DNA from: Trichocoleus desertorum NBK24
Lineage (GTDB): Bacteria; Cyanobacteriota; Cyanobacteriia; FACHB-46
NCBI RefSeq assembly: GCF_030409055.1
Contig: NZ_CP116619.1
Location: forward strand, 1,397,628-1,461,627
Direction of reading: 5' to 3'
Length of the DNA: 64,000 nucleotides
The position numbers and the translations under genes were made by a program. Shown piece after piece: positions 1-64,000 of the stretch. The notes beneath the pieces are model-generated. The model worked only from the letters and a program-made list of their open reading frames with translations. It ran no database searches and was not told where the DNA came from. Position 1 is the stretch's first letter. The number at the start of each line of letters is the position of its first letter.

Positions 1-216
<216 letters not shown>

Positions 217-255
217 CTATTGTTGAGATCTGTATGTTGGGCTTAGTTTTTGGTT

Positions 256-310
256 GATGGGCTGCTAGCGGTCAGCTTGGTTAACTGACCATTGACTCTA
301 GCAACCCATC
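256..310 (-). promoter_or_regulatory. rpoB-rpoC1 intercistronic hairpin
   Basis: Arms GATGGGCTGCTAG (256-268) and CTAGCAACCCATC (298-310) pair with one C-A mismatch, and an inner stem GGTCAG (270-275) / CTGACC (285-290) continues the fold. No T-run follows on the minus strand, so it does not look like an intrinsic terminator. A role in RNA processing or stability between two polymerase genes is inference. Confidence 0.55.
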
Positions 311-320
311 TCGCATTAAC

Positions 321-3300
321 TTAGGCGTCTTCTTCTTCCAGTTCGTCTCTGGAGATAGATTCGTAGGTGGGCCGAGAGGGGGCTCGACGGCTATTAACAT
401 CTGCCATCAGGTCTACCTCTACATCTCGGCTAGTTCCATCCTCCTTCGTTTCTACCTTGTGAACCGCAATATCTAGGCAAAGGGACTGCAATTCCCGCAT
501 CAGCACCTTGAAGGATTCTGGCGTTCCGGGACGAGGAATGGCTTTTCCTTTGACGATCGCATTAAGGGCTTCATTCCGACCTTGCATATCATCCGACTTC
601 ACAGTCAACAACTCTTGCAAGGTGTAGGCAGCACCGAAGGCTTCCAACGCCCACACTTCCATCTCTCCGAAGCGCTGTCCCCCTTGTTGAGCTTTACCGC
701 CCAAGGGTTGCTGCGTTACGAGCGAATAAGGTCCAGTAGAACGAGCGTGAATCTTGTCATCAACCAAGTGAACCAGCTTCAGCATATAAGCTTTACCAAT
801 GGTCACAGGTTGATCAAAGGGTTCGCCAGTCCGACCATCAAACACTTGAATCTTGCCAGCATTATCCGGGTCAAATAGCCAATCTTGGCCCTTCTTCTTA
901 CTGGCTTCTAGAAGCTTGCCATGCACGGTTTCACGAGATTTCTCCGCTCCATGCATTTCGTCAAAAGGAACCACCTTGAAGCGGACATCTAGATTCTCTC
1001 CAGCCCAAGCTAAGAGACATTCAAAGACTTGACCGACGTTCATCCGGGAAGGCACACCCAAGGGGTTGAGCACAATATCCACAGGACGGCCATCTGGCAA
1101 GTAAGGCATGTCTTCAATCGGCAGAATCCGGGAAATAATCCCCTTGTTACCGTGGCGACCCGCCATCTTGTCACCCACTTGGATCTTGCGCTTCTGGGCT
1201 ACATAAACCCGCACAACCATGTTGGCACCCGGAGGCAGTTCATCCCCTTGCTCACGAGTAAAGACTCGCACATCCACAACTCGGCCTTTTTCGCCGTTAG
1301 GAACACGCAGGGAGTTATCGCGAACATCTCTGGCTTTTTCACCAAAGATGGCTCGTAGTAGCTTTTCTTCGGGAGGCTGGTCTGATTCCCCTTTGGGTGT
1401 TACCTTACCAACCAGAATGTCGCCTGCTTCTACCCAAGCACCAATCCGAATAATGCCACTTTCATCCAGTTGCCGAAGCGAGTCTTCACCGACGTTAGGA
1501 ATTTCACGGGTGATTTCTTCGGGTCCGAGTTTGGTCTGACGCGCTTCAATTTCGTATTTTTCAACGTGAATCGAAGTGTACACATCATCAGAAACTAGGC
1601 GCTCGCTGATCAGGATCGCGTCCTCATAGTTGTAGCCTTCCCAAGGCATGTAGGCTACCAGAACGTTTTGTCCTAAGGCTAATTCTCCGCCCTCGGTGGC
1701 TGAGCCATCGGCTAAGACTTGACCTGCCACGACGCGATCGCCCACAAACACGATGGGGCGTTGATTCAAGCAGGTATCTTGGTTAGACCGCTGATACTTC
1801 TGCATGGGATACTCAATTTCGCGACCTTGAGGCTCTCTTACTCGCAGCTTATCAGCCGCTACATAAGTTACTTCACCAGCGGTTCGGCTAACCACAACCA
1901 TACCGGAGTCACGTGCCGCTTGAGCTTCCAAACCTGTCCCCACTAAGGGCCGCTCTGGCCGTAATAGAGGTACAGCCTGACGTTGCATGTTGGAACCCAT
2001 CAAAGCTCGGTTCGCATCGTCATGCTCTAGGAAAGGAATCAACGAAGCTGCCACCGAAATGATTTGCACCGGAGAGACAGCCACATAGTCTACTTGGTCA
2101 GGCGTAGTAGTCGTGAAGTCCTGACGGTAACGCACTGGAACGGTCACGCCTTGAATGAAGCCTTCCTCATCCATCGGGATGTCGCCTGGAGCAACTCGCA
2201 AATCGTCCTCTTCATCGGCGGTCATATAGATGGGGGGTTGGTCTTTCAAAACCCGTCCCATTTCAACCGGATAAAAAGGAGTTTCAATGAAACCGTAGGA
2301 ATTGACACGGGCATGAGTTGCCAACGAGCCGATCAAGCCAGCGTTAGGGCCTTCTGGAGTTTCAATCGGACAAATCCGTCCATAGTGGCTAGGGTGAATA
2401 TCCCGCACCGCAAAGCCCGCCCGCTCCCGTGTTAAACCGCCAGGGCCTAAGGCACTGAGACGGCGTTTGTGGGTCAACTCAGCCAGAGGATTGGTTTGGT
2501 CCATGAACTGAGACAGTTGGCTAGAACCAAAGAACTCTTTAATTGCGGCAACCAAAGGTTTTGGGTTCACCAAAGACGCAGGGGTCAAAGAATCTGCATC
2601 CGAAACCGTCATCCGTTCCCGAATAATTCGCTCTAAACGGTTGAGACCAACTCTGACTTGGTTTTGCAGCAACTCACCGACAGAGCGCACCCGACGGTTG
2701 CCTAAGTGATCGATGTCATCAATACTGCCAATATCAAATTCCAAGTTGATCAGATAATCAATGGCAGCCAAGATATCCTGAGCGGTCAGGACTCGAACTG
2801 TATCTGCCACATTGAGTCTGAGCTTCTTGTTGAGTTTGTAGCGACCGACTCGACCCAAGTCATAACGCTTAGGATCAAAGAAGCGAGAATCCAACAGCTG
2901 CTGTCCACCAGAAACAGTCGGAGGCTCACCTGGACGCAGTTTGCGATAAAGCTCCATCAAAGCTTCTTCTTCGCTAAACTGGCCTTCCTTCTCAATTGTT
3001 TTCTGGAAGTACTCTGGATGACGTAGCGCATCAAAAATTTCGTTATCGCTGAGACCCAATGCCTTCAACAGCACCTGAGCAGACAGCTTGCGGGTTTTGT
3101 CGATCCGCACCCACACCAAGTCATTTTTATCAGTCTCAAACTTGAGCCAAGCGCCTCGGTTGGGAATCAAGCTGGCATTGTAGGTACGACGACCATTTTT
3201 ATCGGTTTCAGATTTATAGTAGACGCCAGGGCTACGAACAATCTGATTGACGATAACTCGCTCAGCACCGTTAATAATGAAGGTACCGCGATCGGTCATC

Positions 3301-3620
3301 AAAGGCAGGTCACCGATGAACACTTCCTGCTCTTTAATTTCACCCGTCTCTTTGTTAATCAGGCGAGTGGGGACATACATCTGAACAGCGTAGGTACCAT
3401 CCCGTCGCTTCGCTTCATCAACGTCGTACTTAGGCCGCTTCAGTTTGTAATTCTTACCTAAGAAATGTAGCTCCAGTTTGCCTGTGTAATCGGTAATAGG
3501 CGAAAAGCTCTCTAGCTCTTCGATGAGTCCCTCTTCTAAGAACCAGCGAAAACTGGATCGCTGAATCTCAACTAAATCTGGAAGGGTGAAGGCCAGTGCA
3601 GTTTGAGTCTGATTAGTCAT
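321..3620 (-). CDS. rpoB: RNA polymerase beta subunit
   Basis: This gene encodes the catalytic beta subunit of RNA polymerase, 1099 residues from ATG 3620. Family landmarks are visible in order: the N-terminal [20 protein letters not shown], the protrusion/lobe region, the [20 protein letters not shown] motif of the rifampicin-binding fork (middle third), [20 protein letters not shown] near the active site, and the C-terminal [18 protein letters not shown]. An in-frame GTG at 3641 would add seven residues, but a GAGGAG ribosome binding site sits just before ATG 3620, which I prefer. The length is typical of cyanobacterial RpoB. It lies between tatD and rpoC1, a common cyanobacterial order. 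Confidence 0.98.
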
Positions 3621-4017
3621 GCGTCTCCTCAGGAGGGTCACGCCCAGCGCGAGTCCCAGATGTTATGCGATCTGCACAAAAATGTCAATAGAAAACTTTG
3701 GACCCTGACGAGAAGGACCCAAAGGCGTAGTCTAACGAATTAAATGAGCAGTTGAAAGATTTAAGGTAGTCTCCAATGGGCTGTTTAGCTAAGCAGCTGA
3801 AATTTTTTAGTTGAGGTGAGGAGAACTGTCGGCACCTTCCCAAATCAAGGAAGAGACAGGAGCAGTTTCCCAATAGCGTCTGCTCAAGGGGTTGTTGACT
3901 GACGCCACAAAATCGCTACTGTTGACACTCTTACCATTATGACGTAAGCGGAGGCAATTTGTGGGCTGTAGTTTTGTACTCAGCCATCAAATTCTAAAGC
4001 TTACTTAGAACTAAGGG
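3621..4017. other. rpoB upstream region, 397 bp without a convincing gene
   Basis: The stretch between tatD and rpoB should carry the rpoB leader and possibly a promoter. An imperfect hairpin (CTTTGG 3696-3701 with CCAAAG 3719-3724, with internal mismatches) lies about 75 bases upstream of the rpoB start. A small inverted repeat CTTAG-AA-CTAAG sits just past the tatD stop. A 62-codon minus ORF at 3685-3873 has no recognisable features and I do not call it. Confidence 0.4.
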
Positions 4018-4842
4018 TTAGGAGTAAGAGATAGCGGGGACTCCAGATGCTTTCGGCGGCAGCTGAGGTAAACCAAAAAGCTGACAAGCGTTCTGCGTCG
4101 TCTGTGCTGCTAGCACTTCTAGAGGCACAGAGCGCAGCTGCGCAACTTGCTCCGCCACATAGCGCACGTAAGCAGGTTCATTTCGTCGCTCTCCTCGCTT
4201 GGGAACAGGAGCCAAAAAGGGGCAATCTGTTTCTACAAGGAGGCGATCGCTGGGCACCATACGGGCAGAAGCTTGAATTCCAGCCGCATTTTTGAAAGTC
4301 ACCGTACCACTAAAACTGATATAGAGACCTAACTCTAGGAACCATTCAGTTTCGGTCGGTGTCCCTCCCCAACAGTGCATCACACCGCGAACAGGACCTC
4401 GGTGTTGCCAGAAACCCCTTAACAACTGAGCCATTTCTGGTGCAGCATCTCGACAATGAATAATCACTGGCACGCTTAACTCTTGAGCGATCGCAAGTTG
4501 AGCTTGAAATGCTGCTATCTGCTGTTGCCGATTATCTGCTTTGTAAAAGTCTAAGCCTGTTTCACCAATCGCCACCACTCGCGAGTCGGAAGAGGCCAGC
4601 TCTAAGATTTGAGCGCGAGAATTAGATGTCCATTTGTCTGTATCCAGTGGGTGCAAACCCACCGCAAAAGACAACTCAGGAAAGCGATCGGCGATCGCTT
4701 GAATACCGCTAAACTCCGTTGGCTCTACGCAAGAGTGAATCAAGCGAACCACTCCAGCCTCTCGCCAGCGCTGAGCTACAGCTTCCAAGTCAGGCTGAAA
4801 CGTTTCGAAGTTGATATGGACGTGCGTATCAATCAACTGCAT
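4018..4842 (-). CDS. tatD: TatD family metal-dependent hydrolase (DNase)
   Basis: TatD proteins are TIM-barrel metal-dependent hydrolases with 3'-5' exonuclease activity. The sequence opens with [13 protein letters not shown], whose DTHVH is the first metal-binding motif. It continues with GETGLDFY (metal-binding Glu), [16 protein letters not shown] and the late [10 protein letters not shown], all standard for the family. ATG 4842 starts directly at the conserved N-terminus and gives 274 residues. The frame is also open to GTG 4881, but the 13 extra residues match nothing familiar. The gene sits between rpsT and rpoB on the same strand. Confidence 0.93.
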
Positions 4843-4942
4843 AAGCAAGTCACTGATTGGTCTTAATGGGAACAACCTCACTAAATGAGGTTAGAGCAGA
4901 ATTTGAAATTGCATCCATCAAGCCCACAACCCCTAGCAGCAA

Positions 4943-4968
4943 AATTGTCTGGTGCTCAGGCACCAGAC
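4943..4968 (-). terminator. Intrinsic terminator downstream of rpsT
   Basis: A perfect 9-bp stem, GTCTGGTGC (4947-4955) with GCACCAGAC (4960-4968), closes a TCAG tetraloop. On the minus strand it is followed by AATTTT. It lies 55 bases past the rpsT stop and before tatD, so it probably ends or attenuates the rpsT transcript. Confidence 0.75.
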
Positions 4969-5023
4969 TACCGCTACTCAAAGTTTAGTTGTCAGCAACA
5001 AACCTCAACCCTTAGGCTGCCAA

Positions 5024-5329
5024 CTAGGAGGCAGCGGAAACGGGGGAGTTTTTGCTTTTTAGCACTTTAGCCAGGTTTGACTTTTTGCGAGCGCCATTAT
5101 TAGGATGCAGCACGCCTCGCTTCACAGCTTTATCAATTTTGCTGTAAGCGTTGGCCATATGCTGTTGTACTTCTTGCATTAGCTCAGGGCTAGGATTCGC
5201 TGCATAGGTGTCTACAGCTGCTAAGTACTTTTTCATCAGGGTTTTAACCGCTGATTTGTAGGTTTTGTTGCGCAAACGGTTGCGTTCTGCGATCTTGACG
5301 CGTTTGATAGCGGACTTAATATTCGCCAC
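5024..5329 (-). CDS. rpsT: 30S ribosomal protein S20
   Basis: S20 is a small basic protein that binds 16S rRNA in the body of the 30S subunit. The 101-residue product begins [21 protein letters not shown] and is lysine/arginine-rich throughout. It includes the family's [20 protein letters not shown] region near the C-terminus. Translation starts at GTG 5329. A strong hairpin terminator follows, then tatD and rpoB on the same strand. Confidence 0.97.
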
Positions 5330-5438
5330 AGCCAGTCCTAAGGAAACTCTCTACAACTACTTGGAAAGAAATAAAATACCAGAAAAACTAATATAGCATC
5401 TCCTTACCCTATTCCGATCCTTCAAAAATCCAGGTTAA

Positions 5439-5476
5439 GCTAGAGAGGCGAGTACGGGTTTGTCAAACCCGCTCTC
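5439..5476 (+). promoter_or_regulatory. Hairpin in the divergent rpsT/hisD spacer
   Basis: CGGGTT (5455-5460) pairs with AACCCG (5466-5471) around a five-base loop. Flanking GAGAG and CTCTC could extend it. It lies about 40 bases upstream of the hisD start, in the spacer shared with rpsT. There is no T-run on the plus side, so a leader structure is likelier than a terminator. Confidence 0.35.
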
Positions 5477-5512
5477 CGACGGGTAATTCCTAAGAGACTG
5501 CATTCTGACTCC

Positions 5513-6829
5513 ATGCTGCGAATTATTACTCAGCGAACTGAGGCACGAACCGAACTACGGCGTATTTGCGATCGCACTCACGATGACCAAGTGTTTCACA
5601 AAGAAGCCACGGTTCGCGAAGTGTTACAAGCTGTGAAGCGTCAAGGCGATCGAGCCCTGTTACACTACACAGCCGAATTTGATCAACAAGAATTAAAACC
5701 TGAAGAGTTACGTGTCAGTGGCTCAGAGTTAGATGCTGCTTACCAGCAGGTATCGAAGGAGTTACTAGATGCGATTCGTCTGGCTCGTAAGCAAATTGAA
5801 GCGTTTCATCGGCAACGAGTCCCTAAAAGCTGGGTTCAGTTTGGTGAAGATGATGTAGTTCTAGGCAAGCGCTACACCCCAGTTGATCGAGCGGGGCTCT
5901 ATGTGCCTGGGGGCCGAGGGGCTTACCCTAGTACAGTTTTGATGAACGCGATCCCGGCGATGGTGGCCCAGGTGCCTAGAATCGCGATCGTGACCCCACC
6001 AGGACCCGAAAAATCGGTCAACCCAGCCGTACTGGTGGCAGCTCAAGAAGCAGGCGTTCAAGAGATTTATCGAGTGGGGGGAGCACAGGCGATCGCCGCT
6101 TTGGCGTTTGGCACCGAAACCATTCCCAAAGTAGACGTGATCACTGGCCCCGGAAATATCTATGTGACTCTCGCTAAGAAGTTGGTTTATGGCACTGTTG
6201 GCATTGACTCTCTAGCTGGCCCCTCAGAGGTATTGGTAATCGCAGACGAAACTGCCAACCCAGTCTATGTAGCGGCTGATCTGCTAGCTCAAGCAGAACA
6301 TGACCCAATGGCAGCGGCAATATTAATTACGACAGACTCTTCTCTAGCTCTCAAAGTGGTCGCGGAAGTAGAGCAACAACTAATTGACCACCCCAGACGT
6401 ATCCCTACGGAAAAGGCGATCGCGCACTACGGCTTGATCATCGTGGTCGATTCCCTGGAAACTGCGGCTGAGCTGTCCAATGAGTTCGCGCCAGAACACT
6501 TAGAGCTAGAAATCGCCGACCCGTGGGCCTTGATTGATCACATTCGTCACGCTGGTGCTATTTTCTTAGGCTCCTCGACCCCAGAAGCGGTAGGAGACTA
6601 TTTAGCAGGCCCAAACCACACCCTACCTACCTCTGGCTCGGCTCGCTATGCTTCTGCCCTCGGTGTTGAGACCTTTATGAAGCACTCCAGCTTGATTCAG
6701 TACAGCCCAGCAGCGCTGCAAAAAGTTTCCGCAGCCATAGATGTTTTAGCAACCGAAGAAGGGCTAACTTCCCATGCCGACTCAGTTCGCCTCAGAACCC
6801 AACCCAAGCAGGTAGATCCACAATCCTAA
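5513..6829 (+). CDS. hisD: Histidinol dehydrogenase
   Basis: HisD catalyses the last two steps of histidine biosynthesis, oxidising L-histidinol to histidine with two NAD+ and using a bound zinc. The 438-residue protein shows the family's YVPGGRGAYPSTVLMNAIPA segment (about residue 127), GPGNIYVTLAKK, the GPSEVLVIADE motif, AEHDPMAAA with zinc/catalytic residues, FAPEHLEL with the catalytic Glu-His, and GPNHTLPTSG near the C-terminus. ATG 5513 is the natural start and the length is normal. It is divergent from rpsT, and no other his gene is nearby, as is usual in cyanobacteria. Confidence 0.97.
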   Translation: MLRIITQRTEARTELRRICDRTHDDQVFHKEATVREVLQAVKRQGDRALLHYTAEFDQQELKPEELRVSGSELDAAYQQVSKELLDAIRLARKQIEAFHRQRVPKSWVQFGEDDVVLGKRYTPVDRAGLYVPGGRGAYPSTVLMNAIPAMVAQVPRIAIVTPPGPEKSVNPAVLVAAQEAGVQEIYRVGGAQAIAALAFGTETIPKVDVITGPGNIYVTLAKKLVYGTVGIDSLAGPSEVLVIADETANPVYVAADLLAQAEHDPMAAAILITTDSSLALKVVAEVEQQLIDHPRRIPTEKAIAHYGLIIVVDSLETAAELSNEFAPEHLELEIADPWALIDHIRHAGAIFLGSSTPEAVGDYLAGPNHTLPTSGSARYASALGVETFMKHSSLIQYSPAALQKVSAAIDVLATEEGLTSHADSVRLRTQPKQVDPQS

Positions 6830-6841
6830 AAAAAGCAAAAT

Positions 6842-6938
6842 TTAGGCACTAACGCTGGAAAGATCGCTAAGCTAGCTGAAAGCGCTTCTCGTACCCACTG
6901 CAAGCTAGCTCTTTTCAGCGTCAGAAGTTGATGCCTAA
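6842..6938 (+). promoter_or_regulatory. Long multi-stem structure between hisD and the usp gene
   Basis: Three nested pairings are visible: TTAGGCA (6842-6848) with TGCCTAA (6932-6938); ACGCTGGAAAGA (6852-6863) with TCTTTTCAGCGT (6910-6921), complete if one G-U pair is allowed; and GCTAGCT (6871-6877) with AGCTAGC (6903-6909). No T-run follows. It ends 46 bases upstream of the usp start, so it may be a leader element, a processing site or a small RNA. Confidence 0.5.
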
Positions 6939-6984
6939 CAGTAGGACATGACTAAGGCTGCTTTGCATTGTTAGGAGGCCCGTT

Positions 6985-7416
6985 GTGTTGAAAACAATTG
7001 TGATCGCCCTAGATAGTTCGGGATTAGCTGAGCAAGTCATGCAAGCTTTGCAAGCACTAGTGCTGCAACCTTCGACCAAAATCGTCTTAGCTCATGTTAT
7101 TTCTCCTTCAGAAGAGGAAAGAGAATTAGCCGCTGATCAGCCTCATCAGGACTTTGAACCACTTCCCTACCGTAATTTAGAGAAGCAATTACAGTCCTAT
7201 CAAGCAACTCTAACTTGTCCGAGTGAACTAGAAATTGTGAGTGGCGACCCCGCCGAGGAAATCGTGCGGCTTGCCAATATCTATGAAGCAGACTTGATTA
7301 TGATTGGCAGTCGAGGTCTGACAGGCTTAAACCGGATCATTCAGGGATCAGTAAGCAGCCAGGTAGTAGAAAGCGCTCCCTGCTCAGTTTGGGTCGTAAA
7401 ACCCAAATTCCAGTAA
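6985..7416 (+). CDS. Universal stress protein, UspA family
   Basis: This is a single-domain universal stress protein of 143 residues. The N-terminal strand TIVIALDSSG and the C-terminal ATP-binding motif are clear: GSRGLTGLNRIIQGSVS matches the G-x2-G-x9-G-S/T pattern of ATP-binding Usp proteins, followed by the typical APCSVWVV end. Such proteins are cytosolic and linked to stress survival, but the specific role here is unknown. The start is GTG 6985, or TTG 6988 immediately after it; a perfect AGGAGG lies 7 bases before the GTG. The structured spacer upstream (6842-6938) could control it. Confidence 0.9.
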   Translation: MLKTIVIALDSSGLAEQVMQALQALVLQPSTKIVLAHVISPSEEERELAADQPHQDFEPLPYRNLEKQLQSYQATLTCPSELEIVSGDPAEEIVRLANIYEADLIMIGSRGLTGLNRIIQGSVSSQVVESAPCSVWVVKPKFQ

Positions 7417-7679
7417 TCGGTTAGTAATCGCTAGAAAACCTAAACCCAATGACAGCAAGGTTAATCTTGCATGTCAAACTTTCTCATTCCTTCAAGAAAG
7501 CTCAGGCTTGATGAATTTTATACTTGACTCTGCTGGCGCAGCGATCGCAGAGGTGCTTGCACAGTAGACAGGTCAGGGCTTTTGGAAACAGACTGTGAAA
7601 ACTCACTCAGGTTGCAGAGTCATCCTTAACTCTAATACACTCCTAGCCAAGACCAGTCATCATTACCCTACCCCTTGCC

Positions 7680-8642
7680 ATGTTTGCAAGTTCAGACAAT
7701 CCTGAACTCTCTATCGTTATTCCTTTTTATAACGAGGCGCTCAACATTGATCACCTGTTTGAGCGGTTACTCTCGGTACTCGATCAACTCCAAGTTCAGT
7801 ACGAAGTTATTTGCATTAATGATGGCAGTCAAGATGACACGCTAAAGTACTTAGTGAAGCATCACCAGCGTCGGCCTGAAATTAAGGTGATTAACTTATC
7901 CCGTAATTTTGGCAAGGAAGTGGCCCTCACCGCAGGTCTAGATTTTAGCCAAGGGGCCGCTGTCGTTCCCATTGATGCTGATTTACAAGATCCGCCCGAA
8001 TTAATTGGAGATTTGATGGCAAAGTGGCGGGAAGGCTACGATGTTGTATTTGCAACACGGCGATCGCGACAGGGAGAAAGTTGGATCAAGCGCTGGACTG
8101 CGGATGTGTTTTATCGCCTTATCGGACGCATGAGCCAAGTCCCGATTCCTCGAAACACCGGAGACTTCCGCTTACTCGATCGCCGTGTCATTGATGCCCT
8201 CAAGCAAATGCCAGAAAGAACTCGCTTCATGAAAGGGCTATTTGCTTGGGTCGGATTCAAACAAGCAGCGGTGTTTTACGATCGCCCCCAACGCTACAAA
8301 GGCACAACAACCTGGAATTACTGGCGCTTGTGGAACTTTGCCGTAGATGGCATTACTTCTTTTAGCTTCCTACCCTTAAAAGTTTGGAGCTATTTGGGTC
8401 TATCTCTCTCCATTCCCTCATTTTGCTACGCTACTTTTCTGGTTGTGCGGACTTTAATCTTCGGGATCGATGTACCTGGTTATGCCTCCTTAATGGTGGT
8501 TGTCTTATTTTTAGGTGGCATCCAACTAATCACGCTCGGCATCATTGGTGAATACTTAGGTCGAGTTTACGAAGAAGTCAAGCGAAGACCACTTTATTTA
8601 GTCCGAGAAGCCTATGGCTTTAAGACCACTAATCCCGAATAG
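7680..8642 (+). CDS. GT2 family glycosyltransferase with two C-terminal membrane segments
   Basis: This resembles the polyprenyl-phosphate sugar transferases of the DPM1/GtrB group, which move a hexose from a nucleotide sugar to a lipid carrier at the cytoplasmic membrane. The GT-A domain spans about residues 8-170, with SIVIPFYNEALNI at the front and the DADLQDPPE metal/nucleotide motif near residue 100. Two hydrophobic helices follow at about 235-260 and 272-296, as in GtrB. The length of 320 residues is normal. It precedes the kinase at 8743 by 100 bases on the same strand. The sugar and acceptor cannot be read from the sequence. Confidence 0.9.
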   Translation: MFASSDNPELSIVIPFYNEALNIDHLFERLLSVLDQLQVQYEVICINDGSQDDTLKYLVKHHQRRPEIKVINLSRNFGKEVALTAGLDFSQGAAVVPIDADLQDPPELIGDLMAKWREGYDVVFATRRSRQGESWIKRWTADVFYRLIGRMSQVPIPRNTGDFRLLDRRVIDALKQMPERTRFMKGLFAWVGFKQAAVFYDRPQRYKGTTTWNYWRLWNFAVDGITSFSFLPLKVWSYLGLSLSIPSFCYATFLVVRTLIFGIDVPGYASLMVVVLFLGGIQLITLGIIGEYLGRVYEEVKRRPLYLVREAYGFKTTNPE

Positions 8643-8742
8643 CTTCATTTAACTTTTTCAGCAGCGATTGACAACGAATACAATGCCAATATCGTGACTC
8701 CTATATTTTGGAGCTAGCGATAGGTAGACTCTGCTGTATTCT

Positions 8743-11088
8743 ATGAATGCAATGCTAGGAAGACTGTTAGGGGCACGCTACAAAGTTATACAAGCTCTAG
8801 GCTCAGGCGGGTTTGGTCAGACCTACATTGCAGAGGACATGCAGCGACCTGGAAATCCTCCCTGCGTGCTAAAACACCTCAATTTTTCGACACATCATTC
8901 CCAGGTTTTGCAGCAAGTGAGGCGCTTGTTTTATGCAGAAGCAGAAACTTTAGAAAAGCTAGGGAAACACCATGACCAAATTCCTCAACTGCTGGCTTAT
9001 TTTGAGGAAGAGCAAGAATTTTATTTAGTGCAAGAATTTATACCTGGAAATCCTTTAAGTGTGGAATTACCTGGGGGCACTAAGTTATCAGAAGCCCAAG
9101 TCATTGGCATCTTGGAAGATGTTTTAGGAGTCTTAGCTTACGTCCACTCTCAAGGGGTCATTCACCGAGATATCAAGCCAGATAACTTGATCAGGCGACA
9201 GCAGGACGGCAAATTAGTTTTGATTGATTTTGGTGCTGTCAAAACCATTACCAACCAAGTGGTCGAAACGACAGGCCAAACCCAGTTAAGCGTACCGATT
9301 TACACCTCTGGTTACGGAGCTAGTGAGCAATGTTTAGGGAAGCCTCAATTTAGCAGCGACATTTATGCGTTAGGCGTGATTGCGATTCAAGCCCTAACGG
9401 GAATGCGGCCTTCCCAGTTTCCTCTCGACCCAGAAAGTAGTGAAATCGTTTGGCACGATCAAGCTCGTGTCAGTCTTCATTTGAGAAACATCATTGACAA
9501 GATGGTGCGCTATCACTTCAGTCAGCGTTACCAATCGGCGATCGCAGTTTTACAAGACCTCCACCAAATTGCTGATGCACCTGTTGCTACAAGCGATCCG
9601 GTTAAACCTGCGGCAACTCCGATCGTAGCTCCCACCGTAAATCCCATCAGACCTGTTAAAAGCGAGCGCTTTCGTCGGCTATGGCCCGTTTTATTGGGAG
9701 TTGGGGTTGCTGCAATTGCTAGCTTTGGGGTCGCAGCTCTGTTGAAAAAGCCTTTACTTCAACCTTTCATCGATGCGGCTGTAGAAACACCCACAGAAAC
9801 TCTCAACCCACTAACTAGCTCCGATTCAGCGATCGCAACCACTAATATGAGCTGGGGCGAGAAAATTTTGACACCGGGAGTCGCCCCACCTACTAAACAG
9901 AAGGGAGTGGATGCGTTCGCCGCCAGTGCGTATCCTCAAGCAGTGATAGCTCTAGAAGCCGCACGTCAGGCAGAGCGTAGCGACCCCGAAACCCTGATCT
10001 ATCTCAACAATGCTCGAATTGGGGCAACTCCTGCTCATGCGATCGCAGTGGCTGTTCCTCTAGGCGACACCCTTTACTCGTCCTTAGAAATTTTACGAGG
10101 GGTAGCCCACGCTCAAACCCAGGTAAACCAGAAGGGAGGGATTAATGGCGTACCACTCAAAGTTGCGATCGCCAATGACAGCAATCAAGCTGAGCTAGCT
10201 GAAGCCATTGCCACTACTTTAGTCAACCGCTCCGAAGTTCTAGGAGTTGTGGGGCATGGCACCAGCGATACGACTCTAGCGGCGGGTCAGGTTTACCAAG
10301 CAGGGGAATTAGCCATGGTGGCCCCAGTCAGTTCTGCCGTTCAACTTTCGACGCTGGGCGACTATATTTTTCGGGTGATGCCCAGCGATCGCTTCACCGC
10401 CCGTGCCCTCTGCAACTACATGCTGACTCAGCTACAAAAGAAGCGAGTCGCGATCTTTTTCAGCTCTGGGAGTAGCTACAGCGAATCCTTAAGCAGTGAG
10501 TTTAAGAATGCTTTATTTTACGGAAATCAAGGCCAGGTCGTAGCGGAATTTGATTTGGCTGGCCCTGACTTCAACGCTTACGAAACAGTTGAGCAAGCGA
10601 TTAAGAAAAAAGCAGAGGTGATTATGCTAGCCGCCCCCAGTCAGGTGAGCGATCGCGCCTTGCAGGTGGTACAAATGAACCGCAGACGGCTTCCCGTTCT
10701 AGCCGGGGACAGCATCTATACCAAGAAGACTTTACAAGTGGGGGGAGAGGCAGCAGTCGGCATGGTTGTGGCGGTTCCTTCCAATGTTTTGGGGAATACT
10801 CGCCTACCCTTTCAACAGCAAGCCCAGAAGCTATGGGGGCATGAGATCGACTGGCGCACGGCTCTTGCCTACGACTCAACCCAGACTTTGGTCGCAGGAA
10901 TCCAACGCGACCCTTCTCGTCGCGGAGTTAGACAGACTTTAGAAACACCGAATTTTGCTGCAACTGGTGCTCTAGGTGCCGTGTCCTTTTCCCCGACAGG
11001 CGATCGCGAAGGGGTAGTGCAGCTAGTTCAGGTCGCGCCCGCTTCTAAACAACAACCTCAGGTTTATCGGTTCAAGCCCATCAACTAG
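8743..11088 (+). CDS. Membrane Ser/Thr protein kinase with extracytoplasmic type-1 periplasmic-binding domain
   Basis: An N-terminal Hanks-type kinase domain (about residues 10-275) has the glycine loop GSGGFG (20-25), Lys44, Glu66, HRD (141-143) and DFG (162-164), so it should be catalytically active. A proline-rich linker leads to one membrane helix at about 314-334. The rest, about 430-775, resembles the branched-chain amino acid/amide-binding proteins of ABC importers: a GVAHAQTQVNQKGGINGVPL motif, then GVVGHGTSDTTLAAG and MVAPVSSAVQL. This arrangement would let an extracytoplasmic ligand control a cytoplasmic kinase. The ligand and substrates are unknown. It is convergent with the small gene at 11098, with 9 bases between their stops. 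M4 (8752) is an alternative start. Confidence 0.88.
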   Translation: MNAMLGRLLGARYKVIQALGSGGFGQTYIAEDMQRPGNPPCVLKHLNFSTHHSQVLQQVRRLFYAEAETLEKLGKHHDQIPQLLAYFEEEQEFYLVQEFIPGNPLSVELPGGTKLSEAQVIGILEDVLGVLAYVHSQGVIHRDIKPDNLIRRQQDGKLVLIDFGAVKTITNQVVETTGQTQLSVPIYTSGYGASEQCLGKPQFSSDIYALGVIAIQALTGMRPSQFPLDPESSEIVWHDQARVSLHLRNIIDKMVRYHFSQRYQSAIAVLQDLHQIADAPVATSDPVKPAATPIVAPTVNPIRPVKSERFRRLWPVLLGVGVAAIASFGVAALLKKPLLQPFIDAAVETPTETLNPLTSSDSAIATTNMSWGEKILTPGVAPPTKQKGVDAFAASAYPQAVIALEAARQAERSDPETLIYLNNARIGATPAHAIAVAVPLGDTLYSSLEILRGVAHAQTQVNQKGGINGVPLKVAIANDSNQAELAEAIATTLVNRSEVLGVVGHGTSDTTLAAGQVYQAGELAMVAPVSSAVQLSTLGDYIFRVMPSDRFTARALCNYMLTQLQKKRVAIFFSSGSSYSESLSSEFKNALFYGNQGQVVAEFDLAGPDFNAYETVEQAIKKKAEVIMLAAPSQVSDRALQVVQMNRRRLPVLAGDSIYTKKTLQVGGEAAVGMVVAVPSNVLGNTRLPFQQQAQKLWGHEIDWRTALAYDSTQTLVAGIQRDPSRRGVRQTLETPNFAATGALGAVSFSPTGDREGVVQLVQVAPASKQQPQVYRFKPIN

Positions 11089-11097
11089 TCCTGAGCG

Positions 11098-11505
11098 CTA
11101 GCGAGAAATTTCCAGCATAGTTGCAGGAGCAGAAGTCGAACTAGCGGGAGTGTTGGGTTGCTGCTTCAGGCGCTTCAGTTGCAGTTCCCGAAATTGTGCT
11201 GCGGCATCATTCAAATTTTGTTGCTGCTCAGCTCCGTAGTCATCCGCACTCCGCATGCCACTAAAAGCAGCCCGGTGCATTAGGTTAAACAAACTGGAGG
11301 CACCGTTGCCAGAACGATCAGAAAAGAGATCGGTACCTCCATCCTTATTTTGGAAATCCTCTAACGGCTGCACAGCCCCGGCGGTTTGGGCCAAGGTTGG
11401 TTGAGGCAGTAGACCAGGAACGAGAGCAACACCGACTAGCAGACCGAGAATGAGTCGGGCCTGGAAGCGAGGAGAAGCTAATTTGATCTGAGGCTGCATC
11501 TTCAT
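11098..11505 (-). CDS. Hypothetical exported or membrane-anchored protein
   Basis: I do not recognise the family. The product of about 135 residues begins with a basic stretch, followed by one hydrophobic segment (LILGLLVGVALVPGLLPQ) that ends in TLAQT, consistent with a signal peptide cleaved near that point. The rest is polar, Gln/Asn/Ala-rich, and contains QQQNLNDAAAQFRELQLKRLKQQ, which could form a helix. ATG 11505 is the likely start; the frame opens at TTG 11523 and ATG 11499 is also possible. It is convergent with the kinase gene upstream of it in the window and 150 bases from the ABC permease gene. Confidence 0.6.
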   Translation of the reverse strand: MKMQPQIKLASPRFQARLILGLLVGVALVPGLLPQPTLAQTAGAVQPLEDFQNKDGGTDLFSDRSGNGASSLFNLMHRAAFSGMRSADDYGAEQQQNLNDAAAQFRELQLKRLKQQPNTPASSTSAPATMLEISR

Positions 11506-11655
11506 AAGCCGTTTTGGGTGCAAGGTTTACTAAGCTTTTACTGACGTTTAGGACGTAAACAAACTAGAAAAGCTCCCACGTTGCATCTAAATTAGGGATA
11601 TTTTCTAGGTTTGTCGATCCACTTTATTCACTCTATAAAGACAGTCTAACTCTGC

Positions 11656-12573
11656 TTAGGCGAATGTACGACGCAGTAAAGGCTGAATGCTCAACAGCGC
11701 GACGAGATCAAACGCCAAAAGAACCAAGAGTGCTCCGCCTAAACTGACTGCTCCCCAAGGCGCTTGCATCACCACACTGTTTAAGGCCCAGTCGTTGTGT
11801 AAATAGAGATAGCGAATTGGCTCGATCGCGTAGCTCAGGGGATTGAGCGTCGCTACCACTTGTAACCAGCGCGGCATAAAAGACAGAGGCGCAAGCGCAG
11901 TGCTGGCAAACAACAGCGGTAAATTGGTGACAAAAATCACGGCAATCAGTTCGACGTGTCCGGGCAAAGCAAAGGCCAAACCTAAGCTCAAGCCTGTGAC
12001 TCCCAAGACGAGAGCAAACACAATTAAAGTGACAACACCCAAACCGAGGAGATTAGGTAGACCAGCGCCTAGAAATGCGATCGCGCTGACAATCACTGCT
12101 GTCTGAATCAAGCTGAGCGTGGTGATGAAAATCGCTGAGGCCACCACAATGGAGAAGCGAGAAGCCAGCGGTGCCACTAACAGACGATTTAAGAAACCAA
12201 ACTCGCGATCGAACATCACAGGCAGACCTGCATTCAGCGCCCCACCAAAAGCCGTGAAGACAATAATGCCCGCACCTAAAAACTGACCATAACTCTGGCT
12301 ATCCCCAAACAAACCCTGCGGCACATTTTGAAACAAAGCGCCAAACAAAACCAGCCACATCAACGGCTGAATAATGCCAGCAATCAATGTAGAGGGACGA
12401 CGTTGCAACTGAATAAATAGGCGACGGGTGAGCGCTAAAGTTTCTTGAACAAAGTCACTCAAAGCGCTGGTCTGAGGCAATGCGGTTTTTGCAGCGAGTC
12501 CAACGGCATGGCTAGGTAGAGCTGCATTTTCAGAAGGGACGCTGGGTTTCGGGGGAGTTACACTACGGCTCAT
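11656..12573 (-). CDS. ABC-2 type transporter permease
   Basis: This is the membrane subunit of a two-gene ABC exporter of the daunorubicin/polyketide (DrrB-like) type. A cytoplasmic N-terminus of about 70 residues precedes roughly six hydrophobic helices. The ABC-2 family stretch near FDREFGFLNRLLVAPLASR (between the second and third helices) and FMPRWLQVVATLNPLSYAIEPIRYL near the C-terminus are clear. The ATPase gene lies immediately upstream on the same strand, 53-54 bases away, so the two form one operon with ctaA and ctaB further up. The substrate is unknown; the position suggests a link to cytochrome oxidase or heme A assembly, which is inference. Confidence 0.9.
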   Translation of the reverse strand: MSRSVTPPKPSVPSENAALPSHAVGLAAKTALPQTSALSDFVQETLALTRRLFIQLQRRPSTLIAGIIQPLMWLVLFGALFQNVPQGLFGDSQSYGQFLGAGIIVFTAFGGALNAGLPVMFDREFGFLNRLLVAPLASRFSIVVASAIFITTLSLIQTAVIVSAIAFLGAGLPNLLGLGVVTLIVFALVLGVTGLSLGLAFALPGHVELIAVIFVTNLPLLFASTALAPLSFMPRWLQVVATLNPLSYAIEPIRYLYLHNDWALNSVVMQAPWGAVSLGGALLVLLAFDLVALLSIQPLLRRTFA

Positions 12574-12626
12574 TCAACTGTCCTCAGTTAGCTTAGGAAT
12601 TAGTGCTCAAGAATTAACGCTCAGGG

Positions 12627-13646
12627 TCAACGCATATTTTGTTTGCGTTCGGCTTTGGGATCACGGCTCCCTGCCGCTGCGAGTTCTGCATCTACCAAAG
12701 TGCGACCTGTAGCAGCGAGGTAGACATCATCTAAGCTGGGGCGGGCTTGAGCAATGCCAAAGGTGGGTAGACCCGCCTCTTTGAGGGCTTGCTGTACCGT
12801 CGTGAGAGCTTCACTTTGGGACGCTACTACTAGATTGAGGGAATTGCCCTGAGCACTATTAATGATTACTTCCTGCACCGTCGGCAGGCTTTCTAACATT
12901 GCTCTGGCTTTTTCGGCTTCTTCAGGGGGCGTAAACTCTCGAATTCTTAAGGTAATGCGATCGCCCCCAACTTGATCCTTGAGAGCCGACGGTGTACCCG
13001 CTGCAATCACCAACCCGCGATCGATAATGGCAACGCGATCGGCTAAGGCATCAATCTCTTCTAAGTAATGGCTAGTGATAAGCACTGCGGTTCCTGCGGC
13101 TCGTAACTGACGTAGAAAGTTCCAGACTGCGACACGACTCTCAATATCCAAGCCTACCGTCGGCTCATCCAAAACCAAAACATCCGGCTGGTGCAGTAAA
13201 CCCGCTGCCAAATCTAGCCGCTTCCGGAGTCCGCCTGAATAGGTGCCTGTCTTTTTATCGGCCCACTCTGCCAAGCCCAGTAATTCGATCGCTGTAGCAA
13301 TTCGTTCTTTGGCGATCGTCCGAGGCAAATGATACAGCGCCGCTTGTAGTTGCAGCAGTTCCCGTCCAGTTAGAACTTTATCCAGTGCCACTTCTTGAGC
13401 TACGTAGCCCAGCAACTGTCGAGCTGCCCTAGGATTTTCAGTCACTGAAACACCAGACACCTCGACCTTGCCAGCATCCGGTTGCGCCAGGGTGCAAAGA
13501 CAGCGAATCGTAGTGGTTTTACCTGCACCATTCGGTCCTAGGAGGCCAAAAATTTCTCCTGGTTCTACCTGAAACGAAACGTCTTTAACCGCTTCAACCT
13601 GACCGTAGTGCTTCTGGAGATGTTGAATCAGAACAGCGGGAGGCAT
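12627..13646 (-). CDS. ABC transporter ATP-binding protein, DrrA-like
   Basis: This is the ATPase partner of the ABC-2 permease just downstream. Walker A GPNGAGKTT lies at about residue 36, the signature YSGGLRKRLDLA at about 137, Walker B VLVLDEPTVGLD at about 157, and the switch histidine in ITSHYLEE. The C-terminal 100 residues match the extension usual in daunorubicin-resistance-type ATPases (DUF4162-like). ATG 13646 is preferred over the in-frame TTG 13655 because the family starts close to AVLIQHLQKHYG. It lies 58 bases after ctaB on the same strand. Confidence 0.93.
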   Translation of the reverse strand: MPPAVLIQHLQKHYGQVEAVKDVSFQVEPGEIFGLLGPNGAGKTTTIRCLCTLAQPDAGKVEVSGVSVTENPRAARQLLGYVAQEVALDKVLTGRELLQLQAALYHLPRTIAKERIATAIELLGLAEWADKKTGTYSGGLRKRLDLAAGLLHQPDVLVLDEPTVGLDIESRVAVWNFLRQLRAAGTAVLITSHYLEEIDALADRVAIIDRGLVIAAGTPSALKDQVGGDRITLRIREFTPPEEAEKARAMLESLPTVQEVIINSAQGNSLNLVVASQSEALTTVQQALKEAGLPTFGIAQARPSLDDVYLAATGRTLVDAELAAAGSRDPKAERKQNMR

Positions 13647-13704
13647 AGCGATCAATATTCCTTGGCAATTTACAACTAAAGTTTAAGCAGCATCTCCTTT
13701 TATT

Positions 13705-14700
13705 CTAAACAGTTAGGCCTTGCAGCATTGGAATTGCACTGATTAAAGACTGGAGATTCTCGGTACAAAAGCTCAACAATTGATGGGTCAAAGGCAGACT
13801 ATCTAGTACCATGCCAGCGCAGAGCAACATCAGATAGAGAATGGAATACTTAAACAGCGATCGCGCCTGATCTAAGTCAGCCGGAGCTTTTATCAGTTGC
13901 CATGCTTTCTGAGCAAAGACACTGCCCAATAGCAAGGCTACAGCAGCATACACCGCTCCCATCACATGTAAGGGATACACCAACAAAAGGGTCACGGGGA
14001 TCAAGAGCAAGGTATACCACCAAATTTGCCGCGCCGTTTCTGCTTCTCCCGCGACCACAGGCAACATGGGCACCCCTACACTGGCGTAGTCTTTACGAAT
14101 CATTAGCGCCAAAGCCCAAAAGTGCGGTGGCGTCCAGAAAAAGACAATCGCAAACAACACCCAAGCCGCCCAACTTAAATCACCTGTCACCGCTGCCCAA
14201 CCGACTAACGGTGGAATTGCCCCAGCCGCGCCGCCAATCACAATATTCTGGGTACTATGCCGTTTGAGCCAGTGGGTATAGACCAAGACATAGACCACAA
14301 TGCCCGACATCGCCAGCAAAGCGCTGAGCAAATTGGCAAAGACCACCAATAAAGAAAAGGAAACTGAAGCCAGGGCGATCGCAAAAATCAGCGCGTCACG
14401 AGGCTGCACCCGACCCGAAGGCAGAGGGCGATGCCGTGTCCGCTCCATTACATAGTCAATGTCGCGATCGTATAAACAGTTGATGGTGTTGGCAGAGGCC
14501 GCAGCCAGAGCACCCCCGGTCAACGTCACCAGCAGCAACAGCGGATTCACTTGGCCTTCTGCCGCAATCCACATTCCACCTGCGGTGGTAATCAGCAGCA
14601 GCAGGATAATGCGGGGTTTAGTGAGTTGGTAATAGCTCTGAATAACTTGAACTAAGTTTTGGTTTCGGCGGGGGGCTTGAGTCCAAAGCGTTTCTTGCAT
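13705..14700 (-). CDS. ctaB: Protoheme IX farnesyltransferase (heme O synthase)
   Basis: CtaB attaches a farnesyl group to protoheme IX to make heme O, the precursor of heme A for cytochrome c oxidase. The 331-residue protein is a UbiA-family membrane enzyme with about nine hydrophobic helices. The first aspartate-rich motif is visible as [12 protein letters not shown] (about residue 72), followed by [11 protein letters not shown], and the later region includes [19 protein letters not shown], all characteristic of heme O synthases. It begins at ATG 14700, about 110 bases downstream of ctaA on the same strand. Confidence 0.95.
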
Positions 14701-14807
14701 TATTTAGTTCCTATAAAACTTGCAGGCTACAGCAGCGGGGACACGACCCTACTGATCGTTAGCCATTCATGGCCTTATTAGGCTCTACAGTCTTACCTAA
14801 AGCGGGG

Positions 14808-15785
14808 CTAGGCAGGTTCAGAGTGAATGCTAGGCGAGGGTTGCACCGACAAACTAGAGGTCGGCTCAGCCGCTTTAATCGTGGAGCGATCGCGCCAAGC
14901 TACCACGGTGAATGCCACTAAGGTTCCGAGTAAAGCCGCACCAATCGCTTGGTGAGCCACGGTTAGCGGTTCCACCTGAAGGTGTAAACGAAATGTAGCG
15001 ATCCCCAAGGCAACTTGCAACACCAGCAGACCTGCAATCCAGTTGGCAAACTGGCGCAGAAGTGGGCTTAGGGCAGGAGTTCGCCAAGCCAACCAGACAG
15101 TTGCGATCGTCGCTAAGCTAGCTGGCAGCACTCCAGCAATATGGCTATTCATCACTTGGCAGAGTTGAGCGGTTCCTAAGCATTGGTGTAACGCCCACTG
15201 CGAGCCAACTAGCGCCCCTAAAATGCTTTGAGCATAAACAAAGATAGCCGCGCTCAGACTGACCCAGGGTAGCTTTCCAACCGTGCCAGTGCCTTGATAA
15301 GGAACCAACGCCATGCGGATCACGAGCAAGGTCGTGAAATATAGCAATGCCGTTCCTAGGTGAGCCGTAACAATGTCGAAGCGCAGAAGTTCAGTGACTG
15401 TCAGTCCTCCCAAGGCTCCTTGAAACACAATCAAGCCTACAACTAGCGTGGCGGCCCAAGGCAACCAAGTTGGCAATTGGCGGCGATTCCACCAAGTAAC
15501 TCCAAATAAGGCGATCGAAGACAAACCCAGCAGGGCTGCATCTAAGCGGTGGAACCACTCTAGGAAAACTTGCAGATTCATCTGCTGGCGGGGCACCAAC
15601 TCCCCATAGCACAAGGGCCAGTCAGGGCAGGCTAATCCAGCATTCATCACCCGGGTAGCACTGCCAATTGCCATCAACAGCAGCGTCGCGATCGCCATCC
15701 GCATCACAAAACGCGAGAGCCATTGCACTAGCTGGGAGGACTCTGGCGCTAATTCAGGGTGACGAGGTAAGACAGAATCTGTCAT
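14808..15785 (-). CDS. ctaA: Heme A synthase, COX15/CtaA family
   Basis: CtaA oxidises the heme O methyl group to a formyl group, giving heme A for cytochrome c oxidase. The protein has about eight membrane helices with the COX15 landmarks: GSATRVMNAGLACPDWPLCYG (first conserved loop, with the paired cysteines), a WFHRLDAALLG heme-ligand histidine, a HLGTALLYF helix, a second cysteine pair in HQCLGTAQLCQ, and AHQAIGAALLG near the end. ATG 15785 is preferred; the frame is open to TTG 15809. It heads the ctaA-ctaB-ABC operon and is divergent from ctaC. Confidence 0.94.
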   Translation of the reverse strand: MTDSVLPRHPELAPESSQLVQWLSRFVMRMAIATLLLMAIGSATRVMNAGLACPDWPLCYGELVPRQQMNLQVFLEWFHRLDAALLGLSSIALFGVTWWNRRQLPTWLPWAATLVVGLIVFQGALGGLTVTELLRFDIVTAHLGTALLYFTTLLVIRMALVPYQGTGTVGKLPWVSLSAAIFVYAQSILGALVGSQWALHQCLGTAQLCQVMNSHIAGVLPASLATIATVWLAWRTPALSPLLRQFANWIAGLLVLQVALGIATFRLHLQVEPLTVAHQAIGAALLGTLVAFTVVAWRDRSTIKAAEPTSSLSVQPSPSIHSEPA

Positions 15786-16286
15786 AAGCGGTACCCTAAC
15801 AAAAATCAAAATTTACTGGGATTTGGCCGACTCTCATCCTCACCCTAGCACTGGATCTTGAGGATGAAGGACTCTATTTACTACTTTAAGGACGCTATCC
15901 TTAAATGGAGGTAGGTTTAGGAATTTCTTTTGATTGTGAAGTAGGCTACAAACGGCTACATCTGGCTTTCAAGAGTTAAACCAGCATAAAAATCCAGACC
16001 TAGGATAAGTACTTCCAGGGCTTGATTCATCCGTCTTCGGTGCGATCCCGAAGAAATTCCTAAAGATATACAATGACGACCGATCTTCCCAACTCCCTGC
16101 TTTACCTTGGTAAGTAGATCGAACTGATAAAGCTTGATGATCCTAATTTTGCATTTAGCAAATTAATTCGTTTCTGCGGGAATTCTTTGGGCTGAATTTC
16201 CTTAGTTAATGAGATTTGAACTCATTAAAAAGAATTAATTGCCACTTAATCTCAAAGTTAGTTTTGATAGGAAGCTCTAACTAGCC
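15786..16286. promoter_or_regulatory. Divergent ctaA/ctaC control region, 501 bp
   Basis: No gene is evident. This spacer must hold the promoters for both the heme A operon (minus) and the oxidase operon (plus). A perfect 8-bp hairpin, TTTAAGGA (15885-15892) with TCCTTAAA (15898-15905), sits nearer ctaA. The part next to ctaC (about 16140-16260) is strongly AT-rich with repeated AATTAATT-like runs, suggesting the ctaC promoter. I cannot assign specific -10/-35 boxes with confidence. Confidence 0.5.
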
Positions 16287-17414
16287 GTGAAAATTCCCAG
16301 CGCTATTTCAGCCATGATTGCTGGCATCCTACTGACACTTGCGAGTGTTTGGTACGGCCAAAATCATGATTTGTTACCGATTGCAGCTTCTGAAGAAGCT
16401 CCTCTGGTAGACGGACTCTTCAATGTCATGATGACTATCGGAACTGGCATTTTCTTGCTGGTTCAGGGAGTCCTGATTATTTCCATCATTCGATTCCGTC
16501 GTCGTGAGGGAGACGACACAGATGGGCCTCCCATCCACGGCAACATCCCCCTCGAAATTCTTTGGACTGCGATCCCCGCCATCATTGTTTTGGGTATTTC
16601 GGTCTATAGCTTCGAAGTTTATCTGCGTGAAGGCGGCGTTGATCCCATGAATCACGCGGCTGCCCACGCCCCCAAGGCAGAACGGATGGCTCAAATGCCG
16701 GGAGCGGCGATCGCGGCCACCCTTACCGATACACCTGCCACCGAAAATCGCAATCAACTGGAACAAGAGCAAGCACTGCAAGATCCAGCCACGGCTGCGG
16801 TTCGGAATGAAACCATTCCACAACGCAAGGATGCTCCGGGTGAAGGCGTTACCGCAGGTCGGGTAGGGCCAACGCCTGACAAACAGGGTAAGGCACCTGA
16901 AATGGTCGTGAATGTCACAGGCTTGCAATTTGCCTGGATCTTTACTTACCCAGACAGCGGCGTGGTTGCGGCAGAATTACATGTCCCCACGGGTCGCGAG
17001 GTCAAACTCAATATTTCGGCCAATGATGTGATTCATGCCTTCTGGGTACCAGAGTTTCGCCTGAAGCAAGATGCAGTCCCTGGTCTACAAAGTGAACTGC
17101 GCTTTACACCCACCAGAATCGGAGAATATCCGCTCATCTGTGCCGAGCTTTGCGGTGCCTACCACGGTGCGATGAAGACTAAAGTTTTAGTTCAAGCGCC
17201 CCAAGATTTTGACAATTGGATTCAAAGTCAAAGGGTGGCGGCAGCGGAAGACTTAACTCAGGCGATCGCGGCTAACCCAGCCGATCTATCTACTGATGAA
17301 TTTTTAGCGCCTTACACCCAAGATTTAGGCATCAGCGCAGCAGCACTTCAGGAACTTCCCCATAGCATGCACCAGATGCATCATGAGGATACTGTCAGCA
17401 GTACTGCCAGCTAA
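16287..17414 (+). CDS. ctaC: Cytochrome c oxidase subunit II
   Basis: Subunit II carries the dinuclear CuA centre that accepts electrons from cytochrome c or c6. A signal/anchor segment at residues 8-22, two membrane helices at about 46-69 and 90-111, and a C-terminal cupredoxin domain are visible. The CuA ligands are present: His250, Cys285, Glu287, Cys289, His293 and Met296 (CAELCGAYHGAM). The protein is long (375 residues) because about 90 residues of Ala/Gln/Pro-rich, charged sequence (about 113-205) separate helix 2 from the CuA domain, and a His/Met-rich tail ends it. The start is GTG 16287. It is the first gene of ctaC-ctaD-ctaE. Confidence 0.95.
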   Translation: MKIPSAISAMIAGILLTLASVWYGQNHDLLPIAASEEAPLVDGLFNVMMTIGTGIFLLVQGVLIISIIRFRRREGDDTDGPPIHGNIPLEILWTAIPAIIVLGISVYSFEVYLREGGVDPMNHAAAHAPKAERMAQMPGAAIAATLTDTPATENRNQLEQEQALQDPATAAVRNETIPQRKDAPGEGVTAGRVGPTPDKQGKAPEMVVNVTGLQFAWIFTYPDSGVVAAELHVPTGREVKLNISANDVIHAFWVPEFRLKQDAVPGLQSELRFTPTRIGEYPLICAELCGAYHGAMKTKVLVQAPQDFDNWIQSQRVAAAEDLTQAIAANPADLSTDEFLAPYTQDLGISAAALQELPHSMHQMHHEDTVSSTAS

Positions 17415-17502
17415 AGTAAGCCTAAGTTAAGGTTCAGTTGAGTTTGCTTTCAGAGAAATTTAGAGACTGTCACTTGGCATCTCTCTGTTGTGAGAATTGG
17501 CT

Positions 17503-19269
17503 ATGACACAAGCACAGCTTCAAGAAACTGCCAACATCGCCGCCCACGGTTCCGAGCCTAAAGTAACCCATTGGCGCGAGTATTTTGGCTTTAGTACTGA
17601 CCACAAGGTGATTGGGATTCAGTACCTGGTCACTACGTTTATCTTCTATTTAATTGGTGGTGTCTTGGCGACTGCCGTCCGCACCGAATTGGCAACGCCA
17701 GAGGTTGATTTTGTTAGCCGTGAGGTTTACAACAGCTTATTTACAGTCCACGCCACGATCATGATCTTTTTGTGGATCGTGCCTGCGGGGACGGGTGGCT
17801 TTGGCAACTTCTTGGTGCCTCTACTGATTGGGGCCAGAGACATGGCCTTTCCCCGGCTAAACGCGATCGCCTTCTGGATCATTCCGCCCGCAGGCTTGTT
17901 ACTGCTTAGTAGCTTTCTAGTGGGGGCACCAGGTTCAGGTTGGACTTCTTATCCACCTCTGAGCACCATGGCTGCTGGCAAGGCTGGAGAAGCGATCTGG
18001 ATCATGAGCGTGTTGCTGCTTGGAACCTCTTCGATCTTGGCGGCGGTCAACTTCATCGTCACGATTGTGAAGATGCGGACTCCCGGCATGGGCTATAACC
18101 AGATGCCGTTGTTTTGCTGGGCGATGCTCGCGACTTCAGCCTTAGCACTGATTGCGACTCCAGTTCTAGCAGGCGCACTGATTCTCTTAGCCTTTGATTT
18201 GCTGGCAGGTACGGCATTTTTTAACCCCACGGGTGGCGGTGACCCGATTGTTTACCAGCACTTGTTCTGGTTTTACTCGCACCCCGCCGTTTACATTATG
18301 ATCTTGCCTTTCTTTGGCATGATCTCAGAGATTTTGCCTGTCCATGCTCGCAAGCCCATCTTTGGCTATAAGGCGATCGCTTACTCCAGCTTAGCGATCA
18401 GCTTTTTGGGCCTGATCGTGTGGGCACACCACATGTTCACCAGTGGCACCCCCGCTTGGCTGCGCATGTTCTTCATGATCACGACAATGGTGATCGCGGT
18501 TCCCACCGGGATCAAGGTGTTCAGTTGGCTGGCTACTATTTGGGGCGGCAAGCTACGGCTCAACAGCGCCATGCTGTTTGCAATGGGCTTTGTCTCCATG
18601 TTTGTGATCGGTGGCATCAGCGGCGTCATGGTGGCGGCTGTCCCCTTTGATATTCATGTTCACGACACCTACTTTGTCGTCGCCCACCTGCACTACGTCC
18701 TATTTGGCGGCAGCGTTTTTGGCATCTACGCTGGCTTCTATCACTGGTTCCCCAAAATGACGGGGCGGATGCTGAATGAAACCTGGGGCAAAATTCACTT
18801 TGCCATGATGTTGGTTGGCTTCAACATTACTTTCATGCCCATGCACAAGCTAGGGATGGAAGGGATGAACCGACGCATTGCTGAGTATGATCCCAAGTTC
18901 GCTACCCTGAACTTAATTTGTTCGGTCGGTGCTTATTTGCTGGCTCTCTCTACCATTCCCTTCATTGTGAATGCTTGCTGGAGTTGGATAGCCGGTCCCA
19001 AAGCACCAGACAACCCCTGGCAAGGTCTCACCTTAGAGTGGATGACGACTTCCCCACCTCCTGTGGAAAACTTTGAGAGTGATCCCGTCTTGGCTACAGG
19101 CCCGTATGACTATGGCATGGGCAGTCGCGCCACTCAGGTAGATGTGCCCTTCTCGGATGCTCGCGATCCAGCTTTATCGGCGGGTCCTAGTTCCGCGCTC
19201 AGAGCTGAGCCTGATCCGGCGGTTGCGGTTCATCCTGACGATCGCCAAGGCGAAAGCCATAACCGCTGA
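17503..19269 (+). CDS. ctaD: Cytochrome c oxidase subunit I
   Basis: Subunit I of the aa3-type oxidase contains heme a and the heme a3-CuB site where oxygen is reduced. Signature segments are clear: TVHATIMIFLWIVPAGTGGFGN with a heme a ligand His, the CuB/tyrosine motif in FWFYSHPAVYIMILPFFG, the CuB histidine pair in VWAHHMFTSG, and HDTYFVVAHLHYVLFGG with the heme a3 and heme a histidines. About twelve membrane helices are followed by a polar tail of roughly 70 residues. ATG 17503 is chosen over TTG 17497. It follows ctaC by 88 bases and precedes ctaE by 49. Confidence 0.98.
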   Translation: MTQAQLQETANIAAHGSEPKVTHWREYFGFSTDHKVIGIQYLVTTFIFYLIGGVLATAVRTELATPEVDFVSREVYNSLFTVHATIMIFLWIVPAGTGGFGNFLVPLLIGARDMAFPRLNAIAFWIIPPAGLLLLSSFLVGAPGSGWTSYPPLSTMAAGKAGEAIWIMSVLLLGTSSILAAVNFIVTIVKMRTPGMGYNQMPLFCWAMLATSALALIATPVLAGALILLAFDLLAGTAFFNPTGGGDPIVYQHLFWFYSHPAVYIMILPFFGMISEILPVHARKPIFGYKAIAYSSLAISFLGLIVWAHHMFTSGTPAWLRMFFMITTMVIAVPTGIKVFSWLATIWGGKLRLNSAMLFAMGFVSMFVIGGISGVMVAAVPFDIHVHDTYFVVAHLHYVLFGGSVFGIYAGFYHWFPKMTGRMLNETWGKIHFAMMLVGFNITFMPMHKLGMEGMNRRIAEYDPKFATLNLICSVGAYLLALSTIPFIVNACWSWIAGPKAPDNPWQGLTLEWMTTSPPPVENFESDPVLATGPYDYGMGSRATQVDVPFSDARDPALSAGPSSALRAEPDPAVAVHPDDRQGESHNR

Positions 19270-19318
19270 TCAACCCAGATCGACGCACTTGTCGTTGCGC
19301 TAAAGGCATTGGAGATTC

Positions 19319-19951
19319 ATGCAAGGTTCCACGATTGATCCGTCAAAAGCTGAGCTAAATTACCATCATCAAGCCGAAGCGTCAGAAGTTTCGGCGCATG
19401 GAGTTGAGCATCACGACTATCGCTTACTAGGTGTGATTGTGTTCCTGATTGCTGAGGGCATGATCTTCTTGGGCTTGTTTACGGCCTACCTCACCTTCCG
19501 GGCCGTAGCTCCCAGTTGGCCCCCCGCAGGGACACCCAAGTTGGAGTTACTTTTGCCTAGCATCAACACGGTCATTCTGATTGCTAGCAGTTTTGTCATC
19601 CACCAAGCAGATACCGCCGTTAAAAAAGACGACGTTAAGGGATTGCGGACTTGGTTTGGTGTCACCGCTTTGATGGGAGCCATCTTCTTGTGCGGTCAGA
19701 TTTATGAGTACAAGCACTTAGAATTTGGCCTCACTTCAAACTTGTTTGGCAGCACCTTCTATGTGTTGACTGGCTTCCACGGTTTACACGTTTGCTTTGG
19801 CCTATTGCTAATGCTGGGTGTGCTGTGGCGATCGCTCAAGCCAAACCATTACTCGAAGGAGCATCACTTTGGCGTCGAAGCTGCCGAATTGTATTGGCAC
19901 TTTGTTGACGTGATTTGGGTTTTGCTCTTTCTCCTGCTCTACTTGCTTTAA
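19319..19951 (+). CDS. ctaE: Cytochrome c oxidase subunit III
   Basis: Subunit III stabilises subunit I and supports proton uptake and oxygen access. The 210-residue protein has five hydrophobic helices, the short form usual in cyanobacteria. It contains GVIVFLIAEGMIFLGLFTAYL, the FYVLTGFHGLHVCFGL segment (conserved histidines) and the C-terminal AELYWHFVDVIWVLLF motif, all diagnostic. ATG 19319 starts after a GGAG site. A perfect terminator 26 bases after the stop ends the operon. Confidence 0.97.
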   Translation: MQGSTIDPSKAELNYHHQAEASEVSAHGVEHHDYRLLGVIVFLIAEGMIFLGLFTAYLTFRAVAPSWPPAGTPKLELLLPSINTVILIASSFVIHQADTAVKKDDVKGLRTWFGVTALMGAIFLCGQIYEYKHLEFGLTSNLFGSTFYVLTGFHGLHVCFGLLLMLGVLWRSLKPNHYSKEHHFGVEAAELYWHFVDVIWVLLFLLLYLL

Positions 19952-19976
19952 AACGGGCAACCCATTCATGATTCCT

Positions 19977-19998
19977 ACCCCCTCCCTAGGGGGTTTTT
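19977..19998 (+). terminator. Intrinsic terminator of the ctaCDE operon
   Basis: ACCCCCT (19977-19983) and AGGGGGT (19988-19994) form a perfect 7-bp stem with a CCCT loop, followed by TTTTT. It lies 26 bases after the ctaE stop codon. Confidence 0.92.
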
Positions 19999-20048
19999 AA
20001 TTGCCAGCAACTATAGATAATGCGTTGTATAGAAGCCGAGGGTTGGCA

Positions 20049-21278
20049 GTGAAGTACGATAAATCTTTTCTTCCAGAAGTTTTTTCAGAAGTTCTTTCAG
20101 GCGTGGGGGCATACTTTAGGGCTTACCGTCGAGCCTTGGGCGCACTGGTTTTGGTCATCCCGCTCTTGCTCACTGCTTGCGGTGTGCCTAGAATTTCTGC
20201 TGAATCCAGGCTGTTTTTAGACCGCTCCCTAGAGTTTCTGGGGGAGTATCAACTGCCGCAGTCTACGTACAACAACACCCCAGTTGGAGCGTTATCAGCC
20301 CTGACTTATGATCGGCAGCGCGATCGCTTTTATGCTGTTTCTAATGATTCTAGTCAGCAGGCACCTGCCAGGTTTTACACCTTCAAGCTCAGTGTTGATG
20401 CAAGTGATCCGGAAGCTCCCAAAATTCAGCGACTAGAAGTTGAGCAAGTCACCACCCTAAAACAGGACAACGGCCAACCCTATCCACCTAATACGATCGC
20501 TCCTGCGGGCATTGGTCTGTCTCCACAAAGTTCTGTTTTCATTTCAAGCGACAACTTAGATGCGGCGGGGACCACACCTTTAGTCGGCGAGTTTGATCTA
20601 GCCACTGGCAAGTTACGGCAACGGCTACCGATCCCGAATCGGTTCTTACCCAATACGGGTACACTAGAAGCACCTGTCGGAGTCCAAGCACATGGAGCCT
20701 TTTCAGCCCTTACCCTTAGCGCTCCTAGTGTCAGCCCTGCTAACTTAGAACCGTTTCGCATCTTCACTGCCACTCAATCAGCCTTGGTACAAGACCGCGA
20801 AACAGAGAACCAAACCGCCAATAATCGCTTACTCCACTACCTAATTGGAGATGGCCCCCCGGTACTGATTGCCGAGCATGTGTATCCCATCAAAGCTCCT
20901 CCCGTGGGCGCGATCGCCCCTCAACTCACAGAACTCATGGTTCTCGATCAAGGCGGGCATTTCTTGAGCTTGGAAGAAACCCTCGATGACACCAACCCCT
21001 CCGCCGAGATTTTTCAACTGGCAATGGGCAGTGCTACAGACACTTCAAGTTTGCCCAGCCTCCAAGGGGCAGAAGGAATTCAACCAATTCGTAAGCGATC
21101 GCTGTTGGATTTGAATAAGCTCGGAATTACGCTAGGCGACTTAGCGGGGATGACTTTGGGGCCACAGTTACCAGACGGTTCTCAGAGTCTATTGCTGGTC
21201 AGCAACAATCATCTGCAAGCTGAACAGCCAACTCAGGTTCTCTTGTTTCGCCTCACAAATTCTGGCCAAGCAAGCTGA
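20049..21278 (+). CDS. Esterase-like/phytase-family lipoprotein
   Basis: The mature part resembles proteins carrying the phytase-associated esterase-like domain (PF13449 type), beta-propeller-like secreted proteins of uncertain activity. Features include YQLPQSTYNNTPVGALSALTYD, FYAVSNDSSQQAPARFYTF and the C-terminal LLLVSNNHLQAEQPTQVLLFRL. An N-terminal hydrophobic stretch ends in LLLTAC, a lipobox, so the protein is probably lipid-anchored outside the cytoplasm. The start is uncertain: GTG 20049 has a GAGG site, GTG 20103 would give a more typical 26-residue signal, and TTG 20001 abuts the terminator. It lies upstream of phoD on the same strand, in line with a role in phosphate scavenging, which is inference. 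Confidence 0.75.
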   Translation: MKYDKSFLPEVFSEVLSGVGAYFRAYRRALGALVLVIPLLLTACGVPRISAESRLFLDRSLEFLGEYQLPQSTYNNTPVGALSALTYDRQRDRFYAVSNDSSQQAPARFYTFKLSVDASDPEAPKIQRLEVEQVTTLKQDNGQPYPPNTIAPAGIGLSPQSSVFISSDNLDAAGTTPLVGEFDLATGKLRQRLPIPNRFLPNTGTLEAPVGVQAHGAFSALTLSAPSVSPANLEPFRIFTATQSALVQDRETENQTANNRLLHYLIGDGPPVLIAEHVYPIKAPPVGAIAPQLTELMVLDQGGHFLSLEETLDDTNPSAEIFQLAMGSATDTSSLPSLQGAEGIQPIRKRSLLDLNKLGITLGDLAGMTLGPQLPDGSQSLLLVSNNHLQAEQPTQVLLFRLTNSGQAS

Positions 21279-21315
21279 CATTTATTTAGATCAGTTCCAT
21301 CACCAATTAATTTGA

Positions 21316-21345
21316 CTTTAATAACCTCTTGAAGCCTCGTTAATG
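21316..21345 (+). promoter_or_regulatory. Weak Pho-box-like direct repeats upstream of phoD
   Basis: Three TTAA-containing or related octamers recur at about 11-base spacing (CTTTAATA, TCTTGAAG, CGTTAATG). Cyanobacterial Pho boxes are direct repeats of a YTTAAYYW-like octamer with short spacers. The match is partial, so this is only a candidate PhoB-binding site. Confidence 0.25.
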
Positions 21346-21467
21346 CCCTACTGATAGGTTATTTTTAGGCGAGCAGACGCTTGCAGGGCTATTGGTCGGA
21401 TCATTACTTGGCACTGCTGAAAAAGTTCTGCTTTTAGCTAGGGTGAGAAGAGGAAAAGATAAATGCT

Positions 21468-23029
21468 TTGCAGTTTGACCGTTTGCTGTCCGCTCGTCTG
21501 AAGCGGCGTAGCTTAATCATTGGGGCGGGCGCTTTAGCAGGACTCGCGATCGCCAGTCAGACCAATCGAGTCATTGCAACTCCTCGCTTCACGGACTACC
21601 CCTTCAGCCTGGGTGTGGCCTCTGGCGATCCGTTGCCTACCAGTGTGGTGCTATGGACCAGGCTTGCTCCTGATCCCCTCAATGGCGGTGGCATGATCCC
21701 CAACCCTGTACCGATCCAATGGCAGGTTGCAACCGATGCCACGATGCGACAAGTAGTGCGACGAGGCACCGCAACGGCCACCCCGGAGCTAGCCCACTCC
21801 GTACGTGTAGTGGTGGAAGGCTTGCAACCCAATCGCTGGTACTGGTACCAATTCCAAGTCGGCAATGAAATTAGTCCCATTGGCCGCACTCGGACTGCTC
21901 CTGCTTTAGGCGATCGCCTCGCTCGTTTTCGCTTTGCCTTTGCTTCCTGTCAAGACTGGCAAAACGGCTATTACACGGCTTACAAACATTTGGCGGCAGA
22001 GGATCTGGATCTAGTCCTGCACTTAGGCGACTACATCTATGAATACGGCCCCGAAGCAGGCAAACCCAGACAACACAACGGTCCTGAAATTGTCAGCCTA
22101 GAAGATTACCGCAACCGCCACGCCCTCTACAAAACTGACCCTAACCTTCAAGCGGCTCATGCCAACTTTCCTTGGATCGTCACCTGGGATGACCATGAAG
22201 TTGACAACAACTACGCCGATGCCATTCCCGAAGACGGCCAAAGCCAAAAGCGTTTCTGAGCCGTCGAGCCAATGCGTACCGAGCGTACTACGAGCACATG
22301 CCTTTACGTCCCGGTGCGTTTCCCCAAGGGTCAGACTTACAGCTCTATCGCCGCTTTGCTTTTGGAAACTTGCTGGAATTGAACGTGCTGGATACTCGGC
22401 AATATCGCACTGACCAGCCTTGCGGAGATGAACTCAAGCCTCGCTGTTCAGAAGCTTTTGTGCCTCAAGCAACCCTTACAGGCACCAAGCAGGAAAGATG
22501 GCTCTTCCGAAATTTAACCCGTTCGCGATCGCGCTGGAATGTCTTGGCTCAGCAAGTGATGTTCGCTCAGTTCGACTTTGACCCACGACCGACCTCCGAG
22601 CTGTTCAATATGGATCAGTGGGATGGTTATGTGGCAGCTCGGCAGCGTTTGCTCCAGTTTCTCCAAAGTCGCCAACCTAGCAATCCAATTGTCCTCACGG
22701 GTGACATTCACTCTAGCTGGGTTCACGACTTAAAGGCCGATTTTAACAATCCTAATTCAGCCACCCTCGGTACTGAATTTGTCGGCACCTCTATCACTTC
22801 TGATTTCCCTCAAGCCTTTATTGCGCCTGTCACCGCCGCCTTGCCTGCTAACCCTCACACCAAGTTTTTTGATGGAGCCTTCCGGGGCTACGTCCGCTGC
22901 GAGGTGACACCCCAGCAATGGCAAACTGATTTCCGCGTTGTGTCTACTATTCTGGCTCCTGATGCTCCTGTCAGTACGCTGGCGAGTTTTGTCATACCTG
23001 ATGGACAGCCCGGAGCCCAGCGGATTTAA
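21468..23029 (+). pseudogene. phoD: Alkaline phosphatase PhoD, interrupted by a single-base frameshift
   Basis: PhoD is a Tat-exported phosphodiesterase/alkaline phosphatase that releases phosphate outside the cell. The first frame (21468-22259, TTG start, AGGA site upstream) has a twin-arginine signal ([10 protein letters not shown]), [38 protein letters not shown] and [11 protein letters not shown], then stops at TGA 22257. The second frame, one base back, resumes exactly with [19 protein letters not shown] and runs to 23029, with LTGDIHSSWVHDL carrying late metal ligands. Everything needed for a PhoD of about 520 residues is present except one base near 22253-22256 (TTTCTGAGC, where TTTCCTGAGC would keep the frame). 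It could be a true mutation, a sequencing error or, less likely, P-site slippage. Confidence 0.88.
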
Positions 23030-23174
23030 CCAAAATCACCGACGATAGCAATACTAATCAAGCGATCGCTACCGTCTAGCTTCAAGACTGGTGCTCAAAA
23101 ACTGGCGGCGAAAAACTAGCGCAATCCTAGACAATAGTGGGGATCACTTTTAGATATGCGGTTTTAATTTTTCC

Positions 23175-23765
23175 ATGACTCACGCGACTGATGTTGGCAC
23201 CTTGGCCCGCTGGATGGCAGCAGACTTTAGCAACCAAGCACAAGCATTTGAGAACCCACCCTTCTTTGCCCATATCCGGGTTTGTATGCGTCCCATTCCC
23301 CAACAAATTCTATCTGGCGTCAGCCTGCTGGTTGAGCAAGCCTATGATTATCAGTTGAATGATCCCTATCGGGTACGAGTGCTCAATTTGTTGGTGCAGG
23401 GCGATCGCATTGAAATCGAGAACTACACCGTCCGGGAAGAAGCGCGGTTTTATGGAGCCTCGCGAGACCTAGAACGCCTTAAAACGCTCCAAGCTGAGGA
23501 TCTAGAAAAGTTACCCAGATGCAACATGATTGCCGAATGGACGGGCAACAGCTTCAAAGGCTATGTAGAACCCGGTAAAGGCTGCATCGTGGTTCGCAAA
23601 GGCCAAACCACCTATCTCGACAGCACATTTGAGATAGACGGCGAAAAATTTATTAGCCACGATCGCGGTCGAGATCCTGAAACAGACGAGCATGTCTGGG
23701 GCGCACTCGCAGGTCCCTTCCATTTCGTCCGTTGGGCTAACTTTGGCGAAGAGGTAAGACTTTAA
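23175..23765 (+). CDS. cpcT: Phycobiliprotein lyase, CpcT/CpeT family
   Basis: CpcT attaches phycocyanobilin to Cys-153-type sites on the beta subunits of phycocyanin and phycoerythrocyanin, for the phycobilisome antenna. The 196-residue protein matches the family along its whole length: TLARWMAADFSNQAQAFE at the N-terminus, FFAHIRVCMRPIP, the QAYDYQLNDPYRVRVLNL segment, CNMIAEWTGNSFKGYVEPGK and the C-terminal HVWGALAGPFHFVRWANFGEE. The lyase binds its bilin within a calycin barrel. It starts at ATG 23175. It is separated from sqdB by 186 bases and is not beside other phycobilisome genes here. Confidence 0.93.
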   Translation: MTHATDVGTLARWMAADFSNQAQAFENPPFFAHIRVCMRPIPQQILSGVSLLVEQAYDYQLNDPYRVRVLNLLVQGDRIEIENYTVREEARFYGASRDLERLKTLQAEDLEKLPRCNMIAEWTGNSFKGYVEPGKGCIVVRKGQTTYLDSTFEIDGEKFISHDRGRDPETDEHVWGALAGPFHFVRWANFGEEVRL

Positions 23766-23777
23766 AAATTTCTGCTC

Positions 23778-23855
23778 CGGGAGGAGGTCTCAATGACCCC
23801 CATTCCTGGTACGGTGTGTAGAAGGCTCTCGAAGTTCATTCCAGTCTTGGACTGA
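23778..23855 (+). other. Candidate 20-codon leader ORF upstream of sqdB
   Basis: A GGGAGGAGG sequence close to the anti-16S consensus sits five bases before ATG 23793. A 20-codon reading frame (beginning MTPIPGTVCRRL) ends at TGA 23853-23855, about 97 bases upstream of the sqdB start. GGTC/GACC around the start codon could form a small hairpin. No family is recognised, and translation is inferred from the ribosome binding site alone. Confidence 0.3.
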
Positions 23856-23879
23856 CAGTGAACCCAGAGCTTAGTCTAG

Positions 23880-25103
<1,224 letters not shown>

Positions 25104-25111
25104 AGATTTAG

Positions 25112-25144
25112 AGCAGAGCTTCTTCTAGAGGCTCTGCTTTTTTT
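25112..25144 (+). terminator. Intrinsic terminator between sqdB and sqdX
   Basis: AGCAGAGC (25112-25119) pairs with GCTCTGCT (25131-25138) around an 11-base loop and is followed by a run of T residues to 25144. It starts 8 bases after the sqdB stop and ends 43 bases before sqdX. Confidence 0.88.
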
Positions 25145-25187
25145 CAACCCTAAAAAAGTTGTCAGCAATTAAATATTTCCAGACTTT

Positions 25188-26321
25188 ATGCGAATTGCTC
25201 TATTCACTGAAACCTTTTTGCCCAAGGTTGATGGAATTGTTACGCGCCTACGCCATACAGTTGAGCACTTACAGCGTGCTGGCGATCAAGTGCTTATTTT
25301 CTCCCCTGATGGAGGATTAACGGAGTACAAAGGTGCCAAAATTTATGGAGTACCAGGAATTCCACTACCGCTATACCCAGAGCTGAAGCTGGCTTTTCCT
25401 CGCCCTTCAATTGGGGAAGCCTTAGAGCGATTTCGGCCAGACCTGGTTCATATCGTCAATCCAGCTGTCCTAGGATTGGCAGGTCTCTACTATAGTAAAA
25501 CGCTAAAAATTCCGTTAGTGGCTTCTTACCATACCCATCTCCCCAAATACTTAGAGCACTATGGTTTAGGGATGCTAGAAGGTTTGCTGTGGGAACTGCT
25601 CAAAGCGGGGCACAACCAAGCTCAACTAAATTTATGTACCTCCACTGCAATGGTGGAAGAACTAACCGCCCACGGCATTGAGCGAGTAGATCTCTGGCAG
25701 CGGGGTGTAGACACAGAAACCTTCCAACCTGATTTGGCAAGTCAGGAAATGCGATCGCGCCTCAGCCAAGGCCATCCCGATGCACCGTTATTGCTTTATG
25801 TAGGTCGTCTTTCTGCCGAAAAAGAAATCGATCGGATCAAGCCGATTCTAGAAGCAATTCCCAACGCTCGCTTGGCTTTAGTGGGAGATGGCCCCTATCG
25901 GCAAGAGCTAGAAAAGCATTTTGCTGGCACCCCCACCCACTTCGTTGGTTATCTCGGAGGCAAAGAGCTATCGAGTGCCTTTGCCTCTGCTGATGCGTTT
26001 GTCTTTCCTTCCCGAACCGAAACTTTAGGGCTAGTGCTTTTAGAAGCAATGGCCGCAGGATGCCCAGTGGTTGCAGCTCGCTCCGGCGGTATTCCTGACA
26101 TTGTCACCGATGGCGTGAATGGCTACCTATTTGACCCCACCGACGAACAAGGGGCGATCGCAGCCACTCAGACTTTGTTGAATCAAGTTGAGCAACGAGA
26201 AACTCTTCGGCACAATGCTCGTCTGGAAGCAGAACGTTGGGGTTGGGCCGCAGCGACTCGTCAACTTCAGGGTTACTACCGCGCCGTACTTAACTCCCAA
26301 GTTCTACCCTCAGCGGCTTAA
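25188..26321 (+). CDS. sqdX: Sulfoquinovosyltransferase, GT4 family
   Basis: SqdX transfers sulfoquinovose from UDP-sulfoquinovose to diacylglycerol, completing sulfolipid synthesis at the membrane. The 377-residue protein has the GT-B fold of family GT4: FTETFLPKVDGIVTRLRHTV at the N-terminus, the VDLWQRGVDTETF loop, LLYVGRLSAEKEID at the start of the C-terminal domain, and the E-x7-E motif PSRTETLGLVLLEAMAAGCP near residue 270. Its position just after sqdB supports the assignment over other GT4 enzymes. ATG 25188 is the natural start. Confidence 0.95.
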   Translation: MRIALFTETFLPKVDGIVTRLRHTVEHLQRAGDQVLIFSPDGGLTEYKGAKIYGVPGIPLPLYPELKLAFPRPSIGEALERFRPDLVHIVNPAVLGLAGLYYSKTLKIPLVASYHTHLPKYLEHYGLGMLEGLLWELLKAGHNQAQLNLCTSTAMVEELTAHGIERVDLWQRGVDTETFQPDLASQEMRSRLSQGHPDAPLLLYVGRLSAEKEIDRIKPILEAIPNARLALVGDGPYRQELEKHFAGTPTHFVGYLGGKELSSAFASADAFVFPSRTETLGLVLLEAMAAGCPVVAARSGGIPDIVTDGVNGYLFDPTDEQGAIAATQTLLNQVEQRETLRHNARLEAERWGWAAATRQLQGYYRAVLNSQVLPSAA

Positions 26322-26785
26322 GGTGGAGGACGACGCTATCTCTGAGGGGTTAATGAAGTTAAGAACACCGCAAAACTGACTTTTAACTTAGCCTGACTTC
26401 AGTTTTGTATAAGCTGCTGCTTGTTGGACTGTAAACAACCAGTTACATTCGTAGTGGTTCTGTTATTGCCAAGTATTGTAAGGGGATACTAACCTTGACT
26501 GAAACAGCGACCTGTTTTAGTGAAGCGCTCTCTTGATTAATCGGTGATACCTGACGACACTATAAACATGGATCGATCAAAAAATCTAAGAGAGTTTTGC
26601 CATGCCAACAACTCAATCGATTTTTCTGATTGATCCTCAGTGGCATCACCTAGACTAGAGCAAGCTACGCTAATGGACAGGACATGAGCTTAGTGTAGTG
26701 TCTATAAAAACATCTAATCCTCCTGCGATCGCCTCGCTCAGAATCCATCTACCAAGCATGGGCTTCTTTGCCCCTTTTATCGGTC
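26322..26785. other. Upstream region of the adenylate cyclase gene, 464 bp
   Basis: I see no supported gene. Very short frames occur (for example an 18-codon one from ATG 26601) without good ribosome binding sites. The stretch is moderately AT-rich and probably carries the cyclase promoter, but I cannot place it. Confidence 0.35.
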
Positions 26786-29422
26786 ATGACTATGACACTC
26801 CATAATTCTGGCGCTGCGCCTCAATCGGGTGGCATGCTGGCTACCCTGACTCAAGCCAATAACCGCAAAGGCAGCCTCACTCATCGCGTCAAGGATTTAC
26901 CGATTCCGCAATTCATTGATTTGCTGGAGCAGATTACTCGTGAGTTTGAGCATTTTTTACGGGCGATCGATTTAATTAATAACGAAACCCTAGAAACCCT
27001 GCTGGAGCAGATTCTAGAGGCTTTCACCTTAAAAATTGGCCAAATTCTTCAGGCCGATCGCACCACTATTTTCTTAGTAGACGAAGAAAAAGGTCAGCTT
27101 TGGGCCAAGATTGCTCAGAGCGATGATGGCAAGTCTCCTGAGATTCGGATTCCAATTGACAAAGGAATTGCAGGCCATGTTGCGACGACCGGAGAATGCC
27201 TGAATATTCCAGATGCCTACAGCCATCCTCTCTTTAATAAAGAAGTAGATAAGCAAACGGGCTATCACACTGAAAATATTCTTTGTATGCCCATTTTCAA
27301 TAAGCATGAGCGAGTGGTGGCAGTCGTTCAGTTGCTAAACAAAATGGGCGGGATGCCATTTGACGCTACAGACGAGCAACATTTTCGTGAATTTGCTTCC
27401 TCTATTGGCATCATCCTAGAAAGCTGTAATACGTTCTACATTGCGGCCCGAAACCAGCGTGGAGTAGCAGCCTTACTAGAAGCGACCAAAATGTTGGGGC
27501 GCAGCTTAGATCTAGAAACTACCCTGCGGGCAGTGATGAATCAAGCACGTGACTTGATGCAAGCCGATCGCAGCACTTTGTTTCTGTTGAGCCGGGAAAC
27601 CAATGAGCTGTGGACCAAAGTTGCCGCCGCAGACGAAAAAACAATTCTAGAAATTCGCATTCCTGCCAATAAGGGGATTGCTGGGTACGTTGCCTCTACG
27701 GGTGAGACGTTAAACATCCCGAATGCTTACGAAGACCCGCGTTTTGATCCCAGCACAGACAAGAAAACGGGTTATTACACCCGAAACATCTTGTGCATGC
27801 CTGTGTTTAACTCTGGTAGCGATTTAATTGGAGTGACGCAGTTAATCAACAAAAATCAAGGTAGTTTTACCAACTCTGACGAAGAGTTCATGCGGGCCTT
27901 TAATATTCAGGCAGGCATTGCCTTAGAAAACGCCCAACTGTTTGAGAACGTGCTGCTGGAGAAACAGTATCAGAAAGACATGCTGCAAAGTCTGTCGGAT
28001 GCGGTGATCTCCACCGACATGCAAGGCAGAATCGTCACGATTAATGATGCTGCTCTTGAGTTACTAGGCTGTCCTGTGCGCAAAGCCAGTGGCAAGGTCA
28101 ATAAATTGCACTGGCAAGACAAGCTGGTAGGGCGCTATGTCTGGGACATTATTCCCATCGAAAACTTGCAAATGCGCTTGCAAGACAGCTTAAAAACTGC
28201 TGCCAAACACTACGTACCAGAGCAGAGCTTAACGGTGGGACTGCATATTGCCACGACGGCTGTGGTTGATGGCACTCTGGAGGATGACGGCAACACCGTA
28301 TATACCTTGACACTTAGCGATCGCACCGAGCCCAGCCGCTACATTGCTTGGAATGAGCTACCAGCACTACCAGAAGCAGAAACTAGCAATGGCAACCATG
28401 CGGCAGAGCCAACCTATTTCACCAAAGACCAAATCCGGCAAATCGAGCGCAGTATTAACCTGACTGTGAATCCCCTCACCAACCCAGAAGGCGGGGTGCG
28501 CGGTGGCTTGGTTGTGTTAGAAGACATCAGCCAAGAAAAACGGATGAAGACGACCATGTATCGCTACATGACGCCAGGAGTAGCAGAGCGAGTCATGGCT
28601 TTGGGCGAAGATGGCCTCATGGTTGGTGAGCGCAAAGAAGTTACGATTCTGTTCTCGGATATTCGTGGCTACACCACGTTGACGGAAAACTTGGAAGCGA
28701 CCAAAGTCGTCGAGTTGCTGAATCAGTACTTCGAGACGATGGTGGAAGCGATCTTCAACTATGAAGGCACCCTAGATAAATTCATCGGGGATGCGATCAT
28801 GGCGGTCTTTGGTGCGCCTCTGCCGCTAAACGAGAACCACGCTTGGATGGCGGTGCAATCAGCGCTAGATATGCGGCGACGGTTGAAGGAGTTTAACGAG
28901 TCCCGGAGAATAGAATCGCAACCCCAAATCCACATCGGGATTGGGATTAGTTCGGGAGAGGTGGTTTCTGGCAACATCGGCTCCCAGAAGCGCATGGATT
29001 ACACCGTGATCGGGGATGGGGTCAACCTCAGCTCTCGCTTAGAAAGTGTGACGAAGGAATACGGCTGCGATATTGTGCTAAGCGAGTTCACGTACGAGCT
29101 TTGCCGCGATCGCATCTGGGTGAGAGAACTCGACAAAATCCGCGTCAAGGGCAAGAACAGACCTGTCAGCATTTTTGAGCTGATTGGCGATCGCCGAGAG
29201 GCTTTACCCGCCGACAATGAGGAATTTCTAAATCTCTATATAGCTGGACGCACTGCGTACAAACAAATGGAGTTTCAGCAAGCTCTCAAGTACTTCAATG
29301 CCGCCCAAGAGCTGCGGGACACGGATCAAGCAGTAGAAGTGCATCTCCGTCGCATTCAAGACTACTTAACCAATCCGCCCCCAGAAGATTGGGATGGCGT
29401 GCACACCATGACGAGTAAATAG
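26786..29422 (+). CDS. Class III adenylate cyclase with tandem GAF and PAS domains (CyaB1-like)
   Basis: Domain order is GAF-A (about residues 60-225), GAF-B (about 240-390), a PAS region (about 400-580) and a class III cyclase domain (about 615-790), as in the Anabaena enzyme CyaB1. Both GAF domains carry the NKFDE-type motif of cyclic-nucleotide-binding GAFs (NK...F..TDE and NKNQGSFTNSDEE), so cAMP feedback is plausible. The cyclase has FSDIRGYT and LDKFIGDAIMAVFG with the two metal-binding aspartates and an ATP-selecting Lys, then MDYTVIGDGVNLSSRLE with the Thr and transition-state residues. A helical tail of about 60 residues follows. It should be cytoplasmic. ATG 26786 is chosen; the frame opens at TTG 26768. 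Confidence 0.92.
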   Translation: MTMTLHNSGAAPQSGGMLATLTQANNRKGSLTHRVKDLPIPQFIDLLEQITREFEHFLRAIDLINNETLETLLEQILEAFTLKIGQILQADRTTIFLVDEEKGQLWAKIAQSDDGKSPEIRIPIDKGIAGHVATTGECLNIPDAYSHPLFNKEVDKQTGYHTENILCMPIFNKHERVVAVVQLLNKMGGMPFDATDEQHFREFASSIGIILESCNTFYIAARNQRGVAALLEATKMLGRSLDLETTLRAVMNQARDLMQADRSTLFLLSRETNELWTKVAAADEKTILEIRIPANKGIAGYVASTGETLNIPNAYEDPRFDPSTDKKTGYYTRNILCMPVFNSGSDLIGVTQLINKNQGSFTNSDEEFMRAFNIQAGIALENAQLFENVLLEKQYQKDMLQSLSDAVISTDMQGRIVTINDAALELLGCPVRKASGKVNKLHWQDKLVGRYVWDIIPIENLQMRLQDSLKTAAKHYVPEQSLTVGLHIATTAVVDGTLEDDGNTVYTLTLSDRTEPSRYIAWNELPALPEAETSNGNHAAEPTYFTKDQIRQIERSINLTVNPLTNPEGGVRGGLVVLEDISQEKRMKTTMYRYMTPGVAERVMALGEDGLMVGERKEVTILFSDIRGYTTLTENLEATKVVELLNQYFETMVEAIFNYEGTLDKFIGDAIMAVFGAPLPLNENHAWMAVQSALDMRRRLKEFNESRRIESQPQIHIGIGISSGEVVSGNIGSQKRMDYTVIGDGVNLSSRLESVTKEYGCDIVLSEFTYELCRDRIWVRELDKIRVKGKNRPVSIFELIGDRREALPADNEEFLNLYIAGRTAYKQMEFQQALKYFNAAQELRDTDQAVEVHLRRIQDYLTNPPPEDWDGVHTMTSK

Positions 29423-29494
29423 CAAAAGAGGGGCAGAAAGCTTACCCCCCAAAGTCGACCTAGGATCGATAAATATAAAAACTGATTGAAACTG

Positions 29495-29752
29495 CTAAAG
29501 ACCTTCTTCCGGTTGATGAAAAGGTTTCTGACCAATTCCCAACTGCTTTTTGGTCCGCTTTAGCTGCTTCCAAAGCGCTTTTACCTTTTTGTAGGATTCC
29601 TCTGGCGTGAGTTTGCCGCCTGTTTCTAGGCAACAGATATAGGTAACTTGCTGAGAGAATTCTTGCAGATTGGCGTTGAAAACTAGATTTTCTGGTTTAA
29701 CTTCGCCGTGGTAGCGACTACGCGGATAGAAGAAGTTAGAGCGTTCTGTCAC
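29495..29752 (-). CDS. Small conserved cyanobacterial protein (DUF7219-like)
   Basis: The 85-residue product (MTERSNFFYPRSRYHGEV...) resembles small proteins of unknown function found across cyanobacteria; I recall them as DUF7219 but cannot verify this here. It contains FNANLQEFSQQVTYICCLETGGKL, with an adjacent cysteine pair, and a basic C-terminal half (YKKVKALWKQLKRTKKQLGIG). There is no signal peptide or membrane segment. It lies alone on the minus strand, convergent with the cyclase gene, and starts at ATG 29752 after a GGAGG-like site. Confidence 0.75.
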   Translation of the reverse strand: MTERSNFFYPRSRYHGEVKPENLVFNANLQEFSQQVTYICCLETGGKLTPEESYKKVKALWKQLKRTKKQLGIGQKPFHQPEEGL

Positions 29753-30456
29753 GGTTTCCTCCCTGAGATTGTTAAATTGTTATCTTTTCTAAGTGATGAA
29801 CCCTGTAGCGTCAAATACAAGTTCTTGCCGCGATCGCTGGCTTAAGGTTTGAACAGATTGACGAAGCCAAGGGTTCTGTTAAAGGGTGAACAGGAGCTTT
29901 AAGTGCTTATTAACCAGATCTTAACCAAAAAGTGTTTTAGCTCCAGTAGTCCTCAACATATATATCTAAGTTTCTCTGCAACACCAGCCAAAGACAGTGA
30001 TCCGTAGCAGGATTCATTAGAATAACAAAGTTTTGCTGTGGTTAAGGCAAGATTAAGGAAACTAGGTTCCACTGAGACAGCTCATTACCAGTTCGAGCAT
30101 TTTCAGTAGCAATTAGCACCTATCGCAGGAGAGATTTCAGGTGGGCAATCGAACCTGAAGCGTGAGTTAAATGACCAAAATGACTTGAACGAAAAACTCG
30201 CCCTAGTAGTTCCGGCGGACCCTTAGTGTTGCTAATTTTGGCAGCAGAGCAACTGAACTCTAGCTCTCTGCACCAAAATTGTCAGAGAAACGGGGGGTGA
30301 AGCAGGAAGTAGAAGTTAATAAACGGACTGCGCTTTTTAAGTGATATTAAGAGAGCACCTATTCATCGAATTCGTCACGAACCAGAACAGGAGTTTGCAT
30401 TCCCCGTCGTGGAATCCGTCAGAGAAAATATAGCTTTAAGTAGCATCCTGCCAGAT
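29753..30456. other. 704-bp region without a recognised gene
   Basis: This is the longest gap in the window. It lies between the divergent small gene at 29495 and the amidase cluster. A hairpin TTCAGGT (30136-30142) / ACCTGAA (30153-30159) and several short repeats are present. I see no tRNA, no convincing ORF and no known riboswitch consensus. A small RNA gene would fit the space but cannot be shown. Confidence 0.4.
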
Positions 30457-30645
30457 ATGTCAAACTCAACCATTGACCCTACTGATTACGTTCATGCGGC
30501 TGCTAGCTTAATTGATTTGCCCCTCGATTCCGATGGCACTCCTAGCATCGTCACCAACTTCGCCCGGATTGAAGCGATCGCGGAGCTAGTTCTAGAATTT
30601 CCACTGCCCGATAATATTGAAGCCGCTCCTATTTTTGAACCATGA
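30457..30645 (+). CDS. AtzG-like adapter protein (DUF4089)
   Basis: This short protein (62 residues from ATG 30457) matches the AtzG/DUF4089 family: DYVHAAASLIDLPLD, NFARIEAIAELVLEFPLP and a terminal PIFEP. AtzG is a GatC-like subunit that stabilises the amidase AtzE, as shown for the 1-carboxybiuret hydrolase of the triazine pathway. Its last four bases overlap the atzE-like start (ATGA at 30642-30645), so the two are translationally coupled. The frame extends to GTG 30409, but the family begins near the chosen Met. The native substrate of the complex here is unknown. Confidence 0.85.
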   Translation: MSNSTIDPTDYVHAAASLIDLPLDSDGTPSIVTNFARIEAIAELVLEFPLPDNIEAAPIFEP

Positions 30646-32045
30646 GCCAATGGCAAGCAGATGCGACCAGCATTGCAGCGGTGATTCGAGGGCAAGAAGT
30701 CACAGCCAAAGCGGTTACGGCAGCGGCTCTAGCGCGAATTGCTGAGTTCAACCAATCCCTCAACTGCTTTACAGCCGTGATGGCCGAGACCGCCTTAGCA
30801 GCCGCTGAGCAAATTGACCAAGCGATCGCTGAAGGACAAGATCCTGGCCCTCTAGCAGGCGTGCCCTTTGCCGTCAAAAATCTGTTTGATGTTGAGGGGT
30901 TAACCACTTTAGCGGGTTCCAAAATTAACGCGGAACACCCCCCAGCCACCCAAGATGCAACAGCCGTGGCTAAGCTAAGGCAAGCAGGTGCCATTTTGCT
31001 CGGCACGCTAAATATGGATGAGTATGCCTATGGCTTTGTGACAGAGAATAGCCATTATGGTCCTACGCACAACCCTCATGATTTAGCTCGGATTGCGGGA
31101 GGTTCCTCTGGTGGCTCGGCAGCAGCAGTAGCAGCGGGTCTCGTTCCTTTAACCTTGGGGTCTGATACCAACGGCTCGATCCGAGTGCCTGCGGCGCTAT
31201 GTGGCGTGTTCGGTCTCAAAACCACCTATGGGCGTTTGTCACGGGCTGGCGCAGTGCTATTTTCTAGTAGCTTTGACCACATAGGCCCTTTCGCCCGTTC
31301 AGTGAGGGATCTGGCTACAGTTTTTGATTTGTTGCAAGGCTCTGACCCCCGTGATCCCATTTGTAGCGATCGCCCCCCTGATCTGTGTCTCCCCCAGCTC
31401 AACCAAGGCATTGACGGGGTGAGAATCGCGATCGCAGACGAGTACTTTACTCAAGGAGCCGAACCAGAGGCGATCGCTATGGTGGAGAAAGTTGCAGCCG
31501 CTCTAGGGGTAACTCAGCGAGTCACCATCCCGGAAGCCCATCGAGCCAGAGCTGCTGCTTTTGTGATTACAGCGGCAGAAGGAGCTAATTTTCACTGGGC
31601 CAACTTGCGATCGCGTGCTCAAGACTTTGACCCCGCCACTCGCGATCGCTTTCTAGCAGGCGCTTTAATCCCTGCTCACTGGTATCTCCAAGCCCAACGC
31701 TTTCGCCAGTGGTTTCAGCACCAGGTACGGGAGATCTTTCAAAGCGTGGATTTAATCTTGGCTCCTACCACTCCCTATCCTGCTACACCGATTGGTCAGC
31801 AAACGATTGTGATTGATGGTGAAGAAATTCAGATTCGGCCCAATTTGGGGTTATATACTCAGCCATTATCCTTTATTGGATTACCAGTGTTGTCGGTACC
31901 GATTCAGCGACCCGGACAATTGCCGCTCGGCGTACAACTCATCGCTGCACCCTATAATGAAGCCTTGATTCTGCGGGTGGCGGCATTTCTAGAACAAGCT
32001 GGGGTTGTGTCTGCGCCCATTGCTCAACCGCAGCTTGGGGTCTGA
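30642..32045 (+). CDS. AtzE-family amidase
   Basis: This is an amidase-signature enzyme of 467 residues. The catalytic triad is visible: Lys79 in PFAVKN, the cis-Ser Ser155 in GGSSGGS and the nucleophile Ser179 in GSDTNGSIRVP. The sequence best resembles AtzE-type amidohydrolases rather than GatA, consistent with the AtzG-like partner overlapping its start. AtzE removes ammonia from 1-carboxybiuret in triazine degraders, but homologues occur widely without that pathway. No atzD or atzF homologue lies nearby, so a different ureide or amide substrate is likely. The next gene, an FAD oxidoreductase, follows after 35 bases. The 3' end lies inside a 13-bp tandem repeat. Confidence 0.88.
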   Translation: MSQWQADATSIAAVIRGQEVTAKAVTAAALARIAEFNQSLNCFTAVMAETALAAAEQIDQAIAEGQDPGPLAGVPFAVKNLFDVEGLTTLAGSKINAEHPPATQDATAVAKLRQAGAILLGTLNMDEYAYGFVTENSHYGPTHNPHDLARIAGGSSGGSAAAVAAGLVPLTLGSDTNGSIRVPAALCGVFGLKTTYGRLSRAGAVLFSSSFDHIGPFARSVRDLATVFDLLQGSDPRDPICSDRPPDLCLPQLNQGIDGVRIAIADEYFTQGAEPEAIAMVEKVAAALGVTQRVTIPEAHRARAAAFVITAAEGANFHWANLRSRAQDFDPATRDRFLAGALIPAHWYLQAQRFRQWFQHQVREIFQSVDLILAPTTPYPATPIGQQTIVIDGEEIQIRPNLGLYTQPLSFIGLPVLSVPIQRPGQLPLGVQLIAAPYNEALILRVAAFLEQAGVVSAPIAQPQLGV

Positions 32046-32085
32046 GCTTGGGGCATAAACTTGGGGCATAAATTGGGGGCATGAA
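32034..32085 (+). repeat. Four tandem copies of a 13-bp unit across a gene junction
   Basis: The unit CTTGGGGCATAAA recurs with a strict 13-bp period from 32034, 32047, 32060 and 32073. The first copy is degenerate and contains the amidase stop codon (32043-32045). The second and third are identical, and the last is slightly changed so that its CATGAA supplies the ATG start (32081) of the oxidoreductase. Confidence 0.85.
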
Positions 32086-33265
32086 TACATACGACTGGAT
32101 TGTGATTGGCGGCGGCATTACCGGAGCGGCCTTAAGCTACGAACTGGCACAGCAACAGTTTTCGGTGCTGCTGATTGAGCAATCTGCCACAATACAAGGC
32201 GCAACTCGCTTCAGCTACGGCGGCATTGCTTATTGGTCTGGTACGACTGAGTTAACTCAGCAGCTTTGTCAGGAAGGCAAGCAGCGTTATCCTCACTTGG
32301 CCGCAGAGTTAGGCGCAGAAATTCACTTTCGAGAACTAGACTTGTTACTCACGGTTGCTGCCGATCGCGACCCTGCGACTATCGCTCCTAGTTATGCCAA
32401 TTACGCCATTTCTCCGCATTTACTGAGCGTCGCTGAAGCTTGCGAGTTGGAGCCTTTGTTGAATTCTGAGGCGATCGCTGGAGCCTTTACGGTTCGCCAC
32501 GGCCAAGTAGATCCAGAAGCCCTAACCCAAGCCTATCGACAAGCCTTTTTGCGAGCGGGTGGCACCCTTGTGATCGATCAGGTGACAGGATTGCAACGAC
32601 AAAACCAGCGAGTCACAGGGGTGAGCACTACGCAACAAACTTACCCCGCTGGCAATGTAGTAGTTTGTGCGGGTGGCTGGAGTCGAACTTTGTTGGCCGC
32701 AGCAAGATTATCTGTGCCTCTCTACTTTACGCAGGCTGAACTGATTGAAACGTTACCAGTAGATGTCAAGTTACAGACGCTGGTAATGACGGCAGAGATG
32801 CAGCGCTTTCAGCTAGAGGCACAAGCAAGCACAGCAGCTAAAGAGCAAGAGTGGCAGGAACCTGGCTTAGAGATAGTGCCTTGGATTTTGGATGCGGGGG
32901 CGGTTCAATTAGCAAATGGCAGTCTGCGGTTGGGGCAAATTAGCCGTGTTCTGAGCGATCCGCAAGCGGGAGTTGACGCGATCGCCAGTGAAATAGCAAT
33001 TCGGAAGGCGGTGGGCCAAGTGCTACCCGCACTACAAAACTTACCAGGTCAATGGCAGTCCTGCTTAGTCGCCTTTAGCCGCGATCGCCTGCCCTTAATT
33101 GGCTTTGTCCCAGACACCACCGGACTGCATGTTTTCTCTGGCTTTAGTAATCCCTTCGCAATCATGCCGCCTTTAGCCCAACGCTTTGCTCAAGCTATCT
33201 CAGGCCCAGCAGACCCAATTTTGGAGCAACTCTCACCCGCTCGCTTCTCCGCGATCGCTTCTTAA
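32081..33265 (+). CDS. FAD-dependent oxidoreductase, glycine oxidase/DAO family
   Basis: The N-terminus YDWIVIGGGITGAALSYELA is a classic FAD-binding dinucleotide fold with GxGxxG, followed by the acidic residue ending the second strand (LLIEQ). The middle has the family's GAFTVRHGQVDPEAL and VVVCAGGWSRTLL, and the C-terminus has DRLPLIGFVPDTTGLHVFSGFSNPFAIMPP, typical of D-amino-acid/sarcosine/glycine oxidase relatives. The 394-residue length fits. It is probably co-transcribed with the AtzG/AtzE pair. It may oxidise an amine or amino acid related to the amidase product; that link is inference, and the substrate cannot be read from sequence. Confidence 0.85.
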   Translation: MNTYDWIVIGGGITGAALSYELAQQQFSVLLIEQSATIQGATRFSYGGIAYWSGTTELTQQLCQEGKQRYPHLAAELGAEIHFRELDLLLTVAADRDPATIAPSYANYAISPHLLSVAEACELEPLLNSEAIAGAFTVRHGQVDPEALTQAYRQAFLRAGGTLVIDQVTGLQRQNQRVTGVSTTQQTYPAGNVVVCAGGWSRTLLAAARLSVPLYFTQAELIETLPVDVKLQTLVMTAEMQRFQLEAQASTAAKEQEWQEPGLEIVPWILDAGAVQLANGSLRLGQISRVLSDPQAGVDAIASEIAIRKAVGQVLPALQNLPGQWQSCLVAFSRDRLPLIGFVPDTTGLHVFSGFSNPFAIMPPLAQRFAQAISGPADPILEQLSPARFSAIAS

Positions 33266-33438
33266 TCTCATAACTACGTGCAATGCTGAGTGGCTGTCTA
33301 TAGCTACGTTGCCATACCAATTTATAGGCGATGGAAAGGCTACTTTAACTCATTGAATTTACATAGTTGACTCTCCGGTTCACTGGAGGATTCAGAATAA
33401 CAAAACAAACTGCTATTTCTCTGAGGCCCGAAGCGCTT

Positions 33439-34143
33439 ATGCACCCTATGTTTTGGATCAGAATCCGTTCTCTTGCCTGGGTATTGGGAGCGATCGCCAC
33501 CACCAGCCTCCTGAATGCTTGCGCCACACCGAGCCAAAATCAGACCCAAGCTCCTAGCCCCACCACCACTGGGATGGATCATGGCAACGCGCATCATGGC
33601 AACGCGCATCATGGCGACATGATGAATCACAGCGCCAGCATGGAGTTAGGCCCAGCCGATGCCGACTTTGACTTACGATTTGTGGATGCCATGACTCCGC
33701 ATCATGAGGGAGCCGTGACGATGGCCCAAGATGCTCTCACCAAGTCGAAACGCCCCGAAATTCAAAAACTGGCTCAAGACATTATTGCAGCCCAAAAACA
33801 AGAAATTGGAGAACTGAAGCAGTGGCGGCAAGCTTGGTATCCCAATGCCAGTGCTCAACCCGTCGCTTGGAATCCTCAGATGGGTCATGCTATGCCAATG
33901 TCAACGGATCAAAGAAAAGGTATGGCAATGGAGATGGACTTAGGCGCAGCCGATAGCGACTTTGATCTGCGCTTCATCAATGCCATGATTCCGCACCATG
34001 AAGGAGCCGTGACGATGGCCCAAGATGCTCTCACCAAGTCGAAACGCCCCGAAATTCAAAAACTGGCTCAAGACATTATTAAGTCCCAAGAAGCTGAAAT
34101 TCAGCAGATGCAGCAATGGCGACAAGCTTGGTACCAACGGTGA
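33439..34143 (+). CDS. Tandem DUF305 lipoprotein with His/Met-rich linker
   Basis: The protein starts at ATG 33439 (234 residues; the frame is open to TTG 33367). A signal peptide ends at the lipobox LLNAC, so it is probably lipid-anchored. A His-rich spacer (HGNAHHGNAHHGDMMNH) is followed by two DUF305 (ferritin-like helical) domains. Each carries FDLRF(V/I)(D/N)AM(T/I)PHHEGAV, whose histidines suggest metal binding. A Met-rich linker (AMPMSTDQRKGMAMEM) joins the two. DUF305 proteins are often linked to copper or silver handling, but no copper pump is adjacent here. The two domains share a 78-bp stretch of identical DNA, which indicates recent duplication or gene conversion. Confidence 0.88.
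   Translation: MHPMFWIRIRSLAWVLGAIATTSLLNACATPSQNQTQAPSPTTTGMDHGNAHHGNAHHGDMMNHSASMELGPADADFDLRFVDAMTPHHEGAVTMAQDALTKSKRPEIQKLAQDIIAAQKQEIGELKQWRQAWYPNASAQPVAWNPQMGHAMPMSTDQRKGMAMEMDLGAADSDFDLRFINAMIPHHEGAVTMAQDALTKSKRPEIQKLAQDIIKSQEAEIQQMQQWRQAWYQR
33578..33618 (+). repeat. 15-bp tandem repeat encoding His-rich spacer
   Basis: ATCATGGCAACGCGC occurs twice in direct tandem (33578-33592 and 33593-33607) and a third partial copy begins at 33608. It encodes the HGNAH units of the lipoprotein's putative metal-binding spacer. Confidence 0.85.
33709..33786 (+). repeat. 78-bp direct repeat, copy 1 (identical to 34003-34080)
   Basis: This stretch inside the first DUF305 domain is identical base for base to 34003-34080 in the second domain, at an offset of 294 bp (98 codons). 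Flanking sequence of the two domains has diverged. Confidence 0.93.
34003..34080 (+). repeat. 78-bp direct repeat, copy 2 (identical to 33709-33786)
   Basis: This is the second copy of the exact repeat, in the C-terminal DUF305 domain. Identity at silent positions argues for recent homogenisation rather than protein-level constraint. Confidence 0.93.
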
Positions 34144-34524
34144 AAACAGGTTAGAAGCAAAACTGCATTTTGCGTAATGGTCACTCTAGAGTGAGTAGAT
34201 TCCCAAAACCTGATTCATGTCCAAGATACAGAAATTGGCATTGCTCCAGAAAACCAAAGTTCAGCACCCTAGCTTGAGCCAAGAATTGCTAACACAGTAA
34301 CCCCTGCTTAAATCGAGTTCATTTAGAATGGGTGATTATACCAATCACTGCTTCGTCTGACTAACCTTTTGCAACTACTTGATTGTGTTATTTCTACTCA
34401 GTTAGTTCCACTGGTGGTTTCACTGGCATCATCCATTTTGTAGCATAGGCATAGATTCTTGTTTGCATCTATCCTGCAAAGCACTTTCATCACTGGGTCT
34501 TGCACCTCAGGCTAAAGACTTCCT
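34144..34524. other. 381-bp spacer before the histidine kinase gene
   Basis: No gene is evident. A perfect 14-bp palindrome TCACTCTAGAGTGA lies at 34181-34194, and a hairpin GTGATT (34332-34337) / AATCAC (34343-34348) closes an ATACC loop. Either could be a regulator site or part of a dispersed short repeat. Confidence 0.4.
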
Positions 34525-36723
34525 ATGGCTAAGCTAGGTCAATCCTCTTTCCGTCGTGTTTTGCTGTCCTGTATTTTGCTGCTCAGCGTCCCAGTGCTGT
34601 TATTAGGGGAAGTTGTGACCTATCGCAAAGCCCGCTCTAGTCTCCTAGAAACAGCTCGCCGCAATCTTACCGAAAGTGCTATCCGAAAGGGGAACGACAT
34701 CAAGGATTCCATTGGAGCATTACAGGCAAACTTAATTATTGCGAGTGAAACATCAGCTCTACAGTCAAACTCCCTAGAGCAAGCGCGGCGATCGCTAGTG
34801 CAGTTGCAGCGTACACTTCCGACTCAGGTTCAGTGCATCCAACTGACAGATCTCCAAATCCAGCGACTAGTAGTGAGTACCTGTGGCAACCAATTGCAGC
34901 TACTATCCGCTGCCGCCCTCTCGACCTCTACCCAGTTTGACCAGCCTAGCTCTAACGCTGCTTTAGGCACTTCCAATGCTGCCGCTAGTGCCTCCGGGTT
35001 GTGGCCGCGCACTCAAAGCCAGTTAAGCTCTGATCAATCCCTAGTTTATGTCACACCTGCGAACCAGATTGACCCAGCCAATCATCCTCAAGGACAGCTC
35101 AGCTTGGTTTTAAGTGTCCCTGTCTATAGCACTACAGGTCAGCTTAGGTATGCTCTGAGTGTTCAGACGGCACTCCACCAGAAAGAGAGCGATAAACCTG
35201 GCTCCCTCTCTGGTTATACCGTTGTGGTTGATCAAGACGGCACTATCCTAGCCCATCCCGATCCAGCGCGAATTGGGAGGAATATCCGTCAGGAGGCAGA
35301 CTCTACCCGTTTAGTCGATATTGTGCGCAATGCGATCGTGAGTGGCAACTCGGATGTACGACACCTGTTTGGCTTTGTGGAAAACGGCACTGAGTGGTTA
35401 GCAGGATACAGCCCCATCCAAGTTCCCTTTACCCAGTCAGAAAACCATACTTGGGTCGTGCTAGCGGTCACCCGCATTGATAATGCTCTCTATGGTCTAG
35501 TTGAAATTAAGCAAATCCTGGTAGTCCTGACCTTGGGACTCATAGCAGCCAATTTGCTAGCGACTTTATATGTGGCGCGGGAGCTATCACGACCGTTAGA
35601 AGAATTAGGCAACTATGCTCTGCATATTCAGCAACGGCATACTGCTTTGGATTCTCCACAAACGGATGTAGCGATCGCTCCTGTTACGACCGCATCCAAT
35701 TCCAGTTCCGGTGCGACAGACGCCTCTCTTGAGAAAAGTTCGAGTAGGAGCGAGGACATCAGCACCGCCTCAGTTGTGACTACAGCCTTGGGCATTAGCG
35801 ATCGCGCCCCCACCGATTTCCGCATTCGCGAACTGAATCAACTGGCTAAAGCTCTGAACAGTATGGTGGAGCGGCTAGAAGAACGGGCTGAGGAGTTAGA
35901 AGCAACTTGGCGAGAAGCAGAAGCTGCCAATCGTCTCAAAAGCGAATTTTTGGCTAATACTTCCCACGAGCTACGCACTCCCCTAAACGCTATTATTGGC
36001 TGCATTCGCCTAGTCCGGGATGGCTGCTGTGACGATCGCGAAGAAGAATTCGACTTTCTACAACGGGCCGACGATGCAGCAATTCATTTGCTCGATGTGA
36101 TCAACGATTTGCTAGATATTGCCAAAATTGAGGCAGGTACCCTTTCAGTCGATCTGCAACCCCTCGATTTACGCAACACTCTGTATGAGGTGATCGATCT
36201 GCAAACCGTCCCGATTCAACAAAAAGGGTTGGAGCTAGATTTTCCTCAACTCAAAGAACCTCTTGCTGTTTACGCAGATCCCGCCAAACTAAAGCAAGTG
36301 CTGCTCAATGTAGTCTGCAACGCGACTAAGTTTACAGAGGAAGGCAAGATTGCGATCGAGCTTCGCACTGAACCAACAACAGGTAGCCAGAATGGGTATC
36401 GAGGCGCAAGAGTGGTCATTACCATCCGAGACACGGGGATTGGCATAGAACCCAATCAGCTACCCAAGCTCTTCCGCCCGTTTGTCATGGCTGACGGCAC
36501 TACGACTCGACGATTTGAGGGCACAGGTCTGGGACTGGCTATTTCGCGTAATTTCATGGAACTGATGGGCGGCAATATTACCTTAGATAGCGCTGGACCT
36601 GACCAAGGCACCACGGTCGAAATCACCTTGCCTATGATTGATGTGGCCCAACTCCCCATTCAAAGCTTTAAGGAACCAAGCCATAAACTCAGCATTGCTA
36701 AAGCCGCAGATACCTTTCGCTAA
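34525..36723 (+). CDS. Membrane sensor histidine kinase with extracytoplasmic Cache-like domain
   Basis: A first membrane helix (about residues 11-30) and a second (about 328-352) bracket an extracytoplasmic sensor of roughly 300 residues. Its GYTVVVDQDGTILAHPDPARIGRNI segment is typical of Cache domains. A HAMP-like region and a Ser/Thr-rich linker lead to the kinase core: H-box SEFLANTSHELRTPLNAI (phosphoacceptor His about 488), N-box LKQVLLNVVCNATKF, G1 DTGIGI and G2 GTGLGLAIS. No response regulator gene is adjacent, so the partner is encoded elsewhere. The ligand is unknown. The gene is convergent with the oxidoreductase at 36766. Confidence 0.9.
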   Translation: MAKLGQSSFRRVLLSCILLLSVPVLLLGEVVTYRKARSSLLETARRNLTESAIRKGNDIKDSIGALQANLIIASETSALQSNSLEQARRSLVQLQRTLPTQVQCIQLTDLQIQRLVVSTCGNQLQLLSAAALSTSTQFDQPSSNAALGTSNAAASASGLWPRTQSQLSSDQSLVYVTPANQIDPANHPQGQLSLVLSVPVYSTTGQLRYALSVQTALHQKESDKPGSLSGYTVVVDQDGTILAHPDPARIGRNIRQEADSTRLVDIVRNAIVSGNSDVRHLFGFVENGTEWLAGYSPIQVPFTQSENHTWVVLAVTRIDNALYGLVEIKQILVVLTLGLIAANLLATLYVARELSRPLEELGNYALHIQQRHTALDSPQTDVAIAPVTTASNSSSGATDASLEKSSSRSEDISTASVVTTALGISDRAPTDFRIRELNQLAKALNSMVERLEERAEELEATWREAEAANRLKSEFLANTSHELRTPLNAIIGCIRLVRDGCCDDREEEFDFLQRADDAAIHLLDVINDLLDIAKIEAGTLSVDLQPLDLRNTLYEVIDLQTVPIQQKGLELDFPQLKEPLAVYADPAKLKQVLLNVVCNATKFTEEGKIAIELRTEPTTGSQNGYRGARVVITIRDTGIGIEPNQLPKLFRPFVMADGTTTRRFEGTGLGLAISRNFMELMGGNITLDSAGPDQGTTVEITLPMIDVAQLPIQSFKEPSHKLSIAKAADTFR

Positions 36724-36729
36724 CGCTTG

Positions 36730-36753
36730 TAATCTTGGGAACTTTCAAGATTA
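36730..36753. terminator. Possible bidirectional terminator hairpin
   Basis: TAATCTTG (36730-36737) pairs perfectly with CAAGATTA (36746-36753) around an 8-base loop. It lies in the 42-base gap between the convergent kinase and oxidoreductase genes. No long T-run follows on either strand, so efficiency is uncertain. Confidence 0.45.
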
Positions 36754-36765
36754 GAAGGGAAAGCG

Positions 36766-37839
36766 TCAGGATAAGTGAATCGGTTGGCCTGCCTGATTAA
36801 GAGACTCAGTCAGAGCATTCAGCACCCGCACTAATTCAGTCCCCACGAGGCCCGACGAAATGGGCGAAGGGGTGTTATCGCGTACGCAGTGTAGAAAATG
36901 AGTGCAAACTTGTTGTAGAGGTTCGCCAGGTTCTAGGCTTAGAACTTCATGACGCTGCTCTATAGGTGTGTAATAGATTGGCTCAGCCGTTGCTTCGTTC
37001 GGTTGGCTATGGGCAGTGGGTTGCAGTTGCCCATGTTGCATCGTTAGGGGAGCCTCAGGCGATAATTCATCAAAGACTAAAGTTCCTTGAGTGCCCACCA
37101 CACCCAGCCGTCGCTGTTTATCTGGATTCAGCCAACATAAATGCACCATCGACTGAAACCCACTTGGGTAGAGCAATGTGACCCAAACCAAATCTGCTAA
37201 GCCTTGGGGAAAGTAATGGTGATCGGGCGATCGCGTTTGCAGCCAGATTTTACCTTGCGCTTGGACTTGAGCGGGGGTTTCTCCCAGCCAGGAATTAAAG
37301 ATGGCAATGTCATGGATGGCTAAGTCCCAAAGGGCATCGACATCGGGGCGCACCGGGCCAAGATGAGTGCGAGCTGCATAGCCATAGCGCAATTCGCCTA
37401 ACTCACCTGACTGCACTACGGTTCGACCCCGCTGCACCGCCGGATGAAATAAGTAGGTATGGTCAACGACCAACTGCCGTTGTTGAGCGGCAGCCAAGCG
37501 ACAGAGTTCCTGCGATTCAGCAACAGCTAGGGTTAGGGGTTTTTCTGCTAAGACGTGGTAGCCCTGCTTGAGAGCAGTCGTAATCAATGAATAATGAGTG
37601 GTCGCAGGGGTCGCGATCGCTACCGCTTCAATGACGGGTGGCGGAGGTAGAGCAGACCAGTCAGTAGCTAAGATCACTTGCTCATCGAAATCAAACCGTT
37701 GCTTTAAGCTAGCCAAGCGTTCTGGGTCAGGATCAATTACAGCTACCAAACGAGCCTGGGGATGCTCCAAGAAATTCCGCACCAGATGCACGCCCCAACG
37801 TCCCACCCCTATGACAGCAATTCCGATCTGATTTGTCAT
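36766..37839 (-). CDS. Gfo/Idh/MocA family NAD(P)-dependent oxidoreductase
   Basis: The N-terminus IGIAVIGVGRWGVHLVRNF carries the GxGxxG dinucleotide-binding motif. The catalytic EKP motif appears as VLAEKPLTL (about residue 95), and the C-terminal alpha/beta domain includes DLAIHDIAIFNSWLG with the conserved His/Asp region. The family covers sugar and cyclitol dehydrogenases and biliverdin reductase; this 357-residue member looks like the sugar-type group, but the substrate is not evident. It starts at ATG 37839. It is followed downstream by a convergent histidine kinase, and RNase III lies upstream on the same strand. Confidence 0.88.
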   Translation of the reverse strand: MTNQIGIAVIGVGRWGVHLVRNFLEHPQARLVAVIDPDPERLASLKQRFDFDEQVILATDWSALPPPPVIEAVAIATPATTHYSLITTALKQGYHVLAEKPLTLAVAESQELCRLAAAQQRQLVVDHTYLFHPAVQRGRTVVQSGELGELRYGYAARTHLGPVRPDVDALWDLAIHDIAIFNSWLGETPAQVQAQGKIWLQTRSPDHHYFPQGLADLVWVTLLYPSGFQSMVHLCWLNPDKQRRLGVVGTQGTLVFDELSPEAPLTMQHGQLQPTAHSQPNEATAEPIYYTPIEQRHEVLSLEPGEPLQQVCTHFLHCVRDNTPSPISSGLVGTELVRVLNALTESLNQAGQPIHLS

Positions 37840-37881
37840 GCCAATAATCCTTTTTCGTTAGCCCCATCGTTCAAACCCTAC

Positions 37882-38613
37882 TCAATCCTCTGGAGCAGAG
37901 GCAGGCTGCGTCAGCTGCAAAAACGCTACCTGTGCGGCGGCTTGTTCCGCAGCTTTAATAGAACGACCCATTCCTTGCCCCAGAAGTTGTCCTTGCAACC
38001 AAACTTCAGCCGTAAAGCGATGGGGATCGCCGTGCATGGAACCGACTTCTTGCGTGCGATAGGTTGGCAGACTTTTATGCTGAGCTTGCGTCCATTCCTG
38101 CAAAGCTGCTTTGTAATTTTGACGTGCCGGATCAGTCCGAATCTCGATCGCGAATTCCTTGAAGTGAGAGTCAAGCCACGGGCGAACTAGGGCCAACGTA
38201 TGAGTACTCAAGTAGAGCGCGCCAACCAAGGCTTCCAGTGCCTCAGCTAAGCGAGATTCCTCTCCAGCTTTGTCTCCCATAGCGCTACCCGCCACCAAAA
38301 GATACCGTTCTAGGCCGTAGGATTGGGCAATGCGAGCCAAAGAGCGATCGCTCACCAGCATCGACCGAATTGCCGCAAACTCGCCCACAGGACAGTCAGG
38401 ATAGGTTTCAAACAGAAGCTCAGATGCCGCTAATCGAACCACGGCATCCCCTACAAATTCAAGTTGTTCGTAATTAGCAGCGGCTGAAATTGTGGGATGC
38501 GTTAGTGCTAAATCCAGCAATGACCACTGTACAGGGGCTGTTTCAGGTAAAGCCAATTTTCGCAGAAGGCTTTGGAGCTGCTGCTGACGATGAGGATAGC
38601 CCAAGGTTGTCAT
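37882..38613 (-). CDS. rnc: Ribonuclease III
   Basis: RNase III cuts double-stranded RNA during rRNA maturation and mRNA turnover. The catalytic domain carries the family signature NYEQLEFVGDAVVRLAASELL (about residue 47), with acidic metal ligands, and a second acidic cluster in GEESRLAEALEALVGALYL. The C-terminal third, from about residue 150, is a double-stranded RNA-binding domain (NYKAALQEWTQ...HGDPHRFTAEVWLQGQLLGQGMGRSIKAAEQAAA). ATG 38613 is preferred over TTG 38628. It is upstream of the Gfo-type gene on the same strand. Confidence 0.94.
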   Translation of the reverse strand: MTTLGYPHRQQQLQSLLRKLALPETAPVQWSLLDLALTHPTISAAANYEQLEFVGDAVVRLAASELLFETYPDCPVGEFAAIRSMLVSDRSLARIAQSYGLERYLLVAGSAMGDKAGEESRLAEALEALVGALYLSTHTLALVRPWLDSHFKEFAIEIRTDPARQNYKAALQEWTQAQHKSLPTYRTQEVGSMHGDPHRFTAEVWLQGQLLGQGMGRSIKAAEQAAAQVAFLQLTQPASAPED

Positions 38614-38700
38614 TTCAAACTCAATCAATTACTGAAGCGCACTTGCTACTCCCAATTGCAGGGAGTGATCTAAGTATGTGGCTAAAGGGGTGAGATCCAC

Positions 38701-39303
38701 TTAGGCAGAGCAAGGCAGCTGTTGAATACTCTGATTGAAATTGTAAACGCTTAAATAGGGGCTTGTGGAGTCAGAAAAACAATAATTAGTCACCGGACTA
38801 GTCACCGAACTGACCAGTTCAGGATGCGATCGCGAAACGAGCGCTTGCTTGGGCAACTGCTTCCAGCTAGAAGCTTCCTGTTTATGATGGGTATACCACA
38901 AACCATATTGCTGGAGTCGCACTGCATTGACTGTTTGAGGCAGCACTCCCACTAATAGCGCCAATACTTCATCAGGTAACTCAATGACCACTTGGCGGCT
39001 AAAAAACGCTTCAAATCCAGCTAGCAGCTTCTCAACTCTCACAATCGGGTCAGGATAGCTGGTAATTCTTTCTAGCCACCGCATCCATTGAATTCGCCGT
39101 CCATAAGCTTTGTAGCGCTCCCCATAGGTTTCCACCGGAATCAATTCGGGTGAACCAATTGCAATGACAACGTTATAACCTTGCTCAACTCGGCTGCCCA
39201 CAGCAGCGCCAGGCCCAGCGAAGTCAGCATGATAAGTTTTGCAGAGGATCAGTCCACATTTTTTTTGTTCACTCACAGCGAGGACGGGGTTGCAGTGTGG
39301 CAC
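38701..39303 (-). CDS. Conserved hypothetical protein
   Basis: I do not recognise a characterised family. The 200-residue frame (GTG 39303) has a compact, mostly soluble composition. Its notable stretches are GSRVEQGYNVVIAIGSPELIPVETYGERYKAYGRRIQWMRWLERI and VVIELPDEVLALLVGVLPQTVNAVRLQQYGLW. There is no signal peptide or membrane helix. It lies 87 bases upstream of rnc on the same strand and may share its transcript. The N-terminal 20 residues look poorly structured, so the true start may be further in. Confidence 0.6.
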   Translation of the reverse strand: MPHCNPVLAVSEQKKCGLILCKTYHADFAGPGAAVGSRVEQGYNVVIAIGSPELIPVETYGERYKAYGRRIQWMRWLERITSYPDPIVRVEKLLAGFEAFFSRQVVIELPDEVLALLVGVLPQTVNAVRLQQYGLWYTHHKQEASSWKQLPKQALVSRSHPELVSSVTSPVTNYCFSDSTSPYLSVYNFNQSIQQLPCSA

Positions 39304-39652
39304 AGGTTTTGATCCACCTCATTAAAACTAGGGCTGATAGGACACCTGTCTGTATGGGGAGAACAGCCATGTGTCCATGCAAACATTCCTAAGCCAGAAT
39401 GCCTTTATCGTAGAGCAGAGATAAATCCTTGCCTAGCAACGCAACCCAGACTTCTAGCAATCTACACAATGGCTTAGTGAATCTAAAAAATCCGTAAACT
39501 CCCAAGCCCAGGGCTTTGAGATGGGGATCGCTCTAATAGCGAGGAAGCCACCCAACTTCAACAAAACACACAAGCTTCATCAGAAATCGATCCACCTTAA
39601 CTCAATCACAAGCCCATCAATCACAAGCTCAGTAGGCAAGCTTTTAAGAAGC
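39304..39652. other. 349-bp spacer between a hypothetical gene and the rnpB 3' end
   Basis: No gene is supported. Both neighbours are on the minus strand, so this region should hold the end of the rnpB transcript and the promoter of the gene at 38701. Short frames on the plus strand continue into rnpB and are antisense noise. Confidence 0.4.
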
Positions 39653-40109
39653 GGAAGAGTTGGACATAAGCCGGGTTCTGTTTTCCTTAGCGCCATGCAC
39701 CTCAGAAGGCGGTTATCTATCTGGGACGTTTGTTACCAAACGCCTCAAGCGGTATTTGCATTGGGAACTGGAAAAAGACCAACCCTTGTTCCCGCGACCT
39801 TGCTCCCAACCGGGGTTTACCGAGCCAGCACCTCTCGATGCTGCTGGTGCGCTCTTACCGCACCCTTGCACCCTTACCCGTAATTTCTTTTATTTTTAAT
39901 GAACTTGTTCATTAAAAATAAAAAGATCTCCGTTGGCGGTATGTTTCTGTGGCACTTTCCTCACGGTCGCCCGCACTGGGCGTTACCCAGCAAGTCTGGT
40001 CTTTGGGGAGCCCGGACTTTCCTCAGACTGGCTTTAAGCGTGATGCCTTAACACGCTGGCATGATCTCTCATGCCCACCAAATCCGCAACCACCTACACC
40101 AACTCTTCC
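39653..40109 (-). ncRNA. rnpB: RNase P RNA
   Basis: This is the catalytic RNA of RNase P, which removes 5' leaders from tRNA precursors. On the minus strand the universal GAGGAAAGTCCGGGCTCCC (40006-40024) begins the P4 region. It is followed by the GTAACGCCCAG hairpin, GTGCCACAGAAACATACCGCC, then GGTAAGGGTGCAAGGGTG and finally AACCCGGCTTATGTCC. The ends are set by helix P1: GGAAGAGTTGG (40099-40109 on the minus strand) pairs with CCAACTCTTCC (39653-39663). The length is about 457 nt. The P12 position is occupied by a long AT-only palindrome (39888-39923). Exact ends may differ by a few bases. Confidence 0.96.
39888..39923. repeat. Perfect AT-rich inverted repeat inside rnpB (helix P12)
   Basis: Arms TTTTATTTTTAATGAAC (39888-39904) and GTTCATTAAAAATAAAA (39907-39923) are exact reverse complements around two bases. 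It lies between the ACCGCC and GGTAAGGGTG landmarks, where bacterial RNase P RNA has the variable helix P12. Confidence 0.9.
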
Positions 40110-40165
40110 TTACCATTCAGTTTACCAACCAGCGGAGCCAGCAAAACCATCCTCCTGTTTTCAGG

Positions 40166-40807
40166 TCATGTTTTCAGGTGCTTCCAGGGAAGGGCATCTG
40201 TCCAGGGCAACCGTCTAGCAGCGAATTTACACGACAGCGAGTGAAAGCGATCGCCCCCACCACCGCCAACGGGATCAAACACTCGCAGGACTAATCTCAA
40301 GGAAAACTCTTTTTTATCGGCGGCAGTCTTTAGGCTTCCTAGATTCACTAAAGGGCCACCAACTTTCACGGCATCCGCTTCTCGCTTCAGGACATCTTCT
40401 GCGGTCACGGCTTCTTGGAGCGTTTTACCCGGAGCAATGACGCTAAAGACTTGGGGTTGAAATAAATCAGTCGTTAATCCCGGCATTAACCGGATCACCC
40501 GTCGCGATCGCCCACCAAAATCTGTAAAAGAGCTATGGTCCCAATCCACATAAATGGAGTAGCGGCTAGAACGGTTACTAATGATGATAGGCAGCTTTTG
40601 CAGTTCATCTGGCTTGGTATAACGCGAAGCTAAGCCAAAACCAACCCCGATAGTGTCTTGTAAATTTTGGTCTTGCAGTTGCTGCTTCAAATCATCTGAC
40701 TCAAATCGCACCGTGAATCGAGCATCCAGCGATTTGATCGCCTCGTTGATCACATAGGTGACACAAATGATATAAATCGCCAAAATCAGCAGATCAAACT
40801 GATTCAT
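40166..40807 (-). CDS. Hypothetical membrane-anchored protein downstream of corA
   Basis: I do not recognise a named family. The 213-residue product starts with a single membrane helix (LLILAIYIICVTYVI, about residues 6-22) and then a soluble domain rich in beta-type sequence: KLPIIISNRSSRYSIYVDWD, FGGRSRRVIRLMPGLTTDLF, SLRLVLRVFDP. The start (ATG 40807) is three bases past the corA stop, so the two genes form an operon and are probably coupled. The C-terminus (GGGGGDRFHSLSCKF...) looks less regular. The 3' end lies 56 bases from the 5' end of rnpB on the same strand. Confidence 0.7.
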   Translation of the reverse strand: MNQFDLLILAIYIICVTYVINEAIKSLDARFTVRFESDDLKQQLQDQNLQDTIGVGFGLASRYTKPDELQKLPIIISNRSSRYSIYVDWDHSSFTDFGGRSRRVIRLMPGLTTDLFQPQVFSVIAPGKTLQEAVTAEDVLKREADAVKVGGPLVNLGSLKTAADKKEFSLRLVLRVFDPVGGGGGDRFHSLSCKFAARRLPWTDALPWKHLKT

Positions 40808-40810
40808 TGC

Positions 40811-42010
40811 CTAATCATCTTTAAGCGTAGAAATATTTTCGAACCAACCTCTCCGCCAGAAAAAGGTACAAAGCCCCCCTGTGATCACAACCATTACGGC
40901 TAAACAAAGAGGATATCCCCAGTACCAATTCAATTCAGGCATATTCCAGGGCGATGTCTCTGTATTGAAATTCATGCCATAGATCCCAGCCACGAAGGTA
41001 AGGGGAATAAAGATAGCTGAAATCACAGTGAGAGTTTTCATGATTTCATTCATGCGGTTGCTCACTGAGGAGAGATAGACATCCATCAAGCTAGAGGCTA
41101 ATTCTCGATAAGTTTCCACCATGTCAAGCACTTGCACCGCGTGGTCATAGCAATCGCGTAAATAAATCTGCACGTCATGGCTAATTAGGTCGCTGCCATC
41201 GCGAATCAACATGTTGATGGCGTCTCGTTGAGGCCAAATGGAACGGCGTAGAGTTAGCAGTTCTCGCTTAATGCCGTGAATTTTTTCTAGGGTTTGTCGC
41301 GTGGGGTTAGCCACAACCTCATCCTCTAGCTCCTCAATTCTTTCTCCATAGGCTTCCAGCACTGGAAAGAACCCATCAATAATGGAGTCGAGGAGGGCAT
41401 AGGTGAGATAATCAGCTTTTTGTTTACGAATGACTCCTTTGCTGGAGCGAATTCGTTCTCGGACAGGCCCAAAGGAGTCATGTTCTGGTTCTTCTTGCAC
41501 AGTTAGCAAGTAGTGTTGCCCCAGGATAAAGCTCACTTGTTCACTGATAAAATTTTGACCGTCCGCTGTCAGGGTCACCATCCGAGACACAATGAGCAGT
41601 TGGTCTTCGTATTCTTCTACTTTTGGGCGTTGGGGTACATTGACAATGTCTTCCAAAACCAGCGGATGTAGCTTAAATACCTGACCTAAACGATTTAAGA
41701 TATCCTCGCTGCCCAAGCCTTTCACATCAACCCAAGACACCGATTCTGTGTCTAAGTAAGGTACACAGTCTTCTGGTGCTTCAAGATGTATTTTGGTTGC
41801 CTTAGCTTCACAGTAGTCAATTAGAACAATGGTGGGTAGCGGCGCATCTGACTCAATTTTGAGGGTTCCTGGCATACTTCCAGGTTGATCATAGAAATAA
41901 TCAACATACGAAGGCTCCTCAGCTAAAGCAGTGACTTCGGACCTGCTAGAGGCATTATTAGGAATTTGAGGATTAAGACTGCGAAGCGGCTGATTGGGTT
42001 GGCTAGGCAT
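40811..42010 (-). CDS. corA: CorA family Mg2+/Co2+ channel
   Basis: CorA forms pentameric channels for Mg2+ (and Co2+/Ni2+) uptake across the cytoplasmic membrane. The 399-residue protein has a large N-terminal cytoplasmic domain (about 1-335, including EDILNRLGQVFKLHPLVLEDIVN) and two C-terminal membrane helices. The selectivity motif YGMNF lies at the end of the first, preceded by TVISAIFIPLTFVAGI. The C-terminal RR is followed by a short acidic tail. It begins at ATG 42010. An IS630-type element ends 37 bases upstream of this start and may have displaced the native promoter. A membrane-anchored protein gene follows at once. Confidence 0.95.
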   Translation of the reverse strand: MPSQPNQPLRSLNPQIPNNASSRSEVTALAEEPSYVDYFYDQPGSMPGTLKIESDAPLPTIVLIDYCEAKATKIHLEAPEDCVPYLDTESVSWVDVKGLGSEDILNRLGQVFKLHPLVLEDIVNVPQRPKVEEYEDQLLIVSRMVTLTADGQNFISEQVSFILGQHYLLTVQEEPEHDSFGPVRERIRSSKGVIRKQKADYLTYALLDSIIDGFFPVLEAYGERIEELEDEVVANPTRQTLEKIHGIKRELLTLRRSIWPQRDAINMLIRDGSDLISHDVQIYLRDCYDHAVQVLDMVETYRELASSLMDVYLSSVSNRMNEIMKTLTVISAIFIPLTFVAGIYGMNFNTETSPWNMPELNWYWGYPLCLAVMVVITGGLCTFFWRRGWFENISTLKDD

Positions 42011-42047
42011 GGAGGGTTTTTGGCAAGACTCGCATCGCCATCTTATA

Positions 42048-42057
42048 CCAATTTAAA
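42048..42057 (+). repeat. IS630 left terminal inverted repeat
   Basis: CCAATTTAAA directly follows a TA dinucleotide and is the reverse complement of 43184-43193. Confidence 0.85.
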
Positions 42058-42112
42058 TTAGGCAGAGGGGAGATAAGCTAGGCTGAGAGGAGTTGTTTCG
42101 TCTGCTCTGCTG

Positions 42113-43188
42113 ATGGCTGGTGTCACCTCAATCGACGTGAAGGAAAGTTTGGATGAGCTCGTAGAACAGTTGCGCCAAGCGGCGACGCCAACTGCCAAAG
42201 AACGCTTGCAAGTGCTCTACTGGCTCAAACAAGAGCAGGCACCGAGTATCAGCACGATCGCTCAAGCGGTGGGAAAGCATCGAAATACGGTACAAACCTG
42301 GTTATCGATGTACCGAGAAGGGGGACTCGCAGCGATGCTGGACGTGAAGAAATCATCTGGAAGGGCGCGGGTGATTCCGCAATGGGCGGAAGCGGCCCTA
42401 GCCAAACGCCTACAAGAACCTAATCATGGATTTCAAAGTTACGGAGCAGTGCAGCAGTGGTTGGCTCAGACGCTGGGGATAGAGGCGCAGTATCACGCGG
42501 TCTATCAAATGACTCGCTATCGACTTCAAGCCAAACTGAAAGTGGCCCGTCCTCAAAATTGTCGGCAAGACCCTCAGCAGCGAGAGGCGTTTAAGCAAAC
42601 CTTGCAGACGACCTCAGCCTGCTGAGTCAGTACGCTGACCCAGGGCAGGAGGGCAAGCGCCCGATTCGCTACTTTGCTCAAGATGAGAGCCGCTTTGGAC
42701 TGCACACGCTCATTGGACGCTTGATTACAGCTTGTGGAGTCAAGCCGATTGGACAGTGGCAGTGGTTGTTCAAAGCCTTCTGGCTCTATGGAGCGGTCGA
42801 ACCTGCAACCGGAGAATCCTTTTTTCTGCAATTTTCCCATGTCGATACCGAGTGCTATCAGCGCTTCTTGGATGAGTTTTCTCAGGCTTATCCCGATAGC
42901 CTCAATATTGTTCAAGTCGATAACGGACGGTTCCACAAGGGCCAGGGTCTAGTGGTGCCAGAGAACATCATTCTGTTGTTTCAACCGCCTTACTGTCCAG
43001 AGCTAAATCCGGTGGAGCGATTGTGGGAACATCTCAAGGCAGATCTCAAATGGGCCTCGTTCAAGACGTTGGCTCAACTCCAAACCAAAGTCGATCAACT
43101 CTTGGCTGAGTTAAGGCCTGAAGTGATTGCTTCCATCACAGGTTATCCCTTTATCTTGGAGGCTCTATCTGCCTTGAACGCTGTTTAA
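42113..43188 (+). pseudogene. IS630-family transposase, split by a -1 frameshift
   Basis: The first frame (42113-42625) encodes a helix-turn-helix region (STIAQAVGKHRNTVQTWLSMYREGG) and stops at TGA 42623. The second frame, one base back, can be read from about 42595 (ADDLSLLSQYADPGQ...), then has the catalytic residues: Asp in FAQDESRFGL, Asp in VQVDNGRFH and Glu in PELNPVERLWEHLK. It runs to TAA at 43188. I see no canonical slippery heptamer in the short overlap (about 42595-42622), so a deletion that inactivates the gene is likelier than programmed frameshifting, though some IS families do use recoding. All three catalytic residues survive. Confidence 0.85.
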
Positions 43189-43193
43189 ATTGG
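43184..43193 (+). repeat. IS630 right terminal inverted repeat
   Basis: TTTAAATTGG is followed by TA and is the reverse complement of the left end at 42048-42057. Confidence 0.85.
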
Positions 43194-43234
43194 TATTAAG
43201 CAATCCCATGGCAATTGAGTAGTTTTATAGCATC

Positions 43235-43265
43235 AAAAAAGCAGCAGCTTGTTACAGCTACTGCT
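43235..43265 (-). terminator. Intrinsic terminator of groEL
   Basis: On the minus strand AGCAGTAGCT pairs with AGCTGCTGCT (10 bp with one G-U) around a six-base loop and is followed by TTTTTT (43235-43240 on the plus strand as A). It lies about 60 bases past the groEL stop. Confidence 0.88.
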
Positions 43266-43323
43266 CCAATCCATTTAGATGGTTGTTAGAGGCTTGAACT
43301 TAGGGTTGTGACAGATAGGAAGC

Positions 43324-45087
<1,764 letters not shown>

Positions 45088-45112
45088 TTAAACAGCGTTA
45101 AATGGGCGCGCC

Positions 45113-45934
45113 TTACACTTGCAATTCAGGATAGATGAATTGGTATCCCGCAGTTTTGAGCTTTTGGTTAGATACCTTCGCATTGTAGGGGCGAGCACTA
45201 GGTTGCGATTCATCCCAATTCACAGGTGCTAGGTTGTAGCGCTGACACACCTGCTCAATCAGTTCTCGACTAGTTAGGGTCACTTCTTGCACCAGATTAT
45301 AAATTCCTTGGAGTTGGTGTGCCTGGGCAAAGGCGATCGCGCCCACAATGTCATCCAGGTGAATCCAATTACTCGGTTCTGCCCCTGTTCCCGGTCGAGT
45401 GGTACCCGCCGCTCTCCCAAAAATTCGATTCAGTTCTCGTCCTGGCCCGTAAATACCACCCAATCTCAGTACGCACACCTTTAATTGAGCAGTAGCAGCG
45501 TTGAGGAGGACTTGCTCAGTCTCGGCCAAAATCTCACCATTCCGATTGGCTGGGGCGATCGTAGAAGTTTCATCTACCCAATTGCCTTGCTGGTCGCCAT
45601 AAACGGCATAGCTTCCCGTATAGATGAGTTGCTGTACGCTTGGCGTTTGAGCTAGAACTTTGACTAAGGTTTTGGCGGTGTGCAGATAAGTTTCTTCATA
45701 GCTGTTAGGGCTACGCGCCCCCACACTCAGCAGCACGACTTGTTGATCCGCTAAAGCCTCAGCTAGTGAGGTTTCATCATTGCCTTGGGCTAAAACGGCA
45801 TGGTCTGCGATCGCCTCCAGTTCTGACAAACGCGGCACGCTGGTTGTGGTAGCCGTGACAGTCCAGCCCGCTTGTCGCCAGTGTCGAGCGGCTACCATCC
45901 CGACATATCCACAGCCAATAATTGCAACTTTCAC
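45113..45934 (-). CDS. NAD(P)-dependent epimerase/dehydratase-like SDR protein
   Basis: This is an extended or atypical short-chain dehydrogenase of 273 residues. The N-terminus VAIIGCGYVGMVAARHW has the nucleotide-binding glycine motif. YTGSYAVYGDQQGNWVDE provides the region of the active-site Ser/Tyr, and LRLGGIYGPGRELNRIF is typical of nucleoside-diphosphate-sugar epimerase relatives (YeeZ-like). The canonical Tyr-x3-Lys is not obvious, so catalytic activity is uncertain. It starts at ATG 45934 after a GGAG site, between clpC and groEL on the same strand. Confidence 0.82.
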   Translation of the reverse strand: MKVAIIGCGYVGMVAARHWRQAGWTVTATTTSVPRLSELEAIADHAVLAQGNDETSLAEALADQQVVLLSVGARSPNSYEETYLHTAKTLVKVLAQTPSVQQLIYTGSYAVYGDQQGNWVDETSTIAPANRNGEILAETEQVLLNAATAQLKVCVLRLGGIYGPGRELNRIFGRAAGTTRPGTGAEPSNWIHLDDIVGAIAFAQAHQLQGIYNLVQEVTLTSRELIEQVCQRYNLAPVNWDESQPSARPYNAKVSNQKLKTAGYQFIYPELQV

Positions 45935-45963
45935 AGATTCTCCTTTCTTTCTTCAACAAAAAC

Positions 45964-45995
45964 AAAAAAACGGTAGAGGATTTGACGCTCTACCG
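45964..45995 (-). terminator. Intrinsic terminator of clpC
   Basis: On the minus strand CGGTAGAG and CTCTACCG (45971-45978 and 45988-45995 on the plus strand) form an 8-bp stem with a nine-base loop followed by seven T residues. It lies 37 bases after the clpC stop. Confidence 0.93.
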
Positions 45996-46031
45996 CTTAA
46001 TTATTAGTCAGTTATTGCTCAGAACCAGAGG

Positions 46032-48500
46032 CTATTCAGCCGCTTGAGGCAGTAGCTCGCGCTTCTCACCTTTCAGCACCTTCACCTGACCCTCATCCAC
46101 ATCCATAACGGCGGTGTCGCCATCCTGGATTCGGCCAGAGAGGATTTCCTCAGCAAGGCTGTCTTCCAATAACCGCATGATGGCTCGACGTAACGGTCTA
46201 GCACCATAGCTGGGGTTGTAGCCTTCTTCCACTAACCGATCCTTGAACCGCTCCGTGACTTCCAGCGTGATGCCTTGCTCGCCGAGACGGCGGAAAACCT
46301 CGTTTAGCATGATGTCGGCAATTTCCTTGACCTCGTCCTTCGTCAGTTGACGGAAGACAATAATCTCGTCAAGACGGTTGAGGAATTCTGGACGGAAGTA
46401 CTGTTTCAGTTCTTCGTTAACCAGAGAGCGGATGCGGTTGTACTGAGAATCAGCTTGGCTCTCTGCTGAGAACTCGAAGCCAAGACCGCCGCCACCCTTC
46501 TCAATCACCTTAGAACCGATGTTGGAGGTCATGATCAGCAGCGTGTTCTTGAAGTCAACTGTGCGGCCCTTGGCATCGGTCAAGCGACCATCTTCTAAGA
46601 TTTGCAACAGCATGTTGAACACGTCGGGGTGGGCTTTCTCGATTTCATCGAACAGCACCACTGTGTAAGGTCGACGACGCACCGCTTCAGTCAACTGACC
46701 GCCTTCGTTGTAGCCAACGTAGCCTGGAGGCGAACCGATGAGCTTGGAAACGGTGTGACGCTCCATGTATTCCGACATGTCAAGACGGATCATGGCATCT
46801 TCAGAACCGAAGAAGTAAGCCGCCAATGCCTTGGTCAACTCAGTCTTACCAACCCCAGTAGGGCCAGAGAAGATAAAGCTGGCGATCGGACGATTGGGGT
46901 TCTTCAAACCAACCCGTGCCCGACGAATGGCACGAGACACGGCCTTAACCGCTTCGTCCTGTCCAATCAAGCGCCCATGTAAGGTGTCTTCCATGTGCAG
47001 TAGCTTTTCAGACTCGGACTCGGTGAGCTTGTTAACAGGGACACCTGTCCAAGAAGCCACGATATGAGCAATGTCTTCTTCATCCACCATTGGAGAAGCG
47101 TCTTCATTGCCAGGTTCAGCCTTCTTGGTTTGAGCGATCGACCGGATTTCAGTTTTGATTTCCATTTCGCGATCGCGCAACTCACCCGCCCGATCAAAGT
47201 CCTGTGCCCGCACTGCATCATCTTTCTCTTTCAGAACTTGACGCAGTTCTTTATCGAGTTCTTTAGCAGCAGGAGGTAATTGCGAGTTAAGTAAACGAAC
47301 CCGAGAGCCCGCCTCATCAATCAAGTCAATCGCCTTGTCAGGCAGGAAGCGATCGGAAATGTAGCGATCCGACAGCTTAGCCGCAGCGTCTAAGGCAGCA
47401 TCAGAAATTTTTAGCTTGTGGTGCTGTTCGTAGCGCTCACGCAAACCGCGTAGGATTTCGATGGTTTCATCCACGCTGGGTTCACCCACCATCACAGGCT
47501 GGAAGCGACGCTCTAGCGCAGCATCCCGCTCAATGTGCTTGCGGTATTCATCCAGGGTAGTAGCACCAATACATTGCAGCTCACCTCTTGCTAAGGCAGG
47601 CTTAAGGATGTTGGCTGCGTCGATCGCGCCTTCAGCCGCACCTGCACCAATCAAGGTGTGAACTTCGTCGATTACCAGGATGACATTTCCGGCAGAACGG
47701 ATTTCATCCATGATTTTCTTCAAGCGTTCTTCAAATTCACCTCGATACTTGGTGCCTGCTACCAGCAAACCAATATCGAGCGTGACGACGCGCTTGTCTT
47801 CCAGAATGTCTGGAATATCGTTGTTCGCGATGCGCTGGGCCAAACCTTCGGCGATCGCCGTTTTACCAACCCCTGGTTCACCAATGAGCACGGGGTTATT
47901 TTTAGTACGACGACCCAAAATTTGGATGACGCGCTCAATCTCTTTCTGACGACCCACGACGGGATCAAGCTTTCCTTCCGCCGCCATTTGGGTCAGGTTA
48001 GAGCCAAATTCATCCAGGGTAGGAGTCTTGGTGCGACCGCCCCCTGGCGTGGTTGAAACTTCTGCGGTTTCACCCAACATGCGAATGACTTGAGTCCGTA
48101 CCTTGGAGAGGTCAACTCCAAGATTTTCCAGCACTCTAGCTGCAACGCCTTCGCCCTCCCGAATCAGACCTAAGAGCAGGTGTTCAGTGCCAATGTAGTT
48201 GTGTCCCAACTGCCGAGCTTCTTCCAAGGACAGTTCCAAGACACGTTTGGCGCGAGGAGTGAACGGAATTTCTACAGCAACGAAGCCAGAACCTCGACCA
48301 ATGATTTTCTCTACTTCGATCCGAGCGTCTTTGAGATTGACACCCATAGACTTCAGTACTTTGGCGGCGACGCCGGTCCCTTCTCCAATTAGACCCAGGA
48401 GGATCTGTTCTGTACCTACAAAGTTGTGCCCAAGGCGGCGAGCCTCTTCTTGGGCCAACATGATTACCTTAATGGCCTTCTCTGTAAAGCGTTCAAACAT
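46032..48500 (-). CDS. clpC: ATP-dependent Clp protease ATP-binding subunit ClpC
   Basis: ClpC is the Hsp100 unfoldase that feeds substrates to ClpP. The 822-residue protein has two Clp-N repeats (about 1-150, each with [20 protein letters not shown]). AAA-1 has Walker [14 protein letters not shown] (about 206) and [24 protein letters not shown]-domain coiled region lies at about 420-470, and AAA-2 has [15 protein letters not shown] (about 545) and [11 protein letters not shown]. The loop GGGLGFEF is the likely ClpP-binding segment. The start is ATG 48500. It is monocistronic, with a strong terminator downstream. Confidence 0.97.
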
Positions 48501-48722
48501 GGCGTGTATCCATCACCTGCTGCGTTGCCGGTACGCTGATTTTAGCATAGGGAAATTTTGCTGCTATCATCCGCAAGATAGCAGCAATACAGACAGAGCG
48601 ATCCCGAATCAGGTTGCGATCGCCCAATTTTTTTAATATCTACTTCCGAGGGGAGATTTTCGACAAAAATTTACTATGAAGTCAAGCCACAAAGCCAAGA
48701 GTTAAGCCCAAACTTCCTAACT

Positions 48723-49355
48723 TCAAGAGTTGCTAGATTCCGACAAGCACCAACCCGCTTGGTTTAGTCGGGTTTGAACTTGGTGCTGCCAATTTATTAG
48801 CGCTTGAGCAAACTCAGGTGATTGTAGCCCACCTCGCCACAAAATCAAGGCATCTTCCCCAGTTTCTTCGTAATAACGCCGCCGCCGCCCCGCTTCTCGG
48901 AAACCAAACTTCTCATAAAGTAACAATGCAGGTTGGTTGGAGGCGCGGACTTCTAAGGTGGCCCGCTCTAAGCCGCGCTGCTGAGCCTTTTGCAACAACG
49001 CATAGAGGAGTACTTGCCCCAATCCTTGACCTTGAAAGTCGGGATGCACCGCCACGATAGTAATGTGAGCTTCATCCACGATCGCCCAAAAACAGCCCAA
49101 ACCGACAAGAGCAGCAGGAGTATCTGTTGGGCCCAGTGCCGGAGGCTTTTGCTTTTTCTCTAAAGTTTGGTGAGCTTGACTGGCTTGGCTGGATTGAGGC
49201 GCTCTGGTTCGCAGCACTACTAATTCACTATTCGGACTATCTAATTCTCTTTGGTAGCCTTCTAAAGTCCACAAGCCCCCAAAGCACAATTGGTCAAGCA
49301 CTAAGGTGGCAGGTAGCAATTCTGAGGTTAGAGGTTGAAGATCCAGGAAATTCAC
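48723..49355 (-). CDS. rimI: Ribosomal-protein-alanine N-acetyltransferase RimI-like (GNAT)
   Basis: This GNAT-family acetyltransferase resembles RimI, which acetylates the N-terminal alanine of ribosomal protein S18. The acetyl-CoA motif A is clear as VHPDFQGQGLGQVLLYALL (Q/R-x-x-G-x-G). LEVRASNQPALLLYEKFGFREAGRRRRYYEETGEDALIL is the typical RimI C-terminal half. An insertion of about 35 residues rich in Gln, Ala, Pro and Lys (about 52-85) sits between the first strand and the core, making it longer (210 residues) than most RimI. It starts at GTG 49355 and is divergent from lysA. Confidence 0.85.
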   Translation of the reverse strand: MNFLDLQPLTSELLPATLVLDQLCFGGLWTLEGYQRELDSPNSELVVLRTRAPQSSQASQAHQTLEKKQKPPALGPTDTPAALVGLGCFWAIVDEAHITIVAVHPDFQGQGLGQVLLYALLQKAQQRGLERATLEVRASNQPALLLYEKFGFREAGRRRRYYEETGEDALILWRGGLQSPEFAQALINWQHQVQTRLNQAGWCLSESSNS

Positions 49356-49458
49356 AAGAAGTCTGGGTTGAAAGCTCTGGATGCACAGCCCTCAATTGTA
49401 CACTGAGAGACAGGACGCACTCATGCCTGTCAACTAAGCCAAGGACAACTATTACGCA

Positions 49459-50865
49459 ATGGTATCGACTTACTCTGTGGAGGTTCAGAACTCTGGCCGT
49501 CAGTATTTACCTGCCCCTGGAGATGCTGCGGCAACCCGATCCCCCAACCAATTTCTTTTGCCCCTCACGGCTCAAGTCAACGAGCAAGATCATTTGGAAA
49601 TTGGGGGTTGTGACGTTACAAACTTGGTGCAGCAGTTTGGCTCGCCACTTTACATTGTGGACGAAGAAACGCTGCGGACCACTTGCCGTCAATACCGCGA
49701 GGCTTTTCAGCAATATTATCCTGGTGAGTCTCAGGTTCTTTATGCCTCTAAAGCTTGGAGTTGTCTAGCCATTTGCGCGATCGCAGCCAGCGAAGGCTTG
49801 GGCATTGATGTGGTTTCTGGCGGCGAGCTGTACACGGCACTGCAAGCAGGAGTTAGCCCGGACAAGCTCTATTTTCATGGCAACAACAAGTCGGTTGCAG
49901 AGCTTGAGTTTGCTGTGGAATCGGGTTGCAACATCGTGGTCGATAACTGGCTAGAGCTGCAAACCCTTGCAGGCATGCCAGCTAGAGAAACACCCTTCCG
50001 CATTTTGTTGCGCTTAACACCTGGAATTGAGTGTCACACCCACGAATACATCCGCACTGGGCACCTAGATAGTAAGTTCGGCTTTGATCCCAACCAACTG
50101 GATGAAGTCTTTACCTTTGTCAGTCAGCAACCTACCCTAAATTGCGCTGGCTTGCATGCTCACATTGGCTCCCAAATTTTTGAACTGCAACCTCACCAAG
50201 ATTTGGCAGGGGTAATGGTGCAGTGGCTGAGTAAGGCCGCAGGCTATGGTCTTTCCATTGAGGAACTCAACATTGGTGGCGGTTTAGGCATTCGCTACAC
50301 CGAATCGGATGATCCCCCCAGTATTGACGCTTGGGTAAAAGTGATTAGTGAGGCGATCGCAGCGGCTTGCCGAGCCCAAAATATTGCTCTCCCCAAACTC
50401 CTGTCCGAACCAGGGCGATCGCTGGTTGGTCCCACTTGCGTCACAGCCTACACAATGGGTAGCCAGAAGACTGTGCCTGACATTCGCACTTATGTCACCG
50501 TAGATGGTGGTATGTCTGATAACCCCAGACCGATCACCTACCAATCGGTTTATCGGGCTGTGGTCGCGAACAAAATGTCAGCAGCCATGTCTGAGACAGT
50601 GGCGATCGCAGGGAAGCATTGCGAATCAGGCGATATCTTGATCAAAGAAGCTAGCCTCCCCAAAACAGAACCGGGCGACACTCTCGTCGTAATGGGCACA
50701 GGAGCCTACAATTACAGCATGGCTTCTAACTACAATCGGTTGCCCCGTCCGGCAGCAGTTTTAGTTAGGGCTGGAGAAGCCAACCTGATTCTGCAGCGGG
50801 AAACTTACCAAGATTTAATTCGACAGGATTGCCTACCAGAGCGCCTAGGCGGATTGACGGCCTAA
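49459..50865 (+). CDS. lysA: Diaminopimelate decarboxylase
   Basis: LysA decarboxylates meso-diaminopimelate to L-lysine, the final step of lysine biosynthesis, using pyridoxal phosphate. The protein (468 residues) has the PLP lysine in YASKAWSC (Lys about 98), HAHIGSQIFEL, GGGLGIRYTESD, EPGRSLVGPTC, the active-site cysteine in HCESGDIL, and GAYNYSMASNYNRLPRPA near the end, all characteristic. ATG 49459 gives an N-terminal extension of about 45 residues before the catalytic barrel, common in cyanobacteria. It is divergent from rimI and followed by cdaA. Confidence 0.96.
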   Translation: MVSTYSVEVQNSGRQYLPAPGDAAATRSPNQFLLPLTAQVNEQDHLEIGGCDVTNLVQQFGSPLYIVDEETLRTTCRQYREAFQQYYPGESQVLYASKAWSCLAICAIAASEGLGIDVVSGGELYTALQAGVSPDKLYFHGNNKSVAELEFAVESGCNIVVDNWLELQTLAGMPARETPFRILLRLTPGIECHTHEYIRTGHLDSKFGFDPNQLDEVFTFVSQQPTLNCAGLHAHIGSQIFELQPHQDLAGVMVQWLSKAAGYGLSIEELNIGGGLGIRYTESDDPPSIDAWVKVISEAIAAACRAQNIALPKLLSEPGRSLVGPTCVTAYTMGSQKTVPDIRTYVTVDGGMSDNPRPITYQSVYRAVVANKMSAAMSETVAIAGKHCESGDILIKEASLPKTEPGDTLVVMGTGAYNYSMASNYNRLPRPAAVLVRAGEANLILQRETYQDLIRQDCLPERLGGLTA

Positions 50866-50968
50866 CCCCGCAAACCTGATTAGGAGCTAGCTTGTCGGCT
50901 AGTTCTTCCAGTCTCAGGAGACCACGCAGTAAGTTACACAAGGCTCAACCGAGATATTCTTGACTGGC

Positions 50969-51003
50969 AACTGGGAGGCTAGAAGGCTGCAAGCCTCTCA
51001 GTT
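50969..51003 (+). promoter_or_regulatory. 12-bp hairpin in the lysA-cdaA spacer
   Basis: AACTGGGAGGCT (50969-50980) pairs with AGCCTCTCAGTT (50992-51003), complete if one G-U pair is allowed. It ends 35 bases before the cdaA start. A weaker hairpin just after the lysA stop (AGGAGCTAGC / GCTAGTTCTT, about 50882-50907, with G-U pairs) could terminate lysA. Neither has a strong T-run. Confidence 0.45.
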
Positions 51004-51038
51004 CTCCACGTTGAGGCGCAAGCGTCATTCAGGTTCTG

Positions 51039-51962
51039 ATGGGACAATTGTGGAAGCAATGGCTGACCGATCCAAGTTGGACTCAGTCTTTGCTGCTTCA
51101 GATTATTGATATTGGATTGGTACTCATCCTGACGTATATGGTGCTCATCATTATTGGTGAGCGCCGGACACTCTGGATGGTACGGGGATTCATTATCCTT
51201 ATGCTCGCCGCAGCCGTCAGCACCAACTTGAAGCTCAAGCTCTTGAGTTTTGTCTTAAACAGTTTGGTGATTGGCTCCGCTGTCTCAATGGCATTTATTC
51301 TGCAAGCAGAATTTCGCCGTCTCCTCGAACAGTTGGGGCGAGGTGAGATCCTGCAACTATTCCAGCCTTCACGTCGGGCCATTCCCAAACCTGACAACGT
51401 GATTGATGAGATTGTTGATGCTGTGAAGGAGCTGTCTCAGAGCCGCATTGGTGCTTTGCTGATTCTAGAAACGAGTGGCCCGATTGATGAGCGTGATTTC
51501 TCAGTGCCAGGGGTGAGGTTGAACGCCGAAGTTTCCAAAGAACTGATCCAAACTCTATTTCAACCCACCACCCTGCTCCACGATGGGGCTGTTTTAATCC
51601 GAGCCTCTCGCATAGTCGCAGCGGGTGTCATTTTGCCAATTTCTGAGCGCACTGCTTCTCGGCAGTTGGGGACACGCCATCGAGCCGCAATGGGGATCAC
51701 AGAGCGTATCGAAAATTGTATGTGTATTGTTGTATCTGAAGAAACAGGTTCAATTTCGTTAGCGGAACGGGGAACACTGAATCGGCCTCTGACCAGCAGT
51801 AAACTGAAAGAATTATTAGAAGCGAGCTTCTCTCCCTCAGTTGATCGTGAAGCAGTCGCCTCAGATTTACGCAACTTTGGTCGCCAAATCAGGTCTCAAG
51901 GATTGGCCATCATTTCACGTTTATTTCGTCTGCCCTCGTCGGCTCCTCGGGAGAAAAAATGA
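51039..51962 (+). CDS. cdaA: Diadenylate cyclase CdaA
   Basis: CdaA condenses two ATP into cyclic di-AMP, a second messenger that controls potassium and osmotic balance and, in cyanobacteria, responses to darkness. Three membrane helices fill residues 15-85. The DAC (DisA_N) domain follows, with the catalytic LLHDGAVLI and [13 protein letters not shown] motifs at about residues 180 and 210. A basic tail of about 50 residues extends past the domain. It starts at ATG 51039. Its stop overlaps the uppS start by four bases (ATGA), so the two are translationally coupled. Confidence 0.95.
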
Positions 51963-52708
51963 CTGCAAAGCCAACCATCTTACAAGATCTGCCCACTGAT
52001 CTAGAGCGAGAGCGGCTACCTAAGCATGTCGCTGTGATTATGGATGGTAATGGTCGCTGGGCCAAGCGCCAGGGCCTACCGCGCATTATGGGGCACCGCC
52101 GAGGAGTTGACGCACTCAAGGATCTGCTGCGCTGCTGTCGAGATTGGGGGGTGCAAGCGCTCACGGCTTATGCTTTTTCTACCGAGAATTGGGGCCGACC
52201 TTTTGAGGAAGTTGACTTCTTAATGACGCTGTTTGAGCGGGTGCTGCGGCAAGAACTCCGCGAAATGATGGAGGAGAATGTCCGTATTACCTTTGTGGGT
52301 AACTTGGGCGCTTTGCCACAGTCTCTCCGAGCCGAGATTGAGCGCTCTATGGCTGAAACTCTGGATAATTCGGGAATTCACTTTACAGTCGCCACCAATT
52401 ACGGAGGGCGGCAGGAAATTGTGCAAGCTTGTCGGGCGATCGCTACTCAAGTCCAACAGGGGCACTTGCAACCAGAAGATATTGATGAGGCGGTGTTTGA
52501 ACGCCACCTATATACAGCCGGGGTCGGTGATCCTGACTTACTGATTCGCACCAGCGGCGAGATGAGGCTGAGCAATTTTCTGCTCTGGCAAATGGCGTAC
52601 TCTGAGCTTTACGTGACAGAGACGCTCTGGCCTGACTTCGATCGCGCCGAGTTTCACCAAGCTTTATGTGCCTACCAGCAACGACATCGCCGCTTTGGTA
52701 AAGTCTAA
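51959..52708 (+). CDS. uppS: Isoprenyl transferase (undecaprenyl diphosphate synthase)
   Basis: UppS extends farnesyl diphosphate with cis isoprene units to make the lipid carrier for peptidoglycan and other surface glycans. The 249-residue protein has [21 protein letters not shown] (catalytic Asp about 29), [19 protein letters not shown] and the C-terminal [24 protein letters not shown], all diagnostic. It overlaps the cdaA stop by four bases. The product UPP links cell-wall precursor supply to the c-di-AMP enzyme made from the same transcript. Confidence 0.97.
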
Positions 52709-52741
52709 GTTCCTAGCTCGACAAACGGAGTTTTGACCTCA

Positions 52742-53005
52742 CTAAGGCCCAGAGAAAACAGCATCTTCAATATCTTGCCGACTGAGCAAATATTTGAAGG
52801 AGCGCTGAATCTCTTCTCCTTCTGTCAAGTAGCGCACTGTTAGTTGGTCTACGTCTAAACACAACTCCGCTTTCCATGCAGGTCTGGCTAGACGCCAGCA
52901 GTGGAGTTCTGCGGGGTCTTGTTCGCAACCCTGTTCAGTCAGCCAAGTCTCAATGTCGGGTAGGGAGTGGTTATAAAGGGGAGTATCGCTAGAAGGAAGA
53001 GGCAT
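52742..53005 (-). CDS. DUF3143 family protein
   Basis: This 87-residue protein belongs to DUF3143, small soluble cyanobacterial/plastid proteins of unknown function. Recognisable parts are MPLPSSDTPLYNHSLPDIETWL at the N-terminus, ELHCWRLARPAWKAELCLDVDQLTVRYL in the middle and a C-terminal FKYLLSRQDIEDAVFSGP. ATG 53005 is preferred to TTG 53014. The J-domain protein gene lies just upstream on the same strand (62 bases), a pairing I recall from other cyanobacteria and which suggests a shared role. It is convergent with uppS. Confidence 0.85.
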   Translation of the reverse strand: MPLPSSDTPLYNHSLPDIETWLTEQGCEQDPAELHCWRLARPAWKAELCLDVDQLTVRYLTEGEEIQRSFKYLLSRQDIEDAVFSGP

Positions 53006-53067
53006 AAATCTCAAAGATTGCGTAAACCAAAAGTTTGCACTGAGAGTCGCTTAGGAATCAGCCATCA

Positions 53068-53709
53068 CTATACAGGGGGAATCAGCTTAGGTTTAGAGAC
53101 AAAATCTGCTGCGAACTTTTGATTGGCGTCAGAATCTAAAGCCTTAGCAGATGGGGCAACCTGTTCTGATCTAACCCCCTCAATTCGCTCAATGGGAGCG
53201 GTCTGGGTCTGTAACTTTAAAGGTTGAAAGGCAGCATCTCCTCTAGTTAAACCAATCGCGATCGCCAAGACTAAACAAGCTACAAAGGTGACACCCAAAA
53301 TAAACAAGGCAAAGATTTCTCCAGGGGATAGGGGCCGATCCGTAGGGTCCAGATAGGCAGAGGAGGAATAACGCCGAGATTGAGAGACGGGGCCGTTGAG
53401 ATCAGCAGGGGCTTGCATCACATGCAGACGCGAGTAACCGATTTTGCGATCGTAAGCGAGACGACGCTCCGGATTACTGACGACGGCGTAGGCTTCATTG
53501 AGTTGCTGGAATTTCGCAGTCGCGATCGCGGGAGGTAGGGTCGTGGTATCGGGATGAAGCACCTTACTGAGTTCTCGATAGGCGCGACGGATCTGTTGGG
53601 GAGATGCCGAAGGATGCAGCCCCAGCAAAGCATAGTAGTTTGGAGCCGCAGACTTAAGAGGGGGCACTCCTGAATTAGCTTGATGTGGCGTTGCTCCGTC
53701 TTGAGTCAC
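53068..53709 (-). CDS. Membrane-anchored J-domain protein
   Basis: The first about 95 residues form a DnaJ J-domain (YYALLGLHPSASPQQIRRAYRELSKVLHPDTT... FQQLNEAYAVVSNPERRLAYD), with the HPD motif intact, so it can stimulate an Hsp70 ATPase. One membrane helix follows at about 130-155 (IFALFILGVTFVACLVLAIAIGL), then a polar tail of about 55 residues. No Gly/Phe region or zinc centre is present, so it is a type III J-protein, probably recruiting Hsp70 to a membrane site. It starts at GTG 53709. The DUF3143 gene follows on the same strand. Confidence 0.88.
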   Translation of the reverse strand: MTQDGATPHQANSGVPPLKSAAPNYYALLGLHPSASPQQIRRAYRELSKVLHPDTTTLPPAIATAKFQQLNEAYAVVSNPERRLAYDRKIGYSRLHVMQAPADLNGPVSQSRRYSSSAYLDPTDRPLSPGEIFALFILGVTFVACLVLAIAIGLTRGDAAFQPLKLQTQTAPIERIEGVRSEQVAPSAKALDSDANQKFAADFVSKPKLIPPV

Positions 53710-53742
53710 GCGAGTTCCTACTTTACCTAGCTTTTGATTATT

Positions 53743-55149
53743 TTAACCAGGTTCCTTCAATTTCTCATGCTTAGCCACCAATCCACAAATTGCAGCTAAC
53801 AGCAACCAACCGAGAACGTTGATGCGGATATCAAACAAAGTCACATCAAATAAGTTGAATAAGCTACAACCTAAAAATGCCACTAGGTAGGTGAACAAGA
53901 TCAAGCGATCGCTTTCCTGAAGCGGCTCGGAAGCAGGAGTCCAAGACTGCAATAACCGCACACCGCGATACACCATCCAGCCCACCAGACCGAAGAATAG
54001 CAACGTGGCAGGAAAACCTGTCTCTGCCATCAACATCAACGGCAAGTTGTGAGGATGCCCCATAAAGACTTGCCACTTAGCTTGATACAGCGGCGTAAAG
54101 TTGCGTAAGCCCCAACCCGTAAGAGGGCGCTGCTCAGCTAGAGACCAGGCAAATTGCCACTGAGTCGCGCGGAGGGTGGCTACGGGGCGATTGGGATACA
54201 ACTCATCAGATAACCTCGCCCAGAGAAATGCTGGAACAATCAGCCGCAGGGGAGCCTTGATGACCGTAGGAGCAAATGCTGCGCCGCCAATGCTAGCGCC
54301 AACAACCCCAACTGCAATCACCAGCCAACGCCAACCAAGATACAAAGCGTAAGTTAGGCAAGCCAAGCCCGCTACAACCCAGGCATTACGCGAATTAGTT
54401 AGGAGAAGGGCGATCGCATTCCCCAGCACTACCAAAGTTAAAAACCACCAACGCCACCATGTTTGAGTTGAGGCGCTAGAAGAAGTGGATAGAGCATTAA
54501 GGGCAGGCTGAGAATCAGAGGATGTTTCTATCGCCATCCCTTCTACGCCTTGATCCAACGGGCTGCGGCGACCTGGAAACGCTTCAATCCAGAGGCCCAG
54601 TCCCAAAATAAATACAATGACCAGGTAGTTAGCGAGGACGTTGGCATAGGCAAAGATCGAAGACATCCGACCTAAAGGATTGCCACCTCGCTCTAGGGCT
54701 AGATCAACCACAATTCCCAGCAGGCGTAAATGCCCTGCCCAACCCCAAAACTGCTGACCCAGGCCAATCACGACTACAGGCACCGAGGTCAACACTAGGA
54801 GCCAAGCCAGTTGCCGTAGCTGAGCAGGAGTTTGAATCAGCGCACTCAGGGCAGTAAACAAAAAGAACAGTGGTAGAAAGTTAGCCAAGCCCAAAAGCGC
54901 AGCGGTGCGATCGTAGGCTAGAAGAGCTGACACCAGAAACCACAAGCTCAGAATTGCCAAGACTTGATTAAACCGACGCCGCTTGATCCAGGCAGCTCGT
55001 TTAACCCACGTGGCGATCGCAGCTCCCAATAAACTTAAGCCACCCACTAAAGGGCTGAAAGGCAACAGCAGCCAACCAATTTGAACCCAAATCCAAGGCG
55101 TTTGCAGAGACCGTTGGGGATGGGACTGCAACTGAAAAAACTTGTTCAA
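53743..55149 (-). CDS. O-antigen ligase-like (Wzy_C/IctB-type) membrane protein
   Basis: This is a polytopic membrane protein (468 residues, about ten helices) of the Wzy_C superfamily. The large loop late in the sequence contains TQWQFAWSLAEQRPLTGWGLRNFTPLYQ and HNLPLMLMAETGFPATLLFFGLV, matching the conserved Arg/His region of O-antigen ligases and the related IctB proteins. IctB was once proposed as a bicarbonate transporter, but the fold is that of glycan ligases, so I favour a role in surface polysaccharide assembly. Start is TTG 55149 with an AGGGAG site. It follows the YaaW gene by 9 bases on the same strand. Confidence 0.75.
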   Translation of the reverse strand: MNKFFQLQSHPQRSLQTPWIWVQIGWLLLPFSPLVGGLSLLGAAIATWVKRAAWIKRRRFNQVLAILSLWFLVSALLAYDRTAALLGLANFLPLFFLFTALSALIQTPAQLRQLAWLLVLTSVPVVVIGLGQQFWGWAGHLRLLGIVVDLALERGGNPLGRMSSIFAYANVLANYLVIVFILGLGLWIEAFPGRRSPLDQGVEGMAIETSSDSQPALNALSTSSSASTQTWWRWWFLTLVVLGNAIALLLTNSRNAWVVAGLACLTYALYLGWRWLVIAVGVVGASIGGAAFAPTVIKAPLRLIVPAFLWARLSDELYPNRPVATLRATQWQFAWSLAEQRPLTGWGLRNFTPLYQAKWQVFMGHPHNLPLMLMAETGFPATLLFFGLVGWMVYRGVRLLQSWTPASEPLQESDRLILFTYLVAFLGCSLFNLFDVTLFDIRINVLGWLLLAAICGLVAKHEKLKEPG

Positions 55150-55158
55150 AATCGCTCC

Positions 55159-56016
55159 CTAGACTGGTTCCCAAGCAGCTTCGAGACAATCTGCCCGAGT
55201 CAGGCGAATTTGCGCCAAAGCAAATACCGTGGGAATGACTCGGCCATAGTTAGTCGCGATCGCCCGCCAGCCTAAGTCCGCAAAAAACAACGCCCACATG
55301 GCTGGCCCCACAAAAGCTAAAACGCTGCGAGTCACGCCATAACGAGCTGTAGTCAGAGCCATTCCTCGTTTCGCGGTTTGCAGTGCCACATAACTTTCAA
55401 ATTGAGTCGCTGCCACCGCTCCACCCTTGACAATCGCTTGCTTGGCTACCTGGTAAGTTGCAAAGTGGTAGGCAAACTGTCGCGCGATCAGTTGCAAAAG
55501 CATCGGACGCACAATCGAGCTTATTGCCAAAGCACTACCTCCCTTCACCAACAATCCCATTGGATCTTGCTGCACCGCCAGAGGTAACTGCTCCCGAATA
55601 TCCGAGCAAGCCAGCGATTGTTGCACCCGTAGCGTTAGAGCCCCTTTTTCTTTAGTTGATAGTTGTTTCCAAGCACGGCCTAGCAAATTGAGGAAGATTT
55701 CTGCTTCCAGGTCAGTGGTAGAAAATTCTTGGGAGTAATGAAGTTTCAAATAGCGGCAGACTTGAATTAAGCACTGACGATAGGTAACGCGATCGGCTTG
55801 CCCTTGCAAAACTGTGATGCCATCTGCGGCTAAAAACCGAAAGCGTTGCTCTAAGGCATCTAACCAAGCTTTTCGCCCTTGGCTTTGCACATCCACTGGG
55901 TCTGGGGTGTATAGGTAATCGATTGGGTTAAACTTACGGCGAAACAAAATTTCAGTTAGCTCCCCCAATTCTTCTTCGGTTGCTAACTCTAAGGCTGCTC
56001 TTAGCTCGTCCGCCAT
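55159..56016 (-). CDS. YaaW (UPF0174) family protein
   Basis: The product matches YaaW/UPF0174, a family of unknown function found in enterobacteria and cyanobacteria. MADELRAALELATEEELGELTEILFRRKFNPIDYL at the N-terminus is characteristic, followed by an alpha-helical body. Toward the C-terminus are an alanine-rich segment around LVKGGSALAISSIVRPMLLQLI and a hydrophobic VLAFVGPAMWALFFADLGWRAIATNYGRVIP that may associate with membranes. ATG 56016 has a GGAGGG site four bases upstream and is preferred over the long open frame to 56136 (285 residues). Its stop is 9 bases before the ligase-like gene, so the two likely form an operon. Confidence 0.82.
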   Translation of the reverse strand: MADELRAALELATEEELGELTEILFRRKFNPIDYLYTPDPVDVQSQGRKAWLDALEQRFRFLAADGITVLQGQADRVTYRQCLIQVCRYLKLHYSQEFSTTDLEAEIFLNLLGRAWKQLSTKEKGALTLRVQQSLACSDIREQLPLAVQQDPMGLLVKGGSALAISSIVRPMLLQLIARQFAYHFATYQVAKQAIVKGGAVAATQFESYVALQTAKRGMALTTARYGVTRSVLAFVGPAMWALFFADLGWRAIATNYGRVIPTVFALAQIRLTRADCLEAAWEPV

Positions 56017-56138
56017 AAATCCCTCCACAACTGCACTATTAACCCCGCTGTCCCATATTCTACTCTTAGCGATCGGCTGTTCGCTGTTGCTTTGTTTGCT
56101 GTTAGCTCGATGCAAATTCTCTAGGAGGCTCCACATTC

Positions 56139-57290
56139 GTGTTTGATGTAGCTGTGATTGGAGCTGGCATTGCAGGCATTAGTTGCGCTCAGCAGTTGCG
56201 GCAGTTGGGCTACCACGTTGTCGTAGTCGAAAAGTCGCGCGGGCTGGGTGGACGCATTGCGACTCGTCGGCTTCAGGACACTTGCGCTGATCATGGAGCC
56301 CGCTATCTCAGCGATCGCTATCTCAGCACTCCGGCAGAACATCTAGCCCAACTCATTCCAGTTTTATGTGAACAGCAAATTTTGCAAACCTGGACAGATC
56401 AGGTTTATGAATTGGGAAGCGATCGCCTCCTGCACTCACCGTCACCTCAAAATATTTACCCGCGTTACACAGCTCCAGCCGGAATGAGTACGATCGCCAA
56501 ATTCTTAGCGACTGGGTTAGAAATTTGGCGGAGTCAACGAGTAGAAGCGATCGCCTTGACTCCCGAAAATACTTGGCAATTGACTCTAGCAGCCAGCAGC
56601 GGCCCTGCGGCAAACCTCACAACTTTAGCGGCACAGGCGGTAGTAGTAGCGATTCCTGCCCCGCAAGCCTTGACCTTACTAGAACCTTTGGAAAAGGCAA
56701 TCCTTGCTGGTGAGTTTTTTCAAGCGTTACGCACTGTCCAATATCATCCTTGCATCACCGCGATCGCAGGTTATTCTCGCGATCGTCACGCTGATTTGGC
56801 AAGTCGAACCCCAGCTTGGCAGGCCATTACAGGCTCTAAAGACTCAATCCTCGATTGGATTAGCCTAGAGAATAGTAAACGACCCAGCAAAAGCCCAGAA
56901 CAGGCACCACCTACTTTTGTGTTCCAAAGCAGTGCTAGCTTTGCCCAGAAAAACCTAGAAACTTCTGATTTACCAGCGATAGGGCGTCAACTCTTAGATT
57001 ACGCGGCTCAAGTGTTTTGGCCTTGGCTTGACGCCCCCGACTGGCTACAAGTTCACCGTTGGCCCTATGCGCTTCCTGATCAGTTTTGGCCAGCACCTTG
57101 TTTGATTGCTCCAACCACTCCACCACTCGTTTGCAGTGGCGATTGGTGTGGGGGGATGCAAATCGGGAGTGCCTTGGACTCTGGGCTGGCAGCAGCAGCC
57201 GAAATTAATCGTCAGCTTCGGAATCTGCCCCTGCCAGAAACCAGTTTTTGGCATACCATTTCCAGTCACTCTGTCGATTTCACAGGCTGA
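56139..57290 (+). CDS. Renalase-like FAD-dependent amine oxidase family protein
   Basis: The N-terminus VAVIGAGIAGISCAQQLRQLGYHVVVVEKSRGLGGRIATRR has the FAD-binding GxGxxG, the ribose-binding Glu and the GG-doublet arginine motif of flavin amine oxidases. DHGARYLS and the C-terminal CSGDWCGGMQIGSALDSGLAAA complete a renalase/NAD(P)H-type FAD fold of 383 residues. Renalase oxidises off-pathway forms of NAD(P)H, but other substrates are possible. GTG 56139 has a perfect AGGAGG ten bases upstream. It is divergent from the YaaW gene and convergent with the small basic protein. Confidence 0.85.
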   Translation: MFDVAVIGAGIAGISCAQQLRQLGYHVVVVEKSRGLGGRIATRRLQDTCADHGARYLSDRYLSTPAEHLAQLIPVLCEQQILQTWTDQVYELGSDRLLHSPSPQNIYPRYTAPAGMSTIAKFLATGLEIWRSQRVEAIALTPENTWQLTLAASSGPAANLTTLAAQAVVVAIPAPQALTLLEPLEKAILAGEFFQALRTVQYHPCITAIAGYSRDRHADLASRTPAWQAITGSKDSILDWISLENSKRPSKSPEQAPPTFVFQSSASFAQKNLETSDLPAIGRQLLDYAAQVFWPWLDAPDWLQVHRWPYALPDQFWPAPCLIAPTTPPLVCSGDWCGGMQIGSALDSGLAAAAEINRQLRNLPLPETSFWHTISSHSVDFTG

Positions 57291-57388
57291 AGCCACATTC
57301 AGCAATGACCCGGAATGTCTTGCCGCCAGCCACTCATGCCTAGGCTGTCAGCAATCTTGACTGCATCTCAATGGGAAACCCTGGGAGA

Positions 57389-57571
57389 CTAGTCTGTAGC
57401 TTCAGCGCCGTCTCTTGCGCCCTCTTGATCGGTTTCAGTTTCTTCAGCTCGGTTGTCATTACCGTAGCGTCTCTTGCCAAAACGGCCTTTGTTGGTGCGC
57501 TTACGGAATTTGCGAGCGTAGGCCTCGTTACGGAGAGCTTTTTCTTTCTTTAAGTTGCGGCGTTTAGCCAT
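57389..57571 (-). CDS. Small basic protein of unknown function
   Basis: The 60-residue product begins MAKRRNLKKEKALRNEAYARKFRKR, a strongly basic N-terminal half suggestive of RNA or ribosome binding, followed by an acidic tail (ETETDQEGARDGAEATD). Similar short basic proteins are widespread in cyanobacteria, but I know no assigned function. ATG 57571 has a GAGG site five bases upstream; the frame continues to 57598 without need. It lies convergent with the renalase-like gene. Confidence 0.72.
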   Translation of the reverse strand: MAKRRNLKKEKALRNEAYARKFRKRTNKGRFGKRRYGNDNRAEETETDQEGARDGAEATD

Positions 57572-57826
57572 GTTTACCTCGTTGAATCTATCTGCCACGC
57601 GAAAAGCGATCGCTTTCCCAAATTTTTAAGAGAAGCGATCTCAGACAAGCGATCTAAAAAACCAGAACGCCTAGAAAAATAGGTCAGATGTTTACTCTAA
57701 CCTAATCTGTGACTCTCGCCCAAGCAGCTCCGCCTTAAATTTAGCCGGATTGCTGCTGGATTACTACTGGATTGCTGTTGGCAGAGCGGTTAACAAAAAA
57801 AGTTGGGCTACCAAAATCAAGCAGAG

Positions 57827-59200
57827 TTACCGTTTGGCAATTTTAGCAGCCAACTCTAGCGCATCGGCTGGAGTCGTGATCAATCCCTCGGCTCGCGCCA
57901 ATTGAATCTCAGCTAAAAGTTGCCCAATTTGGGGGCCAGCCGCTAGTTTCAAGTGCGTCATCAAGTCTTGTCCACTGACAAGCGGTACAGGATGGGCGAC
58001 CGGATCGTCAGGCGTGAGAAAACGCTCAATCAAGACCGATAGCACTGATATGGACACACCAGCAGCTAAAGCTCGTACCATCAGGGCTGGGAATACAGGA
58101 CCCACTGCTTGAAACAGAAAATACTGCTCTCGGCAAGACAAACCTGTCATCGGTCTGACTGCTTGCAACTTAGGCAAAAACTTGAGGATTGTTAACGCAG
58201 CTTGAATTTCAGCTCGGCTGTATTTCAAGTTCAATAACTCTACCTCAGCCTGCGCTAGGTCTGGAGATAGCAAACTAGCCAACTTCGCCACCGTAATCCA
58301 GGTGCGATGATCGCCTGCGAGCTTGGCTTTAGCAGCTCCAGCCTCAGGACTACAGTTGCCGTTAGCAGGCTTGTTTCCTGTAGCGCCAGATGAGTTTTTA
58401 CCACCTTTACGGCTAGCTTTGGTTGTGTGCCGTAGCGAAGCATAGAGTTCAACTTTAAAGCTAGGACAAGCTGCCACTAAACTGAGCACGGACTGATCGA
58501 TCGCAGCGACTTGAGCCAAACTTTCGGCAGTAGCCTGAGGAAACCAAGCTTGCAGTAGTCCATCTTGCCAAGCGGCAGTCAACCACGGAGTTCCTTGGGC
58601 ACTGCCAAACAAATAGTTGAGTTCTGACTGGATGCGTTCGGCAGCAACCTGGCTTAAATAAGGAGAAAACTGGCGAATCACAGCCCGCGTCTCCGCATCT
58701 AGCGTAAAGCTCAGTTGGGCGGCTTGGCGATAAGCCCGCAACAGACGTAAGGGGTCTTCCCGTAAGTTTTCGGAAGCCACCATACGAATTGAGCTTTGTT
58801 TCAAGTCCACAAAGCCTTGTAATGGATCGATCAACTCTTCGGTATGCGGGTTGTAGGCGATCGCATTGACCGTGAAGTCTCGTCGCTGTAGATCGATTTC
58901 TAGGCTAGACCCCATTTGCTGAGCAAAATCTGCGGTGGCTTGCTCAAACACGACACGCGCAATTTGGCGCTCCGAATCTAATAAAACAAAGCCTGCCTTA
59001 TGGTGGTGAGCGATCGCCTGAGCCGTTTCTACTGCCTTTTCGGGCATAACAAAGTCGAGGTCTAGGTAGTCGGCATGACGACCGAGCAGCGCGTCACGAA
59101 CGATACCCCCGACCAAATAGGCAGGCTGTGGCAACCACTGCAAACCGAAAGGCCAAGTTTGGGGCGATAAAACAGATAAAGAAATTGAAGAAGCGTGCAT
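57827..59200 (-). CDS. CCA tRNA nucleotidyltransferase / poly(A) polymerase family protein
   Basis: This class II nucleotidyltransferase adds or repairs the 3' CCA end of tRNA. The head domain has AYLVGGIVRDALLGRHADYLDLDFVM (GG and DxD metal motif) at about residue 28. RRDFTVNAIAYNP and EDPLRLLRAYRQAAQL follow as motifs B and D. The C-terminal helical domain has a low-complexity insertion of about 35 residues (about 267-300, Lys/Gly/Ser/Ala-rich), so it is longer (457 residues) than typical. Because some cyanobacteria split CC- and A-addition between two enzymes, its exact specificity is open. ATG 59200 is preferred over TTG 59215. Confidence 0.88.
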   Translation of the reverse strand: MHASSISLSVLSPQTWPFGLQWLPQPAYLVGGIVRDALLGRHADYLDLDFVMPEKAVETAQAIAHHHKAGFVLLDSERQIARVVFEQATADFAQQMGSSLEIDLQRRDFTVNAIAYNPHTEELIDPLQGFVDLKQSSIRMVASENLREDPLRLLRAYRQAAQLSFTLDAETRAVIRQFSPYLSQVAAERIQSELNYLFGSAQGTPWLTAAWQDGLLQAWFPQATAESLAQVAAIDQSVLSLVAACPSFKVELYASLRHTTKASRKGGKNSSGATGNKPANGNCSPEAGAAKAKLAGDHRTWITVAKLASLLSPDLAQAEVELLNLKYSRAEIQAALTILKFLPKLQAVRPMTGLSCREQYFLFQAVGPVFPALMVRALAAGVSISVLSVLIERFLTPDDPVAHPVPLVSGQDLMTHLKLAAGPQIGQLLAEIQLARAEGLITTPADALELAAKIAKR

Positions 59201-59316
59201 GGAAACAAAAATCAATCGAGCGGCTAGCCAAGAATTGACTCGCCTAAGCTAGAGTAACAGAAAGACATGCGGGGTCTGGTAAACCCACCTTGTCAACCTA
59301 CGGAGAGGTTCTGATC

Positions 59317-59565
59317 ATGTGCATTTGTGTGAACTGCCACTACGTAGATCGCTGCACTACCTATCATGCAGTCGAAGGGCAGCATCAACAGCCTCACCTC
59401 ACAAATACACCAGATTTTGAAGCGGTTGAACCAACTATTAACGTAAACATCCGTTCGTCAGAGGATGAAATCCAGATGGAATGGGATGTGGTTGGCTGTC
59501 AAAGCTTTAAGCAAGAAACAGGCAAGTGGGCCAAATTGCGCCCAGGTGAGTTAGTCCCAACTTAA
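59317..59565 (+). CDS. ycf34: Ycf34 family protein
   Basis: Ycf34 is a small protein conserved in cyanobacteria and red-lineage plastids. In Synechocystis it has been linked to photosynthetic function and to an iron-sulfur cluster. The N-terminus MCICVNCHYVDRCTTYHAVE holds four cysteines at positions 2, 4, 7 and 13, likely cofactor ligands. The C-terminus EWDVVGCQSFKQETGKWAKLRPGE is also family-typical. ATG 59317 has a GGAGAGG site eight bases upstream; an in-frame TTG 59290 is not needed. The product is 82 residues. It is divergent from the CCA-type gene. Confidence 0.92.
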   Translation: MCICVNCHYVDRCTTYHAVEGQHQQPHLTNTPDFEAVEPTINVNIRSSEDEIQMEWDVVGCQSFKQETGKWAKLRPGELVPT

Positions 59566-59680
59566 CTTGGCAGCCTAAATTTTGCGTTCAGTTTAATTTT
59601 TTGCTAACGCAAAAGCTCATGCGGCTACCAGGAAATCTAGGGGGACGGCGTAGGATATAACTCAATGGACTTAGGTTCCT

Positions 59681-61591
59681 ATGGGTATGCGCTACTGCCT
59701 CAATCCGGTTTGTCGGAGTCCGCAAAATGCAGAATTCGCTAAGTTCTGTGAAGCTTGCGGGTTTAAGTTGGTGTTGGGCGATCGCTACTACGCCATCGAA
59801 CCCATTGGGCAGGGAGGCTTTGGCCGAACCTTTCTCGCTTTAGACGATTACAAGCCTTCCAAACCGCGCTGTGTGATCAAGCAGTGCTTTCCTTTGCCGC
59901 AGAGCATTCGTAACCCCATTAAAGCAGCAGAGCTATTTCGCTTAGAAGCGGTTCGGCTAGAAGAATTAGGCCATCACCCCCAAATTCCGGAACTGCTGGC
60001 GTACTTTCAACAAGACCAGTTTCAGTATTTGATTCAAGAGTTTGTTAATGGAGCCACTCTGGAGCAAGAACTAACTCAGAACGGTGTGTTTAGTGAAACG
60101 CAAATTCGCCAGTTGCTGAGTGATTTGTTGCCAGTGCTGCAATTTGTCCACGAACACTATGTCATTCACCGCGACATCAAACCCACCAATATTATTCGCC
60201 GTCGTGCTGACCAGCAATTGGTACTCGTGGATTTTGGGGCGGCAAAGTCAGCTAGCAGCGCTGATCTCTCTCGCACAGGTACAAGCATTGGTAGCCCTGC
60301 GTTTGTGGCTCCAGAGCAAGCAATGGGTAAAGCTATTTTTGCGAGCGATCTCTACAGTCTGGGGGTCACTTGTATTTATTTGTTGACTCACACCCATCCA
60401 TCAGATTTATTCGACACCGAAGAAGGCCTTTGGCTGTGGCAACCCCATCTCAAACAGTCCATTAGTGGAAATTTGGGCCAAATCCTCGATCGCTTGCTTC
60501 AGAGTGCAACCAAGAAACGCTATCAATCCGCGATCGCCGCCTTGCAGGACTTACAGGCTCCAGCATTATCACTCACACCAGTCCCGACTATAGCGATCGC
60601 CACCCCAGCGATCGCCACCCAACAAATAGACTCAACACCACCTGAAATTCCAGCCCAAACCATACCTAGCGCCTTAACATCCCCAACTTGGCGTTGTGTG
60701 CGAACTCTGACTGGACATTCTCGCTGGGTGCGATCGCTAGCCATTAGTCCCGATAGCCGAATGTTGGTGAGTGGTAGCGGCGATCGTACTGTCAAGATTT
60801 GGGACTTAACCACTGGACAGTTGCTACACACTTTATTGGGTCATGAGCACTGGGTGCGATCGGTGGCGATCAGTCCGGATGGTCAATTAGTTGCCAGTGC
60901 TAGCAATGACAAAACAGTCAAAATTTGGCAACTTAGCACCGGAACCTTATTAAAAACACTGAGCGGCCATACCGATTGGGTTCGAGCCGTAACTTTTAGC
61001 CCCGATAGCCAGTATCTAGCCAGTGGCAGTCAAGATAAAAGCATCAAGCTGTGGCAGGTTACAACAGGTCAACTGCTCCAGACGCTGGTGGGACATGAGC
61101 ACTGGGTACTAGCGATCGCTCTAGCGACAGGAATCGTGACGTCAAACACCAAACAATTCCTACTCGTGAGCGGTAGCCGCGACACTACCATAAAGATTTG
61201 GCACCTGAAGACCCAACGCCTGCTCCACACCCTGACAGAGCACACTGAACCTGTCACTTCTCTAGTACTTAGCCCCAACGGACAACTCATAGTGAGCGGG
61301 AGTCAAGACAAAACCATCAAAATTTGGCAACTCGGCACCCAAACTCTCCTCTACACTCTGACAGGACATACAGACGCAGTGAATGCTGTCATGCTCAGCC
61401 CAGATGGACAACTACTGGTGAGTGCTGGTCAAGATAAAACCGTCAAAATTTGGCAACTCGACAGCGGCACCCTGCTAGAAACATTGGTGGGGCATGTAGC
61501 TTGGATTTGGTCAGTCGCGATCAGTGCCGACAACCAAACGATCGCCAGTGCTGGTGATGACGGCACCATCAAGATTTGGCGACGTGATTAA
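59681..61591 (+). CDS. Zinc-ribbon Ser/Thr protein kinase with seven WD40 repeats
   Basis: Three modules are visible. A zinc ribbon at residues 6-27 has Cys6, Cys11, Cys23 and Cys26. A Hanks-type kinase (about 36-300) has the glycine loop GQGGFG (43-48), Lys67, HRDIKPTN and DFGAAK, all intact. After a Pro/Ala linker, seven WD40 repeats (about 345-636, each ending in IKIW or LKLW-like dipeptides after Gly-His and Asp) should close one complete beta-propeller for protein binding. No membrane helix is present, so it is cytosolic. Such kinases are common in filamentous cyanobacteria, and the partners are unknown. tsaB begins 7 bases after its stop. Confidence 0.93.
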   Translation: MGMRYCLNPVCRSPQNAEFAKFCEACGFKLVLGDRYYAIEPIGQGGFGRTFLALDDYKPSKPRCVIKQCFPLPQSIRNPIKAAELFRLEAVRLEELGHHPQIPELLAYFQQDQFQYLIQEFVNGATLEQELTQNGVFSETQIRQLLSDLLPVLQFVHEHYVIHRDIKPTNIIRRRADQQLVLVDFGAAKSASSADLSRTGTSIGSPAFVAPEQAMGKAIFASDLYSLGVTCIYLLTHTHPSDLFDTEEGLWLWQPHLKQSISGNLGQILDRLLQSATKKRYQSAIAALQDLQAPALSLTPVPTIAIATPAIATQQIDSTPPEIPAQTIPSALTSPTWRCVRTLTGHSRWVRSLAISPDSRMLVSGSGDRTVKIWDLTTGQLLHTLLGHEHWVRSVAISPDGQLVASASNDKTVKIWQLSTGTLLKTLSGHTDWVRAVTFSPDSQYLASGSQDKSIKLWQVTTGQLLQTLVGHEHWVLAIALATGIVTSNTKQFLLVSGSRDTTIKIWHLKTQRLLHTLTEHTEPVTSLVLSPNGQLIVSGSQDKTIKIWQLGTQTLLYTLTGHTDAVNAVMLSPDGQLLVSAGQDKTVKIWQLDSGTLLETLVGHVAWIWSVAISADNQTIASAGDDGTIKIWRRD

Positions 61592-61598
61592 ATAACTA

Positions 61599-62291
61599 TT
61601 GGCATTTGTCATTCCTAAATTAACTTTGACTCCTGAGCTTCCTTCTTCCACCGCCCAATATGGCTTAGCATTGCATACCACCACCCCAGAGCTAGGCGTA
61701 GCTTTGAGCAACTTCGCGGGCGATCGCCGCCATCAAGTTTGGAGCTTAGACCGTGGGCTGTCTACTCACCTACACCACTATCTAGGTGAGTTCATGCCAC
61801 CACAAACTTGGTCAGATTTAGCTTTTATTGCAGTAGCGCGGGGACCCGGTGGCTTTACAGGTACCCGCATCGGCATGGTCACGGCTCGTACCTTGGCACA
61901 ACAACTCGACATTCCCCTATTTGCAGTTTCGTCACTCGCTGCCTCCGCTTGGGTTTCTGCCTACCAGCACCCTCAACCATCCCTGACGCACCCAGTAATT
62001 GCTGTGCAAATGCCAGCCCAGCGGGGAGAAGTGTACGGGGCTATCTATCAAGTAGGCCCGGAGGCTGGTTTAACAACTCTCTTAGCAGACACCATCCAGC
62101 CCCTAGCCGATTGGGAAGCAACTTTAGCTAGCTGGCCCACGACCTATGAGTTAGTCAAAGCAGAGGGGGGACTGGGTGAATCGGTTTTAGGAGTTTTAGC
62201 GTTGGCTGAACAGGATTGGAACCAAGGGGTGCAATCGCATTGGTCAGAAGCCCTGCCTTTTTATGGTCAACACCCAGTAACTAAACAATAA
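61599..62291 (+). CDS. tsaB: tRNA threonylcarbamoyladenosine biosynthesis protein TsaB
   Basis: TsaB is the non-catalytic partner of TsaD in making the t6A37 modification of ANN-decoding tRNAs. The ASKHA-type sequence has LALHTTTPELGVAL (first phosphate-binding loop), DLAFIAVARGPGGFTGTRIGMVTARTLAQQL (signature) and VIAVQMPAQRGEVYGAIYQV. The length, 230 residues, is typical. The start is TTG 61599, the only good start after the kinase stop, 7 bases away, so it is probably co-transcribed with the kinase gene. A terminator follows at 62298. Confidence 0.92.
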   Translation: MAFVIPKLTLTPELPSSTAQYGLALHTTTPELGVALSNFAGDRRHQVWSLDRGLSTHLHHYLGEFMPPQTWSDLAFIAVARGPGGFTGTRIGMVTARTLAQQLDIPLFAVSSLAASAWVSAYQHPQPSLTHPVIAVQMPAQRGEVYGAIYQVGPEAGLTTLLADTIQPLADWEATLASWPTTYELVKAEGGLGESVLGVLALAEQDWNQGVQSHWSEALPFYGQHPVTKQ

Positions 62292-62297
62292 AAAAGA

Positions 62298-62320
62298 CAG
62301 GAAGTGCCTGCTTCCTGCCT
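62298..62320 (+). terminator. Intrinsic terminator after tsaB
   Basis: CAGGAAG (62298-62304) and CTTCCTG (62311-62317) form a 7-bp stem with a six-base loop; an A-run precedes it and a broken T-rich stretch follows, so it could act on both strands. It lies 6 bases past the tsaB stop. Confidence 0.75.
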
Positions 62321-62547
62321 TTGTTGTTCACCCAGTATTTGCCCTATCAGTCAGCTCACGAATTGCGACCCAGTAGTATTTCTGGGCAGCTTTGCATGAC
62401 CGATACAGTCACATAGAGAATATACTGAGCTAATTCTAGAAGAGCCAGGAAAATAAAAGTCAAAAATGTGACAAAAATCAAGACAAGGCAGATCTTTACG
62501 TAAATCTCCCGAATTCAACTCAGGAAAATTACTGCCCTACTCCCTTA

Positions 62548-63612
62548 TTAGCGCTGCAAACTCCGAGGATCGAGGGCATCCCGTAAGCCATCACCCAGGA
62601 CGTTAAACGAGAGCACCGTCAAAATAATCAGCAACGCTGGAGGCCAGACCAACCAAGGTTGCAGCACCAAGATAGAAGCATTCGTCGCGGCAGAGAGCAT
62701 GTTGCCCCAAGAGGGATCAGGCTGCTGAATCCCTAAGCCAATCAAGCTCAGCACCGACTCCGCCACAATAAAGCTAGGAATAGCGAGCGTGGCTGAAATG
62801 ATTATGTAGGTCGCGGTTTGCGGCAGAATGTGACGCACAATGATGTAGAAAGGTTGACCGCCCATTGCGGTAGCAGCTTGGACAAATTCCCGTTGTTTGA
62901 TGGAGAGCACTTGCCCTCGAATCACCCGTGCTAAGCCTGCCCAGCTAATGAACGACGTAATCAACACAATCAAGAGAAATCGTTGGGCGCTGGTCAGCCC
63001 AGGCGGTAACACTGCTGCGAGTGCCACCAACAAATAAATGCTGGGAATGGTCATTAACACTTCTACAAGACGCATCAAGAAGCTGTCAGCCAAGCCCCCA
63101 AAAAACCCAGAAATGCCGCCGACTAACATGCCCAGGGGAAAAGAAATTGCGACTCCCACCAGACCAATGCTGAGGCTAATACGTCCGCCGTATAGCAACC
63201 GACTAAACTGATCTCGCGCTTGCTCATCCGTGCCGAGTAGATTGAATTTGGCTGGCCCGACTGCGCCGAAGAGATGCCGCTTCAACTCCAACCCCAAGAT
63301 TTTGTAAGGATGACCTGCAACGAAGGGGCGCAGCGGTGATGGCTGGCTACGGTCAATCACTAGCTGGCGATCGCCTGTATTCAAATCCACTGGCCCTTGA
63401 ACCGTGGGATAAACGTGAGGCCCGATAAATTGACCTGCCTGATTACGCCAGTAAATTTGAGTCGGGGGTAGCAACGCTCCATCGGGTTGTGAAGCGTAGG
63501 GGTCATAGGGGGCAACAAAATCAGCAGCCAGCACCGCGAGATAGAAAACCAACAGCACCAAAGCTCCAAATCGAGCCAAAGGATTTTTTTTAAGTTTCTG
63601 CCACCAATCCAT
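62548..63612 (-). CDS. ABC transporter permease, dipeptide/oligopeptide (DppC/OppC) type
   Basis: This is the inner-membrane permease of a peptide/nickel-type ABC importer. The N-terminal helix (ALVLLVFYLAVLAADFVAPYDPY) is followed by an extracytoplasmic loop longer than usual. The core BPD domain begins at LLGTDEQARDQFSRLLYGGRISLSIGL. The cytoplasmic EAA-type loop VQAATAMGGQPFYIIVRHILPQTA, which contacts the ATPase, lies at about residue 240. Six helices and the C-terminal GDGLRDALDPR complete it (354 residues). The partner permease, ATPase and binding protein are not in the window. The substrate is therefore unproven. Confidence 0.9.
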   Translation of the reverse strand: MDWWQKLKKNPLARFGALVLLVFYLAVLAADFVAPYDPYASQPDGALLPPTQIYWRNQAGQFIGPHVYPTVQGPVDLNTGDRQLVIDRSQPSPLRPFVAGHPYKILGLELKRHLFGAVGPAKFNLLGTDEQARDQFSRLLYGGRISLSIGLVGVAISFPLGMLVGGISGFFGGLADSFLMRLVEVLMTIPSIYLLVALAAVLPPGLTSAQRFLLIVLITSFISWAGLARVIRGQVLSIKQREFVQAATAMGGQPFYIIVRHILPQTATYIIISATLAIPSFIVAESVLSLIGLGIQQPDPSWGNMLSAATNASILVLQPWLVWPPALLIILTVLSFNVLGDGLRDALDPRSLQR

Positions 63613-63665
63613 AACACTGCTACCTAATGCGAACTGACGAAAACTCTCGTACTTAGCGATAAGAC

Positions 63666-64000
63666 TTAGCGATCGCGCTGGGTTCCTGTAGCACTCACCA
63701 TAACAGGAGCCGCTTCCCCATCCCCAGTTCCAGCCACATCTACCGTAGAGTCTGAGCTAGCCAATTCTAGCGTTGGAGCAACCAGCGGATCAGGGTTGAG
63801 AGGATTGTAGAAAAATGAACCCGTTTGCGGCGGCAGGGTGGGGTCTAGAACCACCTCGGCAATACTTTTCACAACTCCCGTCAGGGGAATCGCCAAAATC
63901 ACCCCCAAGAGGCCCGCCACCTTCGCACCAAGCAGCAACGACGTAAAGATAATCACTGGGCTTAAACCCGTTAAATTGCCCATCAATCGGGGAGCTAGCA
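63666..64000 (-). CDS. AI-2E family transporter, C-terminal part (runs off window)
   Basis: The visible 111 residues match the end of the AI-2E/UPF0118 membrane protein family: LAPRLMGNLTGLSPVIIFTSLLLGAKVAGLLGVILAIPLTGVVKSIAEVVL, with two of the eight helices, followed by a polar tail of about 60 residues (NPLNPDPLVAP...). No stop interrupts the frame to the window edge, so the gene continues upstream. Members export small molecules or act in Na+/H+ exchange; the specific role here is unknown. It lies 53 bases upstream of the permease gene on the same strand. Confidence 0.85.
   Translation of the reverse strand, partial: LAPRLMGNLTGLSPVIIFTSLLLGAKVAGLLGVILAIPLTGVVKSIAEVVLDPTLPPQTGSFFYNPLNPDPLVAPTLELASSDSTVDVAGTGDGEAAPVMVSATGTQRDR

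Follow-up and report, generated by a model that had tools for sequence, protein, structure and literature searches.

The window, the whole stretch of 64,000 nucleotides that was analysed (G000:C1:1397628-1461627), comes from a genome (G000) of one contig and 5.46 Mb, with cyanobacteria as relatives. It contains, at 21468-23029 on the forward strand, a phoD gene that is split by a TGA codon, after which the protein continues in the -1 frame (Table 1). The first frame ends in ...QSQKRF. The -1 frame reads TTT (22253), CTG, AGC, CGT and CGA, and runs to a stop that ends at 23029. PhoD is a secreted phosphate-scavenging enzyme. By profile matches, the 5' part covers the PhoD_N domain and the beginning of the PhoD catalytic domain. 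It also contains the motif KRRSLIIG, which we take to be a Tat-like signal. The neighbours of phoD are a phytase-like gene (PF13449) on one side and a CpeT/CpcT-family gene (PF06206) on the other. The latter is followed by a gene with UDP-sulfoquinovose synthase as the best NCBIfam match, at 465.6 bits and thus below the cut-off of 575.

Table 1. Features of the split phoD gene and its 5' region (window coordinates)
Feature	Position	Strand	Description or basis
ATA in place of in-frame ATG start	21459..21461	+	comparison with sister and relatives
Out-of-frame ATG, 12-codon frame ending at TGA	21463..21501	+	sequence inspection
phoD 5' part	21468..22259	+	263 aa from TTG, ends at TGA; open frame and profile matches
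Place of missing base	22247..22248	+	extra C in sister (L005)
Out-of-frame codons AAG CGT TTC (K R F) ahead of stop	22248..22256	+	alignment with L005
phoD 3' part	22253..23029	+	-1 frame, FLSRRANAY... to TAA; first ATG/GTG/TTG at 22298
Premature stop TGA	22257..22259	+	met only through the shift; original frame reads CTG AGC

Both parts match PhoD in the profile comparisons. A profile search matched positions 1-116 of PF09423 to part one and positions 110-343 to part two, and a second comparison gave PF16655 and PF09423 1-112 in part one and PF09423 131-343 in part two. The NF058638 profile is covered from 13 to 280 by one part and from 295 to 535 by the other, and each fragment scores below the cut-off of 1000 bits, which is set for the whole protein. 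When joined, the two parts align with B. subtilis PhoD (2yeq) over residues 39-519 at an E-value of 3.6e-187, so that the PhoD assignment is not due to chance. The PhoD_N and PhoD catalytic domains are present along the whole protein and across the break, and the reading frame is interrupted by the TGA. An earlier note, made from the window alone, had described just such a frameshift, with one frame ending at the TGA after QKRF and the -1 frame resuming with FLSRRANAY, and the PhoD matches of both parts bear it out.

In another genome of the same genus (G001, locus L005), phoD is found in one frame, with 87% DNA identity over positions 1-1562 of the 1562-base query. The base-by-base alignment with this sister gene has a sole gap near the break, and identifies the missing base as a C. 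The sister reads CCAACAAGCG where the window reads CCAAAAGCG, with AACAA in the former and AAAA in the latter. The earlier note had suggested that the C was lost from TTC CTG AGC. The alignment instead puts the loss about 10 bases upstream, and the stretch TTTCTGAGC (22253-22261) highlighted in the note is where the shifted frame hits the stop, not the site of the deletion. The abutment of the two halves, described as perfect, is real in part and in part a matter of chance. The sister has QSQQAFLSRR, whereas the window frames join as QSQKRF and FLSRR. K and R thus replace Q and A of the sister, and the F is encoded by an off-frame TTC that matches by luck.

The break is private to G000. One frame is kept across the junction in all 91 phoD copies that were collected from other genomes by homology searches. 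A single one of them (L088, Brasilonema sp. CT11) has a premature stop, which lies elsewhere, near codon 399 in a match of 529 codons. The survey of the class (threshold E <= 1e-60, matches counted by hand from the table) found a phoD match in 57 of 388 genomes, with G000 alone being split, and all 74 matches found in the other 56 genomes are free of stops. Intact at the junction in 91 of 91 copies and without a stop in 74 of 74 matches, the orthologues lack the lesion, as expected of a frameshifted pseudogene. In Fischerella muscicola PCC 7414 (L032), the N-terminal signal region of phoD appears shifted in frame when compared with L030 and L029, and its 5' end may have another private lesion or an error. 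A search of plasmids returned 19 records at 60-80% identity, none of them covering 80% of the phoD query. Among the titles and abstract openings returned by a literature search, there was no report of a broken phoD from this genome.

The third genus member, G002, has no true phoD, only a weak match to a protein of about 800 amino acids that is common to all three genus members, which suggests that phoD is dispensable in the genus. In G000, a weak PhoD-domain match is located in an 824-codon frame (L003, G000:C1:1880317-1880781, reverse strand), and similar weak matches occur in 800-codon frames of both other genus members.

PMC6713934 lists nine active-site residues for 2YEQ, namely C124, D151, Y152, D209, D210, N215, N216, D380 and H382. 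According to the alignment, all nine of these listed residues are conserved in the joined protein, seven in residues 161-248 and two at positions 413 and 415. Since the break falls between these two groups, neither fragment has the whole site as defined by that list. The export signal is present in the first fragment only. Two PhoX-like places were found in G000, and a search of the genome for PhoA gave no match.

Both halves of phoD are under strong purifying selection. In the comparison of G000 with G001, the first half has a dN/dS of 0.034 and the second one of 0.060, both inside the range of 0.013 to 0.100 spanned by the eight stretches for which it was computed. As there is no sign of decay in dN/dS, the lesion is, on this scale, either very recent or not real; a lesion of very recent date would give such values, and an intact gene containing a sequence error would do so equally well. 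The suggestion of the earlier note that the change is recent is supported, because the break is private to G000 and both halves are still constrained.

Taken together, phoD of G000 has likely been inactivated in the recent past, and would be a young pseudogene or null allele. The one C would truly be missing in the living cell. Translation would pass through three wrong codons to the TGA, and the resulting 263-residue fragment would have the export signal along with seven of the metal ligands, but not the Asp-His pair of the second half. The second half would have no export signal, and would require a fresh start at ATG 22298. A working enzyme would not be expected from the split gene, and phoD would be inactive. 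The loss would probably be tolerated, perhaps through compensation by the two remaining PhoX-like proteins.

The 5' end of the gene may carry a second lesion. In the sister and most relatives, an ATG precedes residue 1 by three codons, and G000 has ATA in this place. Of 111 distinct phoD copies, 109 have an ATG in frame close to the 5' end (E <= 1e-100, copies with identical core sequence merged; the filter for less than 50% identity or an alignment start beyond residue 60 lists no row as excluded). The two others are L201, which has other start codons, and L203, for which the alignment begins at residue 59. The first candidate start codons in G000 are ATA 21459 and TTG 21468. The TTG could be a usable start, and the out-of-frame ATG between them may compete for initiation. 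The change from ATG to ATA is possibly a hint of decay. In a control with 425 ortholog pairs (best single match per ORF, at least 75% identity and at least 60% coverage, phoD itself excluded), 9 of the 325 pairs with a 5' ATG in the sister have none in G000. In view of this base rate, the ATA change is supportive, but not decisive. The phytase-like gene directly upstream of phoD (window 20001-21278) also lacks a 5' in-frame ATG that the sister has; its pair appears in the control at G000 1417634-1418890. Between this gene and phoD, G000 and the sister share a strongly conserved block at 21306-21344, ATTAATTTGACTTTAATAACCTCTTGAAGCCTCGTTAAT, in a spacer that has diverged around it. The block may be a Pho box, judging by eye from its tandem repeats.

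The main rival to a null allele is a sequencing or assembly error, which is possible, though rather unlikely; the earlier note had also raised an assembly error. In that case the living strain would have an intact phoD, with TTG 21468 or a different codon as its start, and the consensus would have dropped one C. The full constraint on both halves, the retention of all nine ligands and the involvement of a single base are in favor of an error, and a good finished genome could well contain about one such event in the 498 kb of coding sequence that were compared. However, the lost base is outside a homopolymer in the sister (AACAA), the assembly forms a single contig in which other frame breaks are few, and the change at the start codon is a multi-base difference that is unexplained by one dropped base.

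The quality of the assembly can be judged from a comparison of 800 kb each from G000 and G001. Among the 455 sister ORFs (498 kb), it flagged three with a broken frame in G000, and in the reverse direction, three of 465. Of the 455 matched sister ORFs, 448 are covered to at least 80% in one frame. The two flagged cases other than phoD are a 26-residue 5' stretch, where the real start seems by inspection to be inside the break, and a partial match of 70% identity. In the compared stretch, only phoD is clearly broken in mid-gene. Internal in-frame stops were recorded in 7 rows with G000 as the target and in 4 with G001 as the target. A weaker screen with 80-aa ORFs (2 of 214 flagged in G000, 1 of 217 in G001) is superseded by the comparison of 455 ORFs. 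With frame breaks this rare in G000, widespread indels in the assembly were rejected as an explanation.

Recoding is very unlikely. A -1 slip, from AAG to AAA at A_AAG or from TTC to TTT with the TGA in the A site, would restore some full-length PhoD. By inspection, both slips retain acceptable tRNA pairing, and either would lead to a protein of the sister's length at the junction, with one or two residues changed. Yet the site is private to one genome, and a conserved slippery site is absent from the orthologues, as all compared copies (91 copies, 74 matches) read one frame there. The site, which reads C_CAA_AAG on inspection, is not a canonical X_XXY_YYZ heptamer. For the RNA downstream, none of the three stretches compared is better folded than shuffled sequence (z -0.46, -1.33 and 0.11), in a test of structures without pseudoknots. 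The sole run of A is four long, and a four-A run is too short for efficient transcriptional slippage. Recoding was therefore rejected as unsupported by conservation and folding. The same applies to the proposal of the earlier note, a P-site slip from TTC to TTT at the stop, which is chemically possible but has against it the private site, the lack of structure and the loss of the base further upstream. We are just as doubtful that leaky -1 slippage at A_AAG or T_TTC_TGA yields a little full-length PhoD and cushions a fresh frameshift. Least credible of all is a split enzyme reassembled from two separately translated fragments, for although the domain sequence is kept in both and an ATG is available at 22298, the export signal is on the first fragment only, the arrangement occurs in none of the 74 matches from other genomes, and a start at 22298 would omit the stretch from the break to 22297 from both products.

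For annotation, a working PhoD should be credited to G000 only once the base has been checked. If phoD is broken, the phosphate scavenging of G000 would rest on the PhoX-like proteins. The finding is an unremarkable instance, either of gene inactivation in the recent past or of a residual consensus error.

With respect to known systems, the gene is a PhoD (PF09423 / PF16655, NF058638; B. subtilis 2yeq) in sequence, domain order and the nine listed metal ligands. Unlike a typical PhoD gene, it is split by a one-base deletion and is without the conserved ATG start and a single open frame. Genes with a programmed -1 frameshift, for example dnaX, are similar in having the second half in the -1 frame. 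They differ in that phoD of G000 has no conserved slippery heptamer or structure, and in that its relatives read one frame. A further parallel is with strain-specific frameshifted pseudogenes, the ordinary kind in bacteria, with which it shares a private single-base deletion and a premature stop. With a sequence that is otherwise constrained and other phosphatases left in the genome, nothing sets phoD of G000 apart from them.
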